This document shows, one piece after another, positions 1 to 64,000 of a DNA stretch of 64,000 bases. Origin of the DNA: an uncultured bacterium. Lineage in GTDB: Bacteria > Myxococcota_A > Bradymonadia > Bradymonadales > Bradymonadaceae. A model generated the notes under the pieces. It was not told the origin of the DNA. It saw nothing but the letters and a program-made list of their open reading frames with translations, and ran no database searches. Within the stretch, counting starts at the first letter, position 1, and each line of letters begins with the position of its first letter. The stretch is from contig CALJNB010000014.1 in NCBI GenBank assembly GCA_937981985.1, positions 1 to 64,000 on the forward strand, in the 5' to 3' direction. The translations under genes were made by a program, and so were the position numbers.

Positions 1-716
1 TGAACATGTGAGTGGTCATCTTTGTTCAACGGATATTCATCAGGCCAGGTGGTGTGTGAGTAGCTGTGTAATTGTATCAAAAATAAAAGTGCCCCCGCGA
101 TGATTAAGGCTACGTTTGAAGCCTTACTAAAATTCTTAAAGGATTCGGTTTTTCTCCATCCCGACAAGAGCACCAACATCACACTCAAGGCGATAATTTG
201 GCCCGCCTCAACACCCACATTAAAAGACAGAATGCGCAAAACGATTCCGTCATCACCCAAAGGTAATTGTTGCAAGCGAGTTGAAAGTCCAAAGCCGTGA
301 ATTAACCCAAAAGCGAATACCATTCCGAGTAGGCCGGGGGACTCCACTTGAAAGTATTTTTTGAAACCGTCTAAGTTATCAAAACCCTTATAACACACGG
401 TTAAGGCGATAAGCGCGTCAACCAGAAAGTAGTTTGCTTGCACGGTATAAATTGTCGCGAAGACGAGTGTTAACGAATGTCCGATCGTAAAAGCGGTTAT
501 GAATTTAACGACATCTTTAAATTTGGTGAGGAAGAATAAGACACCAAAAAGAAAAAGCAGATGATCGTAGCCGGTCAGCATATGGGTCATACCAAGTTCG
601 ACGTATTCCCAATAACCTGCATTGAGGATCTTAGCTTTATCTGCTTCGCTCATTCCATGTGCAAAAGCGGCGGAGCTGAAGAATAATCCAAATATGGTAA
701 ACACTAAGGTCTTCAC
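1..716 (-). CDS. HupE/UreJ-family membrane protein, 3' end cut by window edge
   Basis: This gene is absent from the ORF track because it starts with GTG and runs off the left edge without a stop. Translating the minus strand from 716 gives a signal peptide (VKTLVFTIFGLFFSSAAFA), then GMTHMLTGYDHLLFLFGVLF, the hallmark first segment of the HupE/UreJ_2 family. Further hydrophobic segments follow, including a conserved-looking HSLTLV and a FGLIHGFGLS stretch. About 238 codons are visible. The GTG is preceded by AAGGA at good spacing. Family members are multi-pass inner-membrane proteins; some are linked to nickel or cobalt handling, but many stand alone with unknown role, and no urease or hydrogenase genes are visible here. 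Family call is confident, substrate is not. Confidence 0.85.
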   Translation of the reverse strand, partial: MKTLVFTIFGLFFSSAAFAHGMSEADKAKILNAGYWEYVELGMTHMLTGYDHLLFLFGVLFFLTKFKDVVKFITAFTIGHSLTLVFATIYTVQANYFLVDALIALTVCYKGFDNLDGFKKYFQVESPGLLGMVFAFGLIHGFGLSTRLQQLPLGDDGIVLRILSFNVGVEAGQIIALSVMLVLLSGWRKTESFKNFSKASNVALIIAGALLFLIQLHSYSHTTWPDEYPLNKDDHSHV

Positions 717-929
717 TATTTTCCTTTTTACGCGAGATCAGTCGGTCGTGTTAGTCATCAACGCGGGCTGGTTTTGTCTACCCTATAACCGACGTTCTTG
801 CATCGTGGATCGACTCCCCATATTATTTACACGTTAAAAGCGTTTGGCAATAAATATGAGTAGCTCACCGAAGAAAGAAAAGATAAGGATAGTATTGAAG
901 CATGCGCACGAAGAGAGTTAAAAAGTAAT

Positions 930-1697
930 ATGAATCGTAGACAATATTTAAAAGGCATGGCCGGTTTGACGGCCCTAGTCGCGGCACAGATTCCAGGAAC
1001 GCTCTTCGCAATGGGACCAGATGATAAGTTTACGATCGCACAGCTGCGTTATAAAGGTGCCTATAATACGCGACCGACCGCACTTAGACGACTTACCTTG
1101 GAAGTGGAAAAGCGCACCAGCATCGTAAGCGCCCCTAAAATTCCTGTTGTGAAAGCGACCGATAAAGCACTTTATGAATATCCATTAGTATGTTGGTCAG
1201 GTGATGAGGCATTTGACGAACTACCAGCCAAAGCCATCCAGGGGTTACGCGACTTTCTCCTTTCCGGTGGCCTTTTAGTCGTTGACGCTTCAGATGGTGT
1301 GGTTGATGGACCCTTCATCCAAAGTGTTCAACGCGAACTTGGCAAAATGTTTCCAAATCGTAAACTGGGTACGATTCCCTCAGATCATGTCTTGTATAAA
1401 TCCTTTTTTCTGGTCGATAAGCCGGTTGGGCGTTTGGCAATATCAAAAACGATGGATGGAATCTTTGATCAGGACCGACTCATGGTTATCGTATCTCAAA
1501 ACGATATGCTAGGAGCCTGGTCAAAAGACAACTTTGGCAGCTGGACATTTGCTTGTACTCCCGGTGGCGACAAACAAAGAGAGATGTCTTATCGCGTCGG
1601 GATGAACATCATCATGTACGCCCTGTGTATCAACTATAAAGCAGATCAGGTTCACGTTCCTTTCATATTAAAACGCAGAAAATGGAAGGTGGATTGA
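930..1697 (+). CDS. DUF4159 domain protein with Tat-like signal
   Basis: The 255-residue protein begins MNRRQYLKGMAGLTALVAA, an RRxYLKG motif plus hydrophobic stretch that looks like a twin-arginine signal, suggesting export of a folded protein. From residue ~34 (KFTIAQLRYKGAYNTRP) it reads like the DUF4159 family, and the rest (LRDFLLSGGLLVVDASDG, SDHVLYKSFFLV, and a Tyr-rich C-terminus) fits that alpha/beta fold. DUF4159 proteins commonly sit beside VWA/BatA-type membrane proteins, as here: the next gene overlaps its stop codon. The function of the family is unknown. No catalytic residues can be assigned from sequence alone. Confidence 0.8.
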   Translation: MNRRQYLKGMAGLTALVAAQIPGTLFAMGPDDKFTIAQLRYKGAYNTRPTALRRLTLEVEKRTSIVSAPKIPVVKATDKALYEYPLVCWSGDEAFDELPAKAIQGLRDFLLSGGLLVVDASDGVVDGPFIQSVQRELGKMFPNRKLGTIPSDHVLYKSFFLVDKPVGRLAISKTMDGIFDQDRLMVIVSQNDMLGAWSKDNFGSWTFACTPGGDKQREMSYRVGMNIIMYALCINYKADQVHVPFILKRRKWKVD

Positions 1698-4027
1698 TGT
1701 TTGGATCCTATAATTCTGGGGATGTGCTTTGGTTAGGAGATTGGGGCACGCCTTGGATCCTTTTCTTTTTGGTTTTAGGGGCGCTGGTTTGCGGTATTTC
1801 CTATTACGACCTAAGGGTGTTGCCAAAGCGTAAATGCTGGACCTTGGTTGGACTTCGTATCGCAGTTTACTTGCTTGCTGTGATATTTTTACTTGAACCA
1901 GCGATCGATCTTAAAAATACAAGTAAAGTTAAAAATCAGGTTGCCGTTATTCTCGATGGTAGTATTTCGATGGGATTGCCCTCTGTTCAACAGCAAGAAA
2001 AAACGCGCTTAGAGTTAATCAAAGAGGCGGTGGAAGCTCTAGAGATTCCGGCTACGAAAACCGACGATGATCATATCTATTCCTTTTATCAATTCGGGGA
2101 CGCACTATTTCCCTTGGCGACTGCTCAAAGTGCAGAATCCGATGCGGGGAAAAGCGATTTGGCAACTGCCATCGAATCAGTAAAAAAAACCTATGCTCAA
2201 AAAGACTTAGGCGGCATCATCGTATTGTCTGACGGTATTGTATCCGGTGCCATGGGTAGCCGCACTCGCCGGGGTGAAAAACTCGACGAGATCACGATCG
2301 CCGAACTTGGCCGTTTGAAAGCGCCGGTAAATACAATTGCGGTTGGAAATGCCGATTCCTTTCGAGATTTGGCTATTGTTAACGTGGCTCATGACGATTT
2401 TGCGTTCGTACACAATAAAACTTCTATCGAATTTGATGTTCAAGCGGTCGGTATAAAGGATACAGATTTAAACGCGACCTTGTCACGAGATGGGAAGGTC
2501 GTACAATCTCGACTTTTAAAAATAAGAAAAGGTAAATCCAATTACAAATTGAATTTTGACTTCATCCCTCAAAAAATCGGTAAAGAAGTCTACTCCATCG
2601 ATTTACCACATCTAAAAAATGAAGCGCTCTTTGAGAATAATCATGCGCAGTTCTTGCAAAAAATCATCAGAGATAAGATTCGAGCCCTTCAGGTGGTGGG
2701 TCGACCAAGTTGGGATGAACGATTTTTACGCCGTCACCTCAAACAAAATCCCAATGTGGATCTGATCTCGTTCTTTATTTTGAGAACCAATCAGAATATT
2801 CGGGTTGCCGGCACCGATGAACTGTCTTTGATTCCTTTTCCTACCGACGAACTTTTTCAAGATGAGCTAGGTAGTTTCGATTTAGTCATTTTTCAAAATT
2901 TTAACTTCGGCCCCTACGATATGAGGCGCTATTTGTCAGAAATTTCTAAATTCGTAAAAGAAGGCGGTGGTTTTATGATGATCGGTGGAGATCTTTCATT
3001 CTCAAATGGGGGTTACTCAGAAACGGCAATTTCGGATATCTTGCCCGTTGAACTCTCAAGCCGTACAGACACGATCGATTTTCGTCCTTTCAAACCAGAA
3101 CTGACTGAAGCCGGTCTTCGCCACCCCATTACAACATTGGCATTTGACCCGGTGGAAAACAGAAAATTGTGGCAGGAATTACCTGATCAACGTGGCACCA
3201 ATATCGTTCTGAATGCGAAACCAGAAGCTTCTGTTTTGGCGGTTCATCCGACGCTGAGTTTTGGTGGTAAGCCGATGCCAGTGGTGAGCATAAGTGAAGT
3301 AGAGGAGGGGCGAGTGATGGCACTGACGACGGATTCAACATGGAGATGGGGAATCGAAAGGGTAGGAGAGGGCGGAACGTCGCGTGAGTATCAATTGTTT
3401 TGGAACAACGCGTTTCGCTGGCTCATCAAAGATCCAGAACTTAAATTGATCCGTATCGAAAATCAGGTCGACGAATATGACGTCGGTGCAGTCACAACGC
3501 TTTCGGTTCGCGTGTCGAACCCCGATTATACGCCGGCTCCGAATCAAGCGGTAAAACTGATTGTAGAATTTGAACCCTTTTTTGAGGGTGAACAAGTTGA
3601 AGGCGGTACTAAGCAAAAAAGCGCTCCCGAAACGCTTCTTAGCACCAAGGTCCAGACAGATGCAGGCGGGCTTGCGCAAACTAAGTTGGCATTGGAAAAG
3701 GCTGGGAGATATAAAATTTCGGCGGAATCGAGAACGAGTTCCGGGCTTCTTAAAGATAAGGATGTGGTGATCGCATTAAGATCGGTTTCCGAGTTTCGAG
3801 ATATCGTTCCGAGGACGGATCTCCTTAAACAGATCGCCGAAACGACTGGAGGTATTTTTACGCAGCTTCCGAATAGTAAACCCGCCGTAGAGCTTCTGCC
3901 ATCGAAGTCGATTCAAGTAAATCGGCGTAAAGTCATTCATTTATGGGATACGAGCGTTGCTTTTCTCTTATTAGTGGGCCTTTTGGGGCTGGAATGGATA
4001 CTTCGCCGCCGATGGGGACGCTTATAA
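1697..4027 (+). CDS. VWA/glutamine-amidotransferase-like membrane protein (BatA-type region)
   Basis: The ORF track starts this at 1682, but the ATG at 1697 overlaps the upstream stop (TGATG) and has GGAAGG just upstream, so translational coupling from 1697 (776 aa) is preferred. Two N-terminal membrane segments (WILFFLVLGALVCGISYY and VGLRIAVYLLAVIFLLEPA) are followed by a VWA-like domain with the MIDAS-type string LDGSISM, a beta-rich middle, an amidotransferase/DJ-1-like stretch (LVIFQNFNFGPYDMRR, EGGGFMMIGGD) and a C-terminal membrane helix (VAFLLLVGLLGLEWILRRR). This matches large VWA proteins encoded with DUF58, MoxR and DUF4159 genes; MoxR and DUF58 are not in the window. Role in envelope assembly or stress is only inferred. 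Confidence 0.8.
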   Translation: MFGSYNSGDVLWLGDWGTPWILFFLVLGALVCGISYYDLRVLPKRKCWTLVGLRIAVYLLAVIFLLEPAIDLKNTSKVKNQVAVILDGSISMGLPSVQQQEKTRLELIKEAVEALEIPATKTDDDHIYSFYQFGDALFPLATAQSAESDAGKSDLATAIESVKKTYAQKDLGGIIVLSDGIVSGAMGSRTRRGEKLDEITIAELGRLKAPVNTIAVGNADSFRDLAIVNVAHDDFAFVHNKTSIEFDVQAVGIKDTDLNATLSRDGKVVQSRLLKIRKGKSNYKLNFDFIPQKIGKEVYSIDLPHLKNEALFENNHAQFLQKIIRDKIRALQVVGRPSWDERFLRRHLKQNPNVDLISFFILRTNQNIRVAGTDELSLIPFPTDELFQDELGSFDLVIFQNFNFGPYDMRRYLSEISKFVKEGGGFMMIGGDLSFSNGGYSETAISDILPVELSSRTDTIDFRPFKPELTEAGLRHPITTLAFDPVENRKLWQELPDQRGTNIVLNAKPEASVLAVHPTLSFGGKPMPVVSISEVEEGRVMALTTDSTWRWGIERVGEGGTSREYQLFWNNAFRWLIKDPELKLIRIENQVDEYDVGAVTTLSVRVSNPDYTPAPNQAVKLIVEFEPFFEGEQVEGGTKQKSAPETLLSTKVQTDAGGLAQTKLALEKAGRYKISAESRTSSGLLKDKDVVIALRSVSEFRDIVPRTDLLKQIAETTGGIFTQLPNSKPAVELLPSKSIQVNRRKVIHLWDTSVAFLLLVGLLGLEWILRRRWGRL

Positions 4028-4151
4028 ATAGGGATTCGTGTCCTCGTTATCCTGATATGACTGGTTCACATGCTTGCGCGATCTTGGCTCAGCACTACAT
4101 CATCTTGGAGATTTACTATATTTAAGCGATTAATCACCTTAAGGCTTGATC

Positions 4152-4179
4152 TTTGCGATGAACGCTTGTAGCGTGCGCA
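4152..4179 (+). promoter_or_regulatory. Stem-loop in rplU leader
   Basis: TTGCG / ACGCT - TGT - AGCGT / CGCAA forms two stacked 5-bp stems separated by a small asymmetric internal loop (ATGA opposite G), about 45 nt before the rplU start. It lies in a 185-nt leader and could be an autoregulatory element for L21. Function is inferred from position only. Confidence 0.4.
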
Positions 4180-4187
4180 ATCGTTCG

Positions 4188-4205
4188 AATATCAAAATTT
4201 TGATA
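4188..4205. promoter_or_regulatory. Perfect 18-bp palindrome upstream of rplU
   Basis: ATATCAAAATTTTGATAT is a perfect palindrome ending 19 nt before the rplU ATG. It could be a dimeric-regulator operator or part of the leader RNA structure; being AT-rich, chance is not excluded. Confidence 0.35.
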
Positions 4206-4224
4206 TAAGAAAATGGAGTTTAAA

Positions 4225-4539
4225 ATGCATGCTATAATTAAGACAGGCGGTAAGCAGTACCGCGTTAAAGAAGGCGACTACCTAAGCATCGAAAAGATTG
4301 TTGATGCAGAAAAAGGTTCAGCTGTAACGTTTGAAGAAGTACTTGCTGTCGGTGACGGTGCAGCCATAAAAATCGGTGCCCCTTTCCTATCAGGCGCTAC
4401 GGTGAAAGCTAAAGTAGTTGCAACTGGGAAAGCTAAAAAATTAATGGTTTTCAAGAAGAAACGCCGTAAAGGATACATGGTAAAACGTGGTCATCGTCAA
4501 CATTTCACTCGTGTCCAGATTACTGGAATTTCGGGTTAG
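4225..4539 (+). CDS. rplU: 50S ribosomal protein L21
   Basis: The protein MHAIIKTGGKQYRVKEGDYL... is a textbook L21 and ends with KRGHRQHFTRVQITGIS. The ORF track starts at 4213 (MEFK), but the family starts at M(Y/H)A(V/I)I and GGAG lies just before 4225, giving 104 residues, the usual length. L21 binds 23S rRNA in the large subunit. It is first gene of the widely conserved rplU-rpmA-obgE cluster, 20 nt before rpmA, behind a structured leader. Confidence 0.97.
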   Translation: MHAIIKTGGKQYRVKEGDYLSIEKIVDAEKGSAVTFEEVLAVGDGAAIKIGAPFLSGATVKAKVVATGKAKKLMVFKKKRRKGYMVKRGHRQHFTRVQITGISG

Positions 4540-4559
4540 TCTAATAAAGGAGTCTCATC

Positions 4560-4835
4560 ATGGCACATAAGAAAGGCCAAGGTAGTTCGAGAAACGGTCG
4601 TGATTCAAACGGCCAACGTAGAGGCGTTAAACGCTTCGGTGGTCAGGCCGTACTTGCTGGAAATATTCTAGTTCGTCAGCTTGGTACTAAAATCAAACCC
4701 GGTAAGAACGTCGGATGTGGAAAAGATTACACTCTTTTCGCGCTCATTGACGGTGAAGTAAAGTTCACAACTGGACGTAACGGGAAGAAGACCGTTTCTA
4801 TCGTAGAAATTCAGCAAGAAGCTGCTGCAGAATAG
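4560..4835 (+). CDS. rpmA: 50S ribosomal protein L27
   Basis: [28 protein letters not shown] is the canonical N-terminus of L27, whose tail reaches towards the peptidyl transferase centre. There is no N-terminal cleavable extension of the Firmicutes type. At 91 residues it is slightly longer than the usual ~85 because of an acidic tail ([10 protein letters not shown]). An AAGGAG Shine-Dalgarno lies upstream. It is co-transcribed with rplU and followed by an intrinsic terminator. Confidence 0.97.
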
Positions 4836-4865
4836 AAAACAGTCCAAAAACAGTTAAGACTAATG

Positions 4866-4900
4866 ACCCGGCTAGCTTTGCTAACTGGGTTTAGTTTTTT
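4866..4900 (+). terminator. Intrinsic terminator after rpmA
   Basis: ACCCGGCTAGC-TTT-GCTAACTGGGT forms an 11-bp stem with one mismatch and one wobble pair, followed by TTAGTTTTTT. It separates rplU-rpmA from obgE, so obgE expression needs readthrough or its own promoter. Confidence 0.8.
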
Positions 4901-4918
4901 CTAGCACTAGGATTCAAG

Positions 4919-5944
4919 ATGTTTGTTGATGAAGCTATAATTGATGTGCTTGCCGGGAAGGGCGGCGATGGGATGTCTACTTTTCGTACCGAAAAGTATG
5001 TCACCTTCGGTGGGCCTTCTGGCGGCGATGGCGGAAAAGGCGGCGATGTTATTATTATCGCGACAAATAACTGCCACACGTTGTCTGACTATCGACACAA
5101 ACGAATTCTAAAAGCAAAACCTGGTGCAATGGGCGGAAGAGCTCAGATGACGGGACGAAATGGCGAGGATTGCGTGCTCTTAGTTCCGGTCGGCACTCTC
5201 GTTTACGATACCGAAACGGATGTGCTTCTTGTCGACCTCGTTGAAGTGGGGCAAAAATATGTCGTATGTAAAGGCGGCGATGGGGGATTTGGAAATTACC
5301 GGTACAAATCAGCAACCAATCGGGCCCCAACTAAGACTCTTCCCGGCTGGCCTGGGGAAGAAAAGAATATAAAGTTGGAACTCAAGCTCATCGCCGATGT
5401 GGCCTTAGTCGGTTATCCCAGCGTTGGGAAGTCTACCATCATCAGCGTTCTCTCCAATGCTCGTCCGAAAATTGGAGCCTATCCCTTCACCACCCTGTCG
5501 CCAAATTTGGGCGTTGTTCCTTATGGAAACTACGAAGATTACGTTATCGCTGACGTTCCCGGACTTATCGAGGGGGCACATGAGGGGCAAGGTTTGGGGA
5601 TCCAATTTCTCAAACATATCGAACGTACTCGCGTGGTGGCCCATGTGATCGAAGTGACCGTCGGATACCCGGACCGTGATCCGATCAAAGACTATTTGAA
5701 GTTGATGAAGGAACTTGAGTCTTTTAACGCTGAACTCTTAAACCGCCCTGCGGTCGTCATTTTAAATAAATCTGACCTCTTGGAGACCCGCGAAGCCGAG
5801 GCTGAATTGAGGGCTTATTTCGAAAAACTAGGGCTTCCTTTTATCGCTGTTTCGGCAGCGACACGGGATAATATAAAGGAATTGCAATATTTCCTTGGTG
5901 ACGCGGTCTACCAAAGGAACCAAAAAGAAGATTGGGAAAAATAG
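4919..5944 (+). CDS. obgE: GTPase ObgE/CgtA, ribosome-assembly GTPase
   Basis: The 341-residue protein has the Gly-rich Obg fold (residues 1-~158; GKGGDGMSTFRTEKYV, GGDGGKGGDV) and a GTPase domain with G1 GYPSVGKST, switch I (YPFTTLSPNLGVV), G3 DVPGLIEGA and G4 NKSD. There is no additional C-terminal OCT domain, as in many proteobacterial Obg proteins. Obg binds the 50S subunit and acts in late ribosome maturation and stress signalling, consistent with its place behind rplU-rpmA. AGGA lies before the ATG. Confidence 0.96.
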   Translation: MFVDEAIIDVLAGKGGDGMSTFRTEKYVTFGGPSGGDGGKGGDVIIIATNNCHTLSDYRHKRILKAKPGAMGGRAQMTGRNGEDCVLLVPVGTLVYDTETDVLLVDLVEVGQKYVVCKGGDGGFGNYRYKSATNRAPTKTLPGWPGEEKNIKLELKLIADVALVGYPSVGKSTIISVLSNARPKIGAYPFTTLSPNLGVVPYGNYEDYVIADVPGLIEGAHEGQGLGIQFLKHIERTRVVAHVIEVTVGYPDRDPIKDYLKLMKELESFNAELLNRPAVVILNKSDLLETREAEAELRAYFEKLGLPFIAVSAATRDNIKELQYFLGDAVYQRNQKEDWEK

Positions 5945-6019
5945 CAAAAATTTATTGATTCAGAACATTTGACACAGATCGGGAAATTAACCACAATCCG
6001 CCCGTTCCGGAGGTTTAGT

Positions 6020-7303
6020 TTGGTTGTAAAAAGTATAAGGTTTATTTTCTGTCTCGCTTTTATTGCAGGTTGTGCGACCGGTGTTGAAACTGGGGATGAT
6101 TGTCAGTCCGATGACGATTGTCAGGGCAATTTGAGCTGCAATAAGATCTCCCAAGAATGTGAATCTATCCGCTTAGATCCGAATAATAAAAAACCTGATA
6201 TGAACGTGATCGATCGTGATATGGGAACCTTAGAACCCGATACTTCTTCTAAGCCGGATACACCACCGATCTCAGATCTTAGCGACGATCAATCTCAAAA
6301 CATCGATATGAATTCAAACGATGCCGCCGCCGATATGAGCGAGCCGGACATGAAAAAAGCATGTGAACCATCGTGCTCAGCTGCTGAAAAATGTGAAGAA
6401 GGAATCTGCGTTGAGGCATGTAATCCGACTTGTGTGGCACCGAAAGTTTGCACAGAAACGGGCTGTAAGTTTCCTACCTGTTCTCAAAAAGGGGATAGAT
6501 GTGAAACGACAGAAACCGACCAAGGTAATTTTCTTTGTCGTGATTTAGGTAATGGTGGGGAGTGTCTTTCTAAATGTACCGAACTTGGCGCGGATACCTG
6601 CGCAAGCGGCGAGTATTGTATACCGACAAATGGCCAATTCAATTGCGAAGCAAGTCAGTGTTCTCAACAATCAGATTGCGCAGGAGGAAGTTGTTTTCTG
6701 TTTGATAACGATTACGGCCGATGTTTTGCGGCGGGTAACTTATCAGAAAATGCAGTTTGTGATTTGGGCGGTTCGACATGTGCGGCAGGTTTGACCTGTG
6801 GTCTCAAAGTTGGCGCTGCGGCTGGGGAGGGGACTTGTCAAAAGATTTGTTCTCCTTGGGCAGCAAGCACAGGTTGTACAGGCGGAGCGCGATGTTCAAA
6901 TTTCGTTACGCCTCGTTCCTTCAGTTGTTCTCCAGACAATGATGCAACAGGATCTACAGCGTATTCTTCTTGCACGACACCGAACGCATCGTGCAGTGAT
7001 GCAACGCGTTGCATCGAACTGGCCTCTAGCAATGGATGTTTTCAATACTGCCGTCCGGGTTCAAACGATTGCGCCGGTTTAAGCGTTGAGAGCAGTTGCA
7101 ATAATCGCTTGATCGCCGGTGAGGATCGCTGGGGATTGTGTTTAGGTAAGTGCAACAACCAAGAAGATTGTGGTGATGGACGCGTATGCAACAACGAGAT
7201 CTGTCGTCAACCGTGTACGGATGCTACGACGGTTGTAGCGGATTGCTGTAACGGAAATGCAGTCGACTGTAACTGGACCTGCAACGCGGGTTTATGCGAA
7301 TAA
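6020..7303 (+). CDS. Cysteine-rich lipoprotein with Asp-rich linker
   Basis: The ORF track starts at a TTG at 5969, but the TTG at 6020 follows a strong CCGGAGG site and opens a proper lipoprotein signal, (M)VVKSIRFIFCLAFIAGC, with lipobox FIAGC; about 427 residues result. After the Cys comes a DDCQSDDDCQGNLSCN module, an Asp/Ser/Pro-rich linker (residues ~55-120), then many Cys-rich repeats such as CEPSCSAAEKCEEGICVEAC and CNNQEDCGDGRVCNNEIC. These resemble Dickkopf/EGF-like modules common in myxobacterial surface proteins. It probably sits on the outer membrane; function unknown. Its relation to the next Cys-rich lipoprotein suggests a related pair. Confidence 0.8.
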   Translation: MVVKSIRFIFCLAFIAGCATGVETGDDCQSDDDCQGNLSCNKISQECESIRLDPNNKKPDMNVIDRDMGTLEPDTSSKPDTPPISDLSDDQSQNIDMNSNDAAADMSEPDMKKACEPSCSAAEKCEEGICVEACNPTCVAPKVCTETGCKFPTCSQKGDRCETTETDQGNFLCRDLGNGGECLSKCTELGADTCASGEYCIPTNGQFNCEASQCSQQSDCAGGSCFLFDNDYGRCFAAGNLSENAVCDLGGSTCAAGLTCGLKVGAAAGEGTCQKICSPWAASTGCTGGARCSNFVTPRSFSCSPDNDATGSTAYSSCTTPNASCSDATRCIELASSNGCFQYCRPGSNDCAGLSVESSCNNRLIAGEDRWGLCLGKCNNQEDCGDGRVCNNEICRQPCTDATTVVADCCNGNAVDCNWTCNAGLCE

Positions 7304-7343
7304 GTTTAAACGAAAACTAATATAACCTTTTACTATTTATAAA

Positions 7344-7357
7344 AGAGAGAGAGAGAG
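7344..7357 (+). repeat. (AG)7 microsatellite in the ribosome-binding region
   Basis: Seven AG repeats run directly into the start region of the lipoprotein gene at 7360 (AGAGAGAGAGAGAGAAATG). They serve as the purine-rich ribosome-binding site. Slippage would alter SD-to-ATG spacing. Confidence 0.7.
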
Positions 7358-7359
7358 AA

Positions 7360-8328
7360 ATGAAAAAAAGTTTACTAGTTGCAGCCCTTTCGGCATCGAT
7401 GATTTTTGCTGCCTGCGGCGATAACGACAATGACAACAATAACACGAATAATGGTACGAGCGCGAAAAACAACGCTAAGACCACTACCGGTACAGCCGAT
7501 AACAATAATAATGGAACGACTCCCAAGGACACGACCGGGAAGACAACGACCGGAACGACTGGTAATTCTAATAACGGAAATACCAATAATGGATCCAATG
7601 GAACGACGAATAACGGAACCACCAATAACGGAACCACCAATAACGGAACAAACGGAACGACCAGCGGAACTACGGGCGGAACCACAAACCCGAATCCAAA
7701 TTGCGTTGAGTCGGATATCGTCGGTGCTTGTGATGCTCTATGTCAGACCGGTTGTACAGCCGGAACGCAAACTTGTATCGCTGGACGAATTAATGGCGCC
7801 GCAACGGATTCTGAGATTTGCGTTCCGGTGGGTGCGGGTGCTCAGGGAGCAGCTTGCGGACAGAATGATGGTTGTGCCGCCGGCCTAGGTTGTTTGGGTA
7901 TAAACGGTGCCGATCAAGCTTGTGTTAAATATTGTCGACTTCCAAGCGGAGCACCTGAATGCGATAACGGAACCATTTGTTTGTCGATATTTGAAGGTGC
8001 GAATATGGGCGTCTGCGTAGCGCCATCAAGTGAATGTACAGTTTTTCCAGATACTTGCGGCGCCGCTGAGACCTGTGTCAACACCGGTGCGGGAACGGCG
8101 TGCGTTCCGGCTGGCCCCACGGCGAAAGGGGGGTCTTGTGATACGGCAACAACTTCATGTGCGAAAGGCCTGGGATGTTCGACGCCGTTGAACGCGCAGG
8201 GGATGCCGATGGGGACGCCTATTTGTCGTACACTTTGCGCAGCTCAAGCCGATTGTCACTCAAGCGAAGTATGTGCTCTTTTCCAAGGGGAAACCTATGG
8301 AACCTGCGTACCTAACCCTAATCCATAA
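7360..8328 (+). CDS. Lipoprotein with Asn/Thr/Gly-rich linker and Cys-rich C-terminus
   Basis: The 322-residue protein begins MKKSLLVAALSASMIFAAC, a clear lipoprotein signal (lipobox FAAC). Residues ~20-115 are low-complexity Asn/Thr/Gly sequence with a repeated NNGTT unit. From ~118 on the protein is Cys-rich (CDALCQTGCTAGTQTC, CGQNDGCAAGLGC, CAAQADCHSSEVC), with spacing like the neighbour at 6020. The linker probably lifts the Cys-rich module from the outer membrane. No enzyme motif is visible. A terminator follows, so 6020 and 7360 may form one transcription unit. Confidence 0.8.
   Translation: MKKSLLVAALSASMIFAACGDNDNDNNNTNNGTSAKNNAKTTTGTADNNNNGTTPKDTTGKTTTGTTGNSNNGNTNNGSNGTTNNGTTNNGTTNNGTNGTTSGTTGGTTNPNPNCVESDIVGACDALCQTGCTAGTQTCIAGRINGAATDSEICVPVGAGAQGAACGQNDGCAAGLGCLGINGADQACVKYCRLPSGAPECDNGTICLSIFEGANMGVCVAPSSECTVFPDTCGAAETCVNTGAGTACVPAGPTAKGGSCDTATTSCAKGLGCSTPLNAQGMPMGTPICRTLCAAQADCHSSEVCALFQGETYGTCVPNPNP
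7609..7653 (+). repeat. 15-bp tandem repeat encoding NNGTT units
   Basis: Two exact copies and one degenerate third copy of AATAACGGAACCACC lie inside the linker of the lipoprotein at 7360. Because 15 is a multiple of 3, copy-number change would alter linker length without shifting the frame. Confidence 0.8.
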
Positions 8329-8348
8329 CTTTCGTAACAATTTTAGGA

Positions 8349-8374
8349 AAAACGCTGTCAGCGCTCTTTTTTTT
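8349..8374 (+). terminator. Intrinsic terminator after the Cys-rich lipoprotein
   Basis: A short stem CGCT-GTC-AGCG preceded by A-rich sequence is followed by CTCTTTTTTTT about 20 nt after the stop. The stem is short but the T-run is long. Confidence 0.65.
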
Positions 8375-8508
8375 GCTAAGTTCGACATGAGTTTTGGGCT
8401 TAGTAAACAACTTTATGAATTGTAATAGAATAATAGTATGTTTTAGATTCAGTTAGAATAGATACAAAATGTTTGTCGCGTGCTGATTCCTAAGTTTGAG
8501 GGAAAGAA

Positions 8509-10248
8509 ATGAAAAAAATACTCATCGTCATTATAGTCTTTTTAGGTGCATGTTTTACCGATCGTACTAGAGTAGATCCTCCGACTGACTCGGATGCGTA
8601 CATTGCAGATGATTCCGGCATGACCTCGGATCAAGATCCAAATAGTCTTCGTGTTATCGAAACCTATCCCAGGGATGGGGCAGTTAAGGTCGCTAGAGAT
8701 AGTACTGTTACGGCAACCTTTAGCAACGATATTCTTGCTTCATCTGTGGATGAATCCAGTTTTACTCTGAATAATAGCGATGGCGACCTTGTCGCCGGAA
8801 CGGTTACTTTTGACGCTGCAACTAAGACAGCAACCTTCACTCCGAAAAAACCATTTCAAATGCTCACTAGCTATACGGTAGTTTTAGATGGTTCAGTTTT
8901 GGATGTCGACGATAATGCGCTGTTTGCCGACTACTCGTGGTCTTTTCAAACATCTGATGGACAGTGGGCAAGTCCCGATTTACTTGAGACCAGCAATGCA
9001 GGCGACGCAATCCAGCCGAAAATCGCCTTCGACCACCTAAATAATGCGATGGCGATTTGGTCTCAAAGTGACGGCGGCGATATTTTTAGTATCTGGTCAA
9101 ATCGTTTTGACGGATCGACGTGGGGCGGGACAGATTTGGTGGAATCCGCAGATACTTTGAGCGCATTCTCTCCAGAAATCGTTTTTGATTCAAATGGGAA
9201 CGCGATCGCTGCGTGGAGTCAAGGGCTCGGTGGGATTGTGGTTTTTGGGTCTGAGACGAATATTTGGGCGAGTCGCTTTGACGGTGCATGGCGTACCGCG
9301 GAAAAAATATCGGATGATACCGAGTATCGGAGGGATATTTCTAAACTAAAGGTTGATAATAAAGGGAATACGTTTGTCTTGATCAGCTTCTTTTCTCGTA
9401 GCGCTTCTGTAATTTCCGTAAGGCGCTTTAATGGGATAAACTGGAAGGACCCAAGCGGGATAGCCTCCGCACCAATAGCTGCAGTTGTTGGTGGTGTCGG
9501 TACTGAAAGCGTCTCTTATCCATCTTTAGCGGTCGCTTCTAGCGGAAATGCAATTGCCATTTTTGCAATGGAGCAGTTTGGAGCTACCCCAAACAAGATG
9601 AATAGTATTTTCACTAGTTATTATGATGGTTCGAATTGGAAAAATTACTCAGTTATCGAGACCGATGAGGCAGGTCCAGCCGAAAAACCAAAAATGGAAT
9701 TCGATTCTGAAGGAAACGCCGTAGCAGTTTGGCAACAATCGGACGGGACCCGGATGAATATTTGGGCAAATCGGTTTGATGGTGCCGGTTGGGGTAATGC
9801 TGAAAGGATCGAAAGAGAAGATTCCGGCGATGCCGTCAATCCTCAAATCGCTTTTGACGGAGACGGCAACGCAATCGCTGTTTGGGAACATTCCGATGGG
9901 ACCCGTATCAATATTTGGGCGAATCGTTTCGACGGGACCAAATGGGGAGACGCCAAAATGATTGGAATAGAGAGCAATGGTGATGCGGAAGCGGTTCAAA
10001 TTGCCGTAGATAATAAGGGAAATGCATTAGCGGTTTGGCTGCAAAGCGACGGCACGACCAAGAGTGTTTGGGCCAATCGTTACAATATCTCCGACAAAAG
10101 TTGGGGTGAAGCAAAACTTCTCGAAGAGGATGATGCAGGAGATGCAGGTAAACCAGAGGTTGCAATCGATAGAGAGGGTAATGCCTTCGCGGTCTGGGCG
10201 CAGTCGGACGGAACGCGAGCGAATATCTGGGCTAGCCGTTTCGAATAA
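8509..10248 (+). CDS. Lipoprotein with Ig-like (Big_5) domain and GNAxAVW repeats
   Basis: The 579-residue protein starts MKKILIVIIVFLGAC (lipobox LGAC) after GAGGGAAAG. Residues ~46-150 (VIETYPRDGAVKVARDSTVTATF ... WSFQT) match bacterial Ig-like Big_5/SbsA domains. The rest is a series of ~55-60-residue repeats around GNAIAVWxQSDGTRxNIWANRFD, with DAGDAxxPxIAFD between them, which would fit a beta-propeller-like fold. The last copies are the most alike, suggesting recent internal duplication. Likely an outer-membrane-anchored adhesin or binding protein; ligand unknown. Confidence 0.78.
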   Translation: MKKILIVIIVFLGACFTDRTRVDPPTDSDAYIADDSGMTSDQDPNSLRVIETYPRDGAVKVARDSTVTATFSNDILASSVDESSFTLNNSDGDLVAGTVTFDAATKTATFTPKKPFQMLTSYTVVLDGSVLDVDDNALFADYSWSFQTSDGQWASPDLLETSNAGDAIQPKIAFDHLNNAMAIWSQSDGGDIFSIWSNRFDGSTWGGTDLVESADTLSAFSPEIVFDSNGNAIAAWSQGLGGIVVFGSETNIWASRFDGAWRTAEKISDDTEYRRDISKLKVDNKGNTFVLISFFSRSASVISVRRFNGINWKDPSGIASAPIAAVVGGVGTESVSYPSLAVASSGNAIAIFAMEQFGATPNKMNSIFTSYYDGSNWKNYSVIETDEAGPAEKPKMEFDSEGNAVAVWQQSDGTRMNIWANRFDGAGWGNAERIEREDSGDAVNPQIAFDGDGNAIAVWEHSDGTRINIWANRFDGTKWGDAKMIGIESNGDAEAVQIAVDNKGNALAVWLQSDGTTKSVWANRYNISDKSWGEAKLLEEDDAGDAGKPEVAIDREGNAFAVWAQSDGTRANIWASRFE

Positions 10249-10367
10249 GAATCTCTAAAAAATCAATAAAAACCACTATAGAAAAGGGAACCAAACTCGC
10301 ACGACGGTGTCTTTCCTGATAACTACGTTTCGTTGGTCTAGTCATATTTTGGTAACTTTGGGTTCTT

Positions 10368-11630
10368 ATGCGATTTATAAATTTAAATGCCAATGTTTCT
10401 GAGTTCGGATTCTTTCGTTCGTTTGCAACCACTCGTCCTCGCCTGATTTCATCCGTAATCGTGGCAACGGTGATTACCTATCTGGCGGCTTTTGCAGGCG
10501 CGCATTATGTCCTCGAGATGAGTGCATCGGTTGGTATCAATCTTGGAATCATCACTGGCTTGATGCTTCTTTTATTGGTGATGTGTTATCTGCAAAGCGT
10601 TCTTATCGGAGATGTTTTCTTCACGAAAAACTGGCGAGAAAGAATCATTTTGGGAATGAAAGTTGACGGCGCATTGAAAAATCACAACGCTGAATTTCTT
10701 ATCGTTCTTTTGGTTTTCGTTTTAGTAAATGTGTTTACGTTAAATTTTGTTACCAAAGGTTTTTTCGACACCTATCATAAGGAAGGCTTTTTTAGGTCAG
10801 AGTTGCGCTCTTCCGATGACACTGACCGAAAGAACGCGCTCGTCCGTTTGACGGATATAAGCAACGTGGGTCTTTGGGAAGAGGAAGGACTAAGAACCTT
10901 AGTTAAAAATCAGTATGTAGATCCATCATCAATAGTCCGAGAACAAGCCGCCTGGAACTCAGGCGAGATGGGCGATAAATCTGCACGCAAAAATCTTATT
11001 GAATTACTAAACTCTGATGCGAATGTTGAAGTTCAAAGCGCCGCCGCGGTTGCGCTTGGTAAGTTAGGTAATGATACCAAAGTTCGAGAGGCCTTAGAGA
11101 ATAAACTTAAGTCCCATACTTCTGCTAAGGGACAGGTTGCAATGCTTCGCGGGTTGGCGCTACTTAATTCTCCTCTGTCTGGGTTAGCAGCATTTGAGTA
11201 CACGCAAAGCGAAAACGAAGAGGTTGCCCTCTATGCGTATTGGGTTGTTCGCAACGGAGCGCCAACTGATATAAGGCAAAAGCTTCGTGAACGTTTAGAA
11301 AAACCTAAATCTGAAAAAGAGAAATGCGCGCTTCTTGATGCACTAAAAATGGTTGCCACCGAAGAAGATATTATTTGGTCTCGCCGGCAATTTGAAAACA
11401 CCGAAAAAGATAAGAAGTGTGATCCTCTTACTTGGGAAGATCGAAACGAGCGTGTTTATTATGTTCTCTACAGCGATACCTTTCGCGTGAAGCATATGAA
11501 GATCGTTGCCAATGCGAGTGGTGTTAGCGAGCGTAATTGGTTTGATCGACTTGTAGCCGATACGTCTCAGTCTTGGCGAGTCCGAGAGATCGCTTTGGAG
11601 ATCGTAAAGCAAATTGATAAAGCGAAATAA
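10368..11630 (+). CDS. Membrane protein with HEAT-repeat-like C-terminus
   Basis: The 420-residue protein has hydrophobic segments near residues 27-48 (SSVIVATVITYLAAFAGAHYV), 55-80 (GINLGIITGLMLLLLVMCYL) and 110-130 (FLIVLLVFVLVNVFTL). A helical-repeat region follows; VREQAAWNSGEMGDKSARKNLIELLNSD and VEVQSAAAVALGKLGNDTKVREAL are typical HEAT/PBS-lyase-like repeats. The C-terminus is charged. HEAT repeats usually bind proteins; the partner is unknown. No strong Shine-Dalgarno precedes the ATG, so the start is less certain. Confidence 0.65.
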   Translation: MRFINLNANVSEFGFFRSFATTRPRLISSVIVATVITYLAAFAGAHYVLEMSASVGINLGIITGLMLLLLVMCYLQSVLIGDVFFTKNWRERIILGMKVDGALKNHNAEFLIVLLVFVLVNVFTLNFVTKGFFDTYHKEGFFRSELRSSDDTDRKNALVRLTDISNVGLWEEEGLRTLVKNQYVDPSSIVREQAAWNSGEMGDKSARKNLIELLNSDANVEVQSAAAVALGKLGNDTKVREALENKLKSHTSAKGQVAMLRGLALLNSPLSGLAAFEYTQSENEEVALYAYWVVRNGAPTDIRQKLRERLEKPKSEKEKCALLDALKMVATEEDIIWSRRQFENTEKDKKCDPLTWEDRNERVYYVLYSDTFRVKHMKIVANASGVSERNWFDRLVADTSQSWRVREIALEIVKQIDKAK

Positions 11631-11993
11631 TGAAAGAAGACGCTTCAAAAGACGATGTATATTTTCTAAACTTAGGTTTTTGGTAGTACACAAAGATTCG
11701 CCTACTCCTTGTGTGAATCTACGCGGCTAAGCGATCGTGGGCGGTTCTTCTGTGGTCCATCCCTTTCACATATAATCCGATATTCCCAGGACGTCCCCAC
11801 GAGCCCGAAGGGTCTGCCCTTAGTATCGGGAACATGAGAAGGATAATCAGGCGAAAAAATTTTCGAGATTTCGTTTTAGTTCGATTGTTTTTTAAGACGG
11901 GTCCGTTTTGCGCACTCGATAGTGCAGAACCTGTTTTCGGATGGAAGACGTTTAAGGTTTCTTTCTTAAGATGCCCTTGAAGCTCTTGCTCAT
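11631..11993. other. Intergenic stretch without a supported gene
   Basis: This 363-nt gap lies between two convergent genes. It contains only short ORFs (for example a 48-codon one at 11834 with weak initiation signals) and a small GCACT-CGAT-AGTGC stem. No tRNA, transposon remnant or clear terminator was found. Confidence 0.5.
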
Positions 11994-12695
11994 TTATTCA
12001 GCGGTTGCTGCAAGTTTGTTTTCTACTTCAGTAACTTTCGCCTTTTTTGCTTTCATTTTTTCAGCATGGGCAGCGATTCGTTTTTCTACCTTCGCGATTT
12101 TTTCCATTTTCTCAATGTATTTCTTCTCATCGATTTTGCCGTCGGCTTTTTGTTTCTCAACACGTGCTCTTGCTTTTGCGATTCGACCGGTTGCGTTTTC
12201 GTTTCGCTTCTCGAAGAATTCGAAGCGTTTTTTCTTCGCTTCTATTCTGGTCTGTGTTTTTTGCGCTTTTGCATTTTTATATTCTTTACGCTTTGCTTTT
12301 CGAATCGCTTTTAGTTCCTTTCTTTCCATTTTATTGGCTTTGAGTTTGGCGTCTAATTCCGGATTTGCTTTTCGATAGGCCTTACGCTCTTCAGGGGTCA
12401 TCGCTTTCATTTTTTCATGATGTTCGCCGCGAATTTCTTTACGTTCCTTTTTAGAATTCCGAATCGCTTTCTTTGCGTCCTTAAGTTCTTTGCGAGCCTC
12501 TTTATTTTCTTTTCGGGCTTCCTTTTTTGCTTCTCGATTTTCTTTTTTGATCTTTTTTCCAGCTTTTTTAAGCTGCTTATTCATCTTGTTGATTCCTTTA
12601 CGTTTTCCCTTTTCCAGGCCTTTTTGTGCAAAGGCAGGGGTAGCAAAGGTAAAGGCGAGTAGAATAGCTATCGTAATTGTACGTATTGATTTCAT
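11994..12695 (-). CDS. Secreted Lys/Glu-rich coiled-coil protein
   Basis: The preferred start is the ATG at 12695, one nucleotide after the stop of the upstream lipoprotein gene, with GGATGG as ribosome-binding site; the ORF-track start at 12707 would overlap that gene. The protein (233 aa) has a signal peptide MKSIRTITIAILLAFTFATPAFA and then consists almost wholly of Lys, Glu, Arg, Ala and Asn in heptad-like helices (KKENREAKKEARKENKEARKELKDAKK). It should be a long periplasmic coiled coil. Low-complexity composition prevents a family call. Confidence 0.7.
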   Translation of the reverse strand: MKSIRTITIAILLAFTFATPAFAQKGLEKGKRKGINKMNKQLKKAGKKIKKENREAKKEARKENKEARKELKDAKKAIRNSKKERKEIRGEHHEKMKAMTPEERKAYRKANPELDAKLKANKMERKELKAIRKAKRKEYKNAKAQKTQTRIEAKKKRFEFFEKRNENATGRIAKARARVEKQKADGKIDEKKYIEKMEKIAKVEKRIAAHAEKMKAKKAKVTEVENKLAATAE

Positions 12696-12696
12696 A

Positions 12697-12951
12697 TTAA
12701 ATACCATCCAGTTCGGTTAGGGTTTCTTCGATACTATCGGACTCTTTTTGAAGTTCGGCTTCATTATCAACGAGCTGTTTATCAATCGCGTCAATTTTAG
12801 TTGCGAGTTCGGTTTCTTTTTTCAAATCAGCAGCTTTTTGGGCTACCTCATCGACGGCTGTTTTCTTTGCATCATCAACAGCAACTGTTGTTTTGCTTTC
12901 ACAAGAAAGCGAGAAAAACGACATCGTGATCACGAGTAAAATGATTTTCAT
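12697..12951 (-). CDS. Small helical lipoprotein
   Basis: This 84-residue protein begins MKIILLVITMSFFSLSC, a lipoprotein signal with lipobox SLSC, followed by a wholly helical acidic/Lys-rich region (DEVAQKAADLKKETELATKIDAIDKQL...) that predicts a coiled coil, somewhat like Lpp-type small lipoproteins, though no homology can be claimed. It is translationally adjacent to the secreted coiled-coil protein downstream, and the two may interact. Confidence 0.65.
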   Translation of the reverse strand: MKIILLVITMSFFSLSCESKTTVAVDDAKKTAVDEVAQKAADLKKETELATKIDAIDKQLVDNEAELQKESDSIEETLTELDGI

Positions 12952-13110
12952 ATGGCCTCTTAAATTTTTGTAGTGGCTATATTTTAGGCTTTAAGATTTC
13001 TTTGTAAAGAGATTTATCTATTTGTAAATCAATTTTGTATTTTGGGGATGGAAAGTAAGTCGTCCAGAATCGTGCTTGTAGCGCTTAACTGGGCTATGTT
13101 AGGGTTGTTT

Positions 13111-14598
13111 ATGGAAACCCAAACACTCGGAAAATATATTCTCAAGCGACACCTTGCAACAGGTGGAATGGCCGAGATTTGGCTAGCTGAACAGTCGGGG
13201 CCCGGAGGGTTTCAACGCGAGCTTGTGATTAAACGCATCCTGCCACACTTGGCAAGCGATCCGGATTTTACACAAATGTTTTTAGATGAAGCGCACCTGG
13301 TTGCTCAGTTGAATCATCCACAGATCGCCCAAATCTTCGAATTAGGCCAAATTGATGGACATTATTTCATTGCGATGGAGTTTTTGGACGGAATAGACGT
13401 TGAGCAGCTTATTAATTTGGCCAAAGGTTCAGGGATTCAGCTGCCATTAAATATAGCTTGCAAAGTCATTTCAGATATTCTTCTGGCTTTAGATTACGCC
13501 CATGAATTTACGGGCAAGGACGGCCAGCCCTATCATCTGGTGCACCGCGATATATCTCCGCAGAACGTTCTCATTTCAAATGATGGCGTCATTAAATTGG
13601 TAGATTTTGGTGTGGCGAAGGCTGTAAGTAACAGATCTAAAACCGAACCGGGAGGAGTGAAGGGAAAATTCGCCTATATGGCGCCTGAACAAATTCAAAG
13701 TAAAGACGTCGATCGTAGAGCCGATCTATTTGCGGTTGGCCTTCTTTTGTTTGAAACCCTGACGCTCTCACGTCCTTTTGGAGACGACCTACAGGCGGTT
13801 ACGGGTATTATGTCACTCGATCCGCCAGATGCGCGTACGTTTCGATCCGATATCCCCGAAACTCTTGTGACAGTGATCGGTAAAGCGTTGCAAAAAGACC
13901 GCGATGACCGCTATTTCGATGCGAATGAAATGCTACGTGACATTTCCAATAGCATGTTGTCGGTCGGAGGCATGGTAACCGATCGTGATGTTTCGGCTTA
14001 CATTCGTCGTCTTCAAGGGTTGCCTGAGTTGCGGACAAGTAAGACAGATATACCGACTCCTTATTCGCCTAGAGAGGAAACACAAGTACCCGGGCCGCGA
14101 ACTCCGCTATCTTTGACACCTTCGACGGGGCCAAACCAGGCCGTGGCTTCGCAGTTAAACGCAACGCCGCAATTAACAGGGGCTGTTAATGGTGCGTTTG
14201 CGTCTCAACCGACGATGGACCTTCCTATGGTCGAAGAGAAGCGGGAGAAAAACACAGGTCTTATCTTTGTCATGTTTTTTATTGCCGCGTTAATCGTCGC
14301 ATTAGTGATCGGAGGGGTTGTTCTGCTTACGCAGAATTCTGATGAAGAAAAGACAAGCGATCCTGTTGCGGTTGAAGAAAAGATTTTAAATCATCAAGAT
14401 GGTTTGCACGTATTATTAATTACAGAACCGGTTTCGACCCTTATTTTTAAAGGTCGAAAAGCGGGTAAGACCCCGTTTGACACCACGCTAAGGGAAGGAA
14501 GTTATGATGTAACCTTTTCTCATGATGGAAAAGAGATTCAAAAAACGATTGTTGTCAAGCCAGGAAAAATGATCCAGCGCTTCAAATTCGAGCTTTAA
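13111..14598 (+). CDS. Membrane Ser/Thr protein kinase with PEGA domain
   Basis: The track starts at a TTG (13042), but METQTLGKYILKRHLATGGMAEIWLA at 13111 has an AGGG site at good spacing and starts right at the kinase fold (495 aa). Kinase motifs are present: Gly loop ATGGMAEIWLA, VIKRI (ATP lysine), HRDISPQNVL (catalytic loop, with the SPQN variant frequent in myxobacterial kinases), DFGVAK and GKFAYMAPEQ. A Pro/Thr-rich linker, a membrane helix (GLIFVMFFIAALIVALVIGGVVLL, ~385-410) and a C-terminal PEGA domain (FKGRKAGKTPFDTTLREGSYDVTF) follow, on the far side of the membrane. It probably senses an envelope signal; substrates unknown. Confidence 0.9.
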   Translation: METQTLGKYILKRHLATGGMAEIWLAEQSGPGGFQRELVIKRILPHLASDPDFTQMFLDEAHLVAQLNHPQIAQIFELGQIDGHYFIAMEFLDGIDVEQLINLAKGSGIQLPLNIACKVISDILLALDYAHEFTGKDGQPYHLVHRDISPQNVLISNDGVIKLVDFGVAKAVSNRSKTEPGGVKGKFAYMAPEQIQSKDVDRRADLFAVGLLLFETLTLSRPFGDDLQAVTGIMSLDPPDARTFRSDIPETLVTVIGKALQKDRDDRYFDANEMLRDISNSMLSVGGMVTDRDVSAYIRRLQGLPELRTSKTDIPTPYSPREETQVPGPRTPLSLTPSTGPNQAVASQLNATPQLTGAVNGAFASQPTMDLPMVEEKREKNTGLIFVMFFIAALIVALVIGGVVLLTQNSDEEKTSDPVAVEEKILNHQDGLHVLLITEPVSTLIFKGRKAGKTPFDTTLREGSYDVTFSHDGKEIQKTIVVKPGKMIQRFKFEL

Positions 14599-14640
14599 AA
14601 CCGACACGTTGTGAATTGATCCAAAAAGCTTGCGAAGTGC

Positions 14641-14669
14641 TTGACATCACCAGGCTTTGTGGATAAACA
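14641..14669 (+). promoter_or_regulatory. Sigma70-type promoter for rplM-rpsI
   Basis: TTGACA (14641-14646), a 17-bp spacer and TAAACA (14664-14669) lie about 55 nt before the rplM start. This is one of the best -35/-10 matches in the window. Confidence 0.75.
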
Positions 14670-14671
14670 AC

Positions 14672-14704
14672 GCCGCCTTAGAAAGAAGCGGCTTTGACGC
14701 CGCT
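14672..14704 (+). promoter_or_regulatory. Alternative hairpins in rplM leader
   Basis: GCCGC (14672-14676), AGCGGC (14687-14692) and GCCGCT (14699-14704) allow two mutually exclusive stems; the second is a perfect 6-bp stem with loop TTTGAC. They lie between promoter and rplM start, where a translational autoregulatory leader would be expected. Confidence 0.4.
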
Positions 14705-14722
14705 ATGAAAACGGAAAGCGAA

Positions 14723-15151
14723 ATGACAACGATCAGCGCAAAAGATTCAGAAGTAGTAAAAGCGTGGCATATTATTGACCTCGAAGGAAAGACCTTGGGA
14801 CGTGCTTCGACACAGATCGCAAGCCTTCTTCGCGGAAAGCACAAGCCAACCTTTACACCTCACGTAGACACTGGTGATTACGTTGTTTGCATTAATGCAG
14901 ACAAAATCGTGGTTACTGGTAATAAACTCGCCCAAAAGAAATACTATCGCCACTCGGGATTCCCTGGTGGAATCAAAGAGATCGTTTTAGCCGATCTTTT
15001 GAAGATAGAGCCTGAGACGGTAATTCATAAATCAGTATATGGAATGCTTCCTAAGGGACCTTTGGGCAATAAAATTATTGCAAAATTAAAAATTTACGCA
15101 GGTCCTGAGCACCCACATGCTGGTCAGAATCCTCAACCTTTCGAACTTTAG
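14723..15151 (+). CDS. rplM: 50S ribosomal protein L13
   Basis: Starting at 14723 (MTTISAKDSEVVKAWHIIDLEGKTLGR) the protein has 142 residues, the standard L13 length, with GGAAAG before the ATG; the track start at 14657 would lie upstream of the likely transcription start. Core motifs include VCINADKIVVTGNK and YGMLPKGPLG. L13 is an early 50S assembly protein. It is followed after 9 nt by rpsI, the conserved rplM-rpsI operon. Confidence 0.96.
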   Translation: MTTISAKDSEVVKAWHIIDLEGKTLGRASTQIASLLRGKHKPTFTPHVDTGDYVVCINADKIVVTGNKLAQKKYYRHSGFPGGIKEIVLADLLKIEPETVIHKSVYGMLPKGPLGNKIIAKLKIYAGPEHPHAGQNPQPFEL

Positions 15152-15160
15152 AGAAATAAC

Positions 15161-15553
15161 ATGGCATTAGAACAATTCCACGCAATTGGACGACGAAAAG
15201 CAGCACGAACTCGTGTTTATCTTCGACCTGGAACCGGCAAATTCATTGTAAACGGTCTAGAAGCAGAAAAATATTTTCATCGTGAAATTCTCATGATGGT
15301 CCTACGATCCGCATTTGTTTTGACCGAAACCAAAGACCAGTTCGATGTAATTATCACTGCGAAAGGCGGAGGAAAGACAGGACAAGCAGAGGCTGTACGT
15401 TTGGGAGTTGCTAGAGCATTAACTCTGTATAACCCAGAATTACGTGGTGTGTTGAAAGAAGCTGGTTTTCTTACCCGTGACGCACGCGTTAAAGAGCGTA
15501 AGAAGTACGGTCAGAAAGGTGCACGTGCACGTTTCCAATTCTCGAAACGCTAA
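15161..15553 (+). CDS. rpsI: 30S ribosomal protein S9
   Basis: 130 residues: AIGRRKAARTRVYLRPGTGKFIVNG at the N-terminus and the universal tail ...RARFQFSKR, whose last Lys-Arg contacts P-site tRNA. Length and both ends are normal. It is co-transcribed with rplM and closed by a strong terminator. Confidence 0.97.
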   Translation: MALEQFHAIGRRKAARTRVYLRPGTGKFIVNGLEAEKYFHREILMMVLRSAFVLTETKDQFDVIITAKGGGKTGQAEAVRLGVARALTLYNPELRGVLKEAGFLTRDARVKERKKYGQKGARARFQFSKR

Positions 15554-15605
15554 AAACAGCTTTCGTGCCAATCTAGATTGCTTTTCAACTCGGAGCGCGT
15601 AGACA

Positions 15606-15628
15606 ACACCCATCTTGGGTGTTTTTTT
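15606..15628 (+). terminator. Intrinsic terminator after rpsI
   Basis: ACACCCA-TCT-TGGGTGT is a perfect 7-bp stem followed by a T-run, located about 50 nt after the rpsI stop. Confidence 0.9.
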
Positions 15629-15665
15629 GTGCCTAGTTAATTGTGGGGAGAAGTTTAAAGCGTTA

Positions 15666-16436
15666 CTAACGGTAGAGAAACATCGTAACCAAAAACGGGA
15701 ACAATATCGCGACAAATGTTTTTGCGGCCGACATCTGAAAGACGATTCGCAGGGCTGTCGTTTCCAGTTGGACTAAAAAGCCAATCGCGATGAGGTAACC
15801 AATCGGGAATTGTGCCAAAGGTGGTATTGCCAGTGCCAAATAAGCAGCTGATGAATAGGCTGTGATACGACCTGTGAGTGACCAGTTCGTTTCGATGTTC
15901 AAAGCTTTTAGCCCGATATGCAACATGAACCAATGCATGAAGAACGCGCAAAGCCCGATGATGGGGAATAGAGCAACCAAAAATGGCATAGCCGTTTGAA
16001 GTGTAATTTCTGGAGACGACGCTGCGAGCACTTTTTCAAGTTCGGGAACAAAATCTTCGACGAAAAGAAATTTATAGTACCCCGAGATCGACACACCAAA
16101 AACGCTGCATAAAATGCCGAAGAGTAGGGCACGAGAAAAGCCCTCCTTTCTTTTTTTATCAAAGCGGTGCCAGAATGAAAAATCTGTGAAAAAGGCGAGT
16201 GGGCTGAAGATGACGTTCTTGACGGTTTTAAAAAATGCGACCGGCATTTGGGATACCGCAACAGACTCCCAGGGGAAGAGGGTCTTCTCAAAGTTTTGTA
16301 ATGCTACTTCGCAAACCGGACAGATTGCGTAGGCGAGCGAATTAAAGCGGTGGCATTTTACGCAGATGTGAGTATGGCAGGTGCAACATATTGCAATCGC
16401 TTCGTTATTCGAGTGGACTGCGCAATATTGGGCCAC
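15666..16436 (-). CDS. Zinc-finger (B-box-like) YIP1-family membrane protein
   Basis: The 256-residue protein starts with GTG, overlapping the ffh stop by one base (TAGTG), so it is translationally coupled to ffh. The N-terminus (CAVHSNNEAIAICCTCHTHICVKC ... CPVC) is a B-box/zinc-ribbon-like Cys/His cluster. A soluble linker and about four or five membrane segments typical of YIP1-like proteins follow (FLVALFPIIGLCAFFMHWFMLHI, YLALAIPPLAQFPIGYLIAIGFL, FVAILFPFLVTMFLY). Such B-box/YIP1 proteins recur in myxobacteria. Function unknown; the ffh link hints at membrane biogenesis. Confidence 0.75.
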   Translation of the reverse strand: MAQYCAVHSNNEAIAICCTCHTHICVKCHRFNSLAYAICPVCEVALQNFEKTLFPWESVAVSQMPVAFFKTVKNVIFSPLAFFTDFSFWHRFDKKRKEGFSRALLFGILCSVFGVSISGYYKFLFVEDFVPELEKVLAASSPEITLQTAMPFLVALFPIIGLCAFFMHWFMLHIGLKALNIETNWSLTGRITAYSSAAYLALAIPPLAQFPIGYLIAIGFLVQLETTALRIVFQMSAAKTFVAILFPFLVTMFLYR

Positions 16437-18076
16437 TACTTACGTCCACCCTTTTTTCGAGCTTTACGTGCAGCTTTACGCTTTCTTTTCTTCGACGCGG
16501 CTGACGTTGATTTGGATTTTGTGCCTTTTCCCGTGAACTGCATTTGGCCACCAGGAGGGGAGTATCCAGGGGGAAGTTGTGGAGAATTTCCAAACATTCC
16601 GCCAGGCGAGCCACCGGCTCCGGGCATGCCTGGCATTCCGCCGCCGCCCATGAGATCGCCGAAAAGTGAATTGAGATCCATGTCTTTCAGTGAACGCATA
16701 GCATTGAGTTGCTTGAAGCCAGGAAGTTTATTCAAAAATCCGCCGCCCATGTTCGAAAACTGAGCCATCATTTGACGCATCATGTTGAACTGTTGAACGT
16801 ATTGTTCAACTTTCTCTTGTGGTGTTCCTGACCCTTTAGCAATTCTACGAATTCGATTGGGTTGTCGTGTTAGGAAGTCGGGAACTTTTCTTTCGTTCTC
16901 TGTCATCGACTGGATAACGGCACGTATCTTAGCAAGTTCGTTATCATCAATTTGGATATTCATGCCAGCCATGCCAGGCATCATTTCCATAATCTCGGAC
17001 ATCGGTCCCATTTTGGTGATTTGTTCGAGTTGACGATAAAAGTCGTTGAAGTCGAATTCGCCGCCGAGCATCCGCATGGCGTCATTTTCCATTTGTTCGG
17101 CTTCGGCATCATCCAAGGTTCTTTCGAACTTTTGCATGAGTCCCATTACATCGCCGAACCCAAGGATGCGATTGGCAAATCCTTCAGGACGAAAGGGTTC
17201 GAAATCATCGAGTTTCTCACCGATTCCGATGTATTTGATAGGTTTACCGGTGACCTCTTTAATTGATAGCGCGGCTCCACCTCTGGCATCACCATCGAGT
17301 TTGGTCATGATGAAGCCATCAATCTCGAGACGGTCGTTGAACTCTTTGGCCGTATTAACTGCATCCTGGCCGTTCATTGCGTCGACGACGAGGAAAATAT
17401 TTTCAGGCTTGGTATTGGTTACAACCTGTTCAAGTTCGGCCATTAATACGTCATCGACGGCGAGACGTCCGGCTGTATCGAAGATGACAACATCGCAGCC
17501 TTTTTCTTTTGCGATTTTGATTGCATCGTTACAAACTTTGACAGGGTCGCCGCCTTCTACGGCGTGAACAGGCACATCAAGTTGTTTTCCAAGTACTCGG
17601 AGTTGGTCAATGGCTGCCGGACGGTATACGTCGGCCCCCACTAAGAGAGGCTTTTTCTTCTCTTGGTCGATGAGAAATCTAGCGAGTTTACCGGTTGTCG
17701 TGGTTTTACCCGCGCCCTGGAGCCCTACCATCATAATTTTGGTGGGTTCACTTTTACTTGTCGAATGCACGATAGATACATCCACAGGACCCATGAGAGC
17801 TTCAAGTTCATCATGACAAATCTTGATGAAGTGATCGCCAGGTGTGATCTCCATTTTTTCAGCGGAGCTCTTCGCTTTAACTTGAACGACGGCCCCAAGT
17901 GACTTTTCTTTCACATTCGCGACAAAATTTTTCGCGATACGAAAATTAACGTCGGCCTCAAGCATACTCTTTCGAATATCTTTAAGTGCCTCGTCAATAT
18001 TTTCTTCTGTGATTTCTCGCTTTCCTTCGAAACGATTTTTAACATCGCGAAAGCCTTTAGATACAACATCAAACAT
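16436..18076 (-). CDS. ffh: Signal recognition particle protein Ffh (SRP54)
   Basis: The N domain (MFDVVSKGFRDVKNRFEGKREIT), G domain (GLQGAGKTTTTGKLA, VGADVYRPAAIDQL, DTAGRLAVDD, TKLDGDARGGAALS) and Met-rich M domain (MMRQMMAQFSNMGGG) are complete. The ORF track starts at 18094 (MVYAMGMF...); most Ffh proteins begin at MF-, so 18076 is preferred, but no Shine-Dalgarno decides it. The C-terminus has a Gly/Pro-rich stretch and a strongly basic tail (KKRKRKAARKARKKGGRK), longer than usual, probably for RNA contact. Ffh binds 4.5S RNA and delivers nascent membrane proteins to FtsY. Confidence 0.95.
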   Translation of the reverse strand: MFDVVSKGFRDVKNRFEGKREITEENIDEALKDIRKSMLEADVNFRIAKNFVANVKEKSLGAVVQVKAKSSAEKMEITPGDHFIKICHDELEALMGPVDVSIVHSTSKSEPTKIMMVGLQGAGKTTTTGKLARFLIDQEKKKPLLVGADVYRPAAIDQLRVLGKQLDVPVHAVEGGDPVKVCNDAIKIAKEKGCDVVIFDTAGRLAVDDVLMAELEQVVTNTKPENIFLVVDAMNGQDAVNTAKEFNDRLEIDGFIMTKLDGDARGGAALSIKEVTGKPIKYIGIGEKLDDFEPFRPEGFANRILGFGDVMGLMQKFERTLDDAEAEQMENDAMRMLGGEFDFNDFYRQLEQITKMGPMSEIMEMMPGMAGMNIQIDDNELAKIRAVIQSMTENERKVPDFLTRQPNRIRRIAKGSGTPQEKVEQYVQQFNMMRQMMAQFSNMGGGFLNKLPGFKQLNAMRSLKDMDLNSLFGDLMGGGGMPGMPGAGGSPGGMFGNSPQLPPGYSPPGGQMQFTGKGTKSKSTSAASKKRKRKAARKARKKGGRK

Positions 18077-18267
18077 GCCCATAGCATAAACCAATGGTTA
18101 AAGTTTTTTGGGAGGATGTAATTGGCAGGCATTCAAAAAAATTGAATACACCCGTCAGGCCTGCTCGTTTTATTAGAAGAGGTAGTGGATGTCAATCTTA
18201 AATGGGGAAGGAGATGAATTTGGAGGTCTACGTGAAATTTATCGAAAGCGCGGACGAATATATTCAC

Positions 18268-18296
18268 TTGTGGTCTATTCAAGGCTCGGATACTAT
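18268..18296 (+). promoter_or_regulatory. Possible promoter for the methyltransferase gene
   Basis: TTGTGG, 17-bp spacer and TACTAT lie 36 nt upstream of the GTG at 18332. The match is partial. The rest of the 255-nt ffh/methyltransferase gap holds an ATTCAA-N5-TTGAAT inverted repeat near 18133 and no convincing gene. Confidence 0.3.
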
Positions 18297-18331
18297 TTGG
18301 ATATATAAACCACTTTTTAGTAGAGATTTAC

Positions 18332-19921
18332 GTGTCAAAAGGTTCTGAAAAACCCGCCGATGATATTAGTGTAGCTGATGCGCCGGCTGATGATGATCTC
18401 GGATTTAGTATGCCTGCATTCAAAGTGCCTACTGAATCAAACGACGCGGTTAAGAGGGACGAAGTGCCGCCGGTCGAAGAAAAATCTAAAGACTTAGAAG
18501 CCACTCAAACCCTTCCTCAAGAGACCCTGGAGCGGATTAAGAGGGAATATGTGGACGAAACCCGAGAGAACGAAATGGATCCAAACGCTGTTGAAGACGA
18601 TATCGTCTTTGATCGAGAGGAACTCGTTCGTACTCGAGACATGAGGGCGTTTTCTAGATCGGAGTCCATTAAACATCTCAAGATTGAAGGGTGGTTAAAA
18701 GACCAACGCTTCGCACCCGATATTTTGGTTCGACCTCCGAGAGTCCTAACAAAAAAATGGCAGGAAGGATCGTTTTCGTCACAAATTAAAGAAAAACCAA
18801 TCGAACTCGCGGAAGAGGGGTCCAAACTGAATTCGGATTCGTTTAGCGACATCGAAGATGATGCTGCAATGGCAGCAAAACTAGAGAACGCAGCGACGGG
18901 AGAATATTCGGCGACCGATTTACAAGCATTGGCCCAACTTGAATCCGAACATATGGAGATCGACGAAGCCGAAATGGACGAAGTTGAGATCGATGAGGTT
19001 GAGATGGTGACGCCACCAGCAAAACCTCCTGTTCAGCCGCCACCTCCACGTCCGGCAAAAATCGAGACCCCCGATGACGATCTAAAAGGAATGGCACCGG
19101 GTACGTTCGAGAACAATAAGCCAAAAATCCAGCCGCACCATCCGACAGGCGAAGAAGACCGTAGAAGCGGTTGGTGTCACACGCTTTTCGATGAAGAATA
19201 TTTACGTACACTTCCACGCGATTTAAAACGTGAGACCGCCCGTGAGGTGAAATTCCTGAAAGATTCGCTCGGTTTGCAGTCGGGAGCCAGAGTCCTTGAT
19301 CTTGCCTGTGGTTTCGGACGACATGCCGTCGAACTGGCACAAGATGGACTAGAAGTTGCGGGTTTAGATCTTTCAATCGATTTATTACAACACGCATTAT
19401 CCCAGGCGAAAAAGCGTAATCTTTCGATAAAATTCATTCACGGTGATATGAGGGAGTTGAATTTTTCAGAAATTTTTGATGGTTGTTTTTGTTGGCAAAC
19501 CTCTTTTGGTTATTTCAACGACCGTACTAATATAAGTGTTTTAGAGGGGGTTAATCGTTCTCTCAAAATGGGCGGACGATTTGTAATCGACACAATCAAT
19601 CGGGATCATATCGTCGCGCAGATGCCTACCCGTACTTGGTGGGAGGGCATCGACTGTGTTTTCTTAGAAGAAGTCGAATTTGATTTTTCGAAGAGTATAC
19701 TGAATACGAAGCGATCCTTCATCTACGATGGTGCACCGCCTCGGGAATATAAAAGCCATATCCGTCTATATAGTCTCCACGAACTCAAGCGTATTTTGGG
19801 ATATTGCGGATTTCGCGTGATTGAGGTTAGCGGTGAAATTCATCATCGTGGATCTTACTTAGGTCCAGCAAGTCGTCGAAGTATTGTTCTTGCGGAAAAA
19901 ATCGCACCTATCCAAAAATAA
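18332..19921 (+). CDS. Class I SAM methyltransferase with long acidic N-terminal region
   Basis: The 529-residue protein starts with GTG. Residues 1-~270 are acidic and probably disordered (ISVADAPADDD, EIDEAEMDEVEIDEVEM, then PPAKPPVQPPPPRPAK). The C-terminal ~260 residues form a SAM methyltransferase: motif I ARVLDLACGFGRHAVELA, LEVAGLDLS, IKFIHGDMRELNF and LKMGGRFVIDTINRD. The substrate is unknown; the catalytic half resembles generic Methyltransf_25/11 enzymes. The long acidic extension is unusual and may bind proteins. The stop abuts the stop of the convergent dciA-like gene with no spacer. Confidence 0.75.
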   Translation: MSKGSEKPADDISVADAPADDDLGFSMPAFKVPTESNDAVKRDEVPPVEEKSKDLEATQTLPQETLERIKREYVDETRENEMDPNAVEDDIVFDREELVRTRDMRAFSRSESIKHLKIEGWLKDQRFAPDILVRPPRVLTKKWQEGSFSSQIKEKPIELAEEGSKLNSDSFSDIEDDAAMAAKLENAATGEYSATDLQALAQLESEHMEIDEAEMDEVEIDEVEMVTPPAKPPVQPPPPRPAKIETPDDDLKGMAPGTFENNKPKIQPHHPTGEEDRRSGWCHTLFDEEYLRTLPRDLKRETAREVKFLKDSLGLQSGARVLDLACGFGRHAVELAQDGLEVAGLDLSIDLLQHALSQAKKRNLSIKFIHGDMRELNFSEIFDGCFCWQTSFGYFNDRTNISVLEGVNRSLKMGGRFVIDTINRDHIVAQMPTRTWWEGIDCVFLEEVEFDFSKSILNTKRSFIYDGAPPREYKSHIRLYSLHELKRILGYCGFRVIEVSGEIHHRGSYLGPASRRSIVLAEKIAPIQK

Positions 19922-20407
19922 CTACTTTTCGTTGATGATATGTCTGAGGATTGACGCCGCTAGCTCTTGGAGATCTCCGTCAAGTTGATGCAGATCGTTT
20001 TCGGATTGGGCTAGCGTTTTATCGAGGTTGTCCTGATTTTCGAAGGAAAAAGGCTCGGCACCTGATATCGGTTTAATTATTTTCTCAAACTCCCCTTCGA
20101 TAAATTTAATTTTTTTGAAATTCCAGGGTGAAGCGTAATTAATTTTACGTAAAATTTGTGGCGCCATGGAGCGTATCGAACTCAGCCAACGCGCATCGGT
20201 TTGGACCGTGATTTCGTATTTATTAGCACTGACTGCGCGCGTTCTATGGGCAAGCTCTTCGCCAAGCAATGTTGTCCAAAGCGTTTGCAGGGTCGCGATT
20301 GTTGGTTCGGGAACAGAATCCGTGACTTGTGCTAGTATTTCTATAAATGAAGCTTTCGAACCCAACTTGCGTACCTCCGCGCTTTCGGATAAATCAGATT
20401 CGCACAT
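19922..20407 (-). CDS. DUF721/DciA-like protein
   Basis: 161 residues. The middle (LWTTLLGEELAHRTRAVSANKYEITVQTDARWLSSIRSMAPQILRKIN) follows the DUF721 pattern W..(L/V)(V/L)G..(L/I)A.RT...., a V-V strand, and W...L. DciA is a DnaB-helicase operator in many bacteria; here the family match is by pattern only and the tail (DNLDKTLAQSENDLHQLDGDLQELAASIL) is an added helical segment. It is divergently transcribed from the helicase gene with only 35 nt between starts. Confidence 0.6.
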   Translation of the reverse strand: MCESDLSESAEVRKLGSKASFIEILAQVTDSVPEPTIATLQTLWTTLLGEELAHRTRAVSANKYEITVQTDARWLSSIRSMAPQILRKINYASPWNFKKIKFIEGEFEKIIKPISGAEPFSFENQDNLDKTLAQSENDLHQLDGDLQELAASILRHIINEK

Positions 20408-20442
20408 TTATGTGATTTTTAAAACTATTTCTGGATTTTGCA

Positions 20443-22347
20443 ATGCAAATTGAGACAGCTAACGACTTCGGCAAGTACACCTTAAGTAAAGGGCTTGTTA
20501 ACGCGATTAGCTCAGCTAACTATTCTTCCCCTACACCCGTTCAACATTCAACAATTCCTCTCATTGTTGCGGGCTTAGATCTTATTGTACAATCGCAAAC
20601 CGGAACCGGAAAAACCGCGGCGTTTGTAATTCCTATCATTGAACTTCTTGATTCTAACCCAGGAACTTTAGAAGTCCTTTTCCTTGCGCCAACACGAGAA
20701 CTAGCCAAACAAGTGGGAGAAGAGTTTATTAAATTCGGAGCCCACAAGAACATTGAAGTTACAACGATTTACGGTGGGACTTCTTACGAGCGTCAATACG
20801 AAGCTTTAGAAACGGCTCAAGTCGTGACCGCTACACCGGGTCGACTTATCGATTTGATCGAACGCGGAAAAGTGGATCTATCTAAGCTCCGCGTTTTTGG
20901 ATTAGACGAAGCCGATGAGATGTTATCGATGGGGTTCCAAGAAGAGGTGGATAAAGTAATCCGTAAACTTCCTGAGAATCGTCAAAGTTTGCTTTTCTCG
21001 GCTACGATTACTCCGGAAGTCCGTAGCCTTGGTAAATCAATGCTATATTATCCGGAGTTTATCACCCACTCTGACGAATCGGTAACTGCTGATGATGTCC
21101 AACATATTTATTATCCGATTTCGGGAGTGGGTCGAGTGCGCGAACTTGTTCGGGTGTTGGAGTTTGCCGATCCTGAAAATGCAATCATCTTTGCGAATAC
21201 GAAAGATGATACTTTTATGATCTCGCGATATCTAACACGTTGCGGCTTCCGGGTTGCGCCTCTGAACGGTGATCTAGCTCAGACTGCTCGTGAACGCACT
21301 TTGGCGGATTTAAAGTCGGGTAAGATTGACTTTATCATCGCAACTGATGTTGCTGCGCGCGGTATCGATGTTTCTGATTTGGAAGCGGTGATTAATTATC
21401 AGATTTCGGACAGTGCTGAGGTTTATGTTCACCGAACAGGACGTACAGGACGAGCGGGGCGAAAAGGGACGGCTATTTCGCTGGTCGCGGCAGGCGAGCG
21501 AGCAACATTGTTTTCGATTAAGAAACTTTACGATGTTCCTTTAAAAGAGAAACTTCTTCCGACCACACAAGATTTGATTGTGGAAAAGCAAAAGAATCTG
21601 ATTAAAAACCTTACGCGTAAAACGAATGCCGTCTCGGAATCTTATGTGAAGATCGCAAGGTCGTTGGTTGAAAATCCCTCCGAAGATAATATCTTGATGA
21701 TCGCTGAGTTATTGAGTATCGCGACGACGAGAGCGCAAACAAAGAAGGCTGTTCAGCCTACTTCGGGTCGTCGTCAAGAGACACCTGTTGCTGGTGAAAC
21801 GAATCGTAAAGAAGTTCAAAGCGAAGAAAAAACGAGAACGCATTCACGTGAGCTTAGATCTAAAGACGGTTCACCGTCCGCAAAACCGGCTAGTGAATCG
21901 AGGCGCAACGATGGAAAGTCTAGAAATTCGCCACCCAAGAACGCAGAGAGAAAATCGGACAGAAAGCCTCAAGAGACGAAGGGCCGTTCAAACCGATCTA
22001 AAACTCGAAATGAAAATACGAAGTCTAAGGGCGATCGTAGTTCCGCACCGAATAAAAGCCGCAATCAAAATGATACTTTTGGTGCTTCTCGTGCCGAAAA
22101 AGAGAAACATCTTACCGGTAAAATTTGGGTAAATATCGGAAACACGATAAGCGAGAGCAAGGACGATTTCATTGAAATTATCTGCGATCTAGCGGGTGTA
22201 ATGCCTGAAGATATTAACGGAGTGCAGATCGATGAGGCGTTTAGCTTCATTGAGGTTCGCAAAGATTATCTTTTTGATATGATCAAGGCGATGAATAATC
22301 AAGAATACGAGGGCTTGACGATTACCGCTCAACAAGCGAGAAAGTAG
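20443..22347 (+). CDS. deaD: DEAD-box RNA helicase with DbpA C-terminal domain
   Basis: The 634-residue protein has Q-motif (YSSPTPVQHSTIP), motif I QTGTGKT, Ia PTRELAKQ, II LDEADEM, III SAT, and the second RecA domain with ATDVAARGIDV and HRTGRTGRAGR. A long basic, Ser/Arg-rich linker (~420-545) precedes a DbpA-type RNA-binding domain (KIWVNIGNTISESKDDFIEIICDLAG ... ITAQQARK). This architecture is that of CsdA/DeaD, which remodels RNA and assists 50S assembly, especially in the cold. The gene symbol is by architecture. Confidence 0.9.
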   Translation: MQIETANDFGKYTLSKGLVNAISSANYSSPTPVQHSTIPLIVAGLDLIVQSQTGTGKTAAFVIPIIELLDSNPGTLEVLFLAPTRELAKQVGEEFIKFGAHKNIEVTTIYGGTSYERQYEALETAQVVTATPGRLIDLIERGKVDLSKLRVFGLDEADEMLSMGFQEEVDKVIRKLPENRQSLLFSATITPEVRSLGKSMLYYPEFITHSDESVTADDVQHIYYPISGVGRVRELVRVLEFADPENAIIFANTKDDTFMISRYLTRCGFRVAPLNGDLAQTARERTLADLKSGKIDFIIATDVAARGIDVSDLEAVINYQISDSAEVYVHRTGRTGRAGRKGTAISLVAAGERATLFSIKKLYDVPLKEKLLPTTQDLIVEKQKNLIKNLTRKTNAVSESYVKIARSLVENPSEDNILMIAELLSIATTRAQTKKAVQPTSGRRQETPVAGETNRKEVQSEEKTRTHSRELRSKDGSPSAKPASESRRNDGKSRNSPPKNAERKSDRKPQETKGRSNRSKTRNENTKSKGDRSSAPNKSRNQNDTFGASRAEKEKHLTGKIWVNIGNTISESKDDFIEIICDLAGVMPEDINGVQIDEAFSFIEVRKDYLFDMIKAMNNQEYEGLTITAQQARK

Positions 22348-22374
22348 TACCTAAATAAAACCCAAGAGAACGTT

Positions 22375-22899
22375 ATGAAAATTGTTTCATTGTTGATCAT
22401 TTTAGCTTTTGTTGGCTGTTCAGAGCCGGGCAACGTGAAGGCGGAGAAAACGGAAGAGGATCCTAATCTTCCTCCAATTAAAGTAGAATTGCCTTCGCCA
22501 CCGCCTGCATCCGCTTTTGTGATTCAGGAAAAGAATCCGGACGGAACGTTTCGGATTGAAGGTATGATTCACAATCAAGTCAAACATCTTGATAAAAGCG
22601 TAACGGTCACTGGAACCATCGCAAGATTGTCAAAACCTTGCGATCCTAAGAAAGCAAAGAAGAAGGGAAAGATCTGCAATCAGCCCAATCTTTACATAAA
22701 AGATGGTCCTGATTCGAAAAAGTTCTTGAAAGTCGTTGGATATACGGATGACTTTGTGAAGCGCTCGAAGATCAAAGAAGGAGAGTCTTACACCTTCAAA
22801 GGAACCTATAAAAAGATGGCCCAGGGTTTCGTTGTAACCGAAGATGGTCTTCTATTATTGGATTTTGTTAACGAAATTCCTGTTTTGTTGCAAAACTAA
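22375..22899 (+). CDS. Putative OB-fold-like lipoprotein
   Basis: 174 residues with signal MKIVSLLIILAFVGC (lipobox FVGC). After a Pro-rich spacer (DPNLPPIKVELPSPPPAS) comes a compact beta-rich domain (KSVTVTGTIARLSKPC ... NLYIKDGPDSKKFLKVVGY ... YTFKGTYKKM) that looks OB-fold-like, with two Cys that may pair. No family is recognised with certainty. Confidence 0.6.
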   Translation: MKIVSLLIILAFVGCSEPGNVKAEKTEEDPNLPPIKVELPSPPPASAFVIQEKNPDGTFRIEGMIHNQVKHLDKSVTVTGTIARLSKPCDPKKAKKKGKICNQPNLYIKDGPDSKKFLKVVGYTDDFVKRSKIKEGESYTFKGTYKKMAQGFVVTEDGLLLLDFVNEIPVLLQN

Positions 22900-22910
22900 A
22901 GCGTATCGAA

Positions 22911-22939
22911 TTGACAGCAATGCGTCGCGTTGCTATCTA
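22911..22939 (+). promoter_or_regulatory. Sigma70-type promoter for tRNA-Val
   Basis: TTGACA (22911-22916), 17-bp spacer and TATCTA (22934-22939) lie 13 nt before the tRNA 5' end. The -35 overlaps the end of the upstream lipoprotein gene region by a few nt. Confidence 0.8.
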
Positions 22940-22952
22940 CCCGTTGCACTAA

Positions 22953-23024
22953 AGGCGCGTAGCTCAGTGGGAGAGCACTACCCTGACACGGTAGGGGTCG
23001 GCGGTTCGATCCCGCCCGCGCCTA
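22953..23024 (+). tRNA. tRNA-Val (GAC)
   Basis: Complete cloverleaf: acceptor AGGCGCG/CGCGCCT, D arm GCTC-AGTGGGA-GAGC, anticodon arm CTACC-CTGACAC-GGTAG with anticodon GAC, T arm GGCGG-TTCGATC-CCGCC, discriminator A73. CCA is not encoded and must be added after transcription. Confidence 0.95.
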
Positions 23025-23030
23025 TATTAC

Positions 23031-23053
23031 ATTCACTTTGGTGAATTTTATTT
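23031..23053 (+). terminator. Possible weak terminator after tRNA-Val
   Basis: ATTCAC-TTTG-GTGAAT followed by TTTATTT, 7 nt after the tRNA. The stem is only 6 bp, so partial readthrough into infC is likely. Confidence 0.4.
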
Positions 23054-23067
23054 CGTTTATACGAAAT
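23050..23067 (+). promoter_or_regulatory. Hairpin in infC leader
   Basis: ATTTCGT-TTAT-ACGAAAT, a perfect 7-bp stem, ends 25 nt before the infC start. It partly overlaps the T-tract of the preceding hairpin, so the two structures may compete. Confidence 0.35.
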
Positions 23068-23092
23068 CTTATTACTTGAGAATAGAGTACCC

Positions 23093-23650
23093 TTGGCCGA
23101 AAAAAATCCATTAGTTAATCGCAAAATTAGAGCCTCAACCGTCAGGGTCATTGATCCAGATAGTGTTCAACTGGGAATTCTAAAGCTTGACGATGCTTTA
23201 AGTAAAGCCGAAGAATTTGGCTTAGATCTTGTCGAGGTCGCGCCACAAGCAAAACCTCCCGTCTGCCGCATCATGGATTACGGTAAGTATAAATACCAAC
23301 AAAAGAAACGATTGGCGGAAGCGAAGAAAAACTCCACCCGAGTTGAGCTGAAAGAAATAAAAGTGCGCCTAAAGACCGGCGCGCACGATATTGAAACAAA
23401 GCTACGTCAGGCCAGAAAGTTTCTCGAAGAAAAAAATAAAGTAAAGTTTACTCTCATGTTTCGCGGACGCGAATCAAGACGACCCGAACTTGCCGAAGAT
23501 ATTCTATTGGACATTGCGGATGCAATTGCCGATGTGGCGACAGTTGAGCAGGTTCCGAAGATGGAATCGAATCGAAATATGACGATGTACGTGGCTCCCG
23601 GTGGCAGCGGTCTTCCTATCGACGAGATGGACGAAGAGCAAGACTCGTAG
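23093..23650 (+). CDS. infC: Translation initiation factor IF-3
   Basis: The 185-residue protein starts with TTG (LAEKNPLVNRKIRASTVRVID). N-domain (GLDLVEVAPQAKPPVCRIMDYGKYKYQQKKR) and C-domain (KEIKVRLKTGAHDIETKLRQARKFLEEKNKVKFTLMFRGRE) are complete. IF-3 prevents subunit association and proofs the start codon. A non-AUG start fits the family habit of autoregulation through rare start codons. The usual partners rpmI and rplT do not follow. Confidence 0.95.
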   Translation: MAEKNPLVNRKIRASTVRVIDPDSVQLGILKLDDALSKAEEFGLDLVEVAPQAKPPVCRIMDYGKYKYQQKKRLAEAKKNSTRVELKEIKVRLKTGAHDIETKLRQARKFLEEKNKVKFTLMFRGRESRRPELAEDILLDIADAIADVATVEQVPKMESNRNMTMYVAPGGSGLPIDEMDEEQDS

Positions 23651-23907
23651 TTAGACTCAAAACAATACTCGTTCGATCACAATCAAAAAAACATTAGAAA
23701 AGAATACTTTCTAGGTTAGATGGGGATTCGAAGCCTTTCCGTCCCACCCTCTTAGGTCAGTAGATATTTCTGCATTCGGCCGTTTCAAGCGCTTACCTGC
23801 TTCTCTGTTTAAGTGAACTTCAACGATTCGCAACGTTACTTCCAAATTAATTCGTCAAATTTTTCTTTTATGTCGAATAAATATCTCGATCTCGTTAGGC
23901 TATCGAT

Positions 23908-24711
23908 ATGTATTATTTTCTATTTCTCGTTGTTGTCTTAACACCTGTTTCGGCTTCTGGCTTCTTCCGTGCGAAGACCTGTCTAACAGCTAGCGAGCAC
24001 CTAGAGCGCCTGTCGGCAAACGCGAGATCCAACACCGTCGAATGCCTGGATGATACCGTTGGAAAAGCGTTGTATTGGAAGACCAATATATTGACCTATA
24101 AATTACACAGTAGAGGTCTATCTAGATTTCCGGGGGAAGAGGGGCGCTTACGAGTCATCGATGAGATTCGGCGTTCGTTTGAGCCTTGGATGGGAACCGA
24201 TTGCGGCTCAGTTCGTTTTCAATTTGACGGGCTGACCACATCCTTTGGCCATAAAAAAAACCGAATAAATTGGATTGGGTTCTATGACGAAGAGGTTTGG
24301 CCTTATTCGACGCAAGTCGTTGCGGTTACCACGCTGACAACCCTAACGGGTGATAACGCGATTATTGATGCCGACATCGAAATAAACTCAAGGGATAACG
24401 TGATTGGCTTTGATGGCGCAGCATCAGACTACGATTTAAGAAATCTCTTAACTCATGAGATCGGACATTTTATCGGATTAGATCATAGCGGAGTATTTGA
24501 TGCTACGATGGAGTTACAGACTGATCCGGGTCAAATAAAGAAACGCGATCTGGACCCTGACGATGTCGCGGGACTGTGTGAAATTTTCCCAGCCGATTTC
24601 GTTTCTGTCCAAGACGATGGGTGCTGCAGTACGCTACCCGCCAAAAAACACGGAACCGGTTGGGTCTTGTTTGCTTTTCTAGCTATCATTGCAATTCGAC
24701 GGCGCGTATAG
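23908..24711 (+). CDS. Matrixin-like zinc metalloprotease with MYXO-CTERM-like tail
   Basis: 267 residues with signal peptide (MYYFLFLVVVLTPVSASG). The catalytic zinc site THEIGHFIGLDHS matches the metzincin HExxHxxGxxH pattern with matrixin-like spacing, and TMELQTDPGQIK supplies the Met-turn region. The C-terminus DDGCCSTLPAKKHGTGWVLFAFLAIIAIRRRV has Cys-Cys, a hydrophobic helix and terminal Arg residues, like MYXO-CTERM sorting tails. A secreted, perhaps surface-sorted protease. The leader just before the ATG resembles that of its paralogue at 25416. Confidence 0.85.
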   Translation: MYYFLFLVVVLTPVSASGFFRAKTCLTASEHLERLSANARSNTVECLDDTVGKALYWKTNILTYKLHSRGLSRFPGEEGRLRVIDEIRRSFEPWMGTDCGSVRFQFDGLTTSFGHKKNRINWIGFYDEEVWPYSTQVVAVTTLTTLTGDNAIIDADIEINSRDNVIGFDGAASDYDLRNLLTHEIGHFIGLDHSGVFDATMELQTDPGQIKKRDLDPDDVAGLCEIFPADFVSVQDDGCCSTLPAKKHGTGWVLFAFLAIIAIRRRV

Positions 24712-24747
24712 CGCGCGTATCATTTTAGCTTTGCCGAGACGGGGAGG

Positions 24748-25284
24748 TTATTCCTCTTCCGCGCTGGCGGATTTTCCTTTCGTCTGTTTCGTTAGGCGAT
24801 AGGTATACATCTCTAATAATTGGGCTAGGAACGCGCTGAAGCTGCGTTCCTGAGCGATATGAAGGCTTCTCATCTCTTCCCAGACATCAGTCGGAAATGC
24901 GAAACGGAGCTCTAAGGTGTCCGAAAGGTGGCCCTCTAGGGATGGAGCTTCGGAGAGAATTTCCTCGCAATATTTACCTCGGTACTTACCTCTCAAGATA
25001 CGCTCTTCGAAAATATGATGATTCGTTTTTCGTCGGTCACCAGGCTTCCATTCAAGTTCTTTCGGTTTTACCTTAAATTCATGTTTCGCATTCTCCCAAC
25101 ATTCCCAGACCACATTCGATATTTGGCCGCAAGCGAATCGGACGGGCTCTGTGATTTGATCGTTGGCCGGCAGATCCTCGACGTCCAGAGAGGGGAATGA
25201 ATGTGCCTCTGCGAATCGTAGAAGATTTAGTGCGTGGGTCTTTGGTAAATAGACGAGTTGTTTTTTGTATTCGATGTCGATCAT
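24748..25284 (-). CDS. Hypothetical protein with possible ribbon-helix-helix C-terminus
   Basis: 178 residues, no signal or membrane segment, not recognised. The C-terminal third (DTLELRFAFPTDVWEEMRSLHIAQERSFSAFLAQLLEMYTYRL) shows a strand followed by two helices, as in ribbon-helix-helix DNA-binding proteins, then a basic/acidic tail. It lies between two matrixin paralogues in opposite orientation and might regulate them. The N-terminal part (YLPKTHALNLLRFAEAHSF) is of unknown type. Confidence 0.5.
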   Translation of the reverse strand: MIDIEYKKQLVYLPKTHALNLLRFAEAHSFPSLDVEDLPANDQITEPVRFACGQISNVVWECWENAKHEFKVKPKELEWKPGDRRKTNHHIFEERILRGKYRGKYCEEILSEAPSLEGHLSDTLELRFAFPTDVWEEMRSLHIAQERSFSAFLAQLLEMYTYRLTKQTKGKSASAEEE

Positions 25285-25415
25285 GGTCGAGTCTTATACT
25301 CAATAAGAACGATTCGCAAGGCACTGTACTCCGATTCTCTAAACCCACACGTATTCATCTCGAACTTTTAAGATTTTGATCGCAATAATATCTCGAGCTC
25401 GTTATAGTCATTGAT

Positions 25416-26231
25416 ATGCATCATTATTTATTTTTTCTTATTATCATTCTGATCCCATCTTCTCTTTTCGGTTTTAACCGAACGAAGACCTGTCTCTCAA
25501 CAGACGAACACGCTGAACGTTTAGCAGCGCAGGCAAAATCAAATGCACCGACATGTAGGGGCAACGCGGTTGGAACGGACTTTCAATGGAAGAGTAATAA
25601 ACTTACCTACAAACTACACACTTTGGGTATTTCTCAATTCCCGGGGGAGCAAGGTAGGTTAAGATTATTAGAGGAAATGCAACTATCGTTTGAACCGTGG
25701 ATGGATGTAGATTGTAGCTCACTTCGTTTTGATTTCGGGGGGACGACAGCGTCCTTTGGCCATAAAATTGACGAAGTGAATTGGATTGGATTTTACGATA
25801 CTCAACCGTGGCCTTGGTCAGAATCGGTCGTAGCGATTACCGTCGTGACAACCCTGCCAAACGGCGAGATTATTGACTCGGATATAGAAATAAACGCATC
25901 GAATAATACGATTGGTTTCGATGGGGCCCCACTTGATTTTGACCTAAGGAATCTTCTGACCCACGAAATTGGTCATTTTATAGGCTTAGATCATAGCGAA
26001 GTTTTTGATGCTACGATGGAGTTTGAAACCAGGAAAGGGCAGATAAAAAAACGTGACCTCGATCCTGACGATGTAGCTGGAGTGTGTGAGATCTTTCCCA
26101 ACGATTTCGTTTCGGTTGACCCGGACGATTCTGGGTGTTGCAGCACGCTTCGATCGAGGCAGAAGCAAACTGGATGGGTTCTATTTTCTTTTCTCTTCAT
26201 CATTTCTATTCGTAATCGCTTTAAGCGTTGA
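25416..26231 (+). CDS. Second matrixin-like metalloprotease, paralogue of 23908
   Basis: 271 residues, aligning end to end with the protein at 23908: same signal type, TYKLHTLGISQFPGEQGRL versus TYKLHSRGLSRFPGEEGRL, the same zinc site THEIGHFIGLDHS, and the same tail pattern (DDSGCCST ... GWVLFSFLFIISIRNRFKR). The catalytic residues are intact in both copies, so neither is an obvious pseudogene. A leader block (TATCTCGA-CTCGTTA) is shared upstream of both ATGs, so duplication included control sequence. Neither start has a clear Shine-Dalgarno. Confidence 0.85.
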   Translation: MHHYLFFLIIILIPSSLFGFNRTKTCLSTDEHAERLAAQAKSNAPTCRGNAVGTDFQWKSNKLTYKLHTLGISQFPGEQGRLRLLEEMQLSFEPWMDVDCSSLRFDFGGTTASFGHKIDEVNWIGFYDTQPWPWSESVVAITVVTTLPNGEIIDSDIEINASNNTIGFDGAPLDFDLRNLLTHEIGHFIGLDHSEVFDATMEFETRKGQIKKRDLDPDDVAGVCEIFPNDFVSVDPDDSGCCSTLRSRQKQTGWVLFSFLFIISIRNRFKR

Positions 26232-26387
26232 AAACATAGCATTTAATCAGTCAAGTCTGGGACGGAACAGACTAGGGACCGGGCACGTTCTTCCTTCAAG
26301 AATGCTATCTTGGTCCGACGCCTCGGGATGAAAAGGCTGAGTCAAATTCAGGTATTGTTATCACCATACTATCTTTTCTTGGTTTCA

Positions 26388-28508
26388 TCATGGACAGGTG
26401 TTTATCCCACTATTCCCGTAGCTTTCGATGTTGATGACATTTGGTATACGCGCTTTGAGCAGATCGATATCACATTCTTGGAGTAATCCGTTGTTTGTAA
26501 TTCTTCCATAGGGAACATTTTGAACCGCGGAGAACCCATCCGAAATTTTGGTTAATTTAGGAGTTAGGTTTATATATATCTCAGACGTTATCAGTTTAGG
26601 GTAAGCACCGCTAAAAGTTGTGATTTCTGGATTATTATGAAATTGAAGTGTACTGGCTGAAATCAATTCGGGCAGTGCACCGGCCATACTCGTAAGACCG
26701 GACCGTTCAACATAGAAGCGGTCGGTTGTGGTTTGCAATGTCGACAGATCCAGGCTGTTTAACGCTTCGTTAATGACCATTATTCCCTTGAGGTGGACAG
26801 CGTCAATACTTAGTCGGTCCATCGAAAGATTTGATCCAATTTTGAAAAATGTTTCTGAGCTGCCTTTAAAACCGCTCAAATTCTTTAGAACAGGGTTTCT
26901 ATGGACGTTAAAGTTCTCAGGGACCACAGGGCTATTTAGATCCGTGAAGGTTGGTAGTTCCCTAAACCAGATGCTTTGTGCGGTGAGCAATTTAGGAAGT
27001 TTAATCTCGGCGATGGGAAATCTAGAAAAAGAGAGGGTTTTCACGGAGCGAAGTTCGCCAAAAGAAACCGGTGAAAGACTTGGCAACTTATCAAGCACTA
27101 AGGACTCCCCTACAGACTCAAGGTGCTCAAGTCCCATTGCGCTGACGAGGTTCACATTGTTTTTAAGAATAAGATGCCCCTCAATTCTGTCCACTTGTGC
27201 TAGGTCGAACGTCGTTAATTCTGAATTATCGCTTATTCGGAGATTCCCGAGAGTGGTTAGGCCGTTCAGACTTGTTAGGCTTACTAAATTGTTATTGTTG
27301 GTGATGTGCAATCCTCCCATAATCGATCGCAGCGAATCTAACCCTGAGAGTGTAGTTAGGGAGCTGTTGTCGATGATTAAGTCGCCGGAAATCGTCTCTA
27401 GATTTTCAAGTTGGTTTAAATTTTGGAGCGTTGAAGGTATTCGCACATTTCCACTTACGGCCTTGCACTTTGCATCGGAGAAGATTTGTATGTCCGCTTC
27501 GGTGAAAAGATCGAAAGGCCAAATATTGCATGTTTCTACGCGAATATCTTGGTCGTTGACCGGAACTTCAGGGTCCATTTCGCTTCCGAGGGCGAAGTGA
27601 TGTTCGATCTCCTCTTTCCGCAAAGAACGTTTGTATACAGAGGTATAGAAAATATCTCCGTTCCAATTAACCGCGTCTCGACCGTCTCCCAACGTAAATT
27701 TATAGCTCGTACTCCACGAAGAAAGGCTTCCGGGCAAAGGCATCGAACCACGTTTGGTTCCATCAATCCAGAGTTCTGTGTTAACGCCATCGTAGGTCCA
27801 AACAAAATGCGCGATTCCGGAATTGAAGGCATTTTCAACCTCCAATGCTTCTACTCCGCGAGTGCGCCCGAAATGAAGCCCTCCGTCTTCTGTTCTTAGT
27901 CGCACGATGGCGACGTTATCTTTTATTGAAAGGGAAAAGTTGCGCCCCACAGCGCTATTGGCACCTAAGAGTCCGATGATCATCGAATCGTTTTCGTTTA
28001 TCTCATCTTGGTCGAGCCAGAGCTCGATTGTGAACGCATTGGCGGCGCGAAGAGTTGAAGATAACTGGAAGGTATCAGGGTTAAAAACTGAACCTCCTTC
28101 CAAACTCATCCCGTGGGGTTGCAAGAGAACGACACCTGTTCCGTCACCATCAATGGCTAAATCTGCGTCGCCAACTTTGTCTTCTAAATTATCAAAACTC
28201 CATTGTGCAACGAGCCCCTCTATTGATCGTTTTGAAGTTAACATACTCGAAAATGGTATGTTGATTGAAGTTGTTGTACCGGTAGTCGGTCCTGTTGTGG
28301 TTGTTTTATTATTCGTCGACGTGGTGTTGTTCGTCGATGACGTGGTGTTATTGGTCGCAGTAGTGCTGTTATTTGTTGAGACCGTTTTATTATTTGTGTT
28401 CGTTGTACTTCCGTTGTTAGTCCCATCGATCACAGTGTTGGGATGTTGGGATAGTAGATTGCACGAACTAAAAATGCAGAGGAAAACGGTTCCAAATAAG
28501 AATTTCAT
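26388..28508 (-). CDS. Lipoprotein with LamG domain and leucine-rich L-domain repeats (copy 1)
   Basis: The track starts at 28574; the ATG at 28508 (MKFLFGTVFLCIFSSC) gives a lipoprotein signal matching the paralogue, so about 706 residues. Domains in order: lipobox Cys, a ~60-residue Asn/Thr/Ser linker, a LamG/concanavalin-like domain (VAQWSFDNLEDKVGDADL, FTIELWLDQDEINENDS, HFVWTYDGVNTELWIDG), then leucine-rich receptor-L-like repeats (LENLETISGDLIIDNSSLTTLSGLDSL ...). It ends NSGINTCP. Probably a surface glycan- or protein-binding lipoprotein. Tandem paralogue lies upstream. Confidence 0.8.
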   Translation of the reverse strand: MKFLFGTVFLCIFSSCNLLSQHPNTVIDGTNNGSTTNTNNKTVSTNNSTTATNNTTSSTNNTTSTNNKTTTTGPTTGTTTSINIPFSSMLTSKRSIEGLVAQWSFDNLEDKVGDADLAIDGDGTGVVLLQPHGMSLEGGSVFNPDTFQLSSTLRAANAFTIELWLDQDEINENDSMIIGLLGANSAVGRNFSLSIKDNVAIVRLRTEDGGLHFGRTRGVEALEVENAFNSGIAHFVWTYDGVNTELWIDGTKRGSMPLPGSLSSWSTSYKFTLGDGRDAVNWNGDIFYTSVYKRSLRKEEIEHHFALGSEMDPEVPVNDQDIRVETCNIWPFDLFTEADIQIFSDAKCKAVSGNVRIPSTLQNLNQLENLETISGDLIIDNSSLTTLSGLDSLRSIMGGLHITNNNNLVSLTSLNGLTTLGNLRISDNSELTTFDLAQVDRIEGHLILKNNVNLVSAMGLEHLESVGESLVLDKLPSLSPVSFGELRSVKTLSFSRFPIAEIKLPKLLTAQSIWFRELPTFTDLNSPVVPENFNVHRNPVLKNLSGFKGSSETFFKIGSNLSMDRLSIDAVHLKGIMVINEALNSLDLSTLQTTTDRFYVERSGLTSMAGALPELISASTLQFHNNPEITTFSGAYPKLITSEIYINLTPKLTKISDGFSAVQNVPYGRITNNGLLQECDIDLLKARIPNVINIESYGNSGINTCP

Positions 28509-28619
28509 ACGATGTCCAAAAGTTTTAATAACCATACCATTATTATCAGAAAGAATAAAATAACCTGGCTTCATTTCAGCGTTTTCATAGAGATTTTCTA
28601 GCAGGCATCTGTTAGCGAG

Positions 28620-30722
28620 TTAGGGGCAAGGAGTCGTACCGTTATTATTTGATTTAACAATGACGTTTCCATTGGGAACCCGACTCGTAAAGAGATTCAC
28701 ATCACAGGCAGGGAGCGATTGATTGTTTTTAATTGAGCCGAAAAATATCATACCCATTGTCATCAAACTGTCCGAAACTTTAGTCAAGACGTCGTTATCA
28801 TCTATGGAAATTCCAACAACAGAAGTCAGCTTTGGGAATGCACCTGTCATGCTTATAAGAGCATCATTTCTACGTATATTGACACTATAAATTGAAGTTA
28901 GTTCCGCAAAAGCTCCGTTGAGGCTCGTGAGTCCATCCATCGACGTTAAGTAAAAACTACTTTGGATAGTTTCCAGGGAGCCCATGTCTAGGTTTGTCAT
29001 TGCGTGGTTTCCTGAAACGTTGAGATGACCCAAATGCGCCGCATCGATTCCTAATCGCAATAGTGAGAAATTATAGCCGATATTAAAGGAGGTTTCCGAG
29101 TCTCCATGAAAACCTTCCATATGGCCTAACTTCGGGTTTCGGTGCACGTTAAAAACCCTGGGTGTTATTTCACTCACGAAGGTCGTTAACAATGGCATTT
29201 CTCGAATCCATATCGTGTCGGCTGTCTGCAAGTTAGGCAGGTTAATTCCAACGAGAGGTATTCTTGAATAGGAAAGCGTCCCTACCGAAGTGAGCATTTC
29301 CAGCGAAACGGTATTGATTTCCGGTAGAGTGTCCAGGACTAAGGTTCCCCCTACAGATTGAAGATGTGATAGTCCGCCGATATTTGTCAATGTGGCATTA
29401 TTTTGTAAGACGAGATCACCCGGTACACTATCAAGCAGTACGATATCAAAGGTTTTGATGAGTGGGTTATCAGCAATTCGAAGATCGGCGCCCAAACTTC
29501 TTAGAACGCTGAGTCCTGCGAGGTCGGTTAGAGCTAGGTTCTTTGAGATAGACAGGTCCCCATCTACGTGGGTCAATGATTCCAGGCCGGCCAGACTTGA
29601 AAGAGATGTATTTACGATCAGTAGATCGCCAGAAACCCGTTCCAAGCGAGCCAATTTACTCAAATCGAGAAGATCGTTAGGAACTTGGACACTGCCGCTA
29701 ACACTTTTGCATCCTAGATCTGAAAAGAGCTCGATATCGTCGATCGTAACAAGATCAAAGGGCCATACCTCGCAGCCATCGATATTTATCGAATTAGTGT
29801 CTTGCGGAATCTCGGGGTCGATTTGACTTCCCAGCGCGAAGTGGTGGGCGACTTCTTCTGGACGTAGTGCCCGCTCGTAAATAGATGCAAAAAGGATATC
29901 TCCGTTCCAATTTTCACCGTTGTCTCCTGCGCTACCAAAAGCGAAATCAAAATTCGTTTCCCAGGTGTTCAATCCGCCGGGAAGGGGCATAGTTCCGCGA
30001 TTTTTCCCATCGATCCAAAGTTCGGTTTGTGTACCATCGTAAGTCCAAACGTAGTGAGATACCTCGGCTTTGAATGCCTCTCCTATCTCAAGAGGTTCGA
30101 CCCCACGGGATCGGCTGTAGTGTAATCCACCATCGCTTGTGCGGAGTCGCGCTATAGCCCGCTCCCCGTCATGATGAAGCGAAAAGTTTCGTCCATCCGC
30201 GCCGATAAGGCCCACAATAATCGCGTCGTCTTGTGAAGCTGTTTTGGGTTCCAACCAGAGTTCGATTGTGAACGCATTTGATGCGATTAGCGCCGATGAT
30301 AATCCCGTTGTATCTGGATTCCCTACAGTTGCTCCAGATAGACGAAGTCCACGTGGGCTAAGTAAAGTTGCGCGGAAGGGATCGCCCTGGATTGAAAGGT
30401 CAGCTTCCCCAACCTTATCACTCAAATCATCGAAATCCCATCGAGCCACAAGCCCAACGTTTGAACGTTTAGAGGTTAATAAACTTGAGAAAGGAATCTC
30501 TTGTTGCGAAGTAAGATTGTTGGGAGCAGTGGTTGAATTGTTTGTCGTTTGATTATTGGGAGCGGTCGCATTATTTGCTGCCGTGGTCCCATTGTTATTT
30601 TTAGAACTTGTCCCGTTATTCGTTTCGTTGTTTTGGTCAACATTACTGGCGGGATCGGAGTCTGATAGCAAGTTGCACGAACTGAAAAAACAGACGACTA
30701 CTGCTCCGAGTATAAATTTCAT
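28620..30722 (-). CDS. Lipoprotein with LamG domain and leucine-rich L-domain repeats (copy 2)
   Basis: 700 residues, beginning MKFILGAVVVCFFSSC (lipobox SSC), an Asn/Thr linker, LamG domain (VARWDFDDLSDKVGEADL, FTIELWLEPKTASQDDA) and the same L-domain-like repeats (LARLERVSGDLLIVNTSLSSLAGLESL). It parallels copy 1 throughout and both end in CP. Divergence is spread over the protein, suggesting an old duplication under selection. Functions as surface receptor or adhesin are inferred. Confidence 0.8.
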   Translation of the reverse strand: MKFILGAVVVCFFSSCNLLSDSDPASNVDQNNETNNGTSSKNNNGTTAANNATAPNNQTTNNSTTAPNNLTSQQEIPFSSLLTSKRSNVGLVARWDFDDLSDKVGEADLSIQGDPFRATLLSPRGLRLSGATVGNPDTTGLSSALIASNAFTIELWLEPKTASQDDAIIVGLIGADGRNFSLHHDGERAIARLRTSDGGLHYSRSRGVEPLEIGEAFKAEVSHYVWTYDGTQTELWIDGKNRGTMPLPGGLNTWETNFDFAFGSAGDNGENWNGDILFASIYERALRPEEVAHHFALGSQIDPEIPQDTNSINIDGCEVWPFDLVTIDDIELFSDLGCKSVSGSVQVPNDLLDLSKLARLERVSGDLLIVNTSLSSLAGLESLTHVDGDLSISKNLALTDLAGLSVLRSLGADLRIADNPLIKTFDIVLLDSVPGDLVLQNNATLTNIGGLSHLQSVGGTLVLDTLPEINTVSLEMLTSVGTLSYSRIPLVGINLPNLQTADTIWIREMPLLTTFVSEITPRVFNVHRNPKLGHMEGFHGDSETSFNIGYNFSLLRLGIDAAHLGHLNVSGNHAMTNLDMGSLETIQSSFYLTSMDGLTSLNGAFAELTSIYSVNIRRNDALISMTGAFPKLTSVVGISIDDNDVLTKVSDSLMTMGMIFFGSIKNNQSLPACDVNLFTSRVPNGNVIVKSNNNGTTPCP

Positions 30723-30836
30723 ATTAGATCCAATTGGTTTTTTTAGATTCTACCAGATTTTAGGAAATAATAGAAAACCTCAAAACGATCTATTTGAAAT
30801 TAATTGACCTCATGGTTGAGACCGTTCATCGATGAA

Positions 30837-32141
30837 TTATTTAAGTGAAGTATCGGCTTCAAGCCAAATACCGCCCTTCTCGAAGTTCACGCGCTTTGGA
30901 GTCAAAAATATTTTCTTCCCCCCCGGGATTTCTATAGAAAGGTCTTTCAATGGTGCTGTCATAACGCGGTCCTGGGTGGCCGAAAATCCCGATTGCGTCC
31001 ACTTAGCTAGATTAACGACGATTTTGGGAAGAGAAGATTTTGTCACATCAAATCCCTTGATTTCCAGCGCTAGGTTTTGACCTTGAATCGATAAAATGGA
31101 TTCAGCTTCCACATCGGCCCAAAGGCAGTTTCCATCACTTGGGACTTTCCAGTAGCGGAATCCGATTTTCACAGGAATAACATTATTCTTCCCTTCGCCC
31201 ACGTCGAAGCGGTCCATCGTTATCGAAACATTGCCTGCAGGATCGCTCTTTCCTTCTTCCGTATAAGTATTGGACAACACGCCTGAGTGCATGAGTACAC
31301 TCGCTGAAGAAGCGAGTATTCTTGGATCGAGTCCAATGCCGATGTTAGACGCATTGGCCAGGTGTGTTCGATTTTGAAGACCCTGACCGGATTTTTGAGC
31401 ATCTAAATTTGTCGAAAAGCCAACGAATATCGTTCGGTTTTTAATATCTGTTTTAATTTCTTTTGCTGCGACTTTAAGGTTTTCGATTCCAAAATTTGGC
31501 GAGTCGAACGTGAATACTGTGATGGGTTTCAACTGCGATGAAACGGTTTGGATTGCGCTCTTTGAAAAAGAATTTGCGATCACACGCGACCAGGTCGGAG
31601 GAATTTGCTTGAGCGTTAAAGATAGGAAATTTGGATTAAATTGAGCTGCTTTTTGGAGGTCGATTTTTATCGCTGTCTGTCCTTCCGACGTAGGCTCGAA
31701 AGAAAGCGGAGCGACGATGGAAAGATCTCCCGCAATAGGGACCGTTTGATCACCGAAAATCGGTATTTTGATTCCTGCCTTTCCGGTAAGAGTTCCAGAA
31801 ATCCGAATGCAGTGTTCACAAGTTTTGTCAGGACGAATTTTTAGGTTCGCAATTTTCGGTTTAGCATCAATTGAGATTTTTTGCTTTTTTCCAATCGAAA
31901 GCTGTGTTTTAATATCCAGTCCCTTTTCGACAACGGACCGTAAACTTTCCTGCGCGATTTCTTCGACGAAGCTGTCGCGCATCGTTACTCCAAAATGAGT
32001 TTCTTCTGAAATGTTATCGCCAAGTTTGGCTTTTTTTTCGATGCTTTGATTACATTCTTTTTTTAACTTCGCACAATCTGAACCACACCCAGACGAGAAA
32101 AGAATAAACAAAACGAGGGCAGGAAATATTAGGGTTTTCAT
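30837..32141 (-). CDS. Large lipoprotein of unknown family
   Basis: 434 residues with signal MKTLIFPALVLFILFSSGC (lipobox SSGC). A Cys pair (CEHC) lies near residue 110 and two more Cys follow the lipobox (CAKLKKEC). The body is beta-rich with repeated amphipathic strands (ISGTLTGKAGIKIPIFGDQTVPIAGDLSIVAPL), somewhat like lipid-binding BPI/LEA-type proteins, but no family is recognised. It ends with EIPGGKKIFLTPKRVNFEKGGIWLEAD. Downstream of the Clp-like pair on the same strand with a ~90-nt gap. Confidence 0.6.
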   Translation of the reverse strand: MKTLIFPALVLFILFSSGCGSDCAKLKKECNQSIEKKAKLGDNISEETHFGVTMRDSFVEEIAQESLRSVVEKGLDIKTQLSIGKKQKISIDAKPKIANLKIRPDKTCEHCIRISGTLTGKAGIKIPIFGDQTVPIAGDLSIVAPLSFEPTSEGQTAIKIDLQKAAQFNPNFLSLTLKQIPPTWSRVIANSFSKSAIQTVSSQLKPITVFTFDSPNFGIENLKVAAKEIKTDIKNRTIFVGFSTNLDAQKSGQGLQNRTHLANASNIGIGLDPRILASSASVLMHSGVLSNTYTEEGKSDPAGNVSITMDRFDVGEGKNNVIPVKIGFRYWKVPSDGNCLWADVEAESILSIQGQNLALEIKGFDVTKSSLPKIVVNLAKWTQSGFSATQDRVMTAPLKDLSIEIPGGKKIFLTPKRVNFEKGGIWLEADTSLK

Positions 32142-32230
32142 GAATAATCACATTGGAGAGAGCGGCGATTTAATACAAAAATTGGAAACTTCGCCATATA
32201 AAAAATATACTTCATACTTAAGCAATGAAC

Positions 32231-35200
32231 CTACATTCTCGAAAGTGCCAAAGTTGTAACAAAACTCAATAGATTAGCACCTCGGTCTTCGGGGATTATC
32301 AAACTCAAGCCCCGACGAAAATCTGAGATTTGTCCATTTTCAATTTCAAATTCTATGGCGTACGGGAGGTCTTCAAATTGATGATTATCCATGTGCGTTA
32401 TCAATGCTTTCGCGTCTGAAAAGGCCAAAGGAAAGAAGCGATTTAAAAGCAACGTATGAGTACCCTCTGAAAGGGGGAGAGGATAAAACGCATATCCCTG
32501 CAACGCTTGGAAAAGTCGTGTTACACCCGGTTCATCGGACGAGAACACCAAAGTATTGTAGACAGAGAACGAGTCTACCGTTTTCGAAAGAATCTCCCAA
32601 TTGTCTGTCGTTCGCCCTATGATTTCTACTGCGAAGTTAAACTTCTCCGAAAGAGCTTGGATCCAACGAAACCATTGGGACAGGGGGCGCCCATACTGAC
32701 CGCTCAATCCACTAACTACCAGGGTCGCACCATTGGTTCCTGATGCTAGGTCTTCGAGAAGCGCACCTGTCCACGTGATTTTATGTTCGATCTCTTCGGC
32801 GATTTTTTCCCACTTTCGCGTTTGTTCTTTCTGTTCTTCTGCTTTGGGAACGAAAAGGAATTCACCCGTGCCACGCGTATCTTGAAGTCCAGCCATTCGT
32901 TTTTCCAGACCGGCAAGTCGCCCTCGATAGACATCTCTACGTCGAAGGGATTCGGCCAGTTCGGCGGGAAACTTTTCGCCTTCCCAATCGTTCATCCTTA
33001 ACAATATCGATTCGTATTGTTCGTTGAGTTCTTGCGTCCGCGGATCCGATGACAGTTTTTCGACATCCTCGCCGAGTATCTTTAGGTGCTCAACCACATC
33101 ATCAAAAGTGTCGCCCCTTGATACTTCCTCAACAACGTTAGCCCGCTTGATTCGTTCGAATCGAAAATCAACACCCTCTTCGGTTGCCGTTAAGTAAACA
33201 CGCGAAAGGCCTTGGTCCATTCCAAATTCGGTGAGTCTTTTCGCTAGTGGGTTAATCAGCTGCTGTTCTATTCTATGCGCAAGGGTTCTTGCACCATACC
33301 GAGCGTCGACACTTGTTTTGGCTAGCGTTTCGATAAGGCCTTCGTCCACGTCTATCATCATTTGCGCGCGTCGTATCCCACGTCGATTGAGCAGTTTTTG
33401 TAGCGTGCGACGTGCGATCTTTCTTAGCGCGTCACTTTGCAGCGGACGATATGGAACGACGCTATCAATACGATTGAATATCTCGGGGCGGAAGAATGCT
33501 TCGGCTGCCCCGCGATAATGTTGCGCGCGATCTTGATTGCTGACGTCTGAGAATCCCATCCAGCGATCTTCAGTGTTTGCGCCGAGATTTGAGGTCATAA
33601 TCACAATGGTATTTCTAAAATCGACTATTCTTCCGGCAGCGTCGGTGAGCCTTCCGTCACCCAAAATTTGTAGCAGAAGATCGAGAACTAACCCGTGAGC
33701 TTTTTCAATCTCATCGAAGAGAAGCACACAAAAAGGCTGCGATCTTACTTTACTCGTTAGCTCGCCATCAGGGTTTCTTGACGTTCCAATCAGTCGAGTA
33801 GCGGCGCCGGGAGAATTAAACTCGCTCATGTCGAAACGGATCATTCGATCTACATTTCCAAAGAGATCTTCGGATAAGGCTTTTGCCGTTTCTGTTTTTC
33901 CCACTCCGCTTGGACCTATAAGTAGTAAACTTGCTAAGGGTTTTTCCGGATCGATTATGCCCTGTTCAATAGCGACAACTAATTTCGAAACGGTTTTTAT
34001 CGCCACTGGTTGACTGAATACGCGTCTAGAAAACGCACGCATGATATCGTCGGGATGTCGGCCCGTTCCGGGTTTAAGGATGGTCATCGGGAGGCCGGTC
34101 TGTCGATGCACAACATCGCAAACGAGGTTGGCGTCCACGCGGATCGGCTCACGTTCATCGGATTCATCAAAACGTCGTTCACCTTCGGAATGGCATTTTC
34201 GAAGCAATAGAACTGCTTTTCCAGGATAGGCCTCATTTCTAAAAAAACGTCGGCTTAAATGAAGGATGGCTTCAATACCATCGGGGACGATTTTGGTTTT
34301 CAAATTCGTTTCGATTTCTCGTACAAGGTCCGTAATCACTGCTAAGGTTTCGCGGTAAGATAGAGGTGGAACCTGAATTCTTCGAAACTTGTCTACGAAA
34401 CCCGGGGAAGCCGCGCGCGCGAGGGCGTAAGTTTCGTCAGTCGCCTCGGTAATCATCGCGAAACGAAACTCCTCTAAATAGGGTTCGATGAAATTACCGA
34501 CGTTTGAATTTCCTGAATAAGTCCTGCCGGCACGAACAACGCTAAGGAGGTCTTCTGTAAAGAGAAGATCATCTCTTTCGGATAACTCACGGCAAAAAGA
34601 TTCGACGCGTTGTTCCCACTGTCCAATGATAGACATTCCAGCGATAATTCGATCTCCGTTCGTTTGCCAAATATCGCGTCGTTCTTGATATCGTTTCGAT
34701 AACGCGAACGCTCGATGAGCTGCCTCATGAATAAGCGCAGTTTTTCCAACTCCAGAATCGCCGACCAGACAAACACTTGTAGGTTGAGGACTGGTAAAGA
34801 TACTTACTAATTCATCTATTATCTTTTCTCGTCCGAATGCATGTCCTAGTGTTTCATCCTCAATACGATGGGTAAGATTGTCCGCAATCTCGTTCAAGCT
34901 TTCCGGGCGAGTGAGACGTCCGGCAGGTACAGTATCGGAGTATATTGAGGGTGTCGGGTAGCCAAAGTCCACCGTCATCGATTCGATGTTGGCTGCATAG
35001 TTGCAAGCTAAATGATCAAAAGAACTCAGGTTGGCGGCGTCTGCATGTTCAATTGCCCAGCGGTTTGCTGCGGCATACATGTCTTCGATATTGTTGATTG
35101 CTATGCATACGCCGGGAACTTTCGGCAGCCAGATTCTAGTAATATCCTCGTCGGCAAAGGACCCCACGATAGTGTGTGTTGAGAAGGATAGTTTTATCTC

Positions 35201-35461
35201 AGGACGGTTCGGTTTTACCTTGCGTTGAACATCCATATAGACGCTGGATAGATAGGGAGCTTCTGGGCCAAATAAGCGATCGAGTTCGGTAGGTTCAAGA
35301 CCGCCGTGCACCAATTCTAGAACTCGAAACATGAGCTCTTCGCGTAGCTGCGAGGGACTTGGGCCTGTGACAGGAATCGCGAGTTCTTCCATCCAAGGAA
35401 TGGACACAGAGTAAAGGCCGCGTTTGGGTTGGGCGACGTAAAAAGAGAGTTTAAGTTTCAT
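32231..35461 (-). CDS. Clp-like double-AAA+ ATPase with release-factor-like C-terminal region (second gene)
   Basis: The ATG at 35461 overlaps the stop of the upstream paralogue (ATGA); the track's TTG at 35467 is less likely. About 1076 residues: a ~200-residue N-terminal domain unlike Clp-N; AAA+ 1 with Walker A GDSGVGKTA but a poor Walker B (LLFTEDLL); no ClpB middle coiled coil; AAA+ 2 with GPSGVGKTETAKAL, LLFDEIEKAH and IVIMTSNLGA, plus the ClpB-type C-domain. The last ~280 residues (WFRWIQALSEKFNFAVEII ... GYAFYPLPLSEGTHTLLL) resemble the PCRF/core of RF2-type release factors, very divergent. In AAA+ 2 the usual GYVG pore loop is replaced by TSRNPDGEL. Function unknown. Confidence 0.8.
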   Translation of the reverse strand: MKLKLSFYVAQPKRGLYSVSIPWMEELAIPVTGPSPSQLREELMFRVLELVHGGLEPTELDRLFGPEAPYLSSVYMDVQRKVKPNRPEIKLSFSTHTIVGSFADEDITRIWLPKVPGVCIAINNIEDMYAAANRWAIEHADAANLSSFDHLACNYAANIESMTVDFGYPTPSIYSDTVPAGRLTRPESLNEIADNLTHRIEDETLGHAFGREKIIDELVSIFTSPQPTSVCLVGDSGVGKTALIHEAAHRAFALSKRYQERRDIWQTNGDRIIAGMSIIGQWEQRVESFCRELSERDDLLFTEDLLSVVRAGRTYSGNSNVGNFIEPYLEEFRFAMITEATDETYALARAASPGFVDKFRRIQVPPLSYRETLAVITDLVREIETNLKTKIVPDGIEAILHLSRRFFRNEAYPGKAVLLLRKCHSEGERRFDESDEREPIRVDANLVCDVVHRQTGLPMTILKPGTGRHPDDIMRAFSRRVFSQPVAIKTVSKLVVAIEQGIIDPEKPLASLLLIGPSGVGKTETAKALSEDLFGNVDRMIRFDMSEFNSPGAATRLIGTSRNPDGELTSKVRSQPFCVLLFDEIEKAHGLVLDLLLQILGDGRLTDAAGRIVDFRNTIVIMTSNLGANTEDRWMGFSDVSNQDRAQHYRGAAEAFFRPEIFNRIDSVVPYRPLQSDALRKIARRTLQKLLNRRGIRRAQMMIDVDEGLIETLAKTSVDARYGARTLAHRIEQQLINPLAKRLTEFGMDQGLSRVYLTATEEGVDFRFERIKRANVVEEVSRGDTFDDVVEHLKILGEDVEKLSSDPRTQELNEQYESILLRMNDWEGEKFPAELAESLRRRDVYRGRLAGLEKRMAGLQDTRGTGEFLFVPKAEEQKEQTRKWEKIAEEIEHKITWTGALLEDLASGTNGATLVVSGLSGQYGRPLSQWFRWIQALSEKFNFAVEIIGRTTDNWEILSKTVDSFSVYNTLVFSSDEPGVTRLFQALQGYAFYPLPLSEGTHTLLLNRFFPLAFSDAKALITHMDNHQFEDLPYAIEFEIENGQISDFRRGLSLIIPEDRGANLLSFVTTLALSRM

Positions 35462-38400
35462 TCCCAATCCAGAGCGCTAAGGTACCAAGCTTCGTCACGA
35501 ATTTGATCCGCTAACGCTGCAATGGGATTATTTGGATCCAATTTCGCACTCATTGTCTCCAGCACCCCACCATAAAATTCCTGTCTTACACCAAAATTCA
35601 TTGTCACATCGTTGATTCGAAAATTGTAGGTTCGGGCGGGGAAGTTTGGATAGGATCGTTTTGCAACATCTTGAGAATAAGGCCACGCAGCTTGTTCACC
35701 GCGGACAACTATCTGACAGGTGCCGTTTCCAGAATTTGAAACGTAACGATGTATTCCTTCCTCGACGCGCAACAGGGGACGGGCATTAAATCCGTTAAAC
35801 GAAAGAGCTAAAAGTTCTACTCCATCAGAAATTTCTTCGATTTTTTCCCAGCTTTCGCGCTCGAAATCTGCGCGGTATTCGTCGGACGGTAATTCGGCGT
35901 CCCTTGGCATCCAGATCGAAAATTCCCATTCATTAATGGCGGCCCATTCTTCGTACCAACCAATTAATGTCTTATAAAAATCCTGCTGTGGGGAGCGATC
36001 GAAAATGAATAAGACAACTTCGTCTGGCATGTCGTAAGAAACGTTCATTGCTTGGACAAAGATATCATCAACACCGGTTTCCAAAACCTCTAGTCGAGAT
36101 CCTATCTCAGGTAATAAATCAAAGGAGCGGGTATGATAAGCTTCCGTAGAAAGATCTTCGAGACTTTCTAATTCGGCTGTTATTTCATCTGCGGGCTGGA
36201 TCACTCGGCGAATCTTTTCAGCGTTTGCGGCAAGTTCGGCTGCTCGCGGATCGTTCCAAAATTGAGGAGATTGTGTCGAGATATCGAAGTTCTCTATCTC
36301 CCATTCTAACTCACCGAAAAGAACCGTATGGACGTAGCTTGAAAGGCGCCTTCGAAGGTTTGAAACTTCGTCGACCTGTGAGAGGAGACGGCTCCTCGTT
36401 TCGAAATCTTCCTTGGTCGCCGATATCGTATTAACAACAATTTTCAATGCGTCTTTTTGGACGGAAATATTGATTTTGCGCGCGCCCCCGACATCGACCT
36501 TGTCCTTCGTGCGAGCTAATTTATCGGCAAGTTTCCAAACCAATTCTTGTTCAATTTCTCGCTTGAGAGGGCGAGCACCGTATTTTTCATGGTATCCTTT
36601 TCTGGCCAGAAACGCTGCCACATCATCTTCAAAATGAAGAGTGACGTCTTGACTCACGAACCCATCTCTTTCCTGAATCTTCGCCAAGGAACGCCGCGCA
36701 ATCTGAGTCACAGTGTCTATTGGGAGAGAACGGAATGCGATGAATTGATCAATACGACCTAGGAATTCAGGGCGATAAAAACGTTCTGCTTCTTTGCGAA
36801 AATGCTCGCTATAGTCTGCCTTGTTCGCGTCCCCGAATCCGATAGCCGGGCGCATATTATCCACGCCCAGATTACTCGTCATAATGATGATCGTGTTTTG
36901 GAAGCGCGTCGTTCTTCCCTTCACATCCGTCAGTCTCGCCTCACCTAATACTTGGAGCAAAACGTCATAGACTGAGGGGTGCGCTTTTTCGATCTCATCA
37001 AGTAAGACGACACTGAAAGGTTCGCGCCGAACTGGACCTGCAAGTTCACCATCTTGGTTGCCTTCACCTATGAGCCTTCCATAAGCATCACTTTGCGCGT
37101 ATTCACTCATATCCAGCCGAATCATCCGGTCTTCACTTCCGAAAAGAAAAGCGGCGAGCGATTTGGCGAGCTCGGTTTTTCCGACGCCAGTGGGGCCGAC
37201 GAACATGAAGGAACCAAGAGGGCGGTCCGGGGAGGATAGACCGGCTTTGGTGATGCTAACAATGTTGGCAACACTTTGAATGGCGTCGTCCTGTCCTACG
37301 ACGCGTTTGGCCAGCGCATCAAAAACCGTTTGTGGGCGAAGCTGTTGAGAATCAAGAAGAAGAACGGGGGGAAGACCTGTGTCCTCACAAAATGCTTCGA
37401 CGAGCTCTTTTTCGGAGAGCGCTTTTTTATATTTGGCCAGAGCTCTTCGTACTGTTCTTGAGATAAACTCGATGGTTCTTCCGACGGGGCTACCATAGAC
37501 CGCGAATCGCTTTTGCAATAACCACGCTCTGGATATTGCATCATCACTGAGTTCGAAATCGAGTTTCTCTGCGAAACGCTTGGCTGCTTTTTGAACAATG
37601 ATTTGCGCGGTTTTAGGCGCGGGATCTTCGACACGAACAACCGTAAAATTTCGAGCAAATCCGACATCGCGTCGTTCGATCTCTGCCCACTCCTCGATTG
37701 ATGCTTCTGAAATAATTCTGATGCGATCGTTGGAAAGATATGGTCTGACGAATTGGGCAAGGTTGTAATCACTTCCGTCATACTTTCCGGCGTCCAGTGC
37801 CGCGATAAGACGACCTAGGTAAAGTATCGCATCGGTGTTTTCTAATTCGGTAAGAATATCCTGAACTTGTTCCTGCCATAATCCGCCCTGAGGAGCGGTT
37901 GAAACAAGGCGAGGTGCATCTGCAAAGAAAATGGTCCGGTTTATCGCATCTTTTTGTTGGTGGGCTGTATTTTTCCTCCAAGCGAGATGACGTAAGAGGG
38001 CTGTTTTTCCGACTCGAGTGGGCCCGACCAAAACGATCGAAATCGCCTTCTCACCGTCGACTAGAGATTGGATTTCGTCGACAAGCTTTTCCCGTTCGAA
38101 TACTTCAGCAAAACCGCTCTCTTCGGCTTCTTTTTGATCCTTAAAGTCCCACTTTTGGGCGACTTTATTTAGCGTCGGAGATGCTTCCTCGCTAACTCCC
38201 CCTGTTCCGGAAGTCCGTGAAAATTCATTCACAAATATCGTTTCGGGAGGAACGGTGGAGAGATCAATAGGTTCGAACTCAATTTCTATATGGACGATTT
38301 TCGTCGATTTGGACAAGGGGCGGTGATTTGCGACCGCCCAGCTATTTTCTCGGATCGGACCAAGCATACGGTCGATTACATCTAGGTCTTGTTCATCGTC

Positions 38401-38781
38401 GGATGTCCTTGAAATCGATTTTAGATCGTATTGAAGGAGTTCGATTTGTTCTAGATCCTCAGTGCGTTGTGTCGAAAGGATATCGATCGGAACCGGGACA
38501 AGGTTGTCATGCCAAGAAGTGTTATCGACATGGGACCATTCGTAACGACCGCTCTCGTATACGGGGCGAATTTCTCGAGTGATTTCGACGAGATGCGTAT
38601 CCATTGAGTTTCTTAACATCCTGGGATGGGTCCGCGAATAGATGTCAATGATCGCGGTTCGAAGTCGGTCTAAGGTCGGTTGAGCAGCATCTCCCGCTAC
38701 CGAAATTTCGGGTAGCGTTAACGTCTCGGCGATCCAGGTCGTGTCATATTCTCGCAGGACAACGGGGAGAGTGAACTTCAT
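35458..38781 (-). CDS. Clp-like double-AAA+ ATPase with release-factor-like C-terminal region (first gene)
   Basis: 1107 residues. Residues 1-~225 form an uncharacterised beta-rich N-domain. AAA+ 1 has Walker A GPTRVGKTA (253-261) but no acidic Walker B (AILYLGRL). AAA+ 2 has GPTGVGKTE (529-537), VVLLDEIEKAH and IIIMTSNLG, and the Clp C-domain (YGARPLKREIEQEL). From ~805 a different region begins: QFWNDPRAAELAANAEKIRR, DFYKTLIGWYEEWA and PLLRVEEGIHRYV, which read like RF2's VWNEPERAQ..., DWASMLERMYLRWA and WLRTETGVHRLV. Where RF2 has GGQ the sequence is YGGV (1070-1073). No ClpP-binding loop seen. Domain calls are by eye; role unknown. Confidence 0.82.
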   Translation of the reverse strand: MKFTLPVVLREYDTTWIAETLTLPEISVAGDAAQPTLDRLRTAIIDIYSRTHPRMLRNSMDTHLVEITREIRPVYESGRYEWSHVDNTSWHDNLVPVPIDILSTQRTEDLEQIELLQYDLKSISRTSDDEQDLDVIDRMLGPIRENSWAVANHRPLSKSTKIVHIEIEFEPIDLSTVPPETIFVNEFSRTSGTGGVSEEASPTLNKVAQKWDFKDQKEAEESGFAEVFEREKLVDEIQSLVDGEKAISIVLVGPTRVGKTALLRHLAWRKNTAHQQKDAINRTIFFADAPRLVSTAPQGGLWQEQVQDILTELENTDAILYLGRLIAALDAGKYDGSDYNLAQFVRPYLSNDRIRIISEASIEEWAEIERRDVGFARNFTVVRVEDPAPKTAQIIVQKAAKRFAEKLDFELSDDAISRAWLLQKRFAVYGSPVGRTIEFISRTVRRALAKYKKALSEKELVEAFCEDTGLPPVLLLDSQQLRPQTVFDALAKRVVGQDDAIQSVANIVSITKAGLSSPDRPLGSFMFVGPTGVGKTELAKSLAAFLFGSEDRMIRLDMSEYAQSDAYGRLIGEGNQDGELAGPVRREPFSVVLLDEIEKAHPSVYDVLLQVLGEARLTDVKGRTTRFQNTIIIMTSNLGVDNMRPAIGFGDANKADYSEHFRKEAERFYRPEFLGRIDQFIAFRSLPIDTVTQIARRSLAKIQERDGFVSQDVTLHFEDDVAAFLARKGYHEKYGARPLKREIEQELVWKLADKLARTKDKVDVGGARKINISVQKDALKIVVNTISATKEDFETRSRLLSQVDEVSNLRRRLSSYVHTVLFGELEWEIENFDISTQSPQFWNDPRAAELAANAEKIRRVIQPADEITAELESLEDLSTEAYHTRSFDLLPEIGSRLEVLETGVDDIFVQAMNVSYDMPDEVVLFIFDRSPQQDFYKTLIGWYEEWAAINEWEFSIWMPRDAELPSDEYRADFERESWEKIEEISDGVELLALSFNGFNARPLLRVEEGIHRYVSNSGNGTCQIVVRGEQAAWPYSQDVAKRSYPNFPARTYNFRINDVTMNFGVRQEFYGGVLETMSAKLDPNNPIAALADQIRDEAWYLSALDWE

Positions 38782-38949
38782 ATATACCTAATGGAAACTG
38801 ATGGGTGAACTTTCACTTCTTAAAGGAAAAAGGTCAATACGCTTCAGAGAGATATAACGTTTTTCGGTCAAGTTATGGACCCTACGGAAAACGGCTCGAC
38901 TATATTTCTAATCGCTAGGTTGCTTTTCGAAGCGTCGGGCTAAGCTCAT

Positions 38950-39387
38950 TTATATAGGCTTAAAATAATTCGTTACGCGAGCTTTGCATAAGACCCGATC
39001 CTTGTCCAAATGATACACTTCCACTTCATGAAATACGAAAGATTGTGCGCGACGTAGGAGTTTTGCGGTGATGCGTAGCTCCCCTTTTTTAGCACTGCTA
39101 AGATGCGTTCCGTTAATATCCACACCTACAGGCGCCGCGACCGTTAAATCACATAGCCAAGCCGCGTGAAAACTTGCGACCGTCTCCGCGAAAAGTAGAC
39201 TTACACCGCCGTGAAGTAAGCCGAAGGGCTGCCGATGAGCATCCGTCATTGTCGATTCGATGACGAATCGTTCATCGTCGAGGTAAGTCGCCCGAGTGTC
39301 CAGGTGTGCCATCGCCGTGCGGGGCGCAAATTCACTGAACATTTTCATCCAAGTTTCGGGGTCTTTATCGTTAAGGTTGTTGTCCAC
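38950..39387 (-). CDS. PaaI-like hotdog-fold thioesterase
   Basis: 145 residues with the PaaI/4HBT core: RQPFGLLHGGVSLLFAETVASFHAAW and VGVDINGTHLSSAKKGELRITAKLLRRAQSFVFHEVEVY. The HGG motif and following acidic residue (E in FAET) are in the expected catalytic positions. Probably hydrolyses an acyl- or aryl-CoA; the natural substrate cannot be read from sequence. It is a single gene, divergent from rpoB across a long intergenic region. Confidence 0.88.
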   Translation of the reverse strand: MDNNLNDKDPETWMKMFSEFAPRTAMAHLDTRATYLDDERFVIESTMTDAHRQPFGLLHGGVSLLFAETVASFHAAWLCDLTVAAPVGVDINGTHLSSAKKGELRITAKLLRRAQSFVFHEVEVYHLDKDRVLCKARVTNYFKPI

Positions 39388-39486
39388 GAGATGCCTTATT
39401 TTGGTAGGGATAAGTCTTCGCCAGAGCGCTACTCATAGTCGAATGTTCAGTGAAAGTAAAAGATCACAAAATACTTGTATAACCAC

Positions 39487-39515
39487 TTGACAAACTTTGA
39501 AAAAATACACTAGTT
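39487..39515 (+). promoter_or_regulatory. Candidate rpoB promoter
   Basis: A perfect TTGACA -35 (39487-39492) is followed at 17 bp by CTAGTT, or at 18 bp by TAGTTT; the -10 match is weak. It would give a leader of about 250 nt. Confidence 0.35.
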
Positions 39516-39649
39516 TCCCGACTCAATTTTTGGACTTTTTAGTTGGCCCGGAATTTGAAGCGTTTAAGGAATTAAGCGCTACCGAGCCGCCAGAAATTGA
39601 ATCGTAGTTTGAAACAATTGTTTTGACTAGGACTGATAAATACCGCTTC

Positions 39650-39670
39650 AACGCTCCTCCGGAGGACGTT
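39650..39670 (+). promoter_or_regulatory. Leader hairpin upstream of rpoB
   Basis: AACG-(C)-TCCT-CCGG-AGGA-CGTT forms an 8-bp stem with one bulged C; the core TCCTCCGGAGGA is a perfect palindrome that contains both SD-like and anti-SD-like strings. No T-run follows, so it is not an intrinsic terminator. Confidence 0.45.
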
Positions 39671-39778
39671 GGAATAAAAAAGGGTTCCTTGCTAATAGAA
39701 AGTTGGCGAAGGTGCCCATGATGTATTTTCGGCCTCAGGATGATTGTAAGCTACCGCATCTTACCATGGAGCGTTTGA

Positions 39779-42700
39779 ATGGCAGTCACCATTAAGTCGA
39801 ACTTCCGAGCCCGTAGAAATTACGGAACAGTAGAAAAAATTGCCGAGATCCCAAATCTCATTGGCATACAGAAGCGTTCTTTTGAAGAATTTCTTCAGGC
39901 GAATGTTCCGAGCCATGAAAGAACGGAAACCGGTCTACAAGGTGTGTTCAAGAGTGTGTTTCCGATACATTCTTACAACAACATCTCTACGCTTGAGTTC
40001 TTAAGTTACCACCTTGAGGAACCCAATTACGACATTAAGGAGTGTATCGCTCGCGGTTACACCTACGAGCGCGTTGTTCACGTGAATGTCCAATTGTCTA
40101 TTTGGGTAGTTGATGAAGAAACCGGCGCACGTTCGCTTCGCGATGTGAAAGAAAAGACCGTTTTCTTTGGTAAGATCCCAATGATGACCGAGAAGGGAAC
40201 CTTCGTTATAAACGGGACTGAGCGCGTCATTGTAAGTCAACTTCACCGTTCGCCCGGTGCTTTCTTTGATCATGATAATGGGAAGAAGCATTCTTCTGGA
40301 AAGTTTTTATATTCTGGTCGTGTGTCACCTTACCGCGGTTCTTGGTTGGATTTTGAGTTTGATGCAAAAGACATCTTGCACGTTAGAATTGACCGAAAGT
40401 TGAAAATGCCGGCCACGATTCTTCTGCGTGCGCTTGGGTACACAACAGAACAACTTCTTGCCTACTATTATAACACGGAACATTTCTTCATGAAGAATGG
40501 CATGTACTTTAAGCATGTCAATTTGGATACTTTGGAAGGGCAGACCGTTTCTGTGGATATCCTGGATGACGAAGGGAACCTTATCATCGCAAAGGATAAA
40601 CGTTTCACGCGTGGTAGTCTCCGTCGACTTGAAAAAGCGCAGATTAAATCTATTCCGGTCTTATTAGAAGATTTGGTGGGTAAAGTTGCCTCTTCGGATA
40701 TTTACGATAGCGAAACAGGTGAAATTATTGTCGATACTAACTCTGACATCACTGAGAAGATGGTTGAGGAGATGCAGATCCGTGGCATCACTGATGTTCA
40801 TGTTTTGTTCATCGACGAACGCGTTTCAGGTCCGTTCATCCGTAATACGCTTATCGCCGATAAGATTGAAACAACGGATCGCGCCATCTTGGAGATCTAT
40901 CAGCGCATGCGTCCCGGTGACCCACCGACGGAAGAACAAGCACAGAATTTGTTTGATAATCTTTTCTTCAATCCTGATCGTTACGATCTCGGACCCGTGG
41001 GCCGTTTGAAGCTTAATTTCAAGTTCCATCGTGAGATTATTGAGCCTTTAGAAGAGAAGATGAGAAAGCTTGTTTCTAAACTCGAAAAAACTGAAGGAGC
41101 AAAAGCGATTGCTGAAGTCGAAGAGAAGATTGCGAAAGTGCAAGCAGAGATCGACCCATGGTTCATCGCGACGCTACGTGAGGAAGATATCCTCGAAGCA
41201 GTTCGCTATCTCGTCGAACTTAGAAACGGAAAAGGTATCGTTGATGATATCGACCACTTAGGAAATCGTCGTGTTCGTACCGTCGGTGAACTTCTCGAGA
41301 ATCAGTATCGAATCGGTTTATATCGAATGGAGCGTGGCATTAAAGAGAAGATGCAATCGTCCGGCGATATGGAAACCGCATCTCCGGAAGAGATGATTAA
41401 TGCCAAGCCGGTCGATGCCGTTATCAAAGAGTATTTTGGTTCAGCTCAGCTTTCTCAATTTATGGATCAAACGAATCCATTGAGTGAAGTGACACATAAG
41501 CGTCGTCTTTCAGCGCTTGGGCCCGGTGGTCTTACTCGTGATCGTGCCGGATTCGAAGTCCGCGATGTCCACTTGACTCACTACGGTCGAATTTGTCCGA
41601 TTGAAACACCCGAGGGACCAAATATTGGATTGATCGCGTCGTTGTCTACTTTTGCACGAATCAATCAATATGGTTTCATTGAGACCCCTTATCGCCGTGT
41701 GAGAAACAAAAAAGTAACGGACGAAGTTCGATACTACTCGGCCCTTGAAGAGCAAAATAACGTTATTGCGCAGGCAACAACCCCAACTAAAGGTAAGACA
41801 ATTACGGGCGATCTCATCGCTGCACGTAAAAATGGCGAAACCTCGTTGGTGACTGCTGACGAAATTACGCTTATGGATGTGAGCCCAAATCAGCTTGTCA
41901 GTATTGGTGCTGGTTTGATTCCATTTTTGGAAAATGATGATGCAAATCGCGCTCTCATGGGGGCCAACATGCAGCGTCAGGCCGTTCCTTTGATGAAAAC
42001 GGATGCGCCCTTTGTGGGTACCGGTATCGAGCGTATTATTGCGCGCGACTCTGGTGTCACCATCGTCTCCAAGCGTGCCGGTGTTGTTGAAGTTGCTGAT
42101 GCCGAACGTATCGTTGTTCGTCCAGAGCCAAAAGACGGCGAGCTTTTCGTAAAACCTGATATTTATAAGTTGGTTAAATTTTCACGCTCGAATCAAGCAA
42201 CCTGTATCAATCAGAAACCGATTGTAAGTGTTGGTGATCGCGTGGAGTTTAACGAGATTATCGCTGATGGTCCGTCAACCCAACGTGGTGAACTCGCACT
42301 CGGGCGTAACATCACCGTCGCATTCATGCCTTGGGGAGGTTATAATTTCGAGGATTCGATTCTTATTAACGAACGTCTCGTCAATGATGATATTTATACT
42401 TCGATTCATATTGAAGAATTTGAATGTGTCGCTCGTGAAACGAAATTAGGTGCTGAGGAAATTACTGTCGACATTCCTAATGTCGGTGAGGAAGCCCTAG
42501 CCGATCTCGATGAATCAGGGATCGTGCGTATTGGTGCTGAAGTTGGGCCGCTTGATATTCTGGTTGGTAAAATTACTCCAAAAAGTGAATCAACCCCTTC
42601 GCCAGAGGAAAAACTACTTCGTGCGATCTTCGGAGAAAAAGCGGGCGATGTTCGTGATTCATCTTTGAAGATGCCACCTGGCGCTCGAGGTACCGTCATT

Positions 42701-43990
42701 TCAGCGCGTGTATTCCAAAGGGAAGACGTACTGAAGGATACCCGTACGAAACAAATCGAAGATATGGAAGAGGCTAAACTCCTCAAAGATCAGAATGATG
42801 AAATCCGCATTCTTCGAGAGGCTGCTTATCGCAAGCTCGCTGATATGTTCATCGGTAAGAAACTGGGCGATGATTTGGTGGATGACGGCGATACCGTCCT
42901 TCTCAAAAAAGGAACGGTTCTCAGTCAGGCGAATATGGACAAAATTCCTAAGCGTTACTGGGGCGATATTGAGATTAACGACGATGTCGATGATAAAACG
43001 ATGGAGCTTTTGGGCCTCGTCGAAGATGAAGTACTCGAAGCACGTGTTGCCTATGGTAGCCGAATCGAAAAGATTCGCCGAGGTGATGAGCTTTCTCCTG
43101 GCGTTATCAAGATGGTCAAGGTCTATGTTGCAATTAAACGTAAGATTCAGGTTGGCGATAAAATGGCAGGTCGTCACGGAAATAAAGGTGTGATTAGTCG
43201 CATTTTACCTGAAGAGGACATGCCTTTCCTTGAAGACGGTACGACCGTTGATATGCTTCTTAATCCGCTTGGTGTACCGAGTCGCATGAACGTGGGTCAG
43301 GTTCTGGAAACGCACTTGGGTTGGGCTGCGAAAAATATGGGGCTGCGAATCGGTGAGCTCCTAGAAGAAGCAGGCACCGAAGCAGTCATCAAGAAGACGC
43401 TAAAGGCGGCTTTTTCGGACGACTATCATGAACTTATCGACTCTCTTGACGATAAAGGTTTACGCGATTTCGCGAAGACCACAAAGCGTGGGATTCATAT
43501 TGCGACGCCTGTTTTTGATAGTGCACCCGAGGACTCCATCAAGGAATTGTTAGAGACTGCTGGGATGAACGCGACTGGCCAATCCATTCTCTTCGACGGA
43601 AGGACAGGAGATATGTTCATCAACGATGTCACAGTTGGCGTCATGTATGTTCTTAAGCTTCACCATCTTGTTGATAATAAAATTCACGCCAGATCGATTG
43701 GGCCTTATAGCCTTGTGACGCAGCAACCATTGGGCGGTAAAGCACAGTTTGGTGGTCAACGTCTCGGTGAGATGGAAGTTTGGGCAATTGAGGCTTATGG
43801 CGCTGCATTTACTTTGCAGGAATTCCTGACGGTGAAGTCCGATGATGTTCAAGGTCGTACGCGCATTTACGAATCGATTGTAAAAGGTGAGTTCGAACTC
43901 GATCCGGGTTTGCCGGAGAGCTTTAATGTTTTGATTAAAGAACTTCACGCTCTCTGTTTGAATGTCGAACTTCTTGAAGACGTCGGTTAA
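39779..43990 (+). CDS. rpoB: RNA polymerase beta subunit
   Basis: 1403 residues, full length. N-terminus [27 protein letters not shown]; the rifampicin pocket reads [31 protein letters not shown] (quoted in two parts: [15 protein letters not shown] and [13 protein letters not shown]), with the Gln, Asp, His and Ser positions linked to resistance all wild type. [13 protein letters not shown] and the C-terminal [17 protein letters not shown] are intact. It is a separate gene from rpoC. Upstream rplJ/rplL, its usual neighbours, are missing; GGAG precedes the ATG. Confidence 0.98.
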
Positions 43991-44053
43991 TAAGCGCTTG
44001 ATTGTGCATAACGTTTCTAATAATTTTGAAAGTAATACATAAGGATAAATAAT

Positions 44054-47000
44054 ATGAAGAATCTCTTCAGTTTTATCGAAAAAACAAAAGACCCGCTTAG
44101 CTTTTCCGCAATTCGCATTGGTATCGCCGCACCGGAGAAAATCCGTGAGTGGAGCCACGGCGAGGTAAAGAAACCTGAAACGATTAATTATCGTACGTTC
44201 AAACCAGAACCCGATGGACTTTTTTGTTCGAAAATCTTCGGACCCGTGAAAGACTTTGAATGCAAATGTGGTAAATACAAGCGCATGAAACACCGTGGCG
44301 TTGTTTGCGAGAAGTGCGGCGTTGAAGTGATTCAGGCCAAGGTTCGTCGTGAACGTTTGGGTCATATCAATCTTGCGACACCCGTTGCACATATTTGGTT
44401 TTTGAAAAGTCTTCCTTCTCGTATCGGTAATCTTTTAGATATTCGTCTTAAAGACATCGAGAAAGTCCTTTACTGCGTTGCATTCATCGTGACCGATCCA
44501 GGGATGACACCGCTTCAAAAAGGTGAGGTTCTTTCCGAGAAGAAGTATAATCAATACCTTCTCGAATACGGCGAAGTATTTACGGCGAGCATGGGGGCTG
44601 TCGCGATTCGCGAAATGTTAGCTGAGCTCGATGTACACAAAGAATCGATGGAACTCCGCGCAGAAATGAAAGAAGCTTCTAGTGCGGCGAAACGAAAGAA
44701 AATCGCAAAGCGTCTGAGAATTGTTGAGGCGGTTCGTGATTCTGGGAATGATCCTGAGTGGCTCATTCTCGATGTTATCCCCGTTCTGCCACCGGATCTA
44801 CGTCCACTTGTCCCTCTCGAGGGCGGTCGTTTTGCAACTTCGGATCTCAATGATTTATATCGTCGTGTTATAAATCGTAACAACCGTTTGAACAAACTAC
44901 TCGCGATTCAAGCTCCTGAGATTATTCTCCGGAACGAAAAGCGTATGCTTCAAGAAGCTGTCGATGCTCTATTTGACAATGGGCGGCGTGGAAAAACGAT
45001 TCATGGCGCAAACAGACGTCCATTGAAGTCTCTTTCTGATATGATTAAAGGGAAACAAGGGCGTTTCCGTCAGAATCTATTGGGAAAACGTGTCGATTAT
45101 AGCGGTCGTTCCGTTATCGTGGTCGGACCGCAATTAAAGCTTCATCAATGTGGTCTGCCGAAAAAAATGGCGCTCGAACTGTTCAAGCCATTCATTTACG
45201 AAAAACTAACTCGACGTGAACACGTTTATACGATCAAGTCCGCTAAGAAAATGGTCGAGAAAAAGGGCGAGCTTGTTTGGGACATCCTAGACGAAGTTAT
45301 TAAAGAACATCCTGTCATGTTGAATCGTGCCCCCACGCTTCACCGTCTCGGAATTCAGGCTTTTGAACCGGTTTTGGTTGAAGGTAAAGCGATTCAGCTT
45401 CATCCCCTCGTCTGTTCTGCATACAACGCGGATTTCGATGGTGATCAGATGGCTGTTCACGTTCCGCTCTCATTCGAAGCGCAGATGGAAGTACGCGTTC
45501 TACTTTTGAGTACAAATAACATTCTTTCGCCATCCAATGGTGGGCCGGTTATTGGACCTTCTCAGGATATCGTTCTTGGATGTTACTACATGACACGCGC
45601 GCGTCCTCTCGTTCTGGGTTCTTTTGAAGCACCTTCGAAAGGTGTGCCGATGAGAGGCGTTTACTCGAGTATCGAAGAAGTCCGAATGGCGTACGATAAC
45701 GATAAAGTAGATCTCCAAGCGGCTATTAAGGTCCGTGTTGACGGAGAACTCGTAGATACCACTTGTGGACGCGTTTTGTTCTTTGAAGTTGTTCCTGATG
45801 GAATTGAATTCAAACACGTTAACAAAATTATGAGCAAAAAGATGCTCGGTAATCTCATCGATTTTTGTTTCCGTCACGTCGGTAATAAAGCAACAGTTTT
45901 ACTTGCTGATGCGATTCGTACGATCGGTTTCGAATATTCTACTAAAGCTGGTATCTCGATTTGTATTGGCGATATGGCTATTCCAAAAGAAAAATGGGAT
46001 ATCGTTGCCGAAGCGAAAGCAGAGGTTGCTAGTATTCAGGTTGAGTATATCGAAGGTCTTATCACTGGCGGCGAACGCTACAATAAAGTGGTGGACGAAT
46101 GGGGTAAAGCTACGAAGAAAGTGGCCGATAAGATGAACGAAGGAATTTCTAACTTCACTTATACTAAGCCCGATGGGACAACCTTCACGGACAAATCTTT
46201 CAACTCGGTCTATATTATGGCCGACTCTGGAGCTCGTGGATCGGCACAGCAGATGCGCCAACTTTCCGGAATGCGTGGATTGATGGCAAAACCATCTGGT
46301 GAAATTATTGAAGCACCTATCCTCGCGAATTTCCGCGAGGGACTCACGGTTCTCGAATATTTCACTTCCACACACGGTGCACGTAAAGGACTCGCCGATA
46401 CCGCACTTAAAACGGCTAACTCCGGTTACCTCACGCGTCGTCTCGTTGATGTGGCAAATGATTGTGTCATCCGTGAATTCGATTGTGGAACCCTCGATGG
46501 TGTTGAAACAGCCGCGATCTATAACGACGGTGGTGAGATTATCCAATCTCTCTCAGATCGTATTCTTGGACGTTTTGCACTTGAGCCAGTCTGGGATCAT
46601 AACGACGATATGGTGGTTGATGCTAATCAGGAAATCGACGAGATTACAGCCGAGAAAATTGAAGATGCCGGCGTTGAACGCGTACGCATCCGTTCCGCGC
46701 TTACCTGTCGTACACTTGATGGCGTTTGTGTTCGTTGTTACGGACGCGATCTAGCGCGTGGTCTTGTAGTTAACGTCGGTGAAGCAGTGGGTACCATTGC
46801 CGCGCAATCGATCGGCGAGCCTGGAACCCAGTTGACGATGCGTACATTCCATATTGGTGGCGTCGCTTCTCGTACATCCGAGCAATCAACCCGCGAAGCT
46901 CGCCATGCAGGTGTGGTTAAGTTGCACGATGTTCGCTCTGTTGAACAAAGTGAGGGCGGATCGAAAAGCCAATACGTCGTAATGACCCGTAACGGTGAAA

Positions 47001-48226
47001 TTGCGATACACGACGAACAGGGCAGAGAGCGTGAACGATATCCTCTCATCTACGGCGCTAAACTTTTCTTCAAAGATGGAGATAAAGTTAAAGCCGGAGA
47101 AATGCTTGCTGAATGGGAGCCTTTTGCTACTCCTGTTTTAACCGAATTTGATGGTGTGGTAGAGAAGTTTAAAAAATCTGACATTATCGAAGGCGTTTCC
47201 GTTGAAGAACGTTTTGATGGTAAGACCGGTCTTTCTCGTAACGTTGTCATCGATAGTCGGGACCTAAGCGTTCGACCTCGTATCGTAATCAAAGAAAACA
47301 AGCGTGGCGGAAATGTTCTCACGAGCGTTTTCCTCCCAGCTGGTGCAGCTCTGTTCGTAAACGAGGGCGATGAAGTAACGGCCGGGTCGATTCTAGCGAA
47401 GGTTCCTCGAGAATCTCGTAAGAATCGCGATATTACCGGGGGACTTCCTCGTGTTGAAGAACTTTTTGAAGCACGAAAGCCGAAGGAACAAGCGGTCATC
47501 TCTGAAATCGAAGGAATCGTTTCTTTCGGTAAAGAAACCAAAGGAAAGCGTACTGTTATTGTGACACCTGATGTTGGTGAAGCGAAGAGCTATAGTGTTC
47601 CGAAGCGTCGTCACGTACACGTGATTGAGGGCGACCGGATTCAAGCCGGCGAGGCGCTGATGGAAGGCTCTGAAAATCCTCACGATATTTTGCGTATTAA
47701 AGGCCGTAAAGAGCTTGCAAACTATATGGTGGATGAAATTCAGGAAGTTTACCGACTCCAGGGCGTTAAAATCAATGATAAGCACATTGAGGTTATTGTT
47801 CGTCAGATGCTTCGCAAAGTTAGAATCATCAATGTTGGTGATACCGACTTCTTGACCGACGAGCAGGTTGAACGTGACACTTTCGAGTTAGCTAATCGTG
47901 AAGTTATTCAGCGTGGTGGTAAACCAGCTGTTGCCCAGGATTTGTTGCTTGGAATCACCAAAGCTTCGCTTTCGACCGTTAGTTTTCTATCTGCTGCCTC
48001 GTTCCAAGAAACGACCAAAGTGTTAACGCACGCGTCGCTTGAAGGGAAAATCGATAAGCTGAAAGGTCTCAAAGAAAACGTTATCATGGGACGTCTCATT
48101 CCTGCCGGAACCGGCGCTCAAGAATACCAGCGTTTGAAGCATCAGGTTATTCTCCCAGAGGAACTCCCAGACGATATCGTGAATCGTTACGGAACGAACG
48201 ACGAGGAGCTTGCCGCAGGCGAGTAA
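44054..48226 (+). CDS. rpoC: RNA polymerase beta' subunit
   Basis: 1390 residues. N-terminal zinc site [19 protein letters not shown], catalytic metal site [13 protein letters not shown], second zinc cluster [19 protein letters not shown] and trigger-loop region [17 protein letters not shown] are all present. AAGGA precedes the ATG, 63 nt behind rpoB. The operon ends here with a strong terminator. Confidence 0.98.
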
Positions 48227-48251
48227 ATTTCTTCTAAGTAGCTAAAAGAAA

Positions 48252-48279
48252 AGCGAGCATTATTGCTCGCTTTTTTTTT
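48252..48279 (+). terminator. Intrinsic terminator after rpoC
   Basis: AGCGAGCA-TTAT-TGCTCGCT, a perfect 8-bp stem, followed by nine T residues. Confidence 0.95.
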
Positions 48280-48549
48280 GATTTTGTTCGAAGTAGGTTT
48301 TTCTCTATATCGCGTCAGTGCGCTGCAGCACGAACTTGTGAGACCCAAGTTGACGGAGTTCTTAAAACTCGATTTCTTTTAGATTGTTTTTTTTGTTTGG
48401 TGGGAGGCGGAAGCGTTAAAGGACGTTCAAATATCCCCGCAAGGTTGAGTTAACCCGCGGGCTGAATGACGAGTTGCTCCCATATGCGTACCGACCTTGT
48501 CGCTTCGCGCCTGCCTGTATAAGTAGATCCATGTCATCCGAGGAATGAA

Positions 48550-48825
48550 TCACTTCTGAGTCTTTTTCTCGTGAAGTATCATTTTGCATAGGGGACATTT
48601 TCCGTCTCCTTTTTCAGCGCGCGAATAGTGGACGGTTCCCATGTCGCAGTACCAGTGCCCCTCCTTGACTTCGGATTTCTCGATAGGTGGGTTGTGTTCC
48701 CCTTCGATGGTCTCGCTTGTCTTTGCGTTCGCAGGCTTTGCATTTTCGGTTGCTTTGGCGACTTTTGTCTCGGGTTTGCACGCAAAGGTGGAAAAAAAGA
48801 GAAGTGCTATTAGAATCGCTTTCAT
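48550..48825 (-). CDS. Small lipoprotein with heavy-metal-binding-like domain
   Basis: The start at 48825 (MKAILIALLFFSTFAC) has GGAG 7 nt upstream and opens a lipoprotein signal (lipobox TFAC); the track start at 48861 adds 12 unlikely residues. About 91 residues. After a short Lys/Ala/Thr linker the C-terminus HWYCDMGTVHYSRAEKGDGKCPLCKMIL resembles the YxCPMHP...PGKCPxCGMxL motif of the heavy-metal-binding domain found with CopA and CusB-type proteins, though the PMHP part is altered to DMGT. A periplasmic metal-binding role is plausible. The ~270 nt between it and the rpoC terminator hold no supported gene. Confidence 0.7.
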   Translation of the reverse strand: MKAILIALLFFSTFACKPETKVAKATENAKPANAKTSETIEGEHNPPIEKSEVKEGHWYCDMGTVHYSRAEKGDGKCPLCKMILHEKKTQK

Positions 48826-49011
48826 GGTTACTCCGATTAAGATCGCGTTCACGACTAACATTTTTACATCTCATTTGGGAGCGTAAATGGTCAAAAAGAC
48901 GACAAAAAAAATAAATACAAGTCTTTTGCATAGCATTCTTGATCTGCCGGCATAGCTACTGTATGGTTCCGCGTCCTTCGACCAAAAAATTTGGCGAGGG
49001 AACTAGTCTAT

Positions 49012-49035
49012 CTTTAAAATCCTTAGATTTTAAAG
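49012..49035. promoter_or_regulatory. Perfect 10-bp inverted repeat upstream of tRNA-Trp
   Basis: CTTTAAAATC-CTTA-GATTTTAAAG ends 6 nt before the tRNA. No + strand gene lies upstream that it could terminate, so it may be an operator overlapping the -10 region or a processing hairpin. Confidence 0.5.
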
Positions 49036-49041
49036 CCGATT

Positions 49042-49114
49042 AGGGGTGTGGCGCAATTGGTAGCGCATCGGATTCCAAATCCGGCGGCTGGGGGTTCGAG
49101 TCCCTCCGCCCCTG
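49042..49114 (+). tRNA. tRNA-Trp (CCA)
   Basis: Acceptor AGGGGTG/CGCCCCT, D arm GCGC-...-GCGC, anticodon arm TCGGA-TTCCAAA-TCCGG with anticodon CCA, T-loop TTCGAGT, discriminator G73. The 3' CCA is not encoded. The tRNA-Trp/secE/nusG order is widely conserved in bacteria. Confidence 0.95.
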
Positions 49115-49168
49115 TCTAGAAATTGTCGTGAATGCTACGTAAAGCACGCGACCTGTTGAGAGTACCTC

Positions 49169-49552
49169 ATGGTAAAGTTCGTAAATCTAAGTTACATGAT
49201 CGCGTTTGTTCTCGCTTTTATAGTATTTAACAAAGCGACAGAATTATTGTGGTCGCGAGTTGATTCGCTTCCAAATATCGCAATCGTTGGAAATCAGATC
49301 ACTCTTGCGACAGTAATTGCTCTCGCGATGGCGGCGGGCTTAACACTTTGGGCTTACAACCGACTTGATTACCGTAGTTATCTTACAGAAGTGGTTCTTG
49401 AGATGGCGAAAGTAACATGGCCTTCGTGGGAAGAAACAAAGCGAGCGACTTTGGTTGTAATCATGTTCACTTTAGTTGCATCAGCCTTCATTTTTATTGC
49501 CGATAAATTTTGGCAATATGTCACTGACTTTCTTCTCATTCCAGGGGCATAA
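49169..49552 (+). CDS. secE: Preprotein translocase subunit SecE
   Basis: 127 residues with three membrane helices, as in gammaproteobacterial SecE rather than the one-helix form: YMIAFVLAFIVFNKATELL, TLATVIALAMAAGLTLWAY and VVIMFTLVASAFIFIADKFW. The conserved cytoplasmic amphipathic segment EVVLEMAKVTWPSWEETKRATLVV is complete. SecE clamps SecY in the translocon. It precedes nusG by 2 nt. Confidence 0.95.
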   Translation: MVKFVNLSYMIAFVLAFIVFNKATELLWSRVDSLPNIAIVGNQITLATVIALAMAAGLTLWAYNRLDYRSYLTEVVLEMAKVTWPSWEETKRATLVVIMFTLVASAFIFIADKFWQYVTDFLLIPGA

Positions 49553-49554
49553 AA

Positions 49555-50094
49555 ATGACAGAATTGCATTGGTATATCGTACAGACCTACTCCGGCTTTG
49601 AAAATAAAGTGAAGCTGGCGTTGGAACAACGTATTATACAGAATAATCTCGATCAATTTTTCGAGGAAGTTTTCATTCCGACAGAAACAGTAGTTGAGAT
49701 GAGAAATGGCAAGCGTCGTGAGGTAAAACGAAAATTTTACAACGGTTACATCTTCGTGAAAATGATTCTCAACGATGATACATGGCATTGTGTAAATAAC
49801 ACATCCAAAGTAGTCGGTTTTCTGGGTAACGAACGCAATCCAGCACCTGTTCCAGAAAGCGAAGTGAAGCAGATCACGCAACGTATTGAGGACGGCGAAA
49901 TGAAGCCGACGATCCGCGTAAGCTACGAACGTGGCCAGAAAGTCAAAGTTACCGATGGTCAGTTTAATGGTTTCGAGGGCTGGGTTGAAGATGTGGAGCA
50001 GGACAAGGGTCGTCTTCACGTTATGGTTGAAATCTTTGGACGTCCGACACGGACTGCGTTCGAATTTGATCAGGTCGCTCCCTTAGACGAATAA
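49555..50094 (+). CDS. nusG: Transcription termination/antitermination factor NusG
   Basis: 179 residues. The NGN domain begins HWYIVQTYSGFENKVKLALEQRI and contains PTETVVEMRNGKRREVKRKFYNGYIFVKM; the KOW domain is RGQKVKVTDGQFNGFEGWVEDV. No insertion. NusG couples RNA polymerase to Rho and ribosomes. Operon secE-nusG-rplK-rplA. Confidence 0.97.
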   Translation: MTELHWYIVQTYSGFENKVKLALEQRIIQNNLDQFFEEVFIPTETVVEMRNGKRREVKRKFYNGYIFVKMILNDDTWHCVNNTSKVVGFLGNERNPAPVPESEVKQITQRIEDGEMKPTIRVSYERGQKVKVTDGQFNGFEGWVEDVEQDKGRLHVMVEIFGRPTRTAFEFDQVAPLDE

Positions 50095-50127
50095 ATTTTT
50101 TTTTCGCCCTTTTAGGCGATTTACTGT

Positions 50128-50181
50128 GCAGGAGTTGAGTCTCATCTCGCCAATTTGATGAGCGGCCTCAACGTTTACTGC
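50128..50181 (+). promoter_or_regulatory. Putative L1-binding leader of rplKA
   Basis: Three nested stems: GCAG/CTGC, GTTGAG/CTCAAC and CTCATC/GATGAG, with asymmetric internal loops, 35 nt before rplK. Its place matches the leader where L1 represses rplKA translation in other bacteria. A further small stem CCCGG-GATT-CCGGG follows at 50186-50199. Confidence 0.55.
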
Positions 50182-50216
50182 GAACCCCGGGATTCCGGGA
50201 TTGAATGGAGAAAAAA

Positions 50217-50654
50217 ATGGCAAAAAAAATAGCAGGCAAGATTAAGCTGCAGGTGAAAGCCGGGCAAGCTAATCCCTCACCACCGGTTGGTCCCGCATTG
50301 GGTCAACATGGTGTTAACATCATGGAATTCTGTAAGGCGTTCAATGCTAAGACTCAAGATCAGCCTGGGATGATTATTCCGGTTGAAATCACAGTTTATG
50401 CGGATCGCTCGTTCGACTTCATTACGAAAACGCCACCAGCCGCGATTTTGATTATGAAGGAATTGAAACTTGCTAAAGGAAGCGGAGAGCCTAACAAGAA
50501 TAAGGTCGGCAAAATCACTTGGGAACAAGTTCTAAAAATCGCGGAAATTAAGCTCCCCGATCTCAATACCGATGATTTGGAAATGGCGGGTAATACCGTC
50601 GCTGGAACATGTAGATCAATGGGAATTGATATCATAGGAGGACCTGATGCCTAA
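50217..50654 (+). CDS. rplK: 50S ribosomal protein L11
   Basis: The start at 50217 ([40 protein letters not shown]) has GGAG before it and gives 145 residues, normal for L11; the track start at 50205 adds MEKK. Both the Pro-rich hinge and the C-terminal rRNA-binding domain ([17 protein letters not shown]) are intact. It forms the GTPase-associated stalk base. The stop overlaps the rplA start by 8 nt. Confidence 0.97.
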
Positions 50655-51348
50655 GCATGGAAAAAAATACCGTAACGCAGCCGCTAAAGTAGATTCGCTC
50701 AAAAAGTACTCAGTTGAAGAAGCTGCAGTTCTAGTTAAGGCAACTAAAGTCGCTAAGTACGATACAACGATTGACGTTGCGTTCAATTTGAACGTTAACC
50801 CGCGTCACGCTGACCAGATGGTGCGTGGTTCGATTTCGCTCCCACACGGTCGCGGAAAATCAGTTAAAGTTCTTGTTATCGCCAAAGGCGAGAAAGCAGC
50901 GGAAGCTACTGCTGCCGGTGCCGACTTTGTTGGAGCTGAAGATCTTGTTGAGAAAATCCAAGGTGGTTGGACCGAATGGGATCACACCGTTGCTACACCG
51001 GACATGATGGGACAGGTTGGTAAAATCGGGCGGATATTAGGGCCACGCGGCTTGATGCCTAATCCTAAGACCGGAACCGTAACTTTTGATGTCGCCAAAA
51101 TTATCAAGGAACTCAAAGCAGGTCGTCTTGAGTTTCGCGTTGATAAAGAGGGAAACATTCACGTTCCGATCGGTCTTTCGAGTTTCTCACCGGATCAGAT
51201 TCAGGCGAACCTTGTTGCAGTTACTGATGCACTTGCGAAGCTTAAGCCTGCATCTTCTAAAGCTCCATACTTCAAATCCATAACGATTAGCACAACTATG
51301 GGTCCTGGTATCAAGCTTGATACCGCTTACGGACATGCATTAGTTTAG
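50647..51348 (+). CDS. rplA: 50S ribosomal protein L1
   Basis: 233 residues: [27 protein letters not shown], the signature [19 protein letters not shown] and the C-terminal [17 protein letters not shown]1 forms the mobile stalk for E-site tRNA and can repress its own operon through the leader upstream of rplK. Translationally coupled to rplK. rplJ and rplL do not follow; a terminator does. Confidence 0.97.
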
Positions 51349-51371
51349 ATCTTATAAATCTTTTCTAATTG

Positions 51372-51395
51372 AACCTGGCATTTGCCAGGTTTTTT
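51372..51395 (+). terminator. Intrinsic terminator after rplA
   Basis: AACCTGGCA-TT-TGCCAGGTT (8-9 bp stem) followed by TTTTT. Confidence 0.9.
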
Positions 51396-51439
51396 ATGCG
51401 CGTTGGATCCGTGTTTAATCGAAAAAGGTCAGGATAGGC

Positions 51440-51468
51440 TTGACTTTAGGGCATTCAATTTGTAGTTT
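51440..51468 (+). promoter_or_regulatory. Sigma70-type promoter for yceD-rpmF
   Basis: TTGACT (51440-51445), 17-bp spacer, TAGTTT (51463-51468), about 60 nt before yceD. Confidence 0.6.
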
Positions 51469-51528
51469 TCGCGCCTTATCAGTCATGATTTTATGTCGGT
51501 AGGTTCCACTCTTAGGTGGAGGTTAATA

Positions 51529-52098
51529 ATGAATGAAATGAAAGTTCAAATGTCGGAGCTCGCTGAGAATGCGAAGTTGGCGCTTCATTTCGACCTCAAC
51601 ACCGATTGTGTTTCGGAGATGTTGGCCGACACCGGTTACGAGGGCGAAAATGCAGAAGCGGAAGTTTCGGTCGAACGAGTCGGAAGTTCCAGCGACTTTA
51701 GATTGAGTGTTGATATTAAGTTTGAAGTTCGTTTTTTGTGTGGTAGATGTTTAGAGCTGAAGAACGAAAAATTTGATGGATATTCGAAATTCGTTTTGAT
51801 GCCAAAGTCGAATTTATCAGCGCGGTCAAACGCTAACGATGAAATCGAATTAGAGCCCGCAGATTTAGACGTTGTTTTTCACGATGGTGAGTCAATAGTA
51901 TTAGAGCCGTTGGTTCGAGAGGCGATGCTTGAAGCGTTGCCGACGCACAATCTTTGTTCGGAAACGTTTTCGGATGAATGTCGTGAAAGTTTTGAAAAGA
52001 ATATCGGTGAGTCCGCTGCTAAAGACCTCGAGATTGCTCAGGTTGATTTGCGTTGGGGACCACTTTTAAAGTTAAAGAAGAATCTTAAAAAGGATTAG
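51529..52098 (+). CDS. yceD: YceD/DUF177 family protein
   Basis: The track start is 51493, but the ATG at 51529 follows GGAGGT at 5 nt, giving 189 residues (MNEMKVQMSELAENAKLALHFDLN...). The DUF177 core is KFEVRFLCGRCLELKNEKFDGYSKFVLMP followed by acidic residues. YceD is widely encoded just upstream of rpmF, as here, and has been linked to 23S rRNA accumulation. The C-terminus (DLRWGPLLKLKKNL) matches the family tail. Confidence 0.88.
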   Translation: MNEMKVQMSELAENAKLALHFDLNTDCVSEMLADTGYEGENAEAEVSVERVGSSSDFRLSVDIKFEVRFLCGRCLELKNEKFDGYSKFVLMPKSNLSARSNANDEIELEPADLDVVFHDGESIVLEPLVREAMLEALPTHNLCSETFSDECRESFEKNIGESAAKDLEIAQVDLRWGPLLKLKKNLKKD

Positions 52099-52101
52099 AA
52101 A

Positions 52102-52299
52102 ATGGCAGTTCCAAAGAAAAGAAAATCGAAATCGAAAACGCGTACGCGTCGTTCGTACAACAGAAGAATGACGGTTGTACAATCCCATCCGTGTCCTCAC
52201 TGTGCCGAGCCCAAGCGAGCGCATCGCGCATGTGGGGCATGCGGTAAGTACGGTTCTACGGCAAAGCCTGAGGAAGTAATTGAGGTTTGGGAATACTAG
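52102..52299 (+). CDS. rpmF: 50S ribosomal protein L32, zinc-binding form
   Basis: 65 residues: MAVPKKRKSKSKTRTRRSYNR, then a four-Cys ribbon CPHC...CGAC (the last Cys of each pair present), so the zinc-dependent form. It ends EEVIEVWEY. It overlaps nothing and is followed immediately, without a spacer, by the ACP-RpiB fusion gene. Confidence 0.95.
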   Translation: MAVPKKRKSKSKTRTRRSYNRRMTVVQSHPCPHCAEPKRAHRACGACGKYGSTAKPEEVIEVWEY

Positions 52300-53049
52300 A
52301 TGTCCCTTTCGAGCGCTGATTCGGAAAGCCTTCGGTTAGCGGTCTACGCTGCGATAAGTAGCGTGCTCGAAATTCCTCCCTCAGAAATTTTTCCTGAGTC
52401 CGATTTTCTTAGTGACTTTGGTGCTTCAAGTTTAGATATCGTAAACTTGATCTGGCATATTGAAGAGAAATTTAGTCTCCCTGAAGCCAGCGAGACTGAA
52501 TTAGAAGGTCTCTGTTGCGTTCAGGATCTTGTCGACCTTGTCTTAAAAAAAGCACCCGGGTCGGTTTTAGATAACAAGGACAGACCCAAAAATATGAGGT
52601 TCGCTATCGCGTCCGATCATGCTGGGATTCAACTCAAGTCGTTGATCCTAAATCAGCTAAAGGACATGCAATTCGAAGTGGAAGATTTGGGTCCCCAAGA
52701 AGGCACTTCGGTAGATTACCCCAATTTCGCTGAGAAGGTTGCAAAACAGATACAAGCGAGCTCCGTCGATCTGGGAATACTAATTTGTGGGACCGGTATC
52801 GGTATGTCGATCGCCGCAAATAAATTTGCCGGTGTTCGAGCTGCGCTTTGTTCAGATCCTGTTTCAGCGAAATTTACCCGGCTTCATAATGACGCTAATA
52901 TCTTGTGTCTAGGTGCAAGAATCATAGGTCAAGAGATCGCCATGGAATGTGTACGTCAGTTTGTAGATACCAATTTTGATGAAGGCGACGATTCGCGACA
53001 TCAGCGCCGATTGGATCTTGTTTCAGCCTTAGAATCCCCTAAAAAGTAG
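52300..53049 (+). CDS. Acyl carrier protein/ribose-5-phosphate isomerase B fusion
   Basis: 249 residues in one uninterrupted frame. Residues 1-~88 are an acyl carrier protein: EIFPESDFLSDFGASSLDIVNLIWHIEEKF, with the Ser of GASSLD as predicted phosphopantetheine site (canonical DSL reads SSL). Residues ~98-249 are RpiB: MRFAIASDHAGIQLK, the catalytic-Cys stretch GILICGTGIGMSIAANK and a complete C-terminus. RpiB interconverts ribose- and ribulose-5-phosphate. In other genomes rpmF is followed by plsX/fabH and acpP. Internal initiation at the Met near 52594 is possible but has no Shine-Dalgarno. An A7 run near 52548 makes an indel worth excluding. Confidence 0.85.
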   Translation: MSLSSADSESLRLAVYAAISSVLEIPPSEIFPESDFLSDFGASSLDIVNLIWHIEEKFSLPEASETELEGLCCVQDLVDLVLKKAPGSVLDNKDRPKNMRFAIASDHAGIQLKSLILNQLKDMQFEVEDLGPQEGTSVDYPNFAEKVAKQIQASSVDLGILICGTGIGMSIAANKFAGVRAALCSDPVSAKFTRLHNDANILCLGARIIGQEIAMECVRQFVDTNFDEGDDSRHQRRLDLVSALESPKK

Positions 53050-53057
53050 CTAATAAA

Positions 53058-53522
53058 ATGCGTTGTCCCTATTGCGCTTTCCTTGAAGATAAAGTCATCG
53101 ATTCCCGTCCTGGTAAGGACGGCCGTTCAATACGTCGGCGCCGGGAATGCCAAGCCTGTCATGAGCGTTTTACGAGTTATGAGCGTATCGAAGAATCGTT
53201 TCCAATGATCGTTAAGAAAGATAAAACGCGCGAAGAATATAATCGTGACAAACTTCTTGGTGGGATAAAAATCGCTTGTAATAAGCTGCCAATAAGTACT
53301 CAACGTATCGATGAAGTGATTTCAAATATCGAACGAAAGCTTATTGAAGAGAGTGCGAGTGAGGTTACTGTTGAGTTTCTTGGAACTACAGTTATGGAGG
53401 CACTGCGGGGTTTAGATCCGGTTGCCTATATTCGATTTGCGAGCGTATATAGAGAATTTGAGGGAATCGAAGAATTTCTGAGGGAGCTTAATCGGATGGA
53501 ATCCGAAGCGGAATCGGAATGA
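53058..53522 (+). CDS. nrdR: Transcriptional repressor NrdR
   Basis: 154 residues, with the zinc ribbon MRCPYC...RRRRECQACHERFTSYERIE and ATP-cone (PMIVKKDKTREEYNRDKLLGGIKIACNKLPIS). NrdR senses ATP/dATP and represses ribonucleotide reductase genes. Being next to ribD is a common arrangement. Its stop overlaps the ribD start (ATGA). Confidence 0.95.
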   Translation: MRCPYCAFLEDKVIDSRPGKDGRSIRRRRECQACHERFTSYERIEESFPMIVKKDKTREEYNRDKLLGGIKIACNKLPISTQRIDEVISNIERKLIEESASEVTVEFLGTTVMEALRGLDPVAYIRFASVYREFEGIEEFLRELNRMESEAESE

Positions 53523-54607
53523 ATGACGATAAGAAGTTTATGTCCGCAGCGTTGCTTGTGGGAAAGCAGGGGCTTGGGAAAACGACACCCAACCCGTCGG
53601 TGGGAGCTGTTATCGTTTTTGAAGGCGAGATTGTCGCGGAAGGTTATACACAACCGCCGGGGGGTAATCACGCCGAAATAGAGGCATTGAACGCAGTACC
53701 CGATGATGTTTGCCTCAGTGAATGCGCGATCTACATCACACTTGAACCGTGCTGTGTATTTGGTCGAACCCCGCCTTGTACAGCGGCGTTGCTGGAGTCC
53801 GGAATAAGGGAGGTGATCGTAGGGGTTTTGGACCCTAATCCGGATATTAGTGGTGCCGGCATTGAGTTTCTTCAGTCCGAAGGCATTGATGTACGGGTGG
53901 GCTGTCTAGAGGACGAATGCAGACGTTCTAACGCGCCCTATTTTTCCATGCGAAATAAGAATCGTCCTTGGATTGTCGCGAAATACGCGATGACTTTAGA
54001 TGGTAAGATCGCCACGCTTAACGGTGATTCCAAATGGATTACGAACGAGAAGGCAAGAGGCCATGTGGGTGTACTCCGTGACCGATACGATGCAATTATG
54101 GTCGGAACGAATACTTTAATTGAGGACGATCCAAGATTGACTTCGCGTATCGAAGGCGGTCACAACCCGGTTCGCATTTTAGTTGATCGCAGACAAAAAG
54201 CGCCCCTAAGCTTGCGGGCGTTAGATGGTCGCGCGACCACGATACTTTTCGCGGAAGCTTTTGGTGAAGAACGTCGCGCTTCTCTAGAGTCCAAAGGTAT
54301 CGCTTGTATCGAAGCACCTTTTTCGGACGAAGGGCTCGACCTCGACTTTCTATGCAGTAATCTTCGAGACAATAATATAATGAGTTTACTTGTAGAGGGT
54401 GGTGGAACTTTATTAGGTTCCTTTTTTGACAAGAATCTCGTTGATGAAGTTTGGGCGTATATCGCTCCGACTATTCTTGGTGGAAAAGGGCGAGAACCTT
54501 TTAATGGTAGAACCCGAACAGCGATTCAAGATGGAATCCATCTCCACCACCTTTCTACTTTTCATTTCGAAGACAATATCGTCATTAACGGATTCGTTGA
54601 GGTCTAA
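53519..54607 (+). CDS. ribD: Bifunctional riboflavin deaminase/reductase RibD
   Basis: 362 residues. The deaminase domain has the zinc site HAEIEALNA and PCCVFGRTPPCTAALLESGI; the reductase domain starts NRPWIVAKYAMTLDGKIAT and has VEGGGTLLGSFF. It catalyses the second and third steps of riboflavin synthesis after GTP cyclohydrolase II. Overlaps nrdR by 4 nt; ribE starts directly after the stop. Confidence 0.95.
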   Translation: MNDDKKFMSAALLVGKQGLGKTTPNPSVGAVIVFEGEIVAEGYTQPPGGNHAEIEALNAVPDDVCLSECAIYITLEPCCVFGRTPPCTAALLESGIREVIVGVLDPNPDISGAGIEFLQSEGIDVRVGCLEDECRRSNAPYFSMRNKNRPWIVAKYAMTLDGKIATLNGDSKWITNEKARGHVGVLRDRYDAIMVGTNTLIEDDPRLTSRIEGGHNPVRILVDRRQKAPLSLRALDGRATTILFAEAFGEERRASLESKGIACIEAPFSDEGLDLDFLCSNLRDNNIMSLLVEGGGTLLGSFFDKNLVDEVWAYIAPTILGGKGREPFNGRTRTAIQDGIHLHHLSTFHFEDNIVINGFVEV

Positions 54608-55273
54608 ATGTTCACAGGTTTAATTAGCGACATCGGCACTATCAAATCGATTACGAAAACGGTTGATGGACAATCTTTTCAAATTAAGACCAGTTACGAT
54701 GTTTCTTCGTTAGATCTCGGGGAGAGCATCGCTGTTGACGGTGTTTGTTTGACGGCAGTGAAATTCGAAAAAGACAGTTTTTGGGTAGATGCGAGTTTAG
54801 AAACAATAAGTTGTACTACCGTCTCGTCGTTTATCATTGGGTCGAAGGTACACCTCGAACGTGCTATGCAATTATCTGGTCGTCTAGGCGGACATCTTGT
54901 TCTTGGTCATGTTGACGGTGTGGGTGAGCTTCGAGAAAAATATAGCGAAGGAAATGCCGTTATTTTCAAATTTCGCGCTCCAGATTCGATTACTAAATAT
55001 TTGTTGGATAAAGGCTCAGTTGGAATTAATGGCGTGAGTCTGACCGTCAACTCCACTGATGACGACGGATTCAGCGTAGCTATAATTCCACACACGCAAG
55101 AAAAAACGAACTTCACGAATTATCAGGCCGGTGACAAAGTGAATCTAGAAGCAGATATTATTGGAAAATACGTTTATAGCTTCATGACTCAAGGAAAAGA
55201 CAAAACGAGAGAAGGATTAACTAGCGGAATTGACCTAGAAACGTTATTGAGTGCTGGATTTTCTAAGGATTAG
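54608..55273 (+). CDS. ribE: Riboflavin synthase, alpha chain
   Basis: 221 residues starting MFTGLISDIGTIKSI, the usual N-terminus, with two lumazine-binding repeats (LGESIAVDGVCLTAVKF and GSVGINGVSLTVNSTDD). It dismutates two 6,7-dimethyl-8-ribityllumazine molecules. The stop is followed by a 26-nt gap with AAGGAG before the next gene. Confidence 0.95.
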   Translation: MFTGLISDIGTIKSITKTVDGQSFQIKTSYDVSSLDLGESIAVDGVCLTAVKFEKDSFWVDASLETISCTTVSSFIIGSKVHLERAMQLSGRLGGHLVLGHVDGVGELREKYSEGNAVIFKFRAPDSITKYLLDKGSVGINGVSLTVNSTDDDGFSVAIIPHTQEKTNFTNYQAGDKVNLEADIIGKYVYSFMTQGKDKTREGLTSGIDLETLLSAGFSKD

Positions 55274-55299
55274 AAGAGGATCTACTATAAGGAGTCAAA

Positions 55300-56493
55300 A
55301 TGACGACGGACGCAGTTATGGAAACCTTTGATCAGCAACAAACACAGGCGATTTCTAGGGTCGAGAAAGCCATTGCGGCTTTTAAGAAAGGCGAGATTGT
55401 ACTTTTAACTGATGATGAAGACCGTGAGAACGAAGGGGATTTAATTCTAGCCGCTGAATTCGCGACGTCCGAATCGATCAACTTTATGGCCGTCGAAGCA
55501 AGAGGCTTGATTTGTATCGCGATGACCGGTGAGCAATTGGACCATCTGGCCTTACCGATGATGCCTTCTCAAAACCAAGGTGTTTTTGGAACTGCATTCA
55601 CGGTTAGTATCGAAGCTAGGTATGGTGTAACTACGGGTATTTCTGCAGCAGATCGCGCGCAGACCATTCGTGTTGCCGTAGATCCGAAAACTACGAGCGC
55701 CGATATTGTAACCCCTGGGCATATTTTCCCTTTACGTGCTCGCGATGGGGGAGTCTTGGTTCGTACCGGGCAGACCGAAGGTTCGGTAGACCTGGCCAAG
55801 CTCTCCGGACTTATCCCCGGCGCAGTCCTTTGCGAAATAATGAACCCTGATGGCACAATGGCCAGGCGCCCTGAACTCGAGGTCTTTGCGAAGAAACACA
55901 ATATGGTGATGTTGTCTGTCGCCGACATTATTGCCTACCGTCTTCGAAACGAAAGCCTTATAGAAGAAGTTCAAAATTCCGTTTTTGAGACGGAGTTTCC
56001 CGGAGAATGGCGCGTGAAATCATTTCGTAACCAGGTTGACGGTAGCGAACATTTAGCGCTTGTTTGCGGCGATCCAAAAAACGACATTCCTACTCTCGTT
56101 CGTGTTCAACACCGTTGGGACACCTTTGATATGTTTCGTTTCAAAACAAGCCCATCTCTTGAAACCATCCGTGGTGCGATGCAGAAAATAGGCGAAGCAG
56201 GTTGTGGTGTCGTACTGTATCTCGATAGAACCGAGACCTTGGCTTCCGATTTGGTAACCAAGCATATCGAATTGGTAAATACAAAGGATGGAGTTCTCAA
56301 CGTTGTTCCATCTCATCAAAAAGTAGACGTAAATCTACCCGATGAAACGTTGAGAGATTTGGGCATAGGCTCACAAATTCTTTCGACGATTGGCATCGGA
56401 AAGATGCGTGTCTTGACCGACAGACCGAAGAAAATTGTAGGAACCGAAGCTTATGGCCTTGAGGTTGTGGAGCAAGTCCCCATTAACGACTAA
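55300..56493 (+). CDS. ribB: DHBP synthase with degenerate GTP cyclohydrolase II domain (RibBX type)
   Basis: 397 residues. The N-terminal half is a complete 3,4-dihydroxy-2-butanone-4-phosphate synthase: [51 protein letters not shown] and [11 protein letters not shown]. The C-terminal half aligns with GTP cyclohydrolase II but lacks the zinc-binding CxxGD...RCDCG cysteines: the region reads [17 protein letters not shown]. The catalytic GRGIGL stretch is also replaced ([13 protein letters not shown]). Activity as GCHII is therefore unlikely; this resembles the RibBX homologues described elsewhere. A separate ribA should exist outside the window. DHBPS feeds RibH. Confidence 0.9.
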
Positions 56494-56511
56494 CTAAAAA
56501 AAGAAAAAATT

Positions 56512-56985
56512 ATGAAAAATGTTCAAGGTAGCCTGATAGCTTCAGGTAGAAAATTTGCGATTGTTTTAAGCCGCTGGAACGAGTTCTTCGGCGATCAATT
56601 AGTCAAAGGTGCTAAGAGTGCATTGATAAGACACGGTGCCAAAGAGAGTGATATCACCCTCTTCACTTGTCCTGGCGCATTTGAAATTCCACAAGTTGCT
56701 CGCCGCGTTGCTGCAACCAAAAAGTTTGATGGAGTTGTTTGTCTCGGTGTTCTCATTCGCGGCGCGACGCCACATTTTGACTATATTTCTGCTGAAGCAA
56801 CTAAAGGTATTGGCGCGGCGTGTAACGAATTCGATATACCTTTCGGGTATGGCGTTATAACTTGCGAAAATTTGGATCAAGCTATCGAGAGATCGGGTTC
56901 TAAGGCTGGAAATAAGGGTGAAGAGGCTGCACTATGTGTTGTCGAAATGTGTTCTCTCCTCGAAAAAATTGATGGCCTGGTATGA
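56512..56985 (+). CDS. ribH: 6,7-dimethyl-8-ribityllumazine synthase
   Basis: 157 residues: KFAIVLSRWNEFFGDQLVKGAKSAL, CPGAFEIPQVARR and LGVLIRGATPHFDYISAEATKGI, the substrate-binding loops of lumazine synthase. It joins the RibD-pathway product and DHBP into lumazine and assembles as a pentamer or icosahedron. The stop overlaps nusB by 4 nt (ATGA). Confidence 0.96.
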   Translation: MKNVQGSLIASGRKFAIVLSRWNEFFGDQLVKGAKSALIRHGAKESDITLFTCPGAFEIPQVARRVAATKKFDGVVCLGVLIRGATPHFDYISAEATKGIGAACNEFDIPFGYGVITCENLDQAIERSGSKAGNKGEEAALCVVEMCSLLEKIDGLV

Positions 56986-57413
56986 GTCGATCTTTAGAAC
57001 GTAGAGCAAGAAAAGTTGCGCTCTGGGTCCTTTTTTCGGTGGATCTTACCGGCGCTCCGGTGGACGAAGCTTTGGCTCTTTGTCATGACTCGATGGACGA
57101 TATGATTAAGTCCAACCCGGAACTTTGGAACAAGGTTGTTAGTAGTGTTACCGGCGTGACAAACACTTTCGAGGATTTAAACGTCGCTATTCAGGCGGTC
57201 AGTCCGAGGTGGAAATTGAATAGAATGGCCGCTATCGATCGGACTATTCTTCGAATAGGGGCATGGGAAATTCTTCACGCTCAATCTGCGCCATTACCGG
57301 TCATAAACCATTGTGTCGATCTGGGTAAAGAGTACGGAGAAAAATCCACTTCAGGATTCGTTAATGGACTTCTTGATGAGCTATGCAAAACAAAAGGCAT
57401 TGCGTTAAAGTAG
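56982..57413 (+). CDS. nusB: Transcription antitermination factor NusB
   Basis: 143 residues: RSLERRARKVALWVLFSVDLTG at the N-terminus and the C-terminal AAIDRTILRIGAWEILHAQ and VNGLLDELCK. NusB with S10 supports rRNA antitermination. ribH-nusB adjacency is common. 151 nt to the next gene hold only a 10-codon ORF of no note. Confidence 0.93.
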   Translation: MSRSLERRARKVALWVLFSVDLTGAPVDEALALCHDSMDDMIKSNPELWNKVVSSVTGVTNTFEDLNVAIQAVSPRWKLNRMAAIDRTILRIGAWEILHAQSAPLPVINHCVDLGKEYGEKSTSGFVNGLLDELCKTKGIALK

Positions 57414-57564
57414 CCAATCCTGACCGATAAATTTGAATAAACACCATTATAAAAAAGAAAGCGGGTACAAAGATGAGCGATTTTTCTGAAAAGTTTATCG
57501 ACTAAATAAGATCTTTTTTCGCGAGCACGCGTTAGTACCTTATATCTACTTTTGACGTGAGTTC

Positions 57565-58923
57565 ATGATGACAAAATTTCTCTTCTCTTTCTTTCTGGTC
57601 CTCCTACCCGCTGTCGCTTCAGCGCGAACGCTTGCAAAATCTTCGACTAAGTCGTCGGTGAGTTTATCAACGACTTTATCCCAATCTCATCTTCAGATCG
57701 CGACACCGACCCAATTATGGACTTCGGTCACACTTCGTGCGAAGAAAGGGATTTCGGGAGAACGTGCGCCATTAAATCTAGGCGTCGTTATCGATCGTAG
57801 TACTTCTATGCGTGGTGATAAATTCGTCCAGGCTAAGAGTGCTGCGAAGAAGATGATCTCCTTACTCGAAGCGTCGGATCGGATTGCGATCGTTAGTTAT
57901 GGATCGGATGTGAGTTTGGAGCATAAATCAGTTTTGGCTACAGCGGCGAATAAAGAAACTCTAGAAAATGCCGTCGACAGAATTGAACTCGGTGGATCTA
58001 CAAATTTATCTGGTGGTTACGAAATGGCACGTCAACTGGTTACGCGCCAGTCCGCGGATCACACGATTAACCGGATTTTATTGTTATCCGACGGTAACGC
58101 AAACGTGGGACTGCGCAGCGTCAGCGAACTAGGTGGTATAGCGCGGTTCGGATTGAATAACGGTGTTTCCCTGACCACCGTCGGTGTTGGTCTGGATTAC
58201 AATGAGGACATCATGACAGAAATGGCAAAAGAAGGAGCCGGAAACTATTATTTTGTGAATGACGAAAAGAAACTGGCGAGCTTCTTTCACAAAGAGTTTA
58301 GAGGTTTAGCGCAAACTCTCGCTAGAAAAACCAACGTCGTGATTACGACCGCGCCAGGTGTTGAGCTTTTGGAAGTGAAGGGATTTAAAAGCAGTACAAA
58401 AGGTCAGAAAACAACGATTCGACTAGCAGAGTTTCATTCTGAGCAGCGTAAAGATATCTTGGTTCGAATCGCCGTTTCACCTCAAAAGTTAGGAAAGACT
58501 TTGGTCGCCACGGTCGCGCTTGGATATGATGATGTTGAGCGTGAAAAGAGGATTTATGCCTCGCGTAGGTTGTTTGTCGAAGCGACCGACAATGAGGTTT
58601 TAGCTAATAAAAGGAATAGGGATGTCATGAAGCGGGTTCAACAAGTTGAAACTGCAGAAACTTTTGTCGAGGCGATGAACGAACAAGAGAAAGGTAATGT
58701 TGAGAAGGCTCAGAAAATAATAACGCGGCAACAAGTTTCAAATAAAGCTTTCCAAAAACAGTATCAATTTGATTCAGATGATTCTTTCGCGAGAGTCGAT
58801 AAGGAGCTGTCGGAGATGAAAAAAGATTCGAAGCGTCCATCAAGTTCGGCGAAAGCAAAGCGTCTTAGAAAAGCTAAGAAAGCTCGCGCTTATGATGTTG
58901 CCGCGAGTTCTGAAGCCTTTTAA
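57565..58923 (+). CDS. Exported VWA-domain protein
   Basis: 452 residues with signal peptide (MMTKFLFSFFLVLLPAVASA). The VWA domain contains the MIDAS motif LGVVIDRSTSMRGDK, the Gly/Ser/Thr loop GGSTNLSGGYE and LLLSDGNANVG. A beta-rich part follows, then a helical region (KQYQFDSDDSF...) and a basic tail (KAKRLRKAKKARAYDVA). The arrangement resembles secreted VWA proteins with a YfbK-like core. It likely binds a metal-dependent protein ligand in the periplasm. ATG at 57568 is an alternative start. Confidence 0.8.
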   Translation: MMTKFLFSFFLVLLPAVASARTLAKSSTKSSVSLSTTLSQSHLQIATPTQLWTSVTLRAKKGISGERAPLNLGVVIDRSTSMRGDKFVQAKSAAKKMISLLEASDRIAIVSYGSDVSLEHKSVLATAANKETLENAVDRIELGGSTNLSGGYEMARQLVTRQSADHTINRILLLSDGNANVGLRSVSELGGIARFGLNNGVSLTTVGVGLDYNEDIMTEMAKEGAGNYYFVNDEKKLASFFHKEFRGLAQTLARKTNVVITTAPGVELLEVKGFKSSTKGQKTTIRLAEFHSEQRKDILVRIAVSPQKLGKTLVATVALGYDDVEREKRIYASRRLFVEATDNEVLANKRNRDVMKRVQQVETAETFVEAMNEQEKGNVEKAQKIITRQQVSNKAFQKQYQFDSDDSFARVDKELSEMKKDSKRPSSSAKAKRLRKAKKARAYDVAASSEAF

Positions 58924-58952
58924 AAAGCGACTAATTCCCCTATTGTTTTAGG

Positions 58953-59738
58953 ATGGACGAAGAATCTGATTTCCATAGTAACACTCCAGGAATCCGTTCT
59001 TGGATTTTCGTTTTCGTGGCGGCGATCGCGTGTGTTTTTATTTTCGTTGTCGCCTCTCCCCAGCATGATCTAAGCTTGTTTTCATTTGGAAGCGATGAGC
59101 TAGCTGAAGACGAAAATGTCTCTGAAGAGAAAATAGATAAGAAAAAAAGAAAAAGGAAAAAACGAAAAGGAAAAAAATCACGTCGGAAAAGAAAAAAGGG
59201 AAAATCAAAATCTCCAAGAATTATTACCGATGAAGAACTTGAAAACGATTACGTTTATAACGATCTTGAATTTGGAGAAGTAGGGCGTGAGGAAGACGAG
59301 GAAGAAAAAGTTGCTGCTAAACGAACTCCTTTACCGCCACCGCCTAAATCGCTTTGGAATCCTTCATCAAGCTATCGTCCTAATGCGGTCTATGCCGAAT
59401 CGGGGCGAACCAAGAACATTGTTTCATCAGTAGATTTCGAGGGAGGAGGCGGGAAGAAGGGGATTTCTCCTTCCACGATACGTTCCAAGCTGACAACTTC
59501 GGTGGTACTTGGATGTTATAATAACGCAGTTAATCGCGCGCCGAAGATGCGAGGGCGGGTAAAGGTTAAGGGAACCATAGAGCGGGATGGCCACATCTCG
59601 TATGTGAAAATTACAAGTTCAGAACTCAAGTCTCGTACGGTTGAAAAGTGCATTGTTAAAAAATTACGTGCCGTTCGTTTTTCGCGCGCTGGCCAGGCTA
59701 CGAAGTTTTCGACGAGCTTCAGCTTCTCTAGTCATTAG
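58953..59738 (+). CDS. Membrane-anchored AgmX/PglI (TonB-like) C-terminal domain protein
   Basis: 261 residues. A membrane helix (SWIFVFVAAIACVFIFVVAS) at ~16-36 precedes an acidic stretch and a remarkable basic run (KKKRKRKKRKGKKSRRKRKK), then an acidic/Pro-rich region. The C-terminal ~85 residues (GCYNNAVNRAPKMRGRVKVKGTIERDGHISYVKITSSELKSRTVEKCIVKKLRAVRF) fit the AgmX/PglI C-terminal domain, TonB-like, with two Cys that probably pair. Such proteins in myxobacteria are linked to gliding motility, but the domain is widespread. It may act with the VWA protein upstream, 29 nt away. Confidence 0.75.
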   Translation: MDEESDFHSNTPGIRSWIFVFVAAIACVFIFVVASPQHDLSLFSFGSDELAEDENVSEEKIDKKKRKRKKRKGKKSRRKRKKGKSKSPRIITDEELENDYVYNDLEFGEVGREEDEEEKVAAKRTPLPPPPKSLWNPSSSYRPNAVYAESGRTKNIVSSVDFEGGGGKKGISPSTIRSKLTTSVVLGCYNNAVNRAPKMRGRVKVKGTIERDGHISYVKITSSELKSRTVEKCIVKKLRAVRFSRAGQATKFSTSFSFSSH

Positions 59739-59791
59739 TGACACGAGCAATACTTTCATATTTTAAGAAGGAAAGGTTTTGGGATGAGAGT

Positions 59792-60643
59792 TTACTTAGC
59801 TTTGACATCCATTGCGTCACGAAGGCCATCTCCGACAACATTAAACGCGAGAATCGTTATGAATATAGCACCGGCCGGAAATAGGATCAGGTGCGGATAA
59901 AAGGTCAACGCTTTCCAACCCGAACTAGCTAACACTCCCCAGGAGCTAGCTGGAGGCTGGAGCCCTAATCCGATAAAACTTAAGGTTGATTCTGCTAGTA
60001 TTACTGATGGGATTCTAAAGGTGAGCGTGACGATAATCGGTGCAATCGCGTGAGGAAGTATTTCTCGAAAAAGGATTCGAGCGGGTTTGAAACCAAGCGC
60101 TTTTGCGGCTTCGACAAAGGGGCGAGTTTTAATCGATATAACCTCTCCGCGCACGACACGTGCGACTGTTATCCAAGATACCAATGAAAGACTCACGATT
60201 ATGCCAACGACACCTTGGCCGATGACAACGGAAATAATGATGATGAGAAGTAAGTCTGGAAAGGAATAAAGAACGTCAACGATCCGCATCGCGACGTTAT
60301 CAAAACGTCCTCCAACGTATCCGCTTATTGCACCGAGCGCTGTCCCAAAGAACATCGCGATTAAACTTGTTATAATCGCGACTTTCATACTCACTCTTGC
60401 GCCGTACAAAGTACGGCTGAGGAGATCTCGCCCGAGTTGATCAGTGCCAAACCAATGTTGGCTTGAGATGCCTTGCAGTAAGGCATCTGCGTTTTGTGCT
60501 TCTTCGGAATAGGGAGCTAAAACAGGGGCCAGTATTGCGGCCACAATGATAAAGAGAATAATCCCCATAAAAAACATGGCGACTCTATTCTTTTTAAAAC
60601 GGTCGGCGACCTGACCCCAATATCCTGTTGAAATATGTTCCAT
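59792..60643 (-). CDS. oppC: Peptide ABC transporter permease OppC-type
   Basis: 283 residues with six membrane segments and the EAA loop EAAKALGFKPARILFREILPHAIAPI. The N-terminal OppC-type helix (AMFFMGIILFIIVAAILAPVLAPY) and AQNADALLQGISSQHWFGTDQLGRDLLSR are typical. Third gene of an oppA-oppB-oppC unit. No ATPase gene follows before the convergent AgmX-like gene. Confidence 0.92.
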   Translation of the reverse strand: MEHISTGYWGQVADRFKKNRVAMFFMGIILFIIVAAILAPVLAPYSEEAQNADALLQGISSQHWFGTDQLGRDLLSRTLYGARVSMKVAIITSLIAMFFGTALGAISGYVGGRFDNVAMRIVDVLYSFPDLLLIIIISVVIGQGVVGIIVSLSLVSWITVARVVRGEVISIKTRPFVEAAKALGFKPARILFREILPHAIAPIIVTLTFRIPSVILAESTLSFIGLGLQPPASSWGVLASSGWKALTFYPHLILFPAGAIFITILAFNVVGDGLRDAMDVKAK

Positions 60644-60645
60644 GA

Positions 60646-61701
60646 TTATACCTCGACCCTTGGGTCGATAATCCCGTAGAGGACGTCGACCGCGATATTA
60701 GCAATGACTATGAACGACGCGTAGACCACTGTGACACCCATTACCAATGGATAATCGCGGTCTATTACTGCAGTCACGAAATAGCGTCCCATTCCGGGGA
60801 TAGCGAAGACAAGTTCAATGATAAAAGATCCCGTAACGAGCATCGCAAGCATTGGCCCGCCAATCGTGACCAATGGCCCAAGAGCATTCGCCAAAGCATG
60901 TTTTAAAAGAATCATACGTTCGTTCACGCCCTTTGCGCGTGCGGTGCGTATAAAGTCTTCGTGCAACGATTCAATGACGCCAGATCTCGTTAAGCGCGCG
61001 ATATATGAGGCTGGTGCTAATGCGAGGGTGACAACAGGGAGTACCCAATAAAGCGGGCCCTCCCAAAGCGCGGGCGGAAGGAGTTGCGCTTTCAAGGAAA
61101 ATAGAAAGATGAGGCCCGCGGCGAGTACGAAGTTAGGCATGCTAAATCCGAATGCCGAGAAAAGCATCACGGCGCGGTCCAACCAGGAATCTTGATAGTA
61201 AGCAGCGGCAGTACCGAGCGCTATTCCAATTAAGAACGCGAGGAAGAAAGCAAGTAAGCCAAGCAGCAAGCTCACTGGGAAAGTGCGTTTGATAATGTCA
61301 TTTACTGACACCTGTGTGAATTTCATCGAAACGCCTAGGTCCCCTTTTAAGAGTTGACCTAAATAGGAAAAGAGTTGGGTCTGTAATGCGCCCCCCAGAC
61401 TGACGTGCACCGGGCCGATGGCAAAGGCACCATGCTTTTCTTCAAAGGCTAAAATTTCTTCTTTTTCTCGTGCGTCTTTGGGCATCGTGTAGACAGGAAG
61501 CATCGGGCGGTCGAGGCGGTATTGGGTTCGCAGGTTTTTCAAGATGTTGGGAGGTAGAGGTTTTTCTCGATCGAAAGGACCACCCGGGGTGAATCTAAGT
61601 ACGATGAAAGAAGTGATCACAACTGCTAAAAGAACCGGAACGCCCCATAGGAGTCGATAGCCGATGTACCCGAGCGAAATTTTATCGAAGATGTTTGTCA
61701 T
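60646..61701 (-). CDS. oppB: Peptide ABC transporter permease OppB-type
   Basis: 351 residues: RLLWGVPVLLAVVITSFIVLRFTPGGPFDREK at the N-terminus, EAA loop EDFIRTARAKGVNERMILLKHALANALGPLV and IIDPRVEV at the end. The start shares one base with the oppA stop (TAATG); 2 nt separate it from oppC. Imports oligopeptides or similar with an ATPase supplied elsewhere. Confidence 0.93.
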   Translation of the reverse strand: MTNIFDKISLGYIGYRLLWGVPVLLAVVITSFIVLRFTPGGPFDREKPLPPNILKNLRTQYRLDRPMLPVYTMPKDAREKEEILAFEEKHGAFAIGPVHVSLGGALQTQLFSYLGQLLKGDLGVSMKFTQVSVNDIIKRTFPVSLLLGLLAFFLAFLIGIALGTAAAYYQDSWLDRAVMLFSAFGFSMPNFVLAAGLIFLFSLKAQLLPPALWEGPLYWVLPVVTLALAPASYIARLTRSGVIESLHEDFIRTARAKGVNERMILLKHALANALGPLVTIGGPMLAMLVTGSFIIELVFAIPGMGRYFVTAVIDRDYPLVMGVTVVYASFIVIANIAVDVLYGIIDPRVEV

Positions 61702-63296
61702 TATTTATCGCCAGTCGTTTTAGTAGACCATTTTACTTTTCCAAGACGCGCATCGCCCATAGAATTGAATCGAAGGTTTTCAAGGTCAGGACGTCGCAGA
61801 ATATTTTGTGCGCCGGTGTAAATCGGAATCATAGCGATTTCATCGACGACTAAAATTTTTTGTGCATCTTCGTAGGCCTTAAATCTAATTTTGGGATCGT
61901 CGGTCAGAACGGCATCGTCGACGAGTTTATCGTAAGCCGGACTCGCGAATGCCAACGAATTATTACCGCTATTTGATTTGAATAAGCCCATGAAGTTTTC
62001 GGGGTCGGGGAAATCTGCGATCCACCTCGCGAGGTGCATCGGGGGTGGATCGTCGCTTGAAATTTCGCGGAAGAATACCTTTTGTTCTCTCACTTGGATT
62101 TCGATTTCGATACCTAAATTTTTCTTCCATTGTTGTTGCACGTTCTGGGCGATTAGCTGCCAATCATCTCCGGCGCGAAATAAGAGGGTTATTTTAGGAA
62201 AGCCTTTTCCGTCAGGGAAGCCAGCTTCAGTGAGTAGTTTTTTAGCTTCTTCTGGGTTGTAAGGGATTCCAGTGCCGGGTGCGTAGCCAAACATGCCTTT
62301 AGGTAGCCACACCTCTGAAGGTATTTCGCCACCTTTTAAAACTGCCGGGAATTCTTCGCGTTTGAGTGACATGGCCAATGCCCTGCGGACCCGGTTGTCT
62401 TTCATCGCCGGATCATCCAATTGAACTCCGACATAACGGACTTCTAATTTTGTCCCGTTAAAGTAATTTTCATCGCCACGATAGGAGGGAATGGCCATTG
62501 GAAGCATGTCGAAAACGAGATCAATATGTCCGGAGACGTAAAGGTTTAGCGCCGTCGTTTTTTCGGCCGTCATATATATCTCAAGCCGATCGACGCCTTG
62601 TTTTCCAAGTGCCCAATAAGGATTGGGTTTGAGAGCCATTCTGTACTCGTGAAGGTGTTCCACCGGTACGAAAGGACCGGATACAATTATGTTTTCGGGT
62701 TCGGTCCAATTGTCACCGGCTTTTTCGACGACTTCTTTAGGGATTGGATAGGTCACCATAAAGGTCGAGATATGTGGGAAATAAGGCGCAGGTCGTCGTA
62801 GTTTAACCCGAAGCGTTTTGTCGTCTACGGCTTTGATTCCCACAGACTGGGCTTCGGTTTTTCCGGCGTTATAATCTTCTGCGCCTTGGATATCAAAAAG
62901 GAAATACGCGTATTCGGCTGCTGTTTTGGGATTGAGTAGTCGTTTCCAACCATATTCAAAGTCATGGGCCGTCAAAGGTTGGCCGTTTGACCATTTTAGG
63001 TTGTCTCGAAGATGATAAGTGATTTCGGTGTAGGTTTCGTTGAAGGTCCAAGATTTTGCGAGTCCCGGAAGAACTTTAAGTTCGTGACTATGGAGTGTTA
63101 AACCTTCGTGAATTTGCATGAGCATCATTCCCGAAATAGCATCTGTCGATTTATTCGGATCCAAGTTAGCGGGCTGACCTGGTACGGCAACTCGTAAAAC
63201 GCGGTCTCGCGGCAGTGCAGAATCCGAACATGCTCCTAGGAAGAAAATGATATAGAGGAAAAAATGTGCACGAAATGGATTCATAACTTTGTTCAT
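61701..63296 (-). CDS. oppA: Oligopeptide-binding lipoprotein, SBP_bac_5 family
   Basis: 531 residues, starting MNKVMNPFRAHFFLYIIFFLGAC (lipobox LGAC; Met at 63284 is an alternative start). The family signature is visible: LRVAVPGQPANLDPNKSTDAISGMMLMQIHEGLT, SWTFNETYTEITYHLRDNLKWSNGQPLTAHDFEYGWKRLL (quoted in parts). RRALAMSLKREEFP and YNPEEAKKLLTEAGFPDG follow. It delivers peptides to OppBC. Confidence 0.92.
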   Translation of the reverse strand: MNKVMNPFRAHFFLYIIFFLGACSDSALPRDRVLRVAVPGQPANLDPNKSTDAISGMMLMQIHEGLTLHSHELKVLPGLAKSWTFNETYTEITYHLRDNLKWSNGQPLTAHDFEYGWKRLLNPKTAAEYAYFLFDIQGAEDYNAGKTEAQSVGIKAVDDKTLRVKLRRPAPYFPHISTFMVTYPIPKEVVEKAGDNWTEPENIIVSGPFVPVEHLHEYRMALKPNPYWALGKQGVDRLEIYMTAEKTTALNLYVSGHIDLVFDMLPMAIPSYRGDENYFNGTKLEVRYVGVQLDDPAMKDNRVRRALAMSLKREEFPAVLKGGEIPSEVWLPKGMFGYAPGTGIPYNPEEAKKLLTEAGFPDGKGFPKITLLFRAGDDWQLIAQNVQQQWKKNLGIEIEIQVREQKVFFREISSDDPPPMHLARWIADFPDPENFMGLFKSNSGNNSLAFASPAYDKLVDDAVLTDDPKIRFKAYEDAQKILVVDEIAMIPIYTGAQNILRRPDLENLRFNSMGDARLGKVKWSTKTTGDK

Positions 63297-63401
63297 TTAG
63301 ATTCGTAAAATCGTCTCGCGTTTTTTTCGAGGCGAATAATGGACGTAATGCCTCAATACATCGTCTTCTTCATCGAAGATGTCAACAAGATCTCTTCAGC
63401 C

Positions 63402-63815
63402 TCATTGTTTGTAACCCTTTGAATGTTGTTGGCCCGCGTCACCGATATCGTCCCAATTCGCCTTTGAATCAACCCAAAGATGGTGAATGACACGAAAAGT
63501 CTGGCCTCCGTCTGATAGTAAACCGGGAGGGATAGCCATGTTGGATTCATCATTATCAACAGGTAGTGTTGATCCACAGACGCTACAAAAACAGCTTTTC
63601 CAGTCGTGGCCGGGTTTTGTCCAGCGAGAAATACGATCTTCGCCTCTGGTCCATCGAAAGTCTTTTTTGCCAATTAAGACAACGGCAATTCCATTACTTC
63701 CAGTTAGACGACGACATATCGAACAATGACATAGAAAAACACCTTTAGCTTGGCCTGTGAGTTCGAATTCGATATCGCCGCAGTTGCATTTTCCTAATGT
63801 TATATTTTCTTCCAT
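63402..63815 (-). CDS. GFA/CENP-V family zinc protein
   Basis: 137 residues: LGKCNCGDIEFELTGQ, CHCSICRRLTGS and FCSVCGSTLPV are the Cys clusters of the GFA (glutathione-dependent formaldehyde-activating-like) family. Members include enzymes and proteins of unknown substrate. After the stop codon (TGA, then a second TGA) the same frame continues with 32 codons (RDLVDIFDEEDDVLRHYV...) that resemble the C-terminus of the gene cut by the right edge, suggesting a lost C-terminal extension. Confidence 0.85.
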   Translation of the reverse strand: MEENITLGKCNCGDIEFELTGQAKGVFLCHCSICRRLTGSNGIAVVLIGKKDFRWTRGEDRISRWTKPGHDWKSCFCSVCGSTLPVDNDESNMAIPPGLLSDGGQTFRVIHHLWVDSKANWDDIGDAGQQHSKGYKQ

Positions 63816-63870
63816 GCACGACTCGAAATGATGAATCTAGTTGAATTAGAATGAGTTACTTGGGCAGTCT

Positions 63871-64000
63871 TTATATAAACTCGTAGAGCGGCCGGTTTTC
63901 TTTTCGCGGTCTAGGTGGGTTATCGACGATGAATTTTACGATATCGTCTTCTTCATCGAACATATCGATGAGATCGCCGTAGAGATTCTGAGTACCGCGT
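63871..64000 (-). CDS. C-terminal fragment of a gene cut by the right window edge
   Basis: The minus-strand frame entering from the right edge reads RGTQNLYGDLIDMFDEEDD then IVKFIVDNPPRPRKENRPLYEFI and stops at 63871. It is too short for a family call. The DLIDMFDEEDD stretch is closely matched, at DNA level too, by the in-frame remnant after the GFA gene, so this gene may be a GFA paralogue or share its tail. Confidence 0.55.
   Translation of the reverse strand, partial: RGTQNLYGDLIDMFDEEDDIVKFIVDNPPRPRKENRPLYEFI

Follow-up and report, generated by a model that had tools for sequence, protein, structure and literature searches.

The acyl carrier protein (ACP) and the ribose-5-phosphate isomerase B (RpiB) encoded at 52300..53049 of the window (the whole stretch of 64,000 nucleotides analysed here, from an uncultured member of the Bradymonadia, Myxococcota) are joined in one open reading frame. 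The same in-frame fusion occurs in 23 of 57 compared genomes of the class, most of which are incomplete drafts. By comparison of the sequences, the fusion is old, inherited and common to many species. The best explanation, which as a whole we regard as fairly probable, is that the contraction of an operon made the gene fusion, and that, in the window's family, the RpiB half is still an active isomerase and the ACP half still carries acyl groups. No description of an ACP-RpiB fusion was found in the open-licence literature that was searched.

The fused gene, its distribution and its operon

The frame of 249 codons begins on the base directly after the rpmF stop codon, in agreement with the position given in the initial annotation. 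The features of the region are as follows.

51529..52098, + strand: yceD, conserved upstream neighbour (PF02620; synteny)
52102..52299, + strand: rpmF (L32), directly upstream of the fusion (PF01783; synteny)
52300..53049, + strand: fused gene for ACP, linker and RpiB, 249 amino acids (open frame; PF00550 and PF02502 above cut-off)
52342..52539, + strand: acyl-carrier (PP-binding) domain, residues 15-80 (PF00550; Foldseek match to ACP structures)
52429..52431, + strand: Ser44, predicted phosphopantetheine attachment site, with Ser43 before it (alignment; invariant in 23 fused sequences)
52540..52602, + strand: interdomain linker, including an A7 run at 52545-52551 (lower confidence in the predicted model; frame kept in G001)
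52603..53016, + strand: RpiB domain, residues 102-239 (PF02502, TIGR01120; Foldseek match to RpiB structures)
52786..52788, + strand: Cys163, aligned with Cys66 of E. coli RpiB (alignment)
52978..52992, + strand: loop with a 3-residue insertion, seen in the RpiBs of families f1, f2, f4 and f6 (alignment)
53058..53522, + strand: nrdR, downstream, followed by ribD and other riboflavin genes (PF22811 and PF03477; synteny)

PF00550 matches with 31.3 bits against a gathering cut-off of 20.8, and PF02502 with 186.3 bits against 24.7. With both domains above cut-off and with Ser44 and Cys163 in the aligned positions, the frame does hold a full ACP with a modifiable serine and a full RpiB with its cysteine, as first proposed. 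The predicted structure consists of two confident domains and a weaker linker (mean pLDDT 91.3).

The domain layout is common to 22 other genomes. In all, the fusion is present in 17 genomes of the window's own family (f1), in all five of f2 and in the one f6 genome, including the single-contig assemblies G005 and G011 and the isolate Lujinxingia vulgaris TMQ2 (G018). It sits at the same operon place across these genomes, as judged by synteny, which rules out a frameshift or an assembly error as its source. The suggestion to look for the fusion in relatives was thus fruitful, and both of the proposed refutations fail, as the halves are not separated by an indel and homologues are not in every case encoded as two genes. 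Other f1 genomes have a divergent RpiB only (G003, G015) or an RpiB without ACP (G008), and in G009 the locus ends at the contig end. G008 is Bradymonas sediminis FA350, with a published genome of 5,045,683 bp (PMC7188933); it has an unfused RpiB at the ancestral place and a second, divergent RpiB (L044, L045). Outside the class, there was no unbroken fusion among the matches listed for 379 genomes of the phylum, and the nearest arrangement is that of G138, with a stop codon between the halves.

In f3 and f7, as far as the contigs extend, the gene order is (yceD)-rpmF-plsX-...-acpP-fabF-rpiB-(nrdR)-ribD. In one f3 genome (L047 of G029), nrdR directly follows fabF, where relatives have rpiB. 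The acpP and rpiB genes form one frame in f1, f2 and f6, downstream of yceD-rpmF in f1 and f2, and the order in f4 and G008 is yceD-rpmF-rpiB-nrdR, with no ACP. Canonical FabF above cut-off is restricted to genomes of f3, f7 and f8, and no fused genome has a TIGR03150 match above cut-off. The absence of FabF from every fused genome agrees with a published account, according to which Bradymonabacteria are without FabB/F and FabI/L (PMC7460792).

In G138, which belongs to another family of the phylum, the order is rpmF-acpP-TAA-9 nt-ATG-rpiB, with acpP and rpiB in the same reading frame; the acpP carries the canonical ADS motif, and fabF is missing from the arrangement. This locus (L241:5760-6940, - strand) has the arrangement that would be expected just before such a fusion, one stop codon away.

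An operon-driven gene fusion had been considered in the initial annotation, and the separate acpP-fabF-rpiB genes of the sister families, the fused genomes without fabF and the acpP-stop-rpiB order in another lineage all speak strongly for it. The comparison shows that the ancestral run was yceD-rpmF-plsX-...-acpP-fabF-rpiB-nrdR-ribD. With the loss of fatty-acid synthesis in this part of the Bradymonadia, plsX through fabF vanished from the run with the exception of acpP, which thereby became the neighbour of rpiB. In a state like the one seen in G138, the two genes would then have shared a frame with one stop between them, and loss of the stop would have created the single protein.

The 3-residue insertion precedes the GRH active-site motif and is a mark of the aligned RpiBs of f1, f2, f4 and f6, the ACP-less f4 included. 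The RpiBs of these four families are also set apart by a branch with 91/83 support, in a tree from which Cys-less long branches and divergent copies were left out. The shared insertion and this branch fit the simplest reading of the sequences, which is that the fusion arose once and that f4 and G008 later lost the ACP half. When the long branches are retained, five label changes are required on the tree, so a second origin of the fusion in f6 is possible.

The isomerase half

The RpiB half scores 172.7 bits against TIGR01120, above the equivalog cut-off of 138.65. According to the alignment, it has Cys163, the equivalent of the catalytic Cys66 of E. coli RpiB, as well as Asp106-His107 (DH motif) and the active-site His196. 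The active-site residues are also kept in the alignment of the fused f1 RpiBs. In fold, equivalog score, catalytic cysteine and active-site residues, the window protein is thus similar to known RpiBs (E. coli 1nn4/2vvr, T. maritima 1o1x). In contrast to them, it has an N-terminal ACP domain and the 3-residue insertion before the GRH motif, and three of its f2 relatives are without the catalytic cysteine.

No f1 genome, the single-contig G005 and G011 included, yielded an rpiA gene (many f1 genomes are incomplete). In the 17 fused f1 genomes, PF02502 has a single match each, namely the fusion itself, and G005 and G011 show this pattern as well. Apart from the fused RpiB, no ribose-5-phosphate isomerase was detected in any of the 17. 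The absence of rpiA and the single PF02502 match per genome suggest that the RpiB half is probably the isomerase of the f1 cell. It would then be an active enzyme, and as the only isomerase detected, it would require that the fusion stay translated. Bradymonabacteria other than B. sediminis FA350 have been reported to be without key steps of ribose-5-phosphate synthesis (PMC7460792). FA350 has an unfused RpiB and a second one, and so the fused RpiB has perhaps been missed in the other strains. Their reported deficiency may therefore be an annotation effect.

The situation is different in f2, where rpiA is present in G021, G022, G023 and G025. In G021, the active site of the fused RpiB is kept. 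In the other three (L032:1486-2214 in G022, L041:2918-3649 in G023 and L030:1498-2238 in G025), all of them drafts of one family with contamination of up to 7%, the fused RpiB has no catalytic cysteine and is changed at other active-site positions too, so that it does not carry the RpiB residue set. Mycobacterial RpiB uses an alternative catalytic glutamate, but none of the three proteins has a glutamate at the aligned position. For the G023 protein, two domains are still predicted with confidence (mean pLDDT 90.1). In the Cys-less lineage, dN/dS reaches 0.51-0.60 for the RpiB half and is 0.28-0.40 for the ACP half. In f3, whose genes are unfused, rpiA is present in G029 and G051, but rpiB has no match in either.

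In the presence of rpiA, a Cys-less RpiB is thus kept where it is fused, whereas the unfused rpiB is gone. It appears that a dead RpiB, which would have vanished on its own, has survived through the fusion, whether because the carrier depends on it or because it is hard to remove. It is conceivable, and we suggest it tentatively, that after the arrival of rpiA the dead RpiB fold was recruited as scaffold or oligomeriser of the carrier, whereas unfused rpiB was lost. The more general view, that the fusion itself was selected because the RpiB fold is a scaffold, oligomerisation platform or stabiliser for the carrier independent of catalysis, appears rather unlikely. It would explain why the Cys-less proteins keep a confident fold and the linkage, and why rpiB is missing from G029 and G051, but the dN/dS of the Cys-less RpiB half also fits slow decay, and the argument draws on only three draft genomes. 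Moreover, ACP and RpiB can separate, as G008 and f4 have RpiB without ACP.

The carrier half

Ser44 corresponds in the alignment to the phosphopantetheine serine with which helix II begins; it is invariant in all 23 fused ACPs, as are Asp39 and Glu55. The ACP half has dN/dS values of 0.09-0.43, with synonymous sites near saturation in several pairs, and by this measure it is under purifying selection. The GASSLD motif noted at the outset does contain the modifiable serine, but the serine before it stands at the place of an aspartate in canonical AcpP (GADSLD). This aspartate of the DSL motif is lost in all 23 fused ACPs, which have Ser, Thr or Asn instead (Ser43 in the window), whereas the unfused AcpPs of f3, f7 and f8 keep it. 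In addition, most fused ACPs have a tryptophan at the position of E. coli Met44. The window ACP falls below the curated AcpP cut-offs (39.5 against 70.45 bits for TIGR00517, 46.1 against 71 bits for NF002148), and the fused ACPs of f1 and f2 are likewise below the cut-offs for AcpP of type II fatty-acid synthesis (FAS II). No canonical AcpP was found in f1. With AcpP of FAS II, the fused ACP shares the four-helix carrier fold, the attachment serine and an ancestral place in the rpmF-plsX-acpP-fabF operon. It differs in its scores, in the lost aspartate, in the lack of FabF from the genome and in being joined to RpiB.

In E. coli ACP, the D35N change abolishes IscS binding (PMC13343975). By analogy, loss of the DSL aspartate has probably shifted partner recognition in the fused ACPs. 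It also means that charging by a phosphopantetheinyl transferase (PPTase) is not certain. A PPTase match is present in 21 of the 23 fused genomes, and the window genome has matches to the PPTase family. A switch from AcpS to an Sfp-type enzyme was considered as the reason for the loss. The standalone enzymes of f1 and f6 look Sfp-type by eye, but that of G021 (f2) looks AcpS-type, so that the switch does not account for all cases.

The lost aspartate, the low FAS II AcpP scores in f1 and f2 and the fact that G008 and f4 manage without the domain could mean that the ACP half is an uncharged relic, a mere N-terminal extension of an essential RpiB. We consider this improbable in view of the three invariant residues, the low dN/dS and the PPTase matches, and because the ACP is the better conserved half in the Cys-less genomes.

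The hosts of the fusion are predatory bacteria without normal fatty-acid synthesis. The likeliest job of the ACP half would be residual acyl transfer, for example through PlsX. Ser44 would be charged with phosphopantetheine, and the ACP half would carry acyl groups for the remaining lipid reactions, such as the acyl-phosphate/acyl-ACP exchange by PlsX on prey-derived fatty acids. Since RpiB enzymes form dimers or tetramers, the carrier would be displayed on an oligomer. Our best guess is that the carrier would move acyl chains from prey into lipids. Within f1, f2, f4 and f6, the fusion co-occurs with plsX, fabH and PPTase, in raw counts that are uncorrected for kinship and threshold-dependent. 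In four fusion genomes (G004, G005, G016 and G031), plsX lies outside the ribosomal-protein operon and adjoins a gene for an APP1-type phosphatidate phosphatase (L218:6888-8985, L219:7245-9371, L221:6132-8238, L222:6845-8960). However, the search for plsX found nothing in the genus of the window or in G007 and G010, so that PlsX can account for no more than a part of the carrier's role. A works-like comparison may be drawn with AcpB of Enterococcus faecalis, described as an atypical auxiliary carrier beside the main one that is connected with exogenous fatty-acid handling (PMC6509188). The putative fatty-acid carrier discussed here differs from AcpB in its fusion to RpiB, and in f1 there is no canonical AcpP for it to stand beside among the proteins found.

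LpxA was discarded as a partner of the carrier, as no f1 match exceeded the cut-off. FabH matches above or near cut-off are present in many fused genomes, in f1 mostly beside a protein of about 200 amino acids without a family match, but no function emerged from this neighbourhood. The other small ACPs examined in G005 and G000 adjoin their own ketosynthases or a fatty acyl-AMP ligase and for this reason look pathway-specific, not like replacements.

A regulatory link, in which the acylation state of the ACP would tune the isomerase and couple lipid supply to pentose-phosphate flux, is in our opinion quite improbable. The two halves are conserved jointly in 23 genomes and the ACP surface has changed consistently, at the DSL aspartate and mostly at the Met44 position. 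However, the linker is of variable length and sequence and its prediction is less confident, and G008 and f4 do without the ACP half. Metabolic coupling between the halves is not needed to explain the facts.

Integrity of the fusion and implications

It is very improbable that two separate proteins are made, with RpiB translated from an internal start codon. There is an in-frame ATG at codon 99 in the window, and some relatives have GTG codons with an SD-like sequence near the domain boundary, but in 7 of the 23 fused genes a scan of the 24 codons that precede the RpiB DH motif revealed no ATG, GTG or TTG. An internal start is thus not conserved across the fused genes. A sequencing or assembly error in the A7 run of the linker, against which the initial annotation had cautioned, can be practically dismissed, since the independently assembled G001 of the same genus has no homopolymer there and its ACP still runs in frame into RpiB, as do the halves in the single-contig assemblies and the isolate.

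The path from operon contraction to gene fusion is traceable within one phylum, in which separate, adjacent with one stop, fused, ACP-less and catalytically dead states are all represented. The most interesting part is the contrast between the Cys-less RpiBs that are kept in the fusion and the unfused rpiB that is missing. For the Bradymonabacteria, the fusion may correct a published conclusion about ribose-5-phosphate synthesis (PMC7460792). Finally, it poses the question of what job an acyl carrier has in bacteria without normal fatty-acid synthesis.
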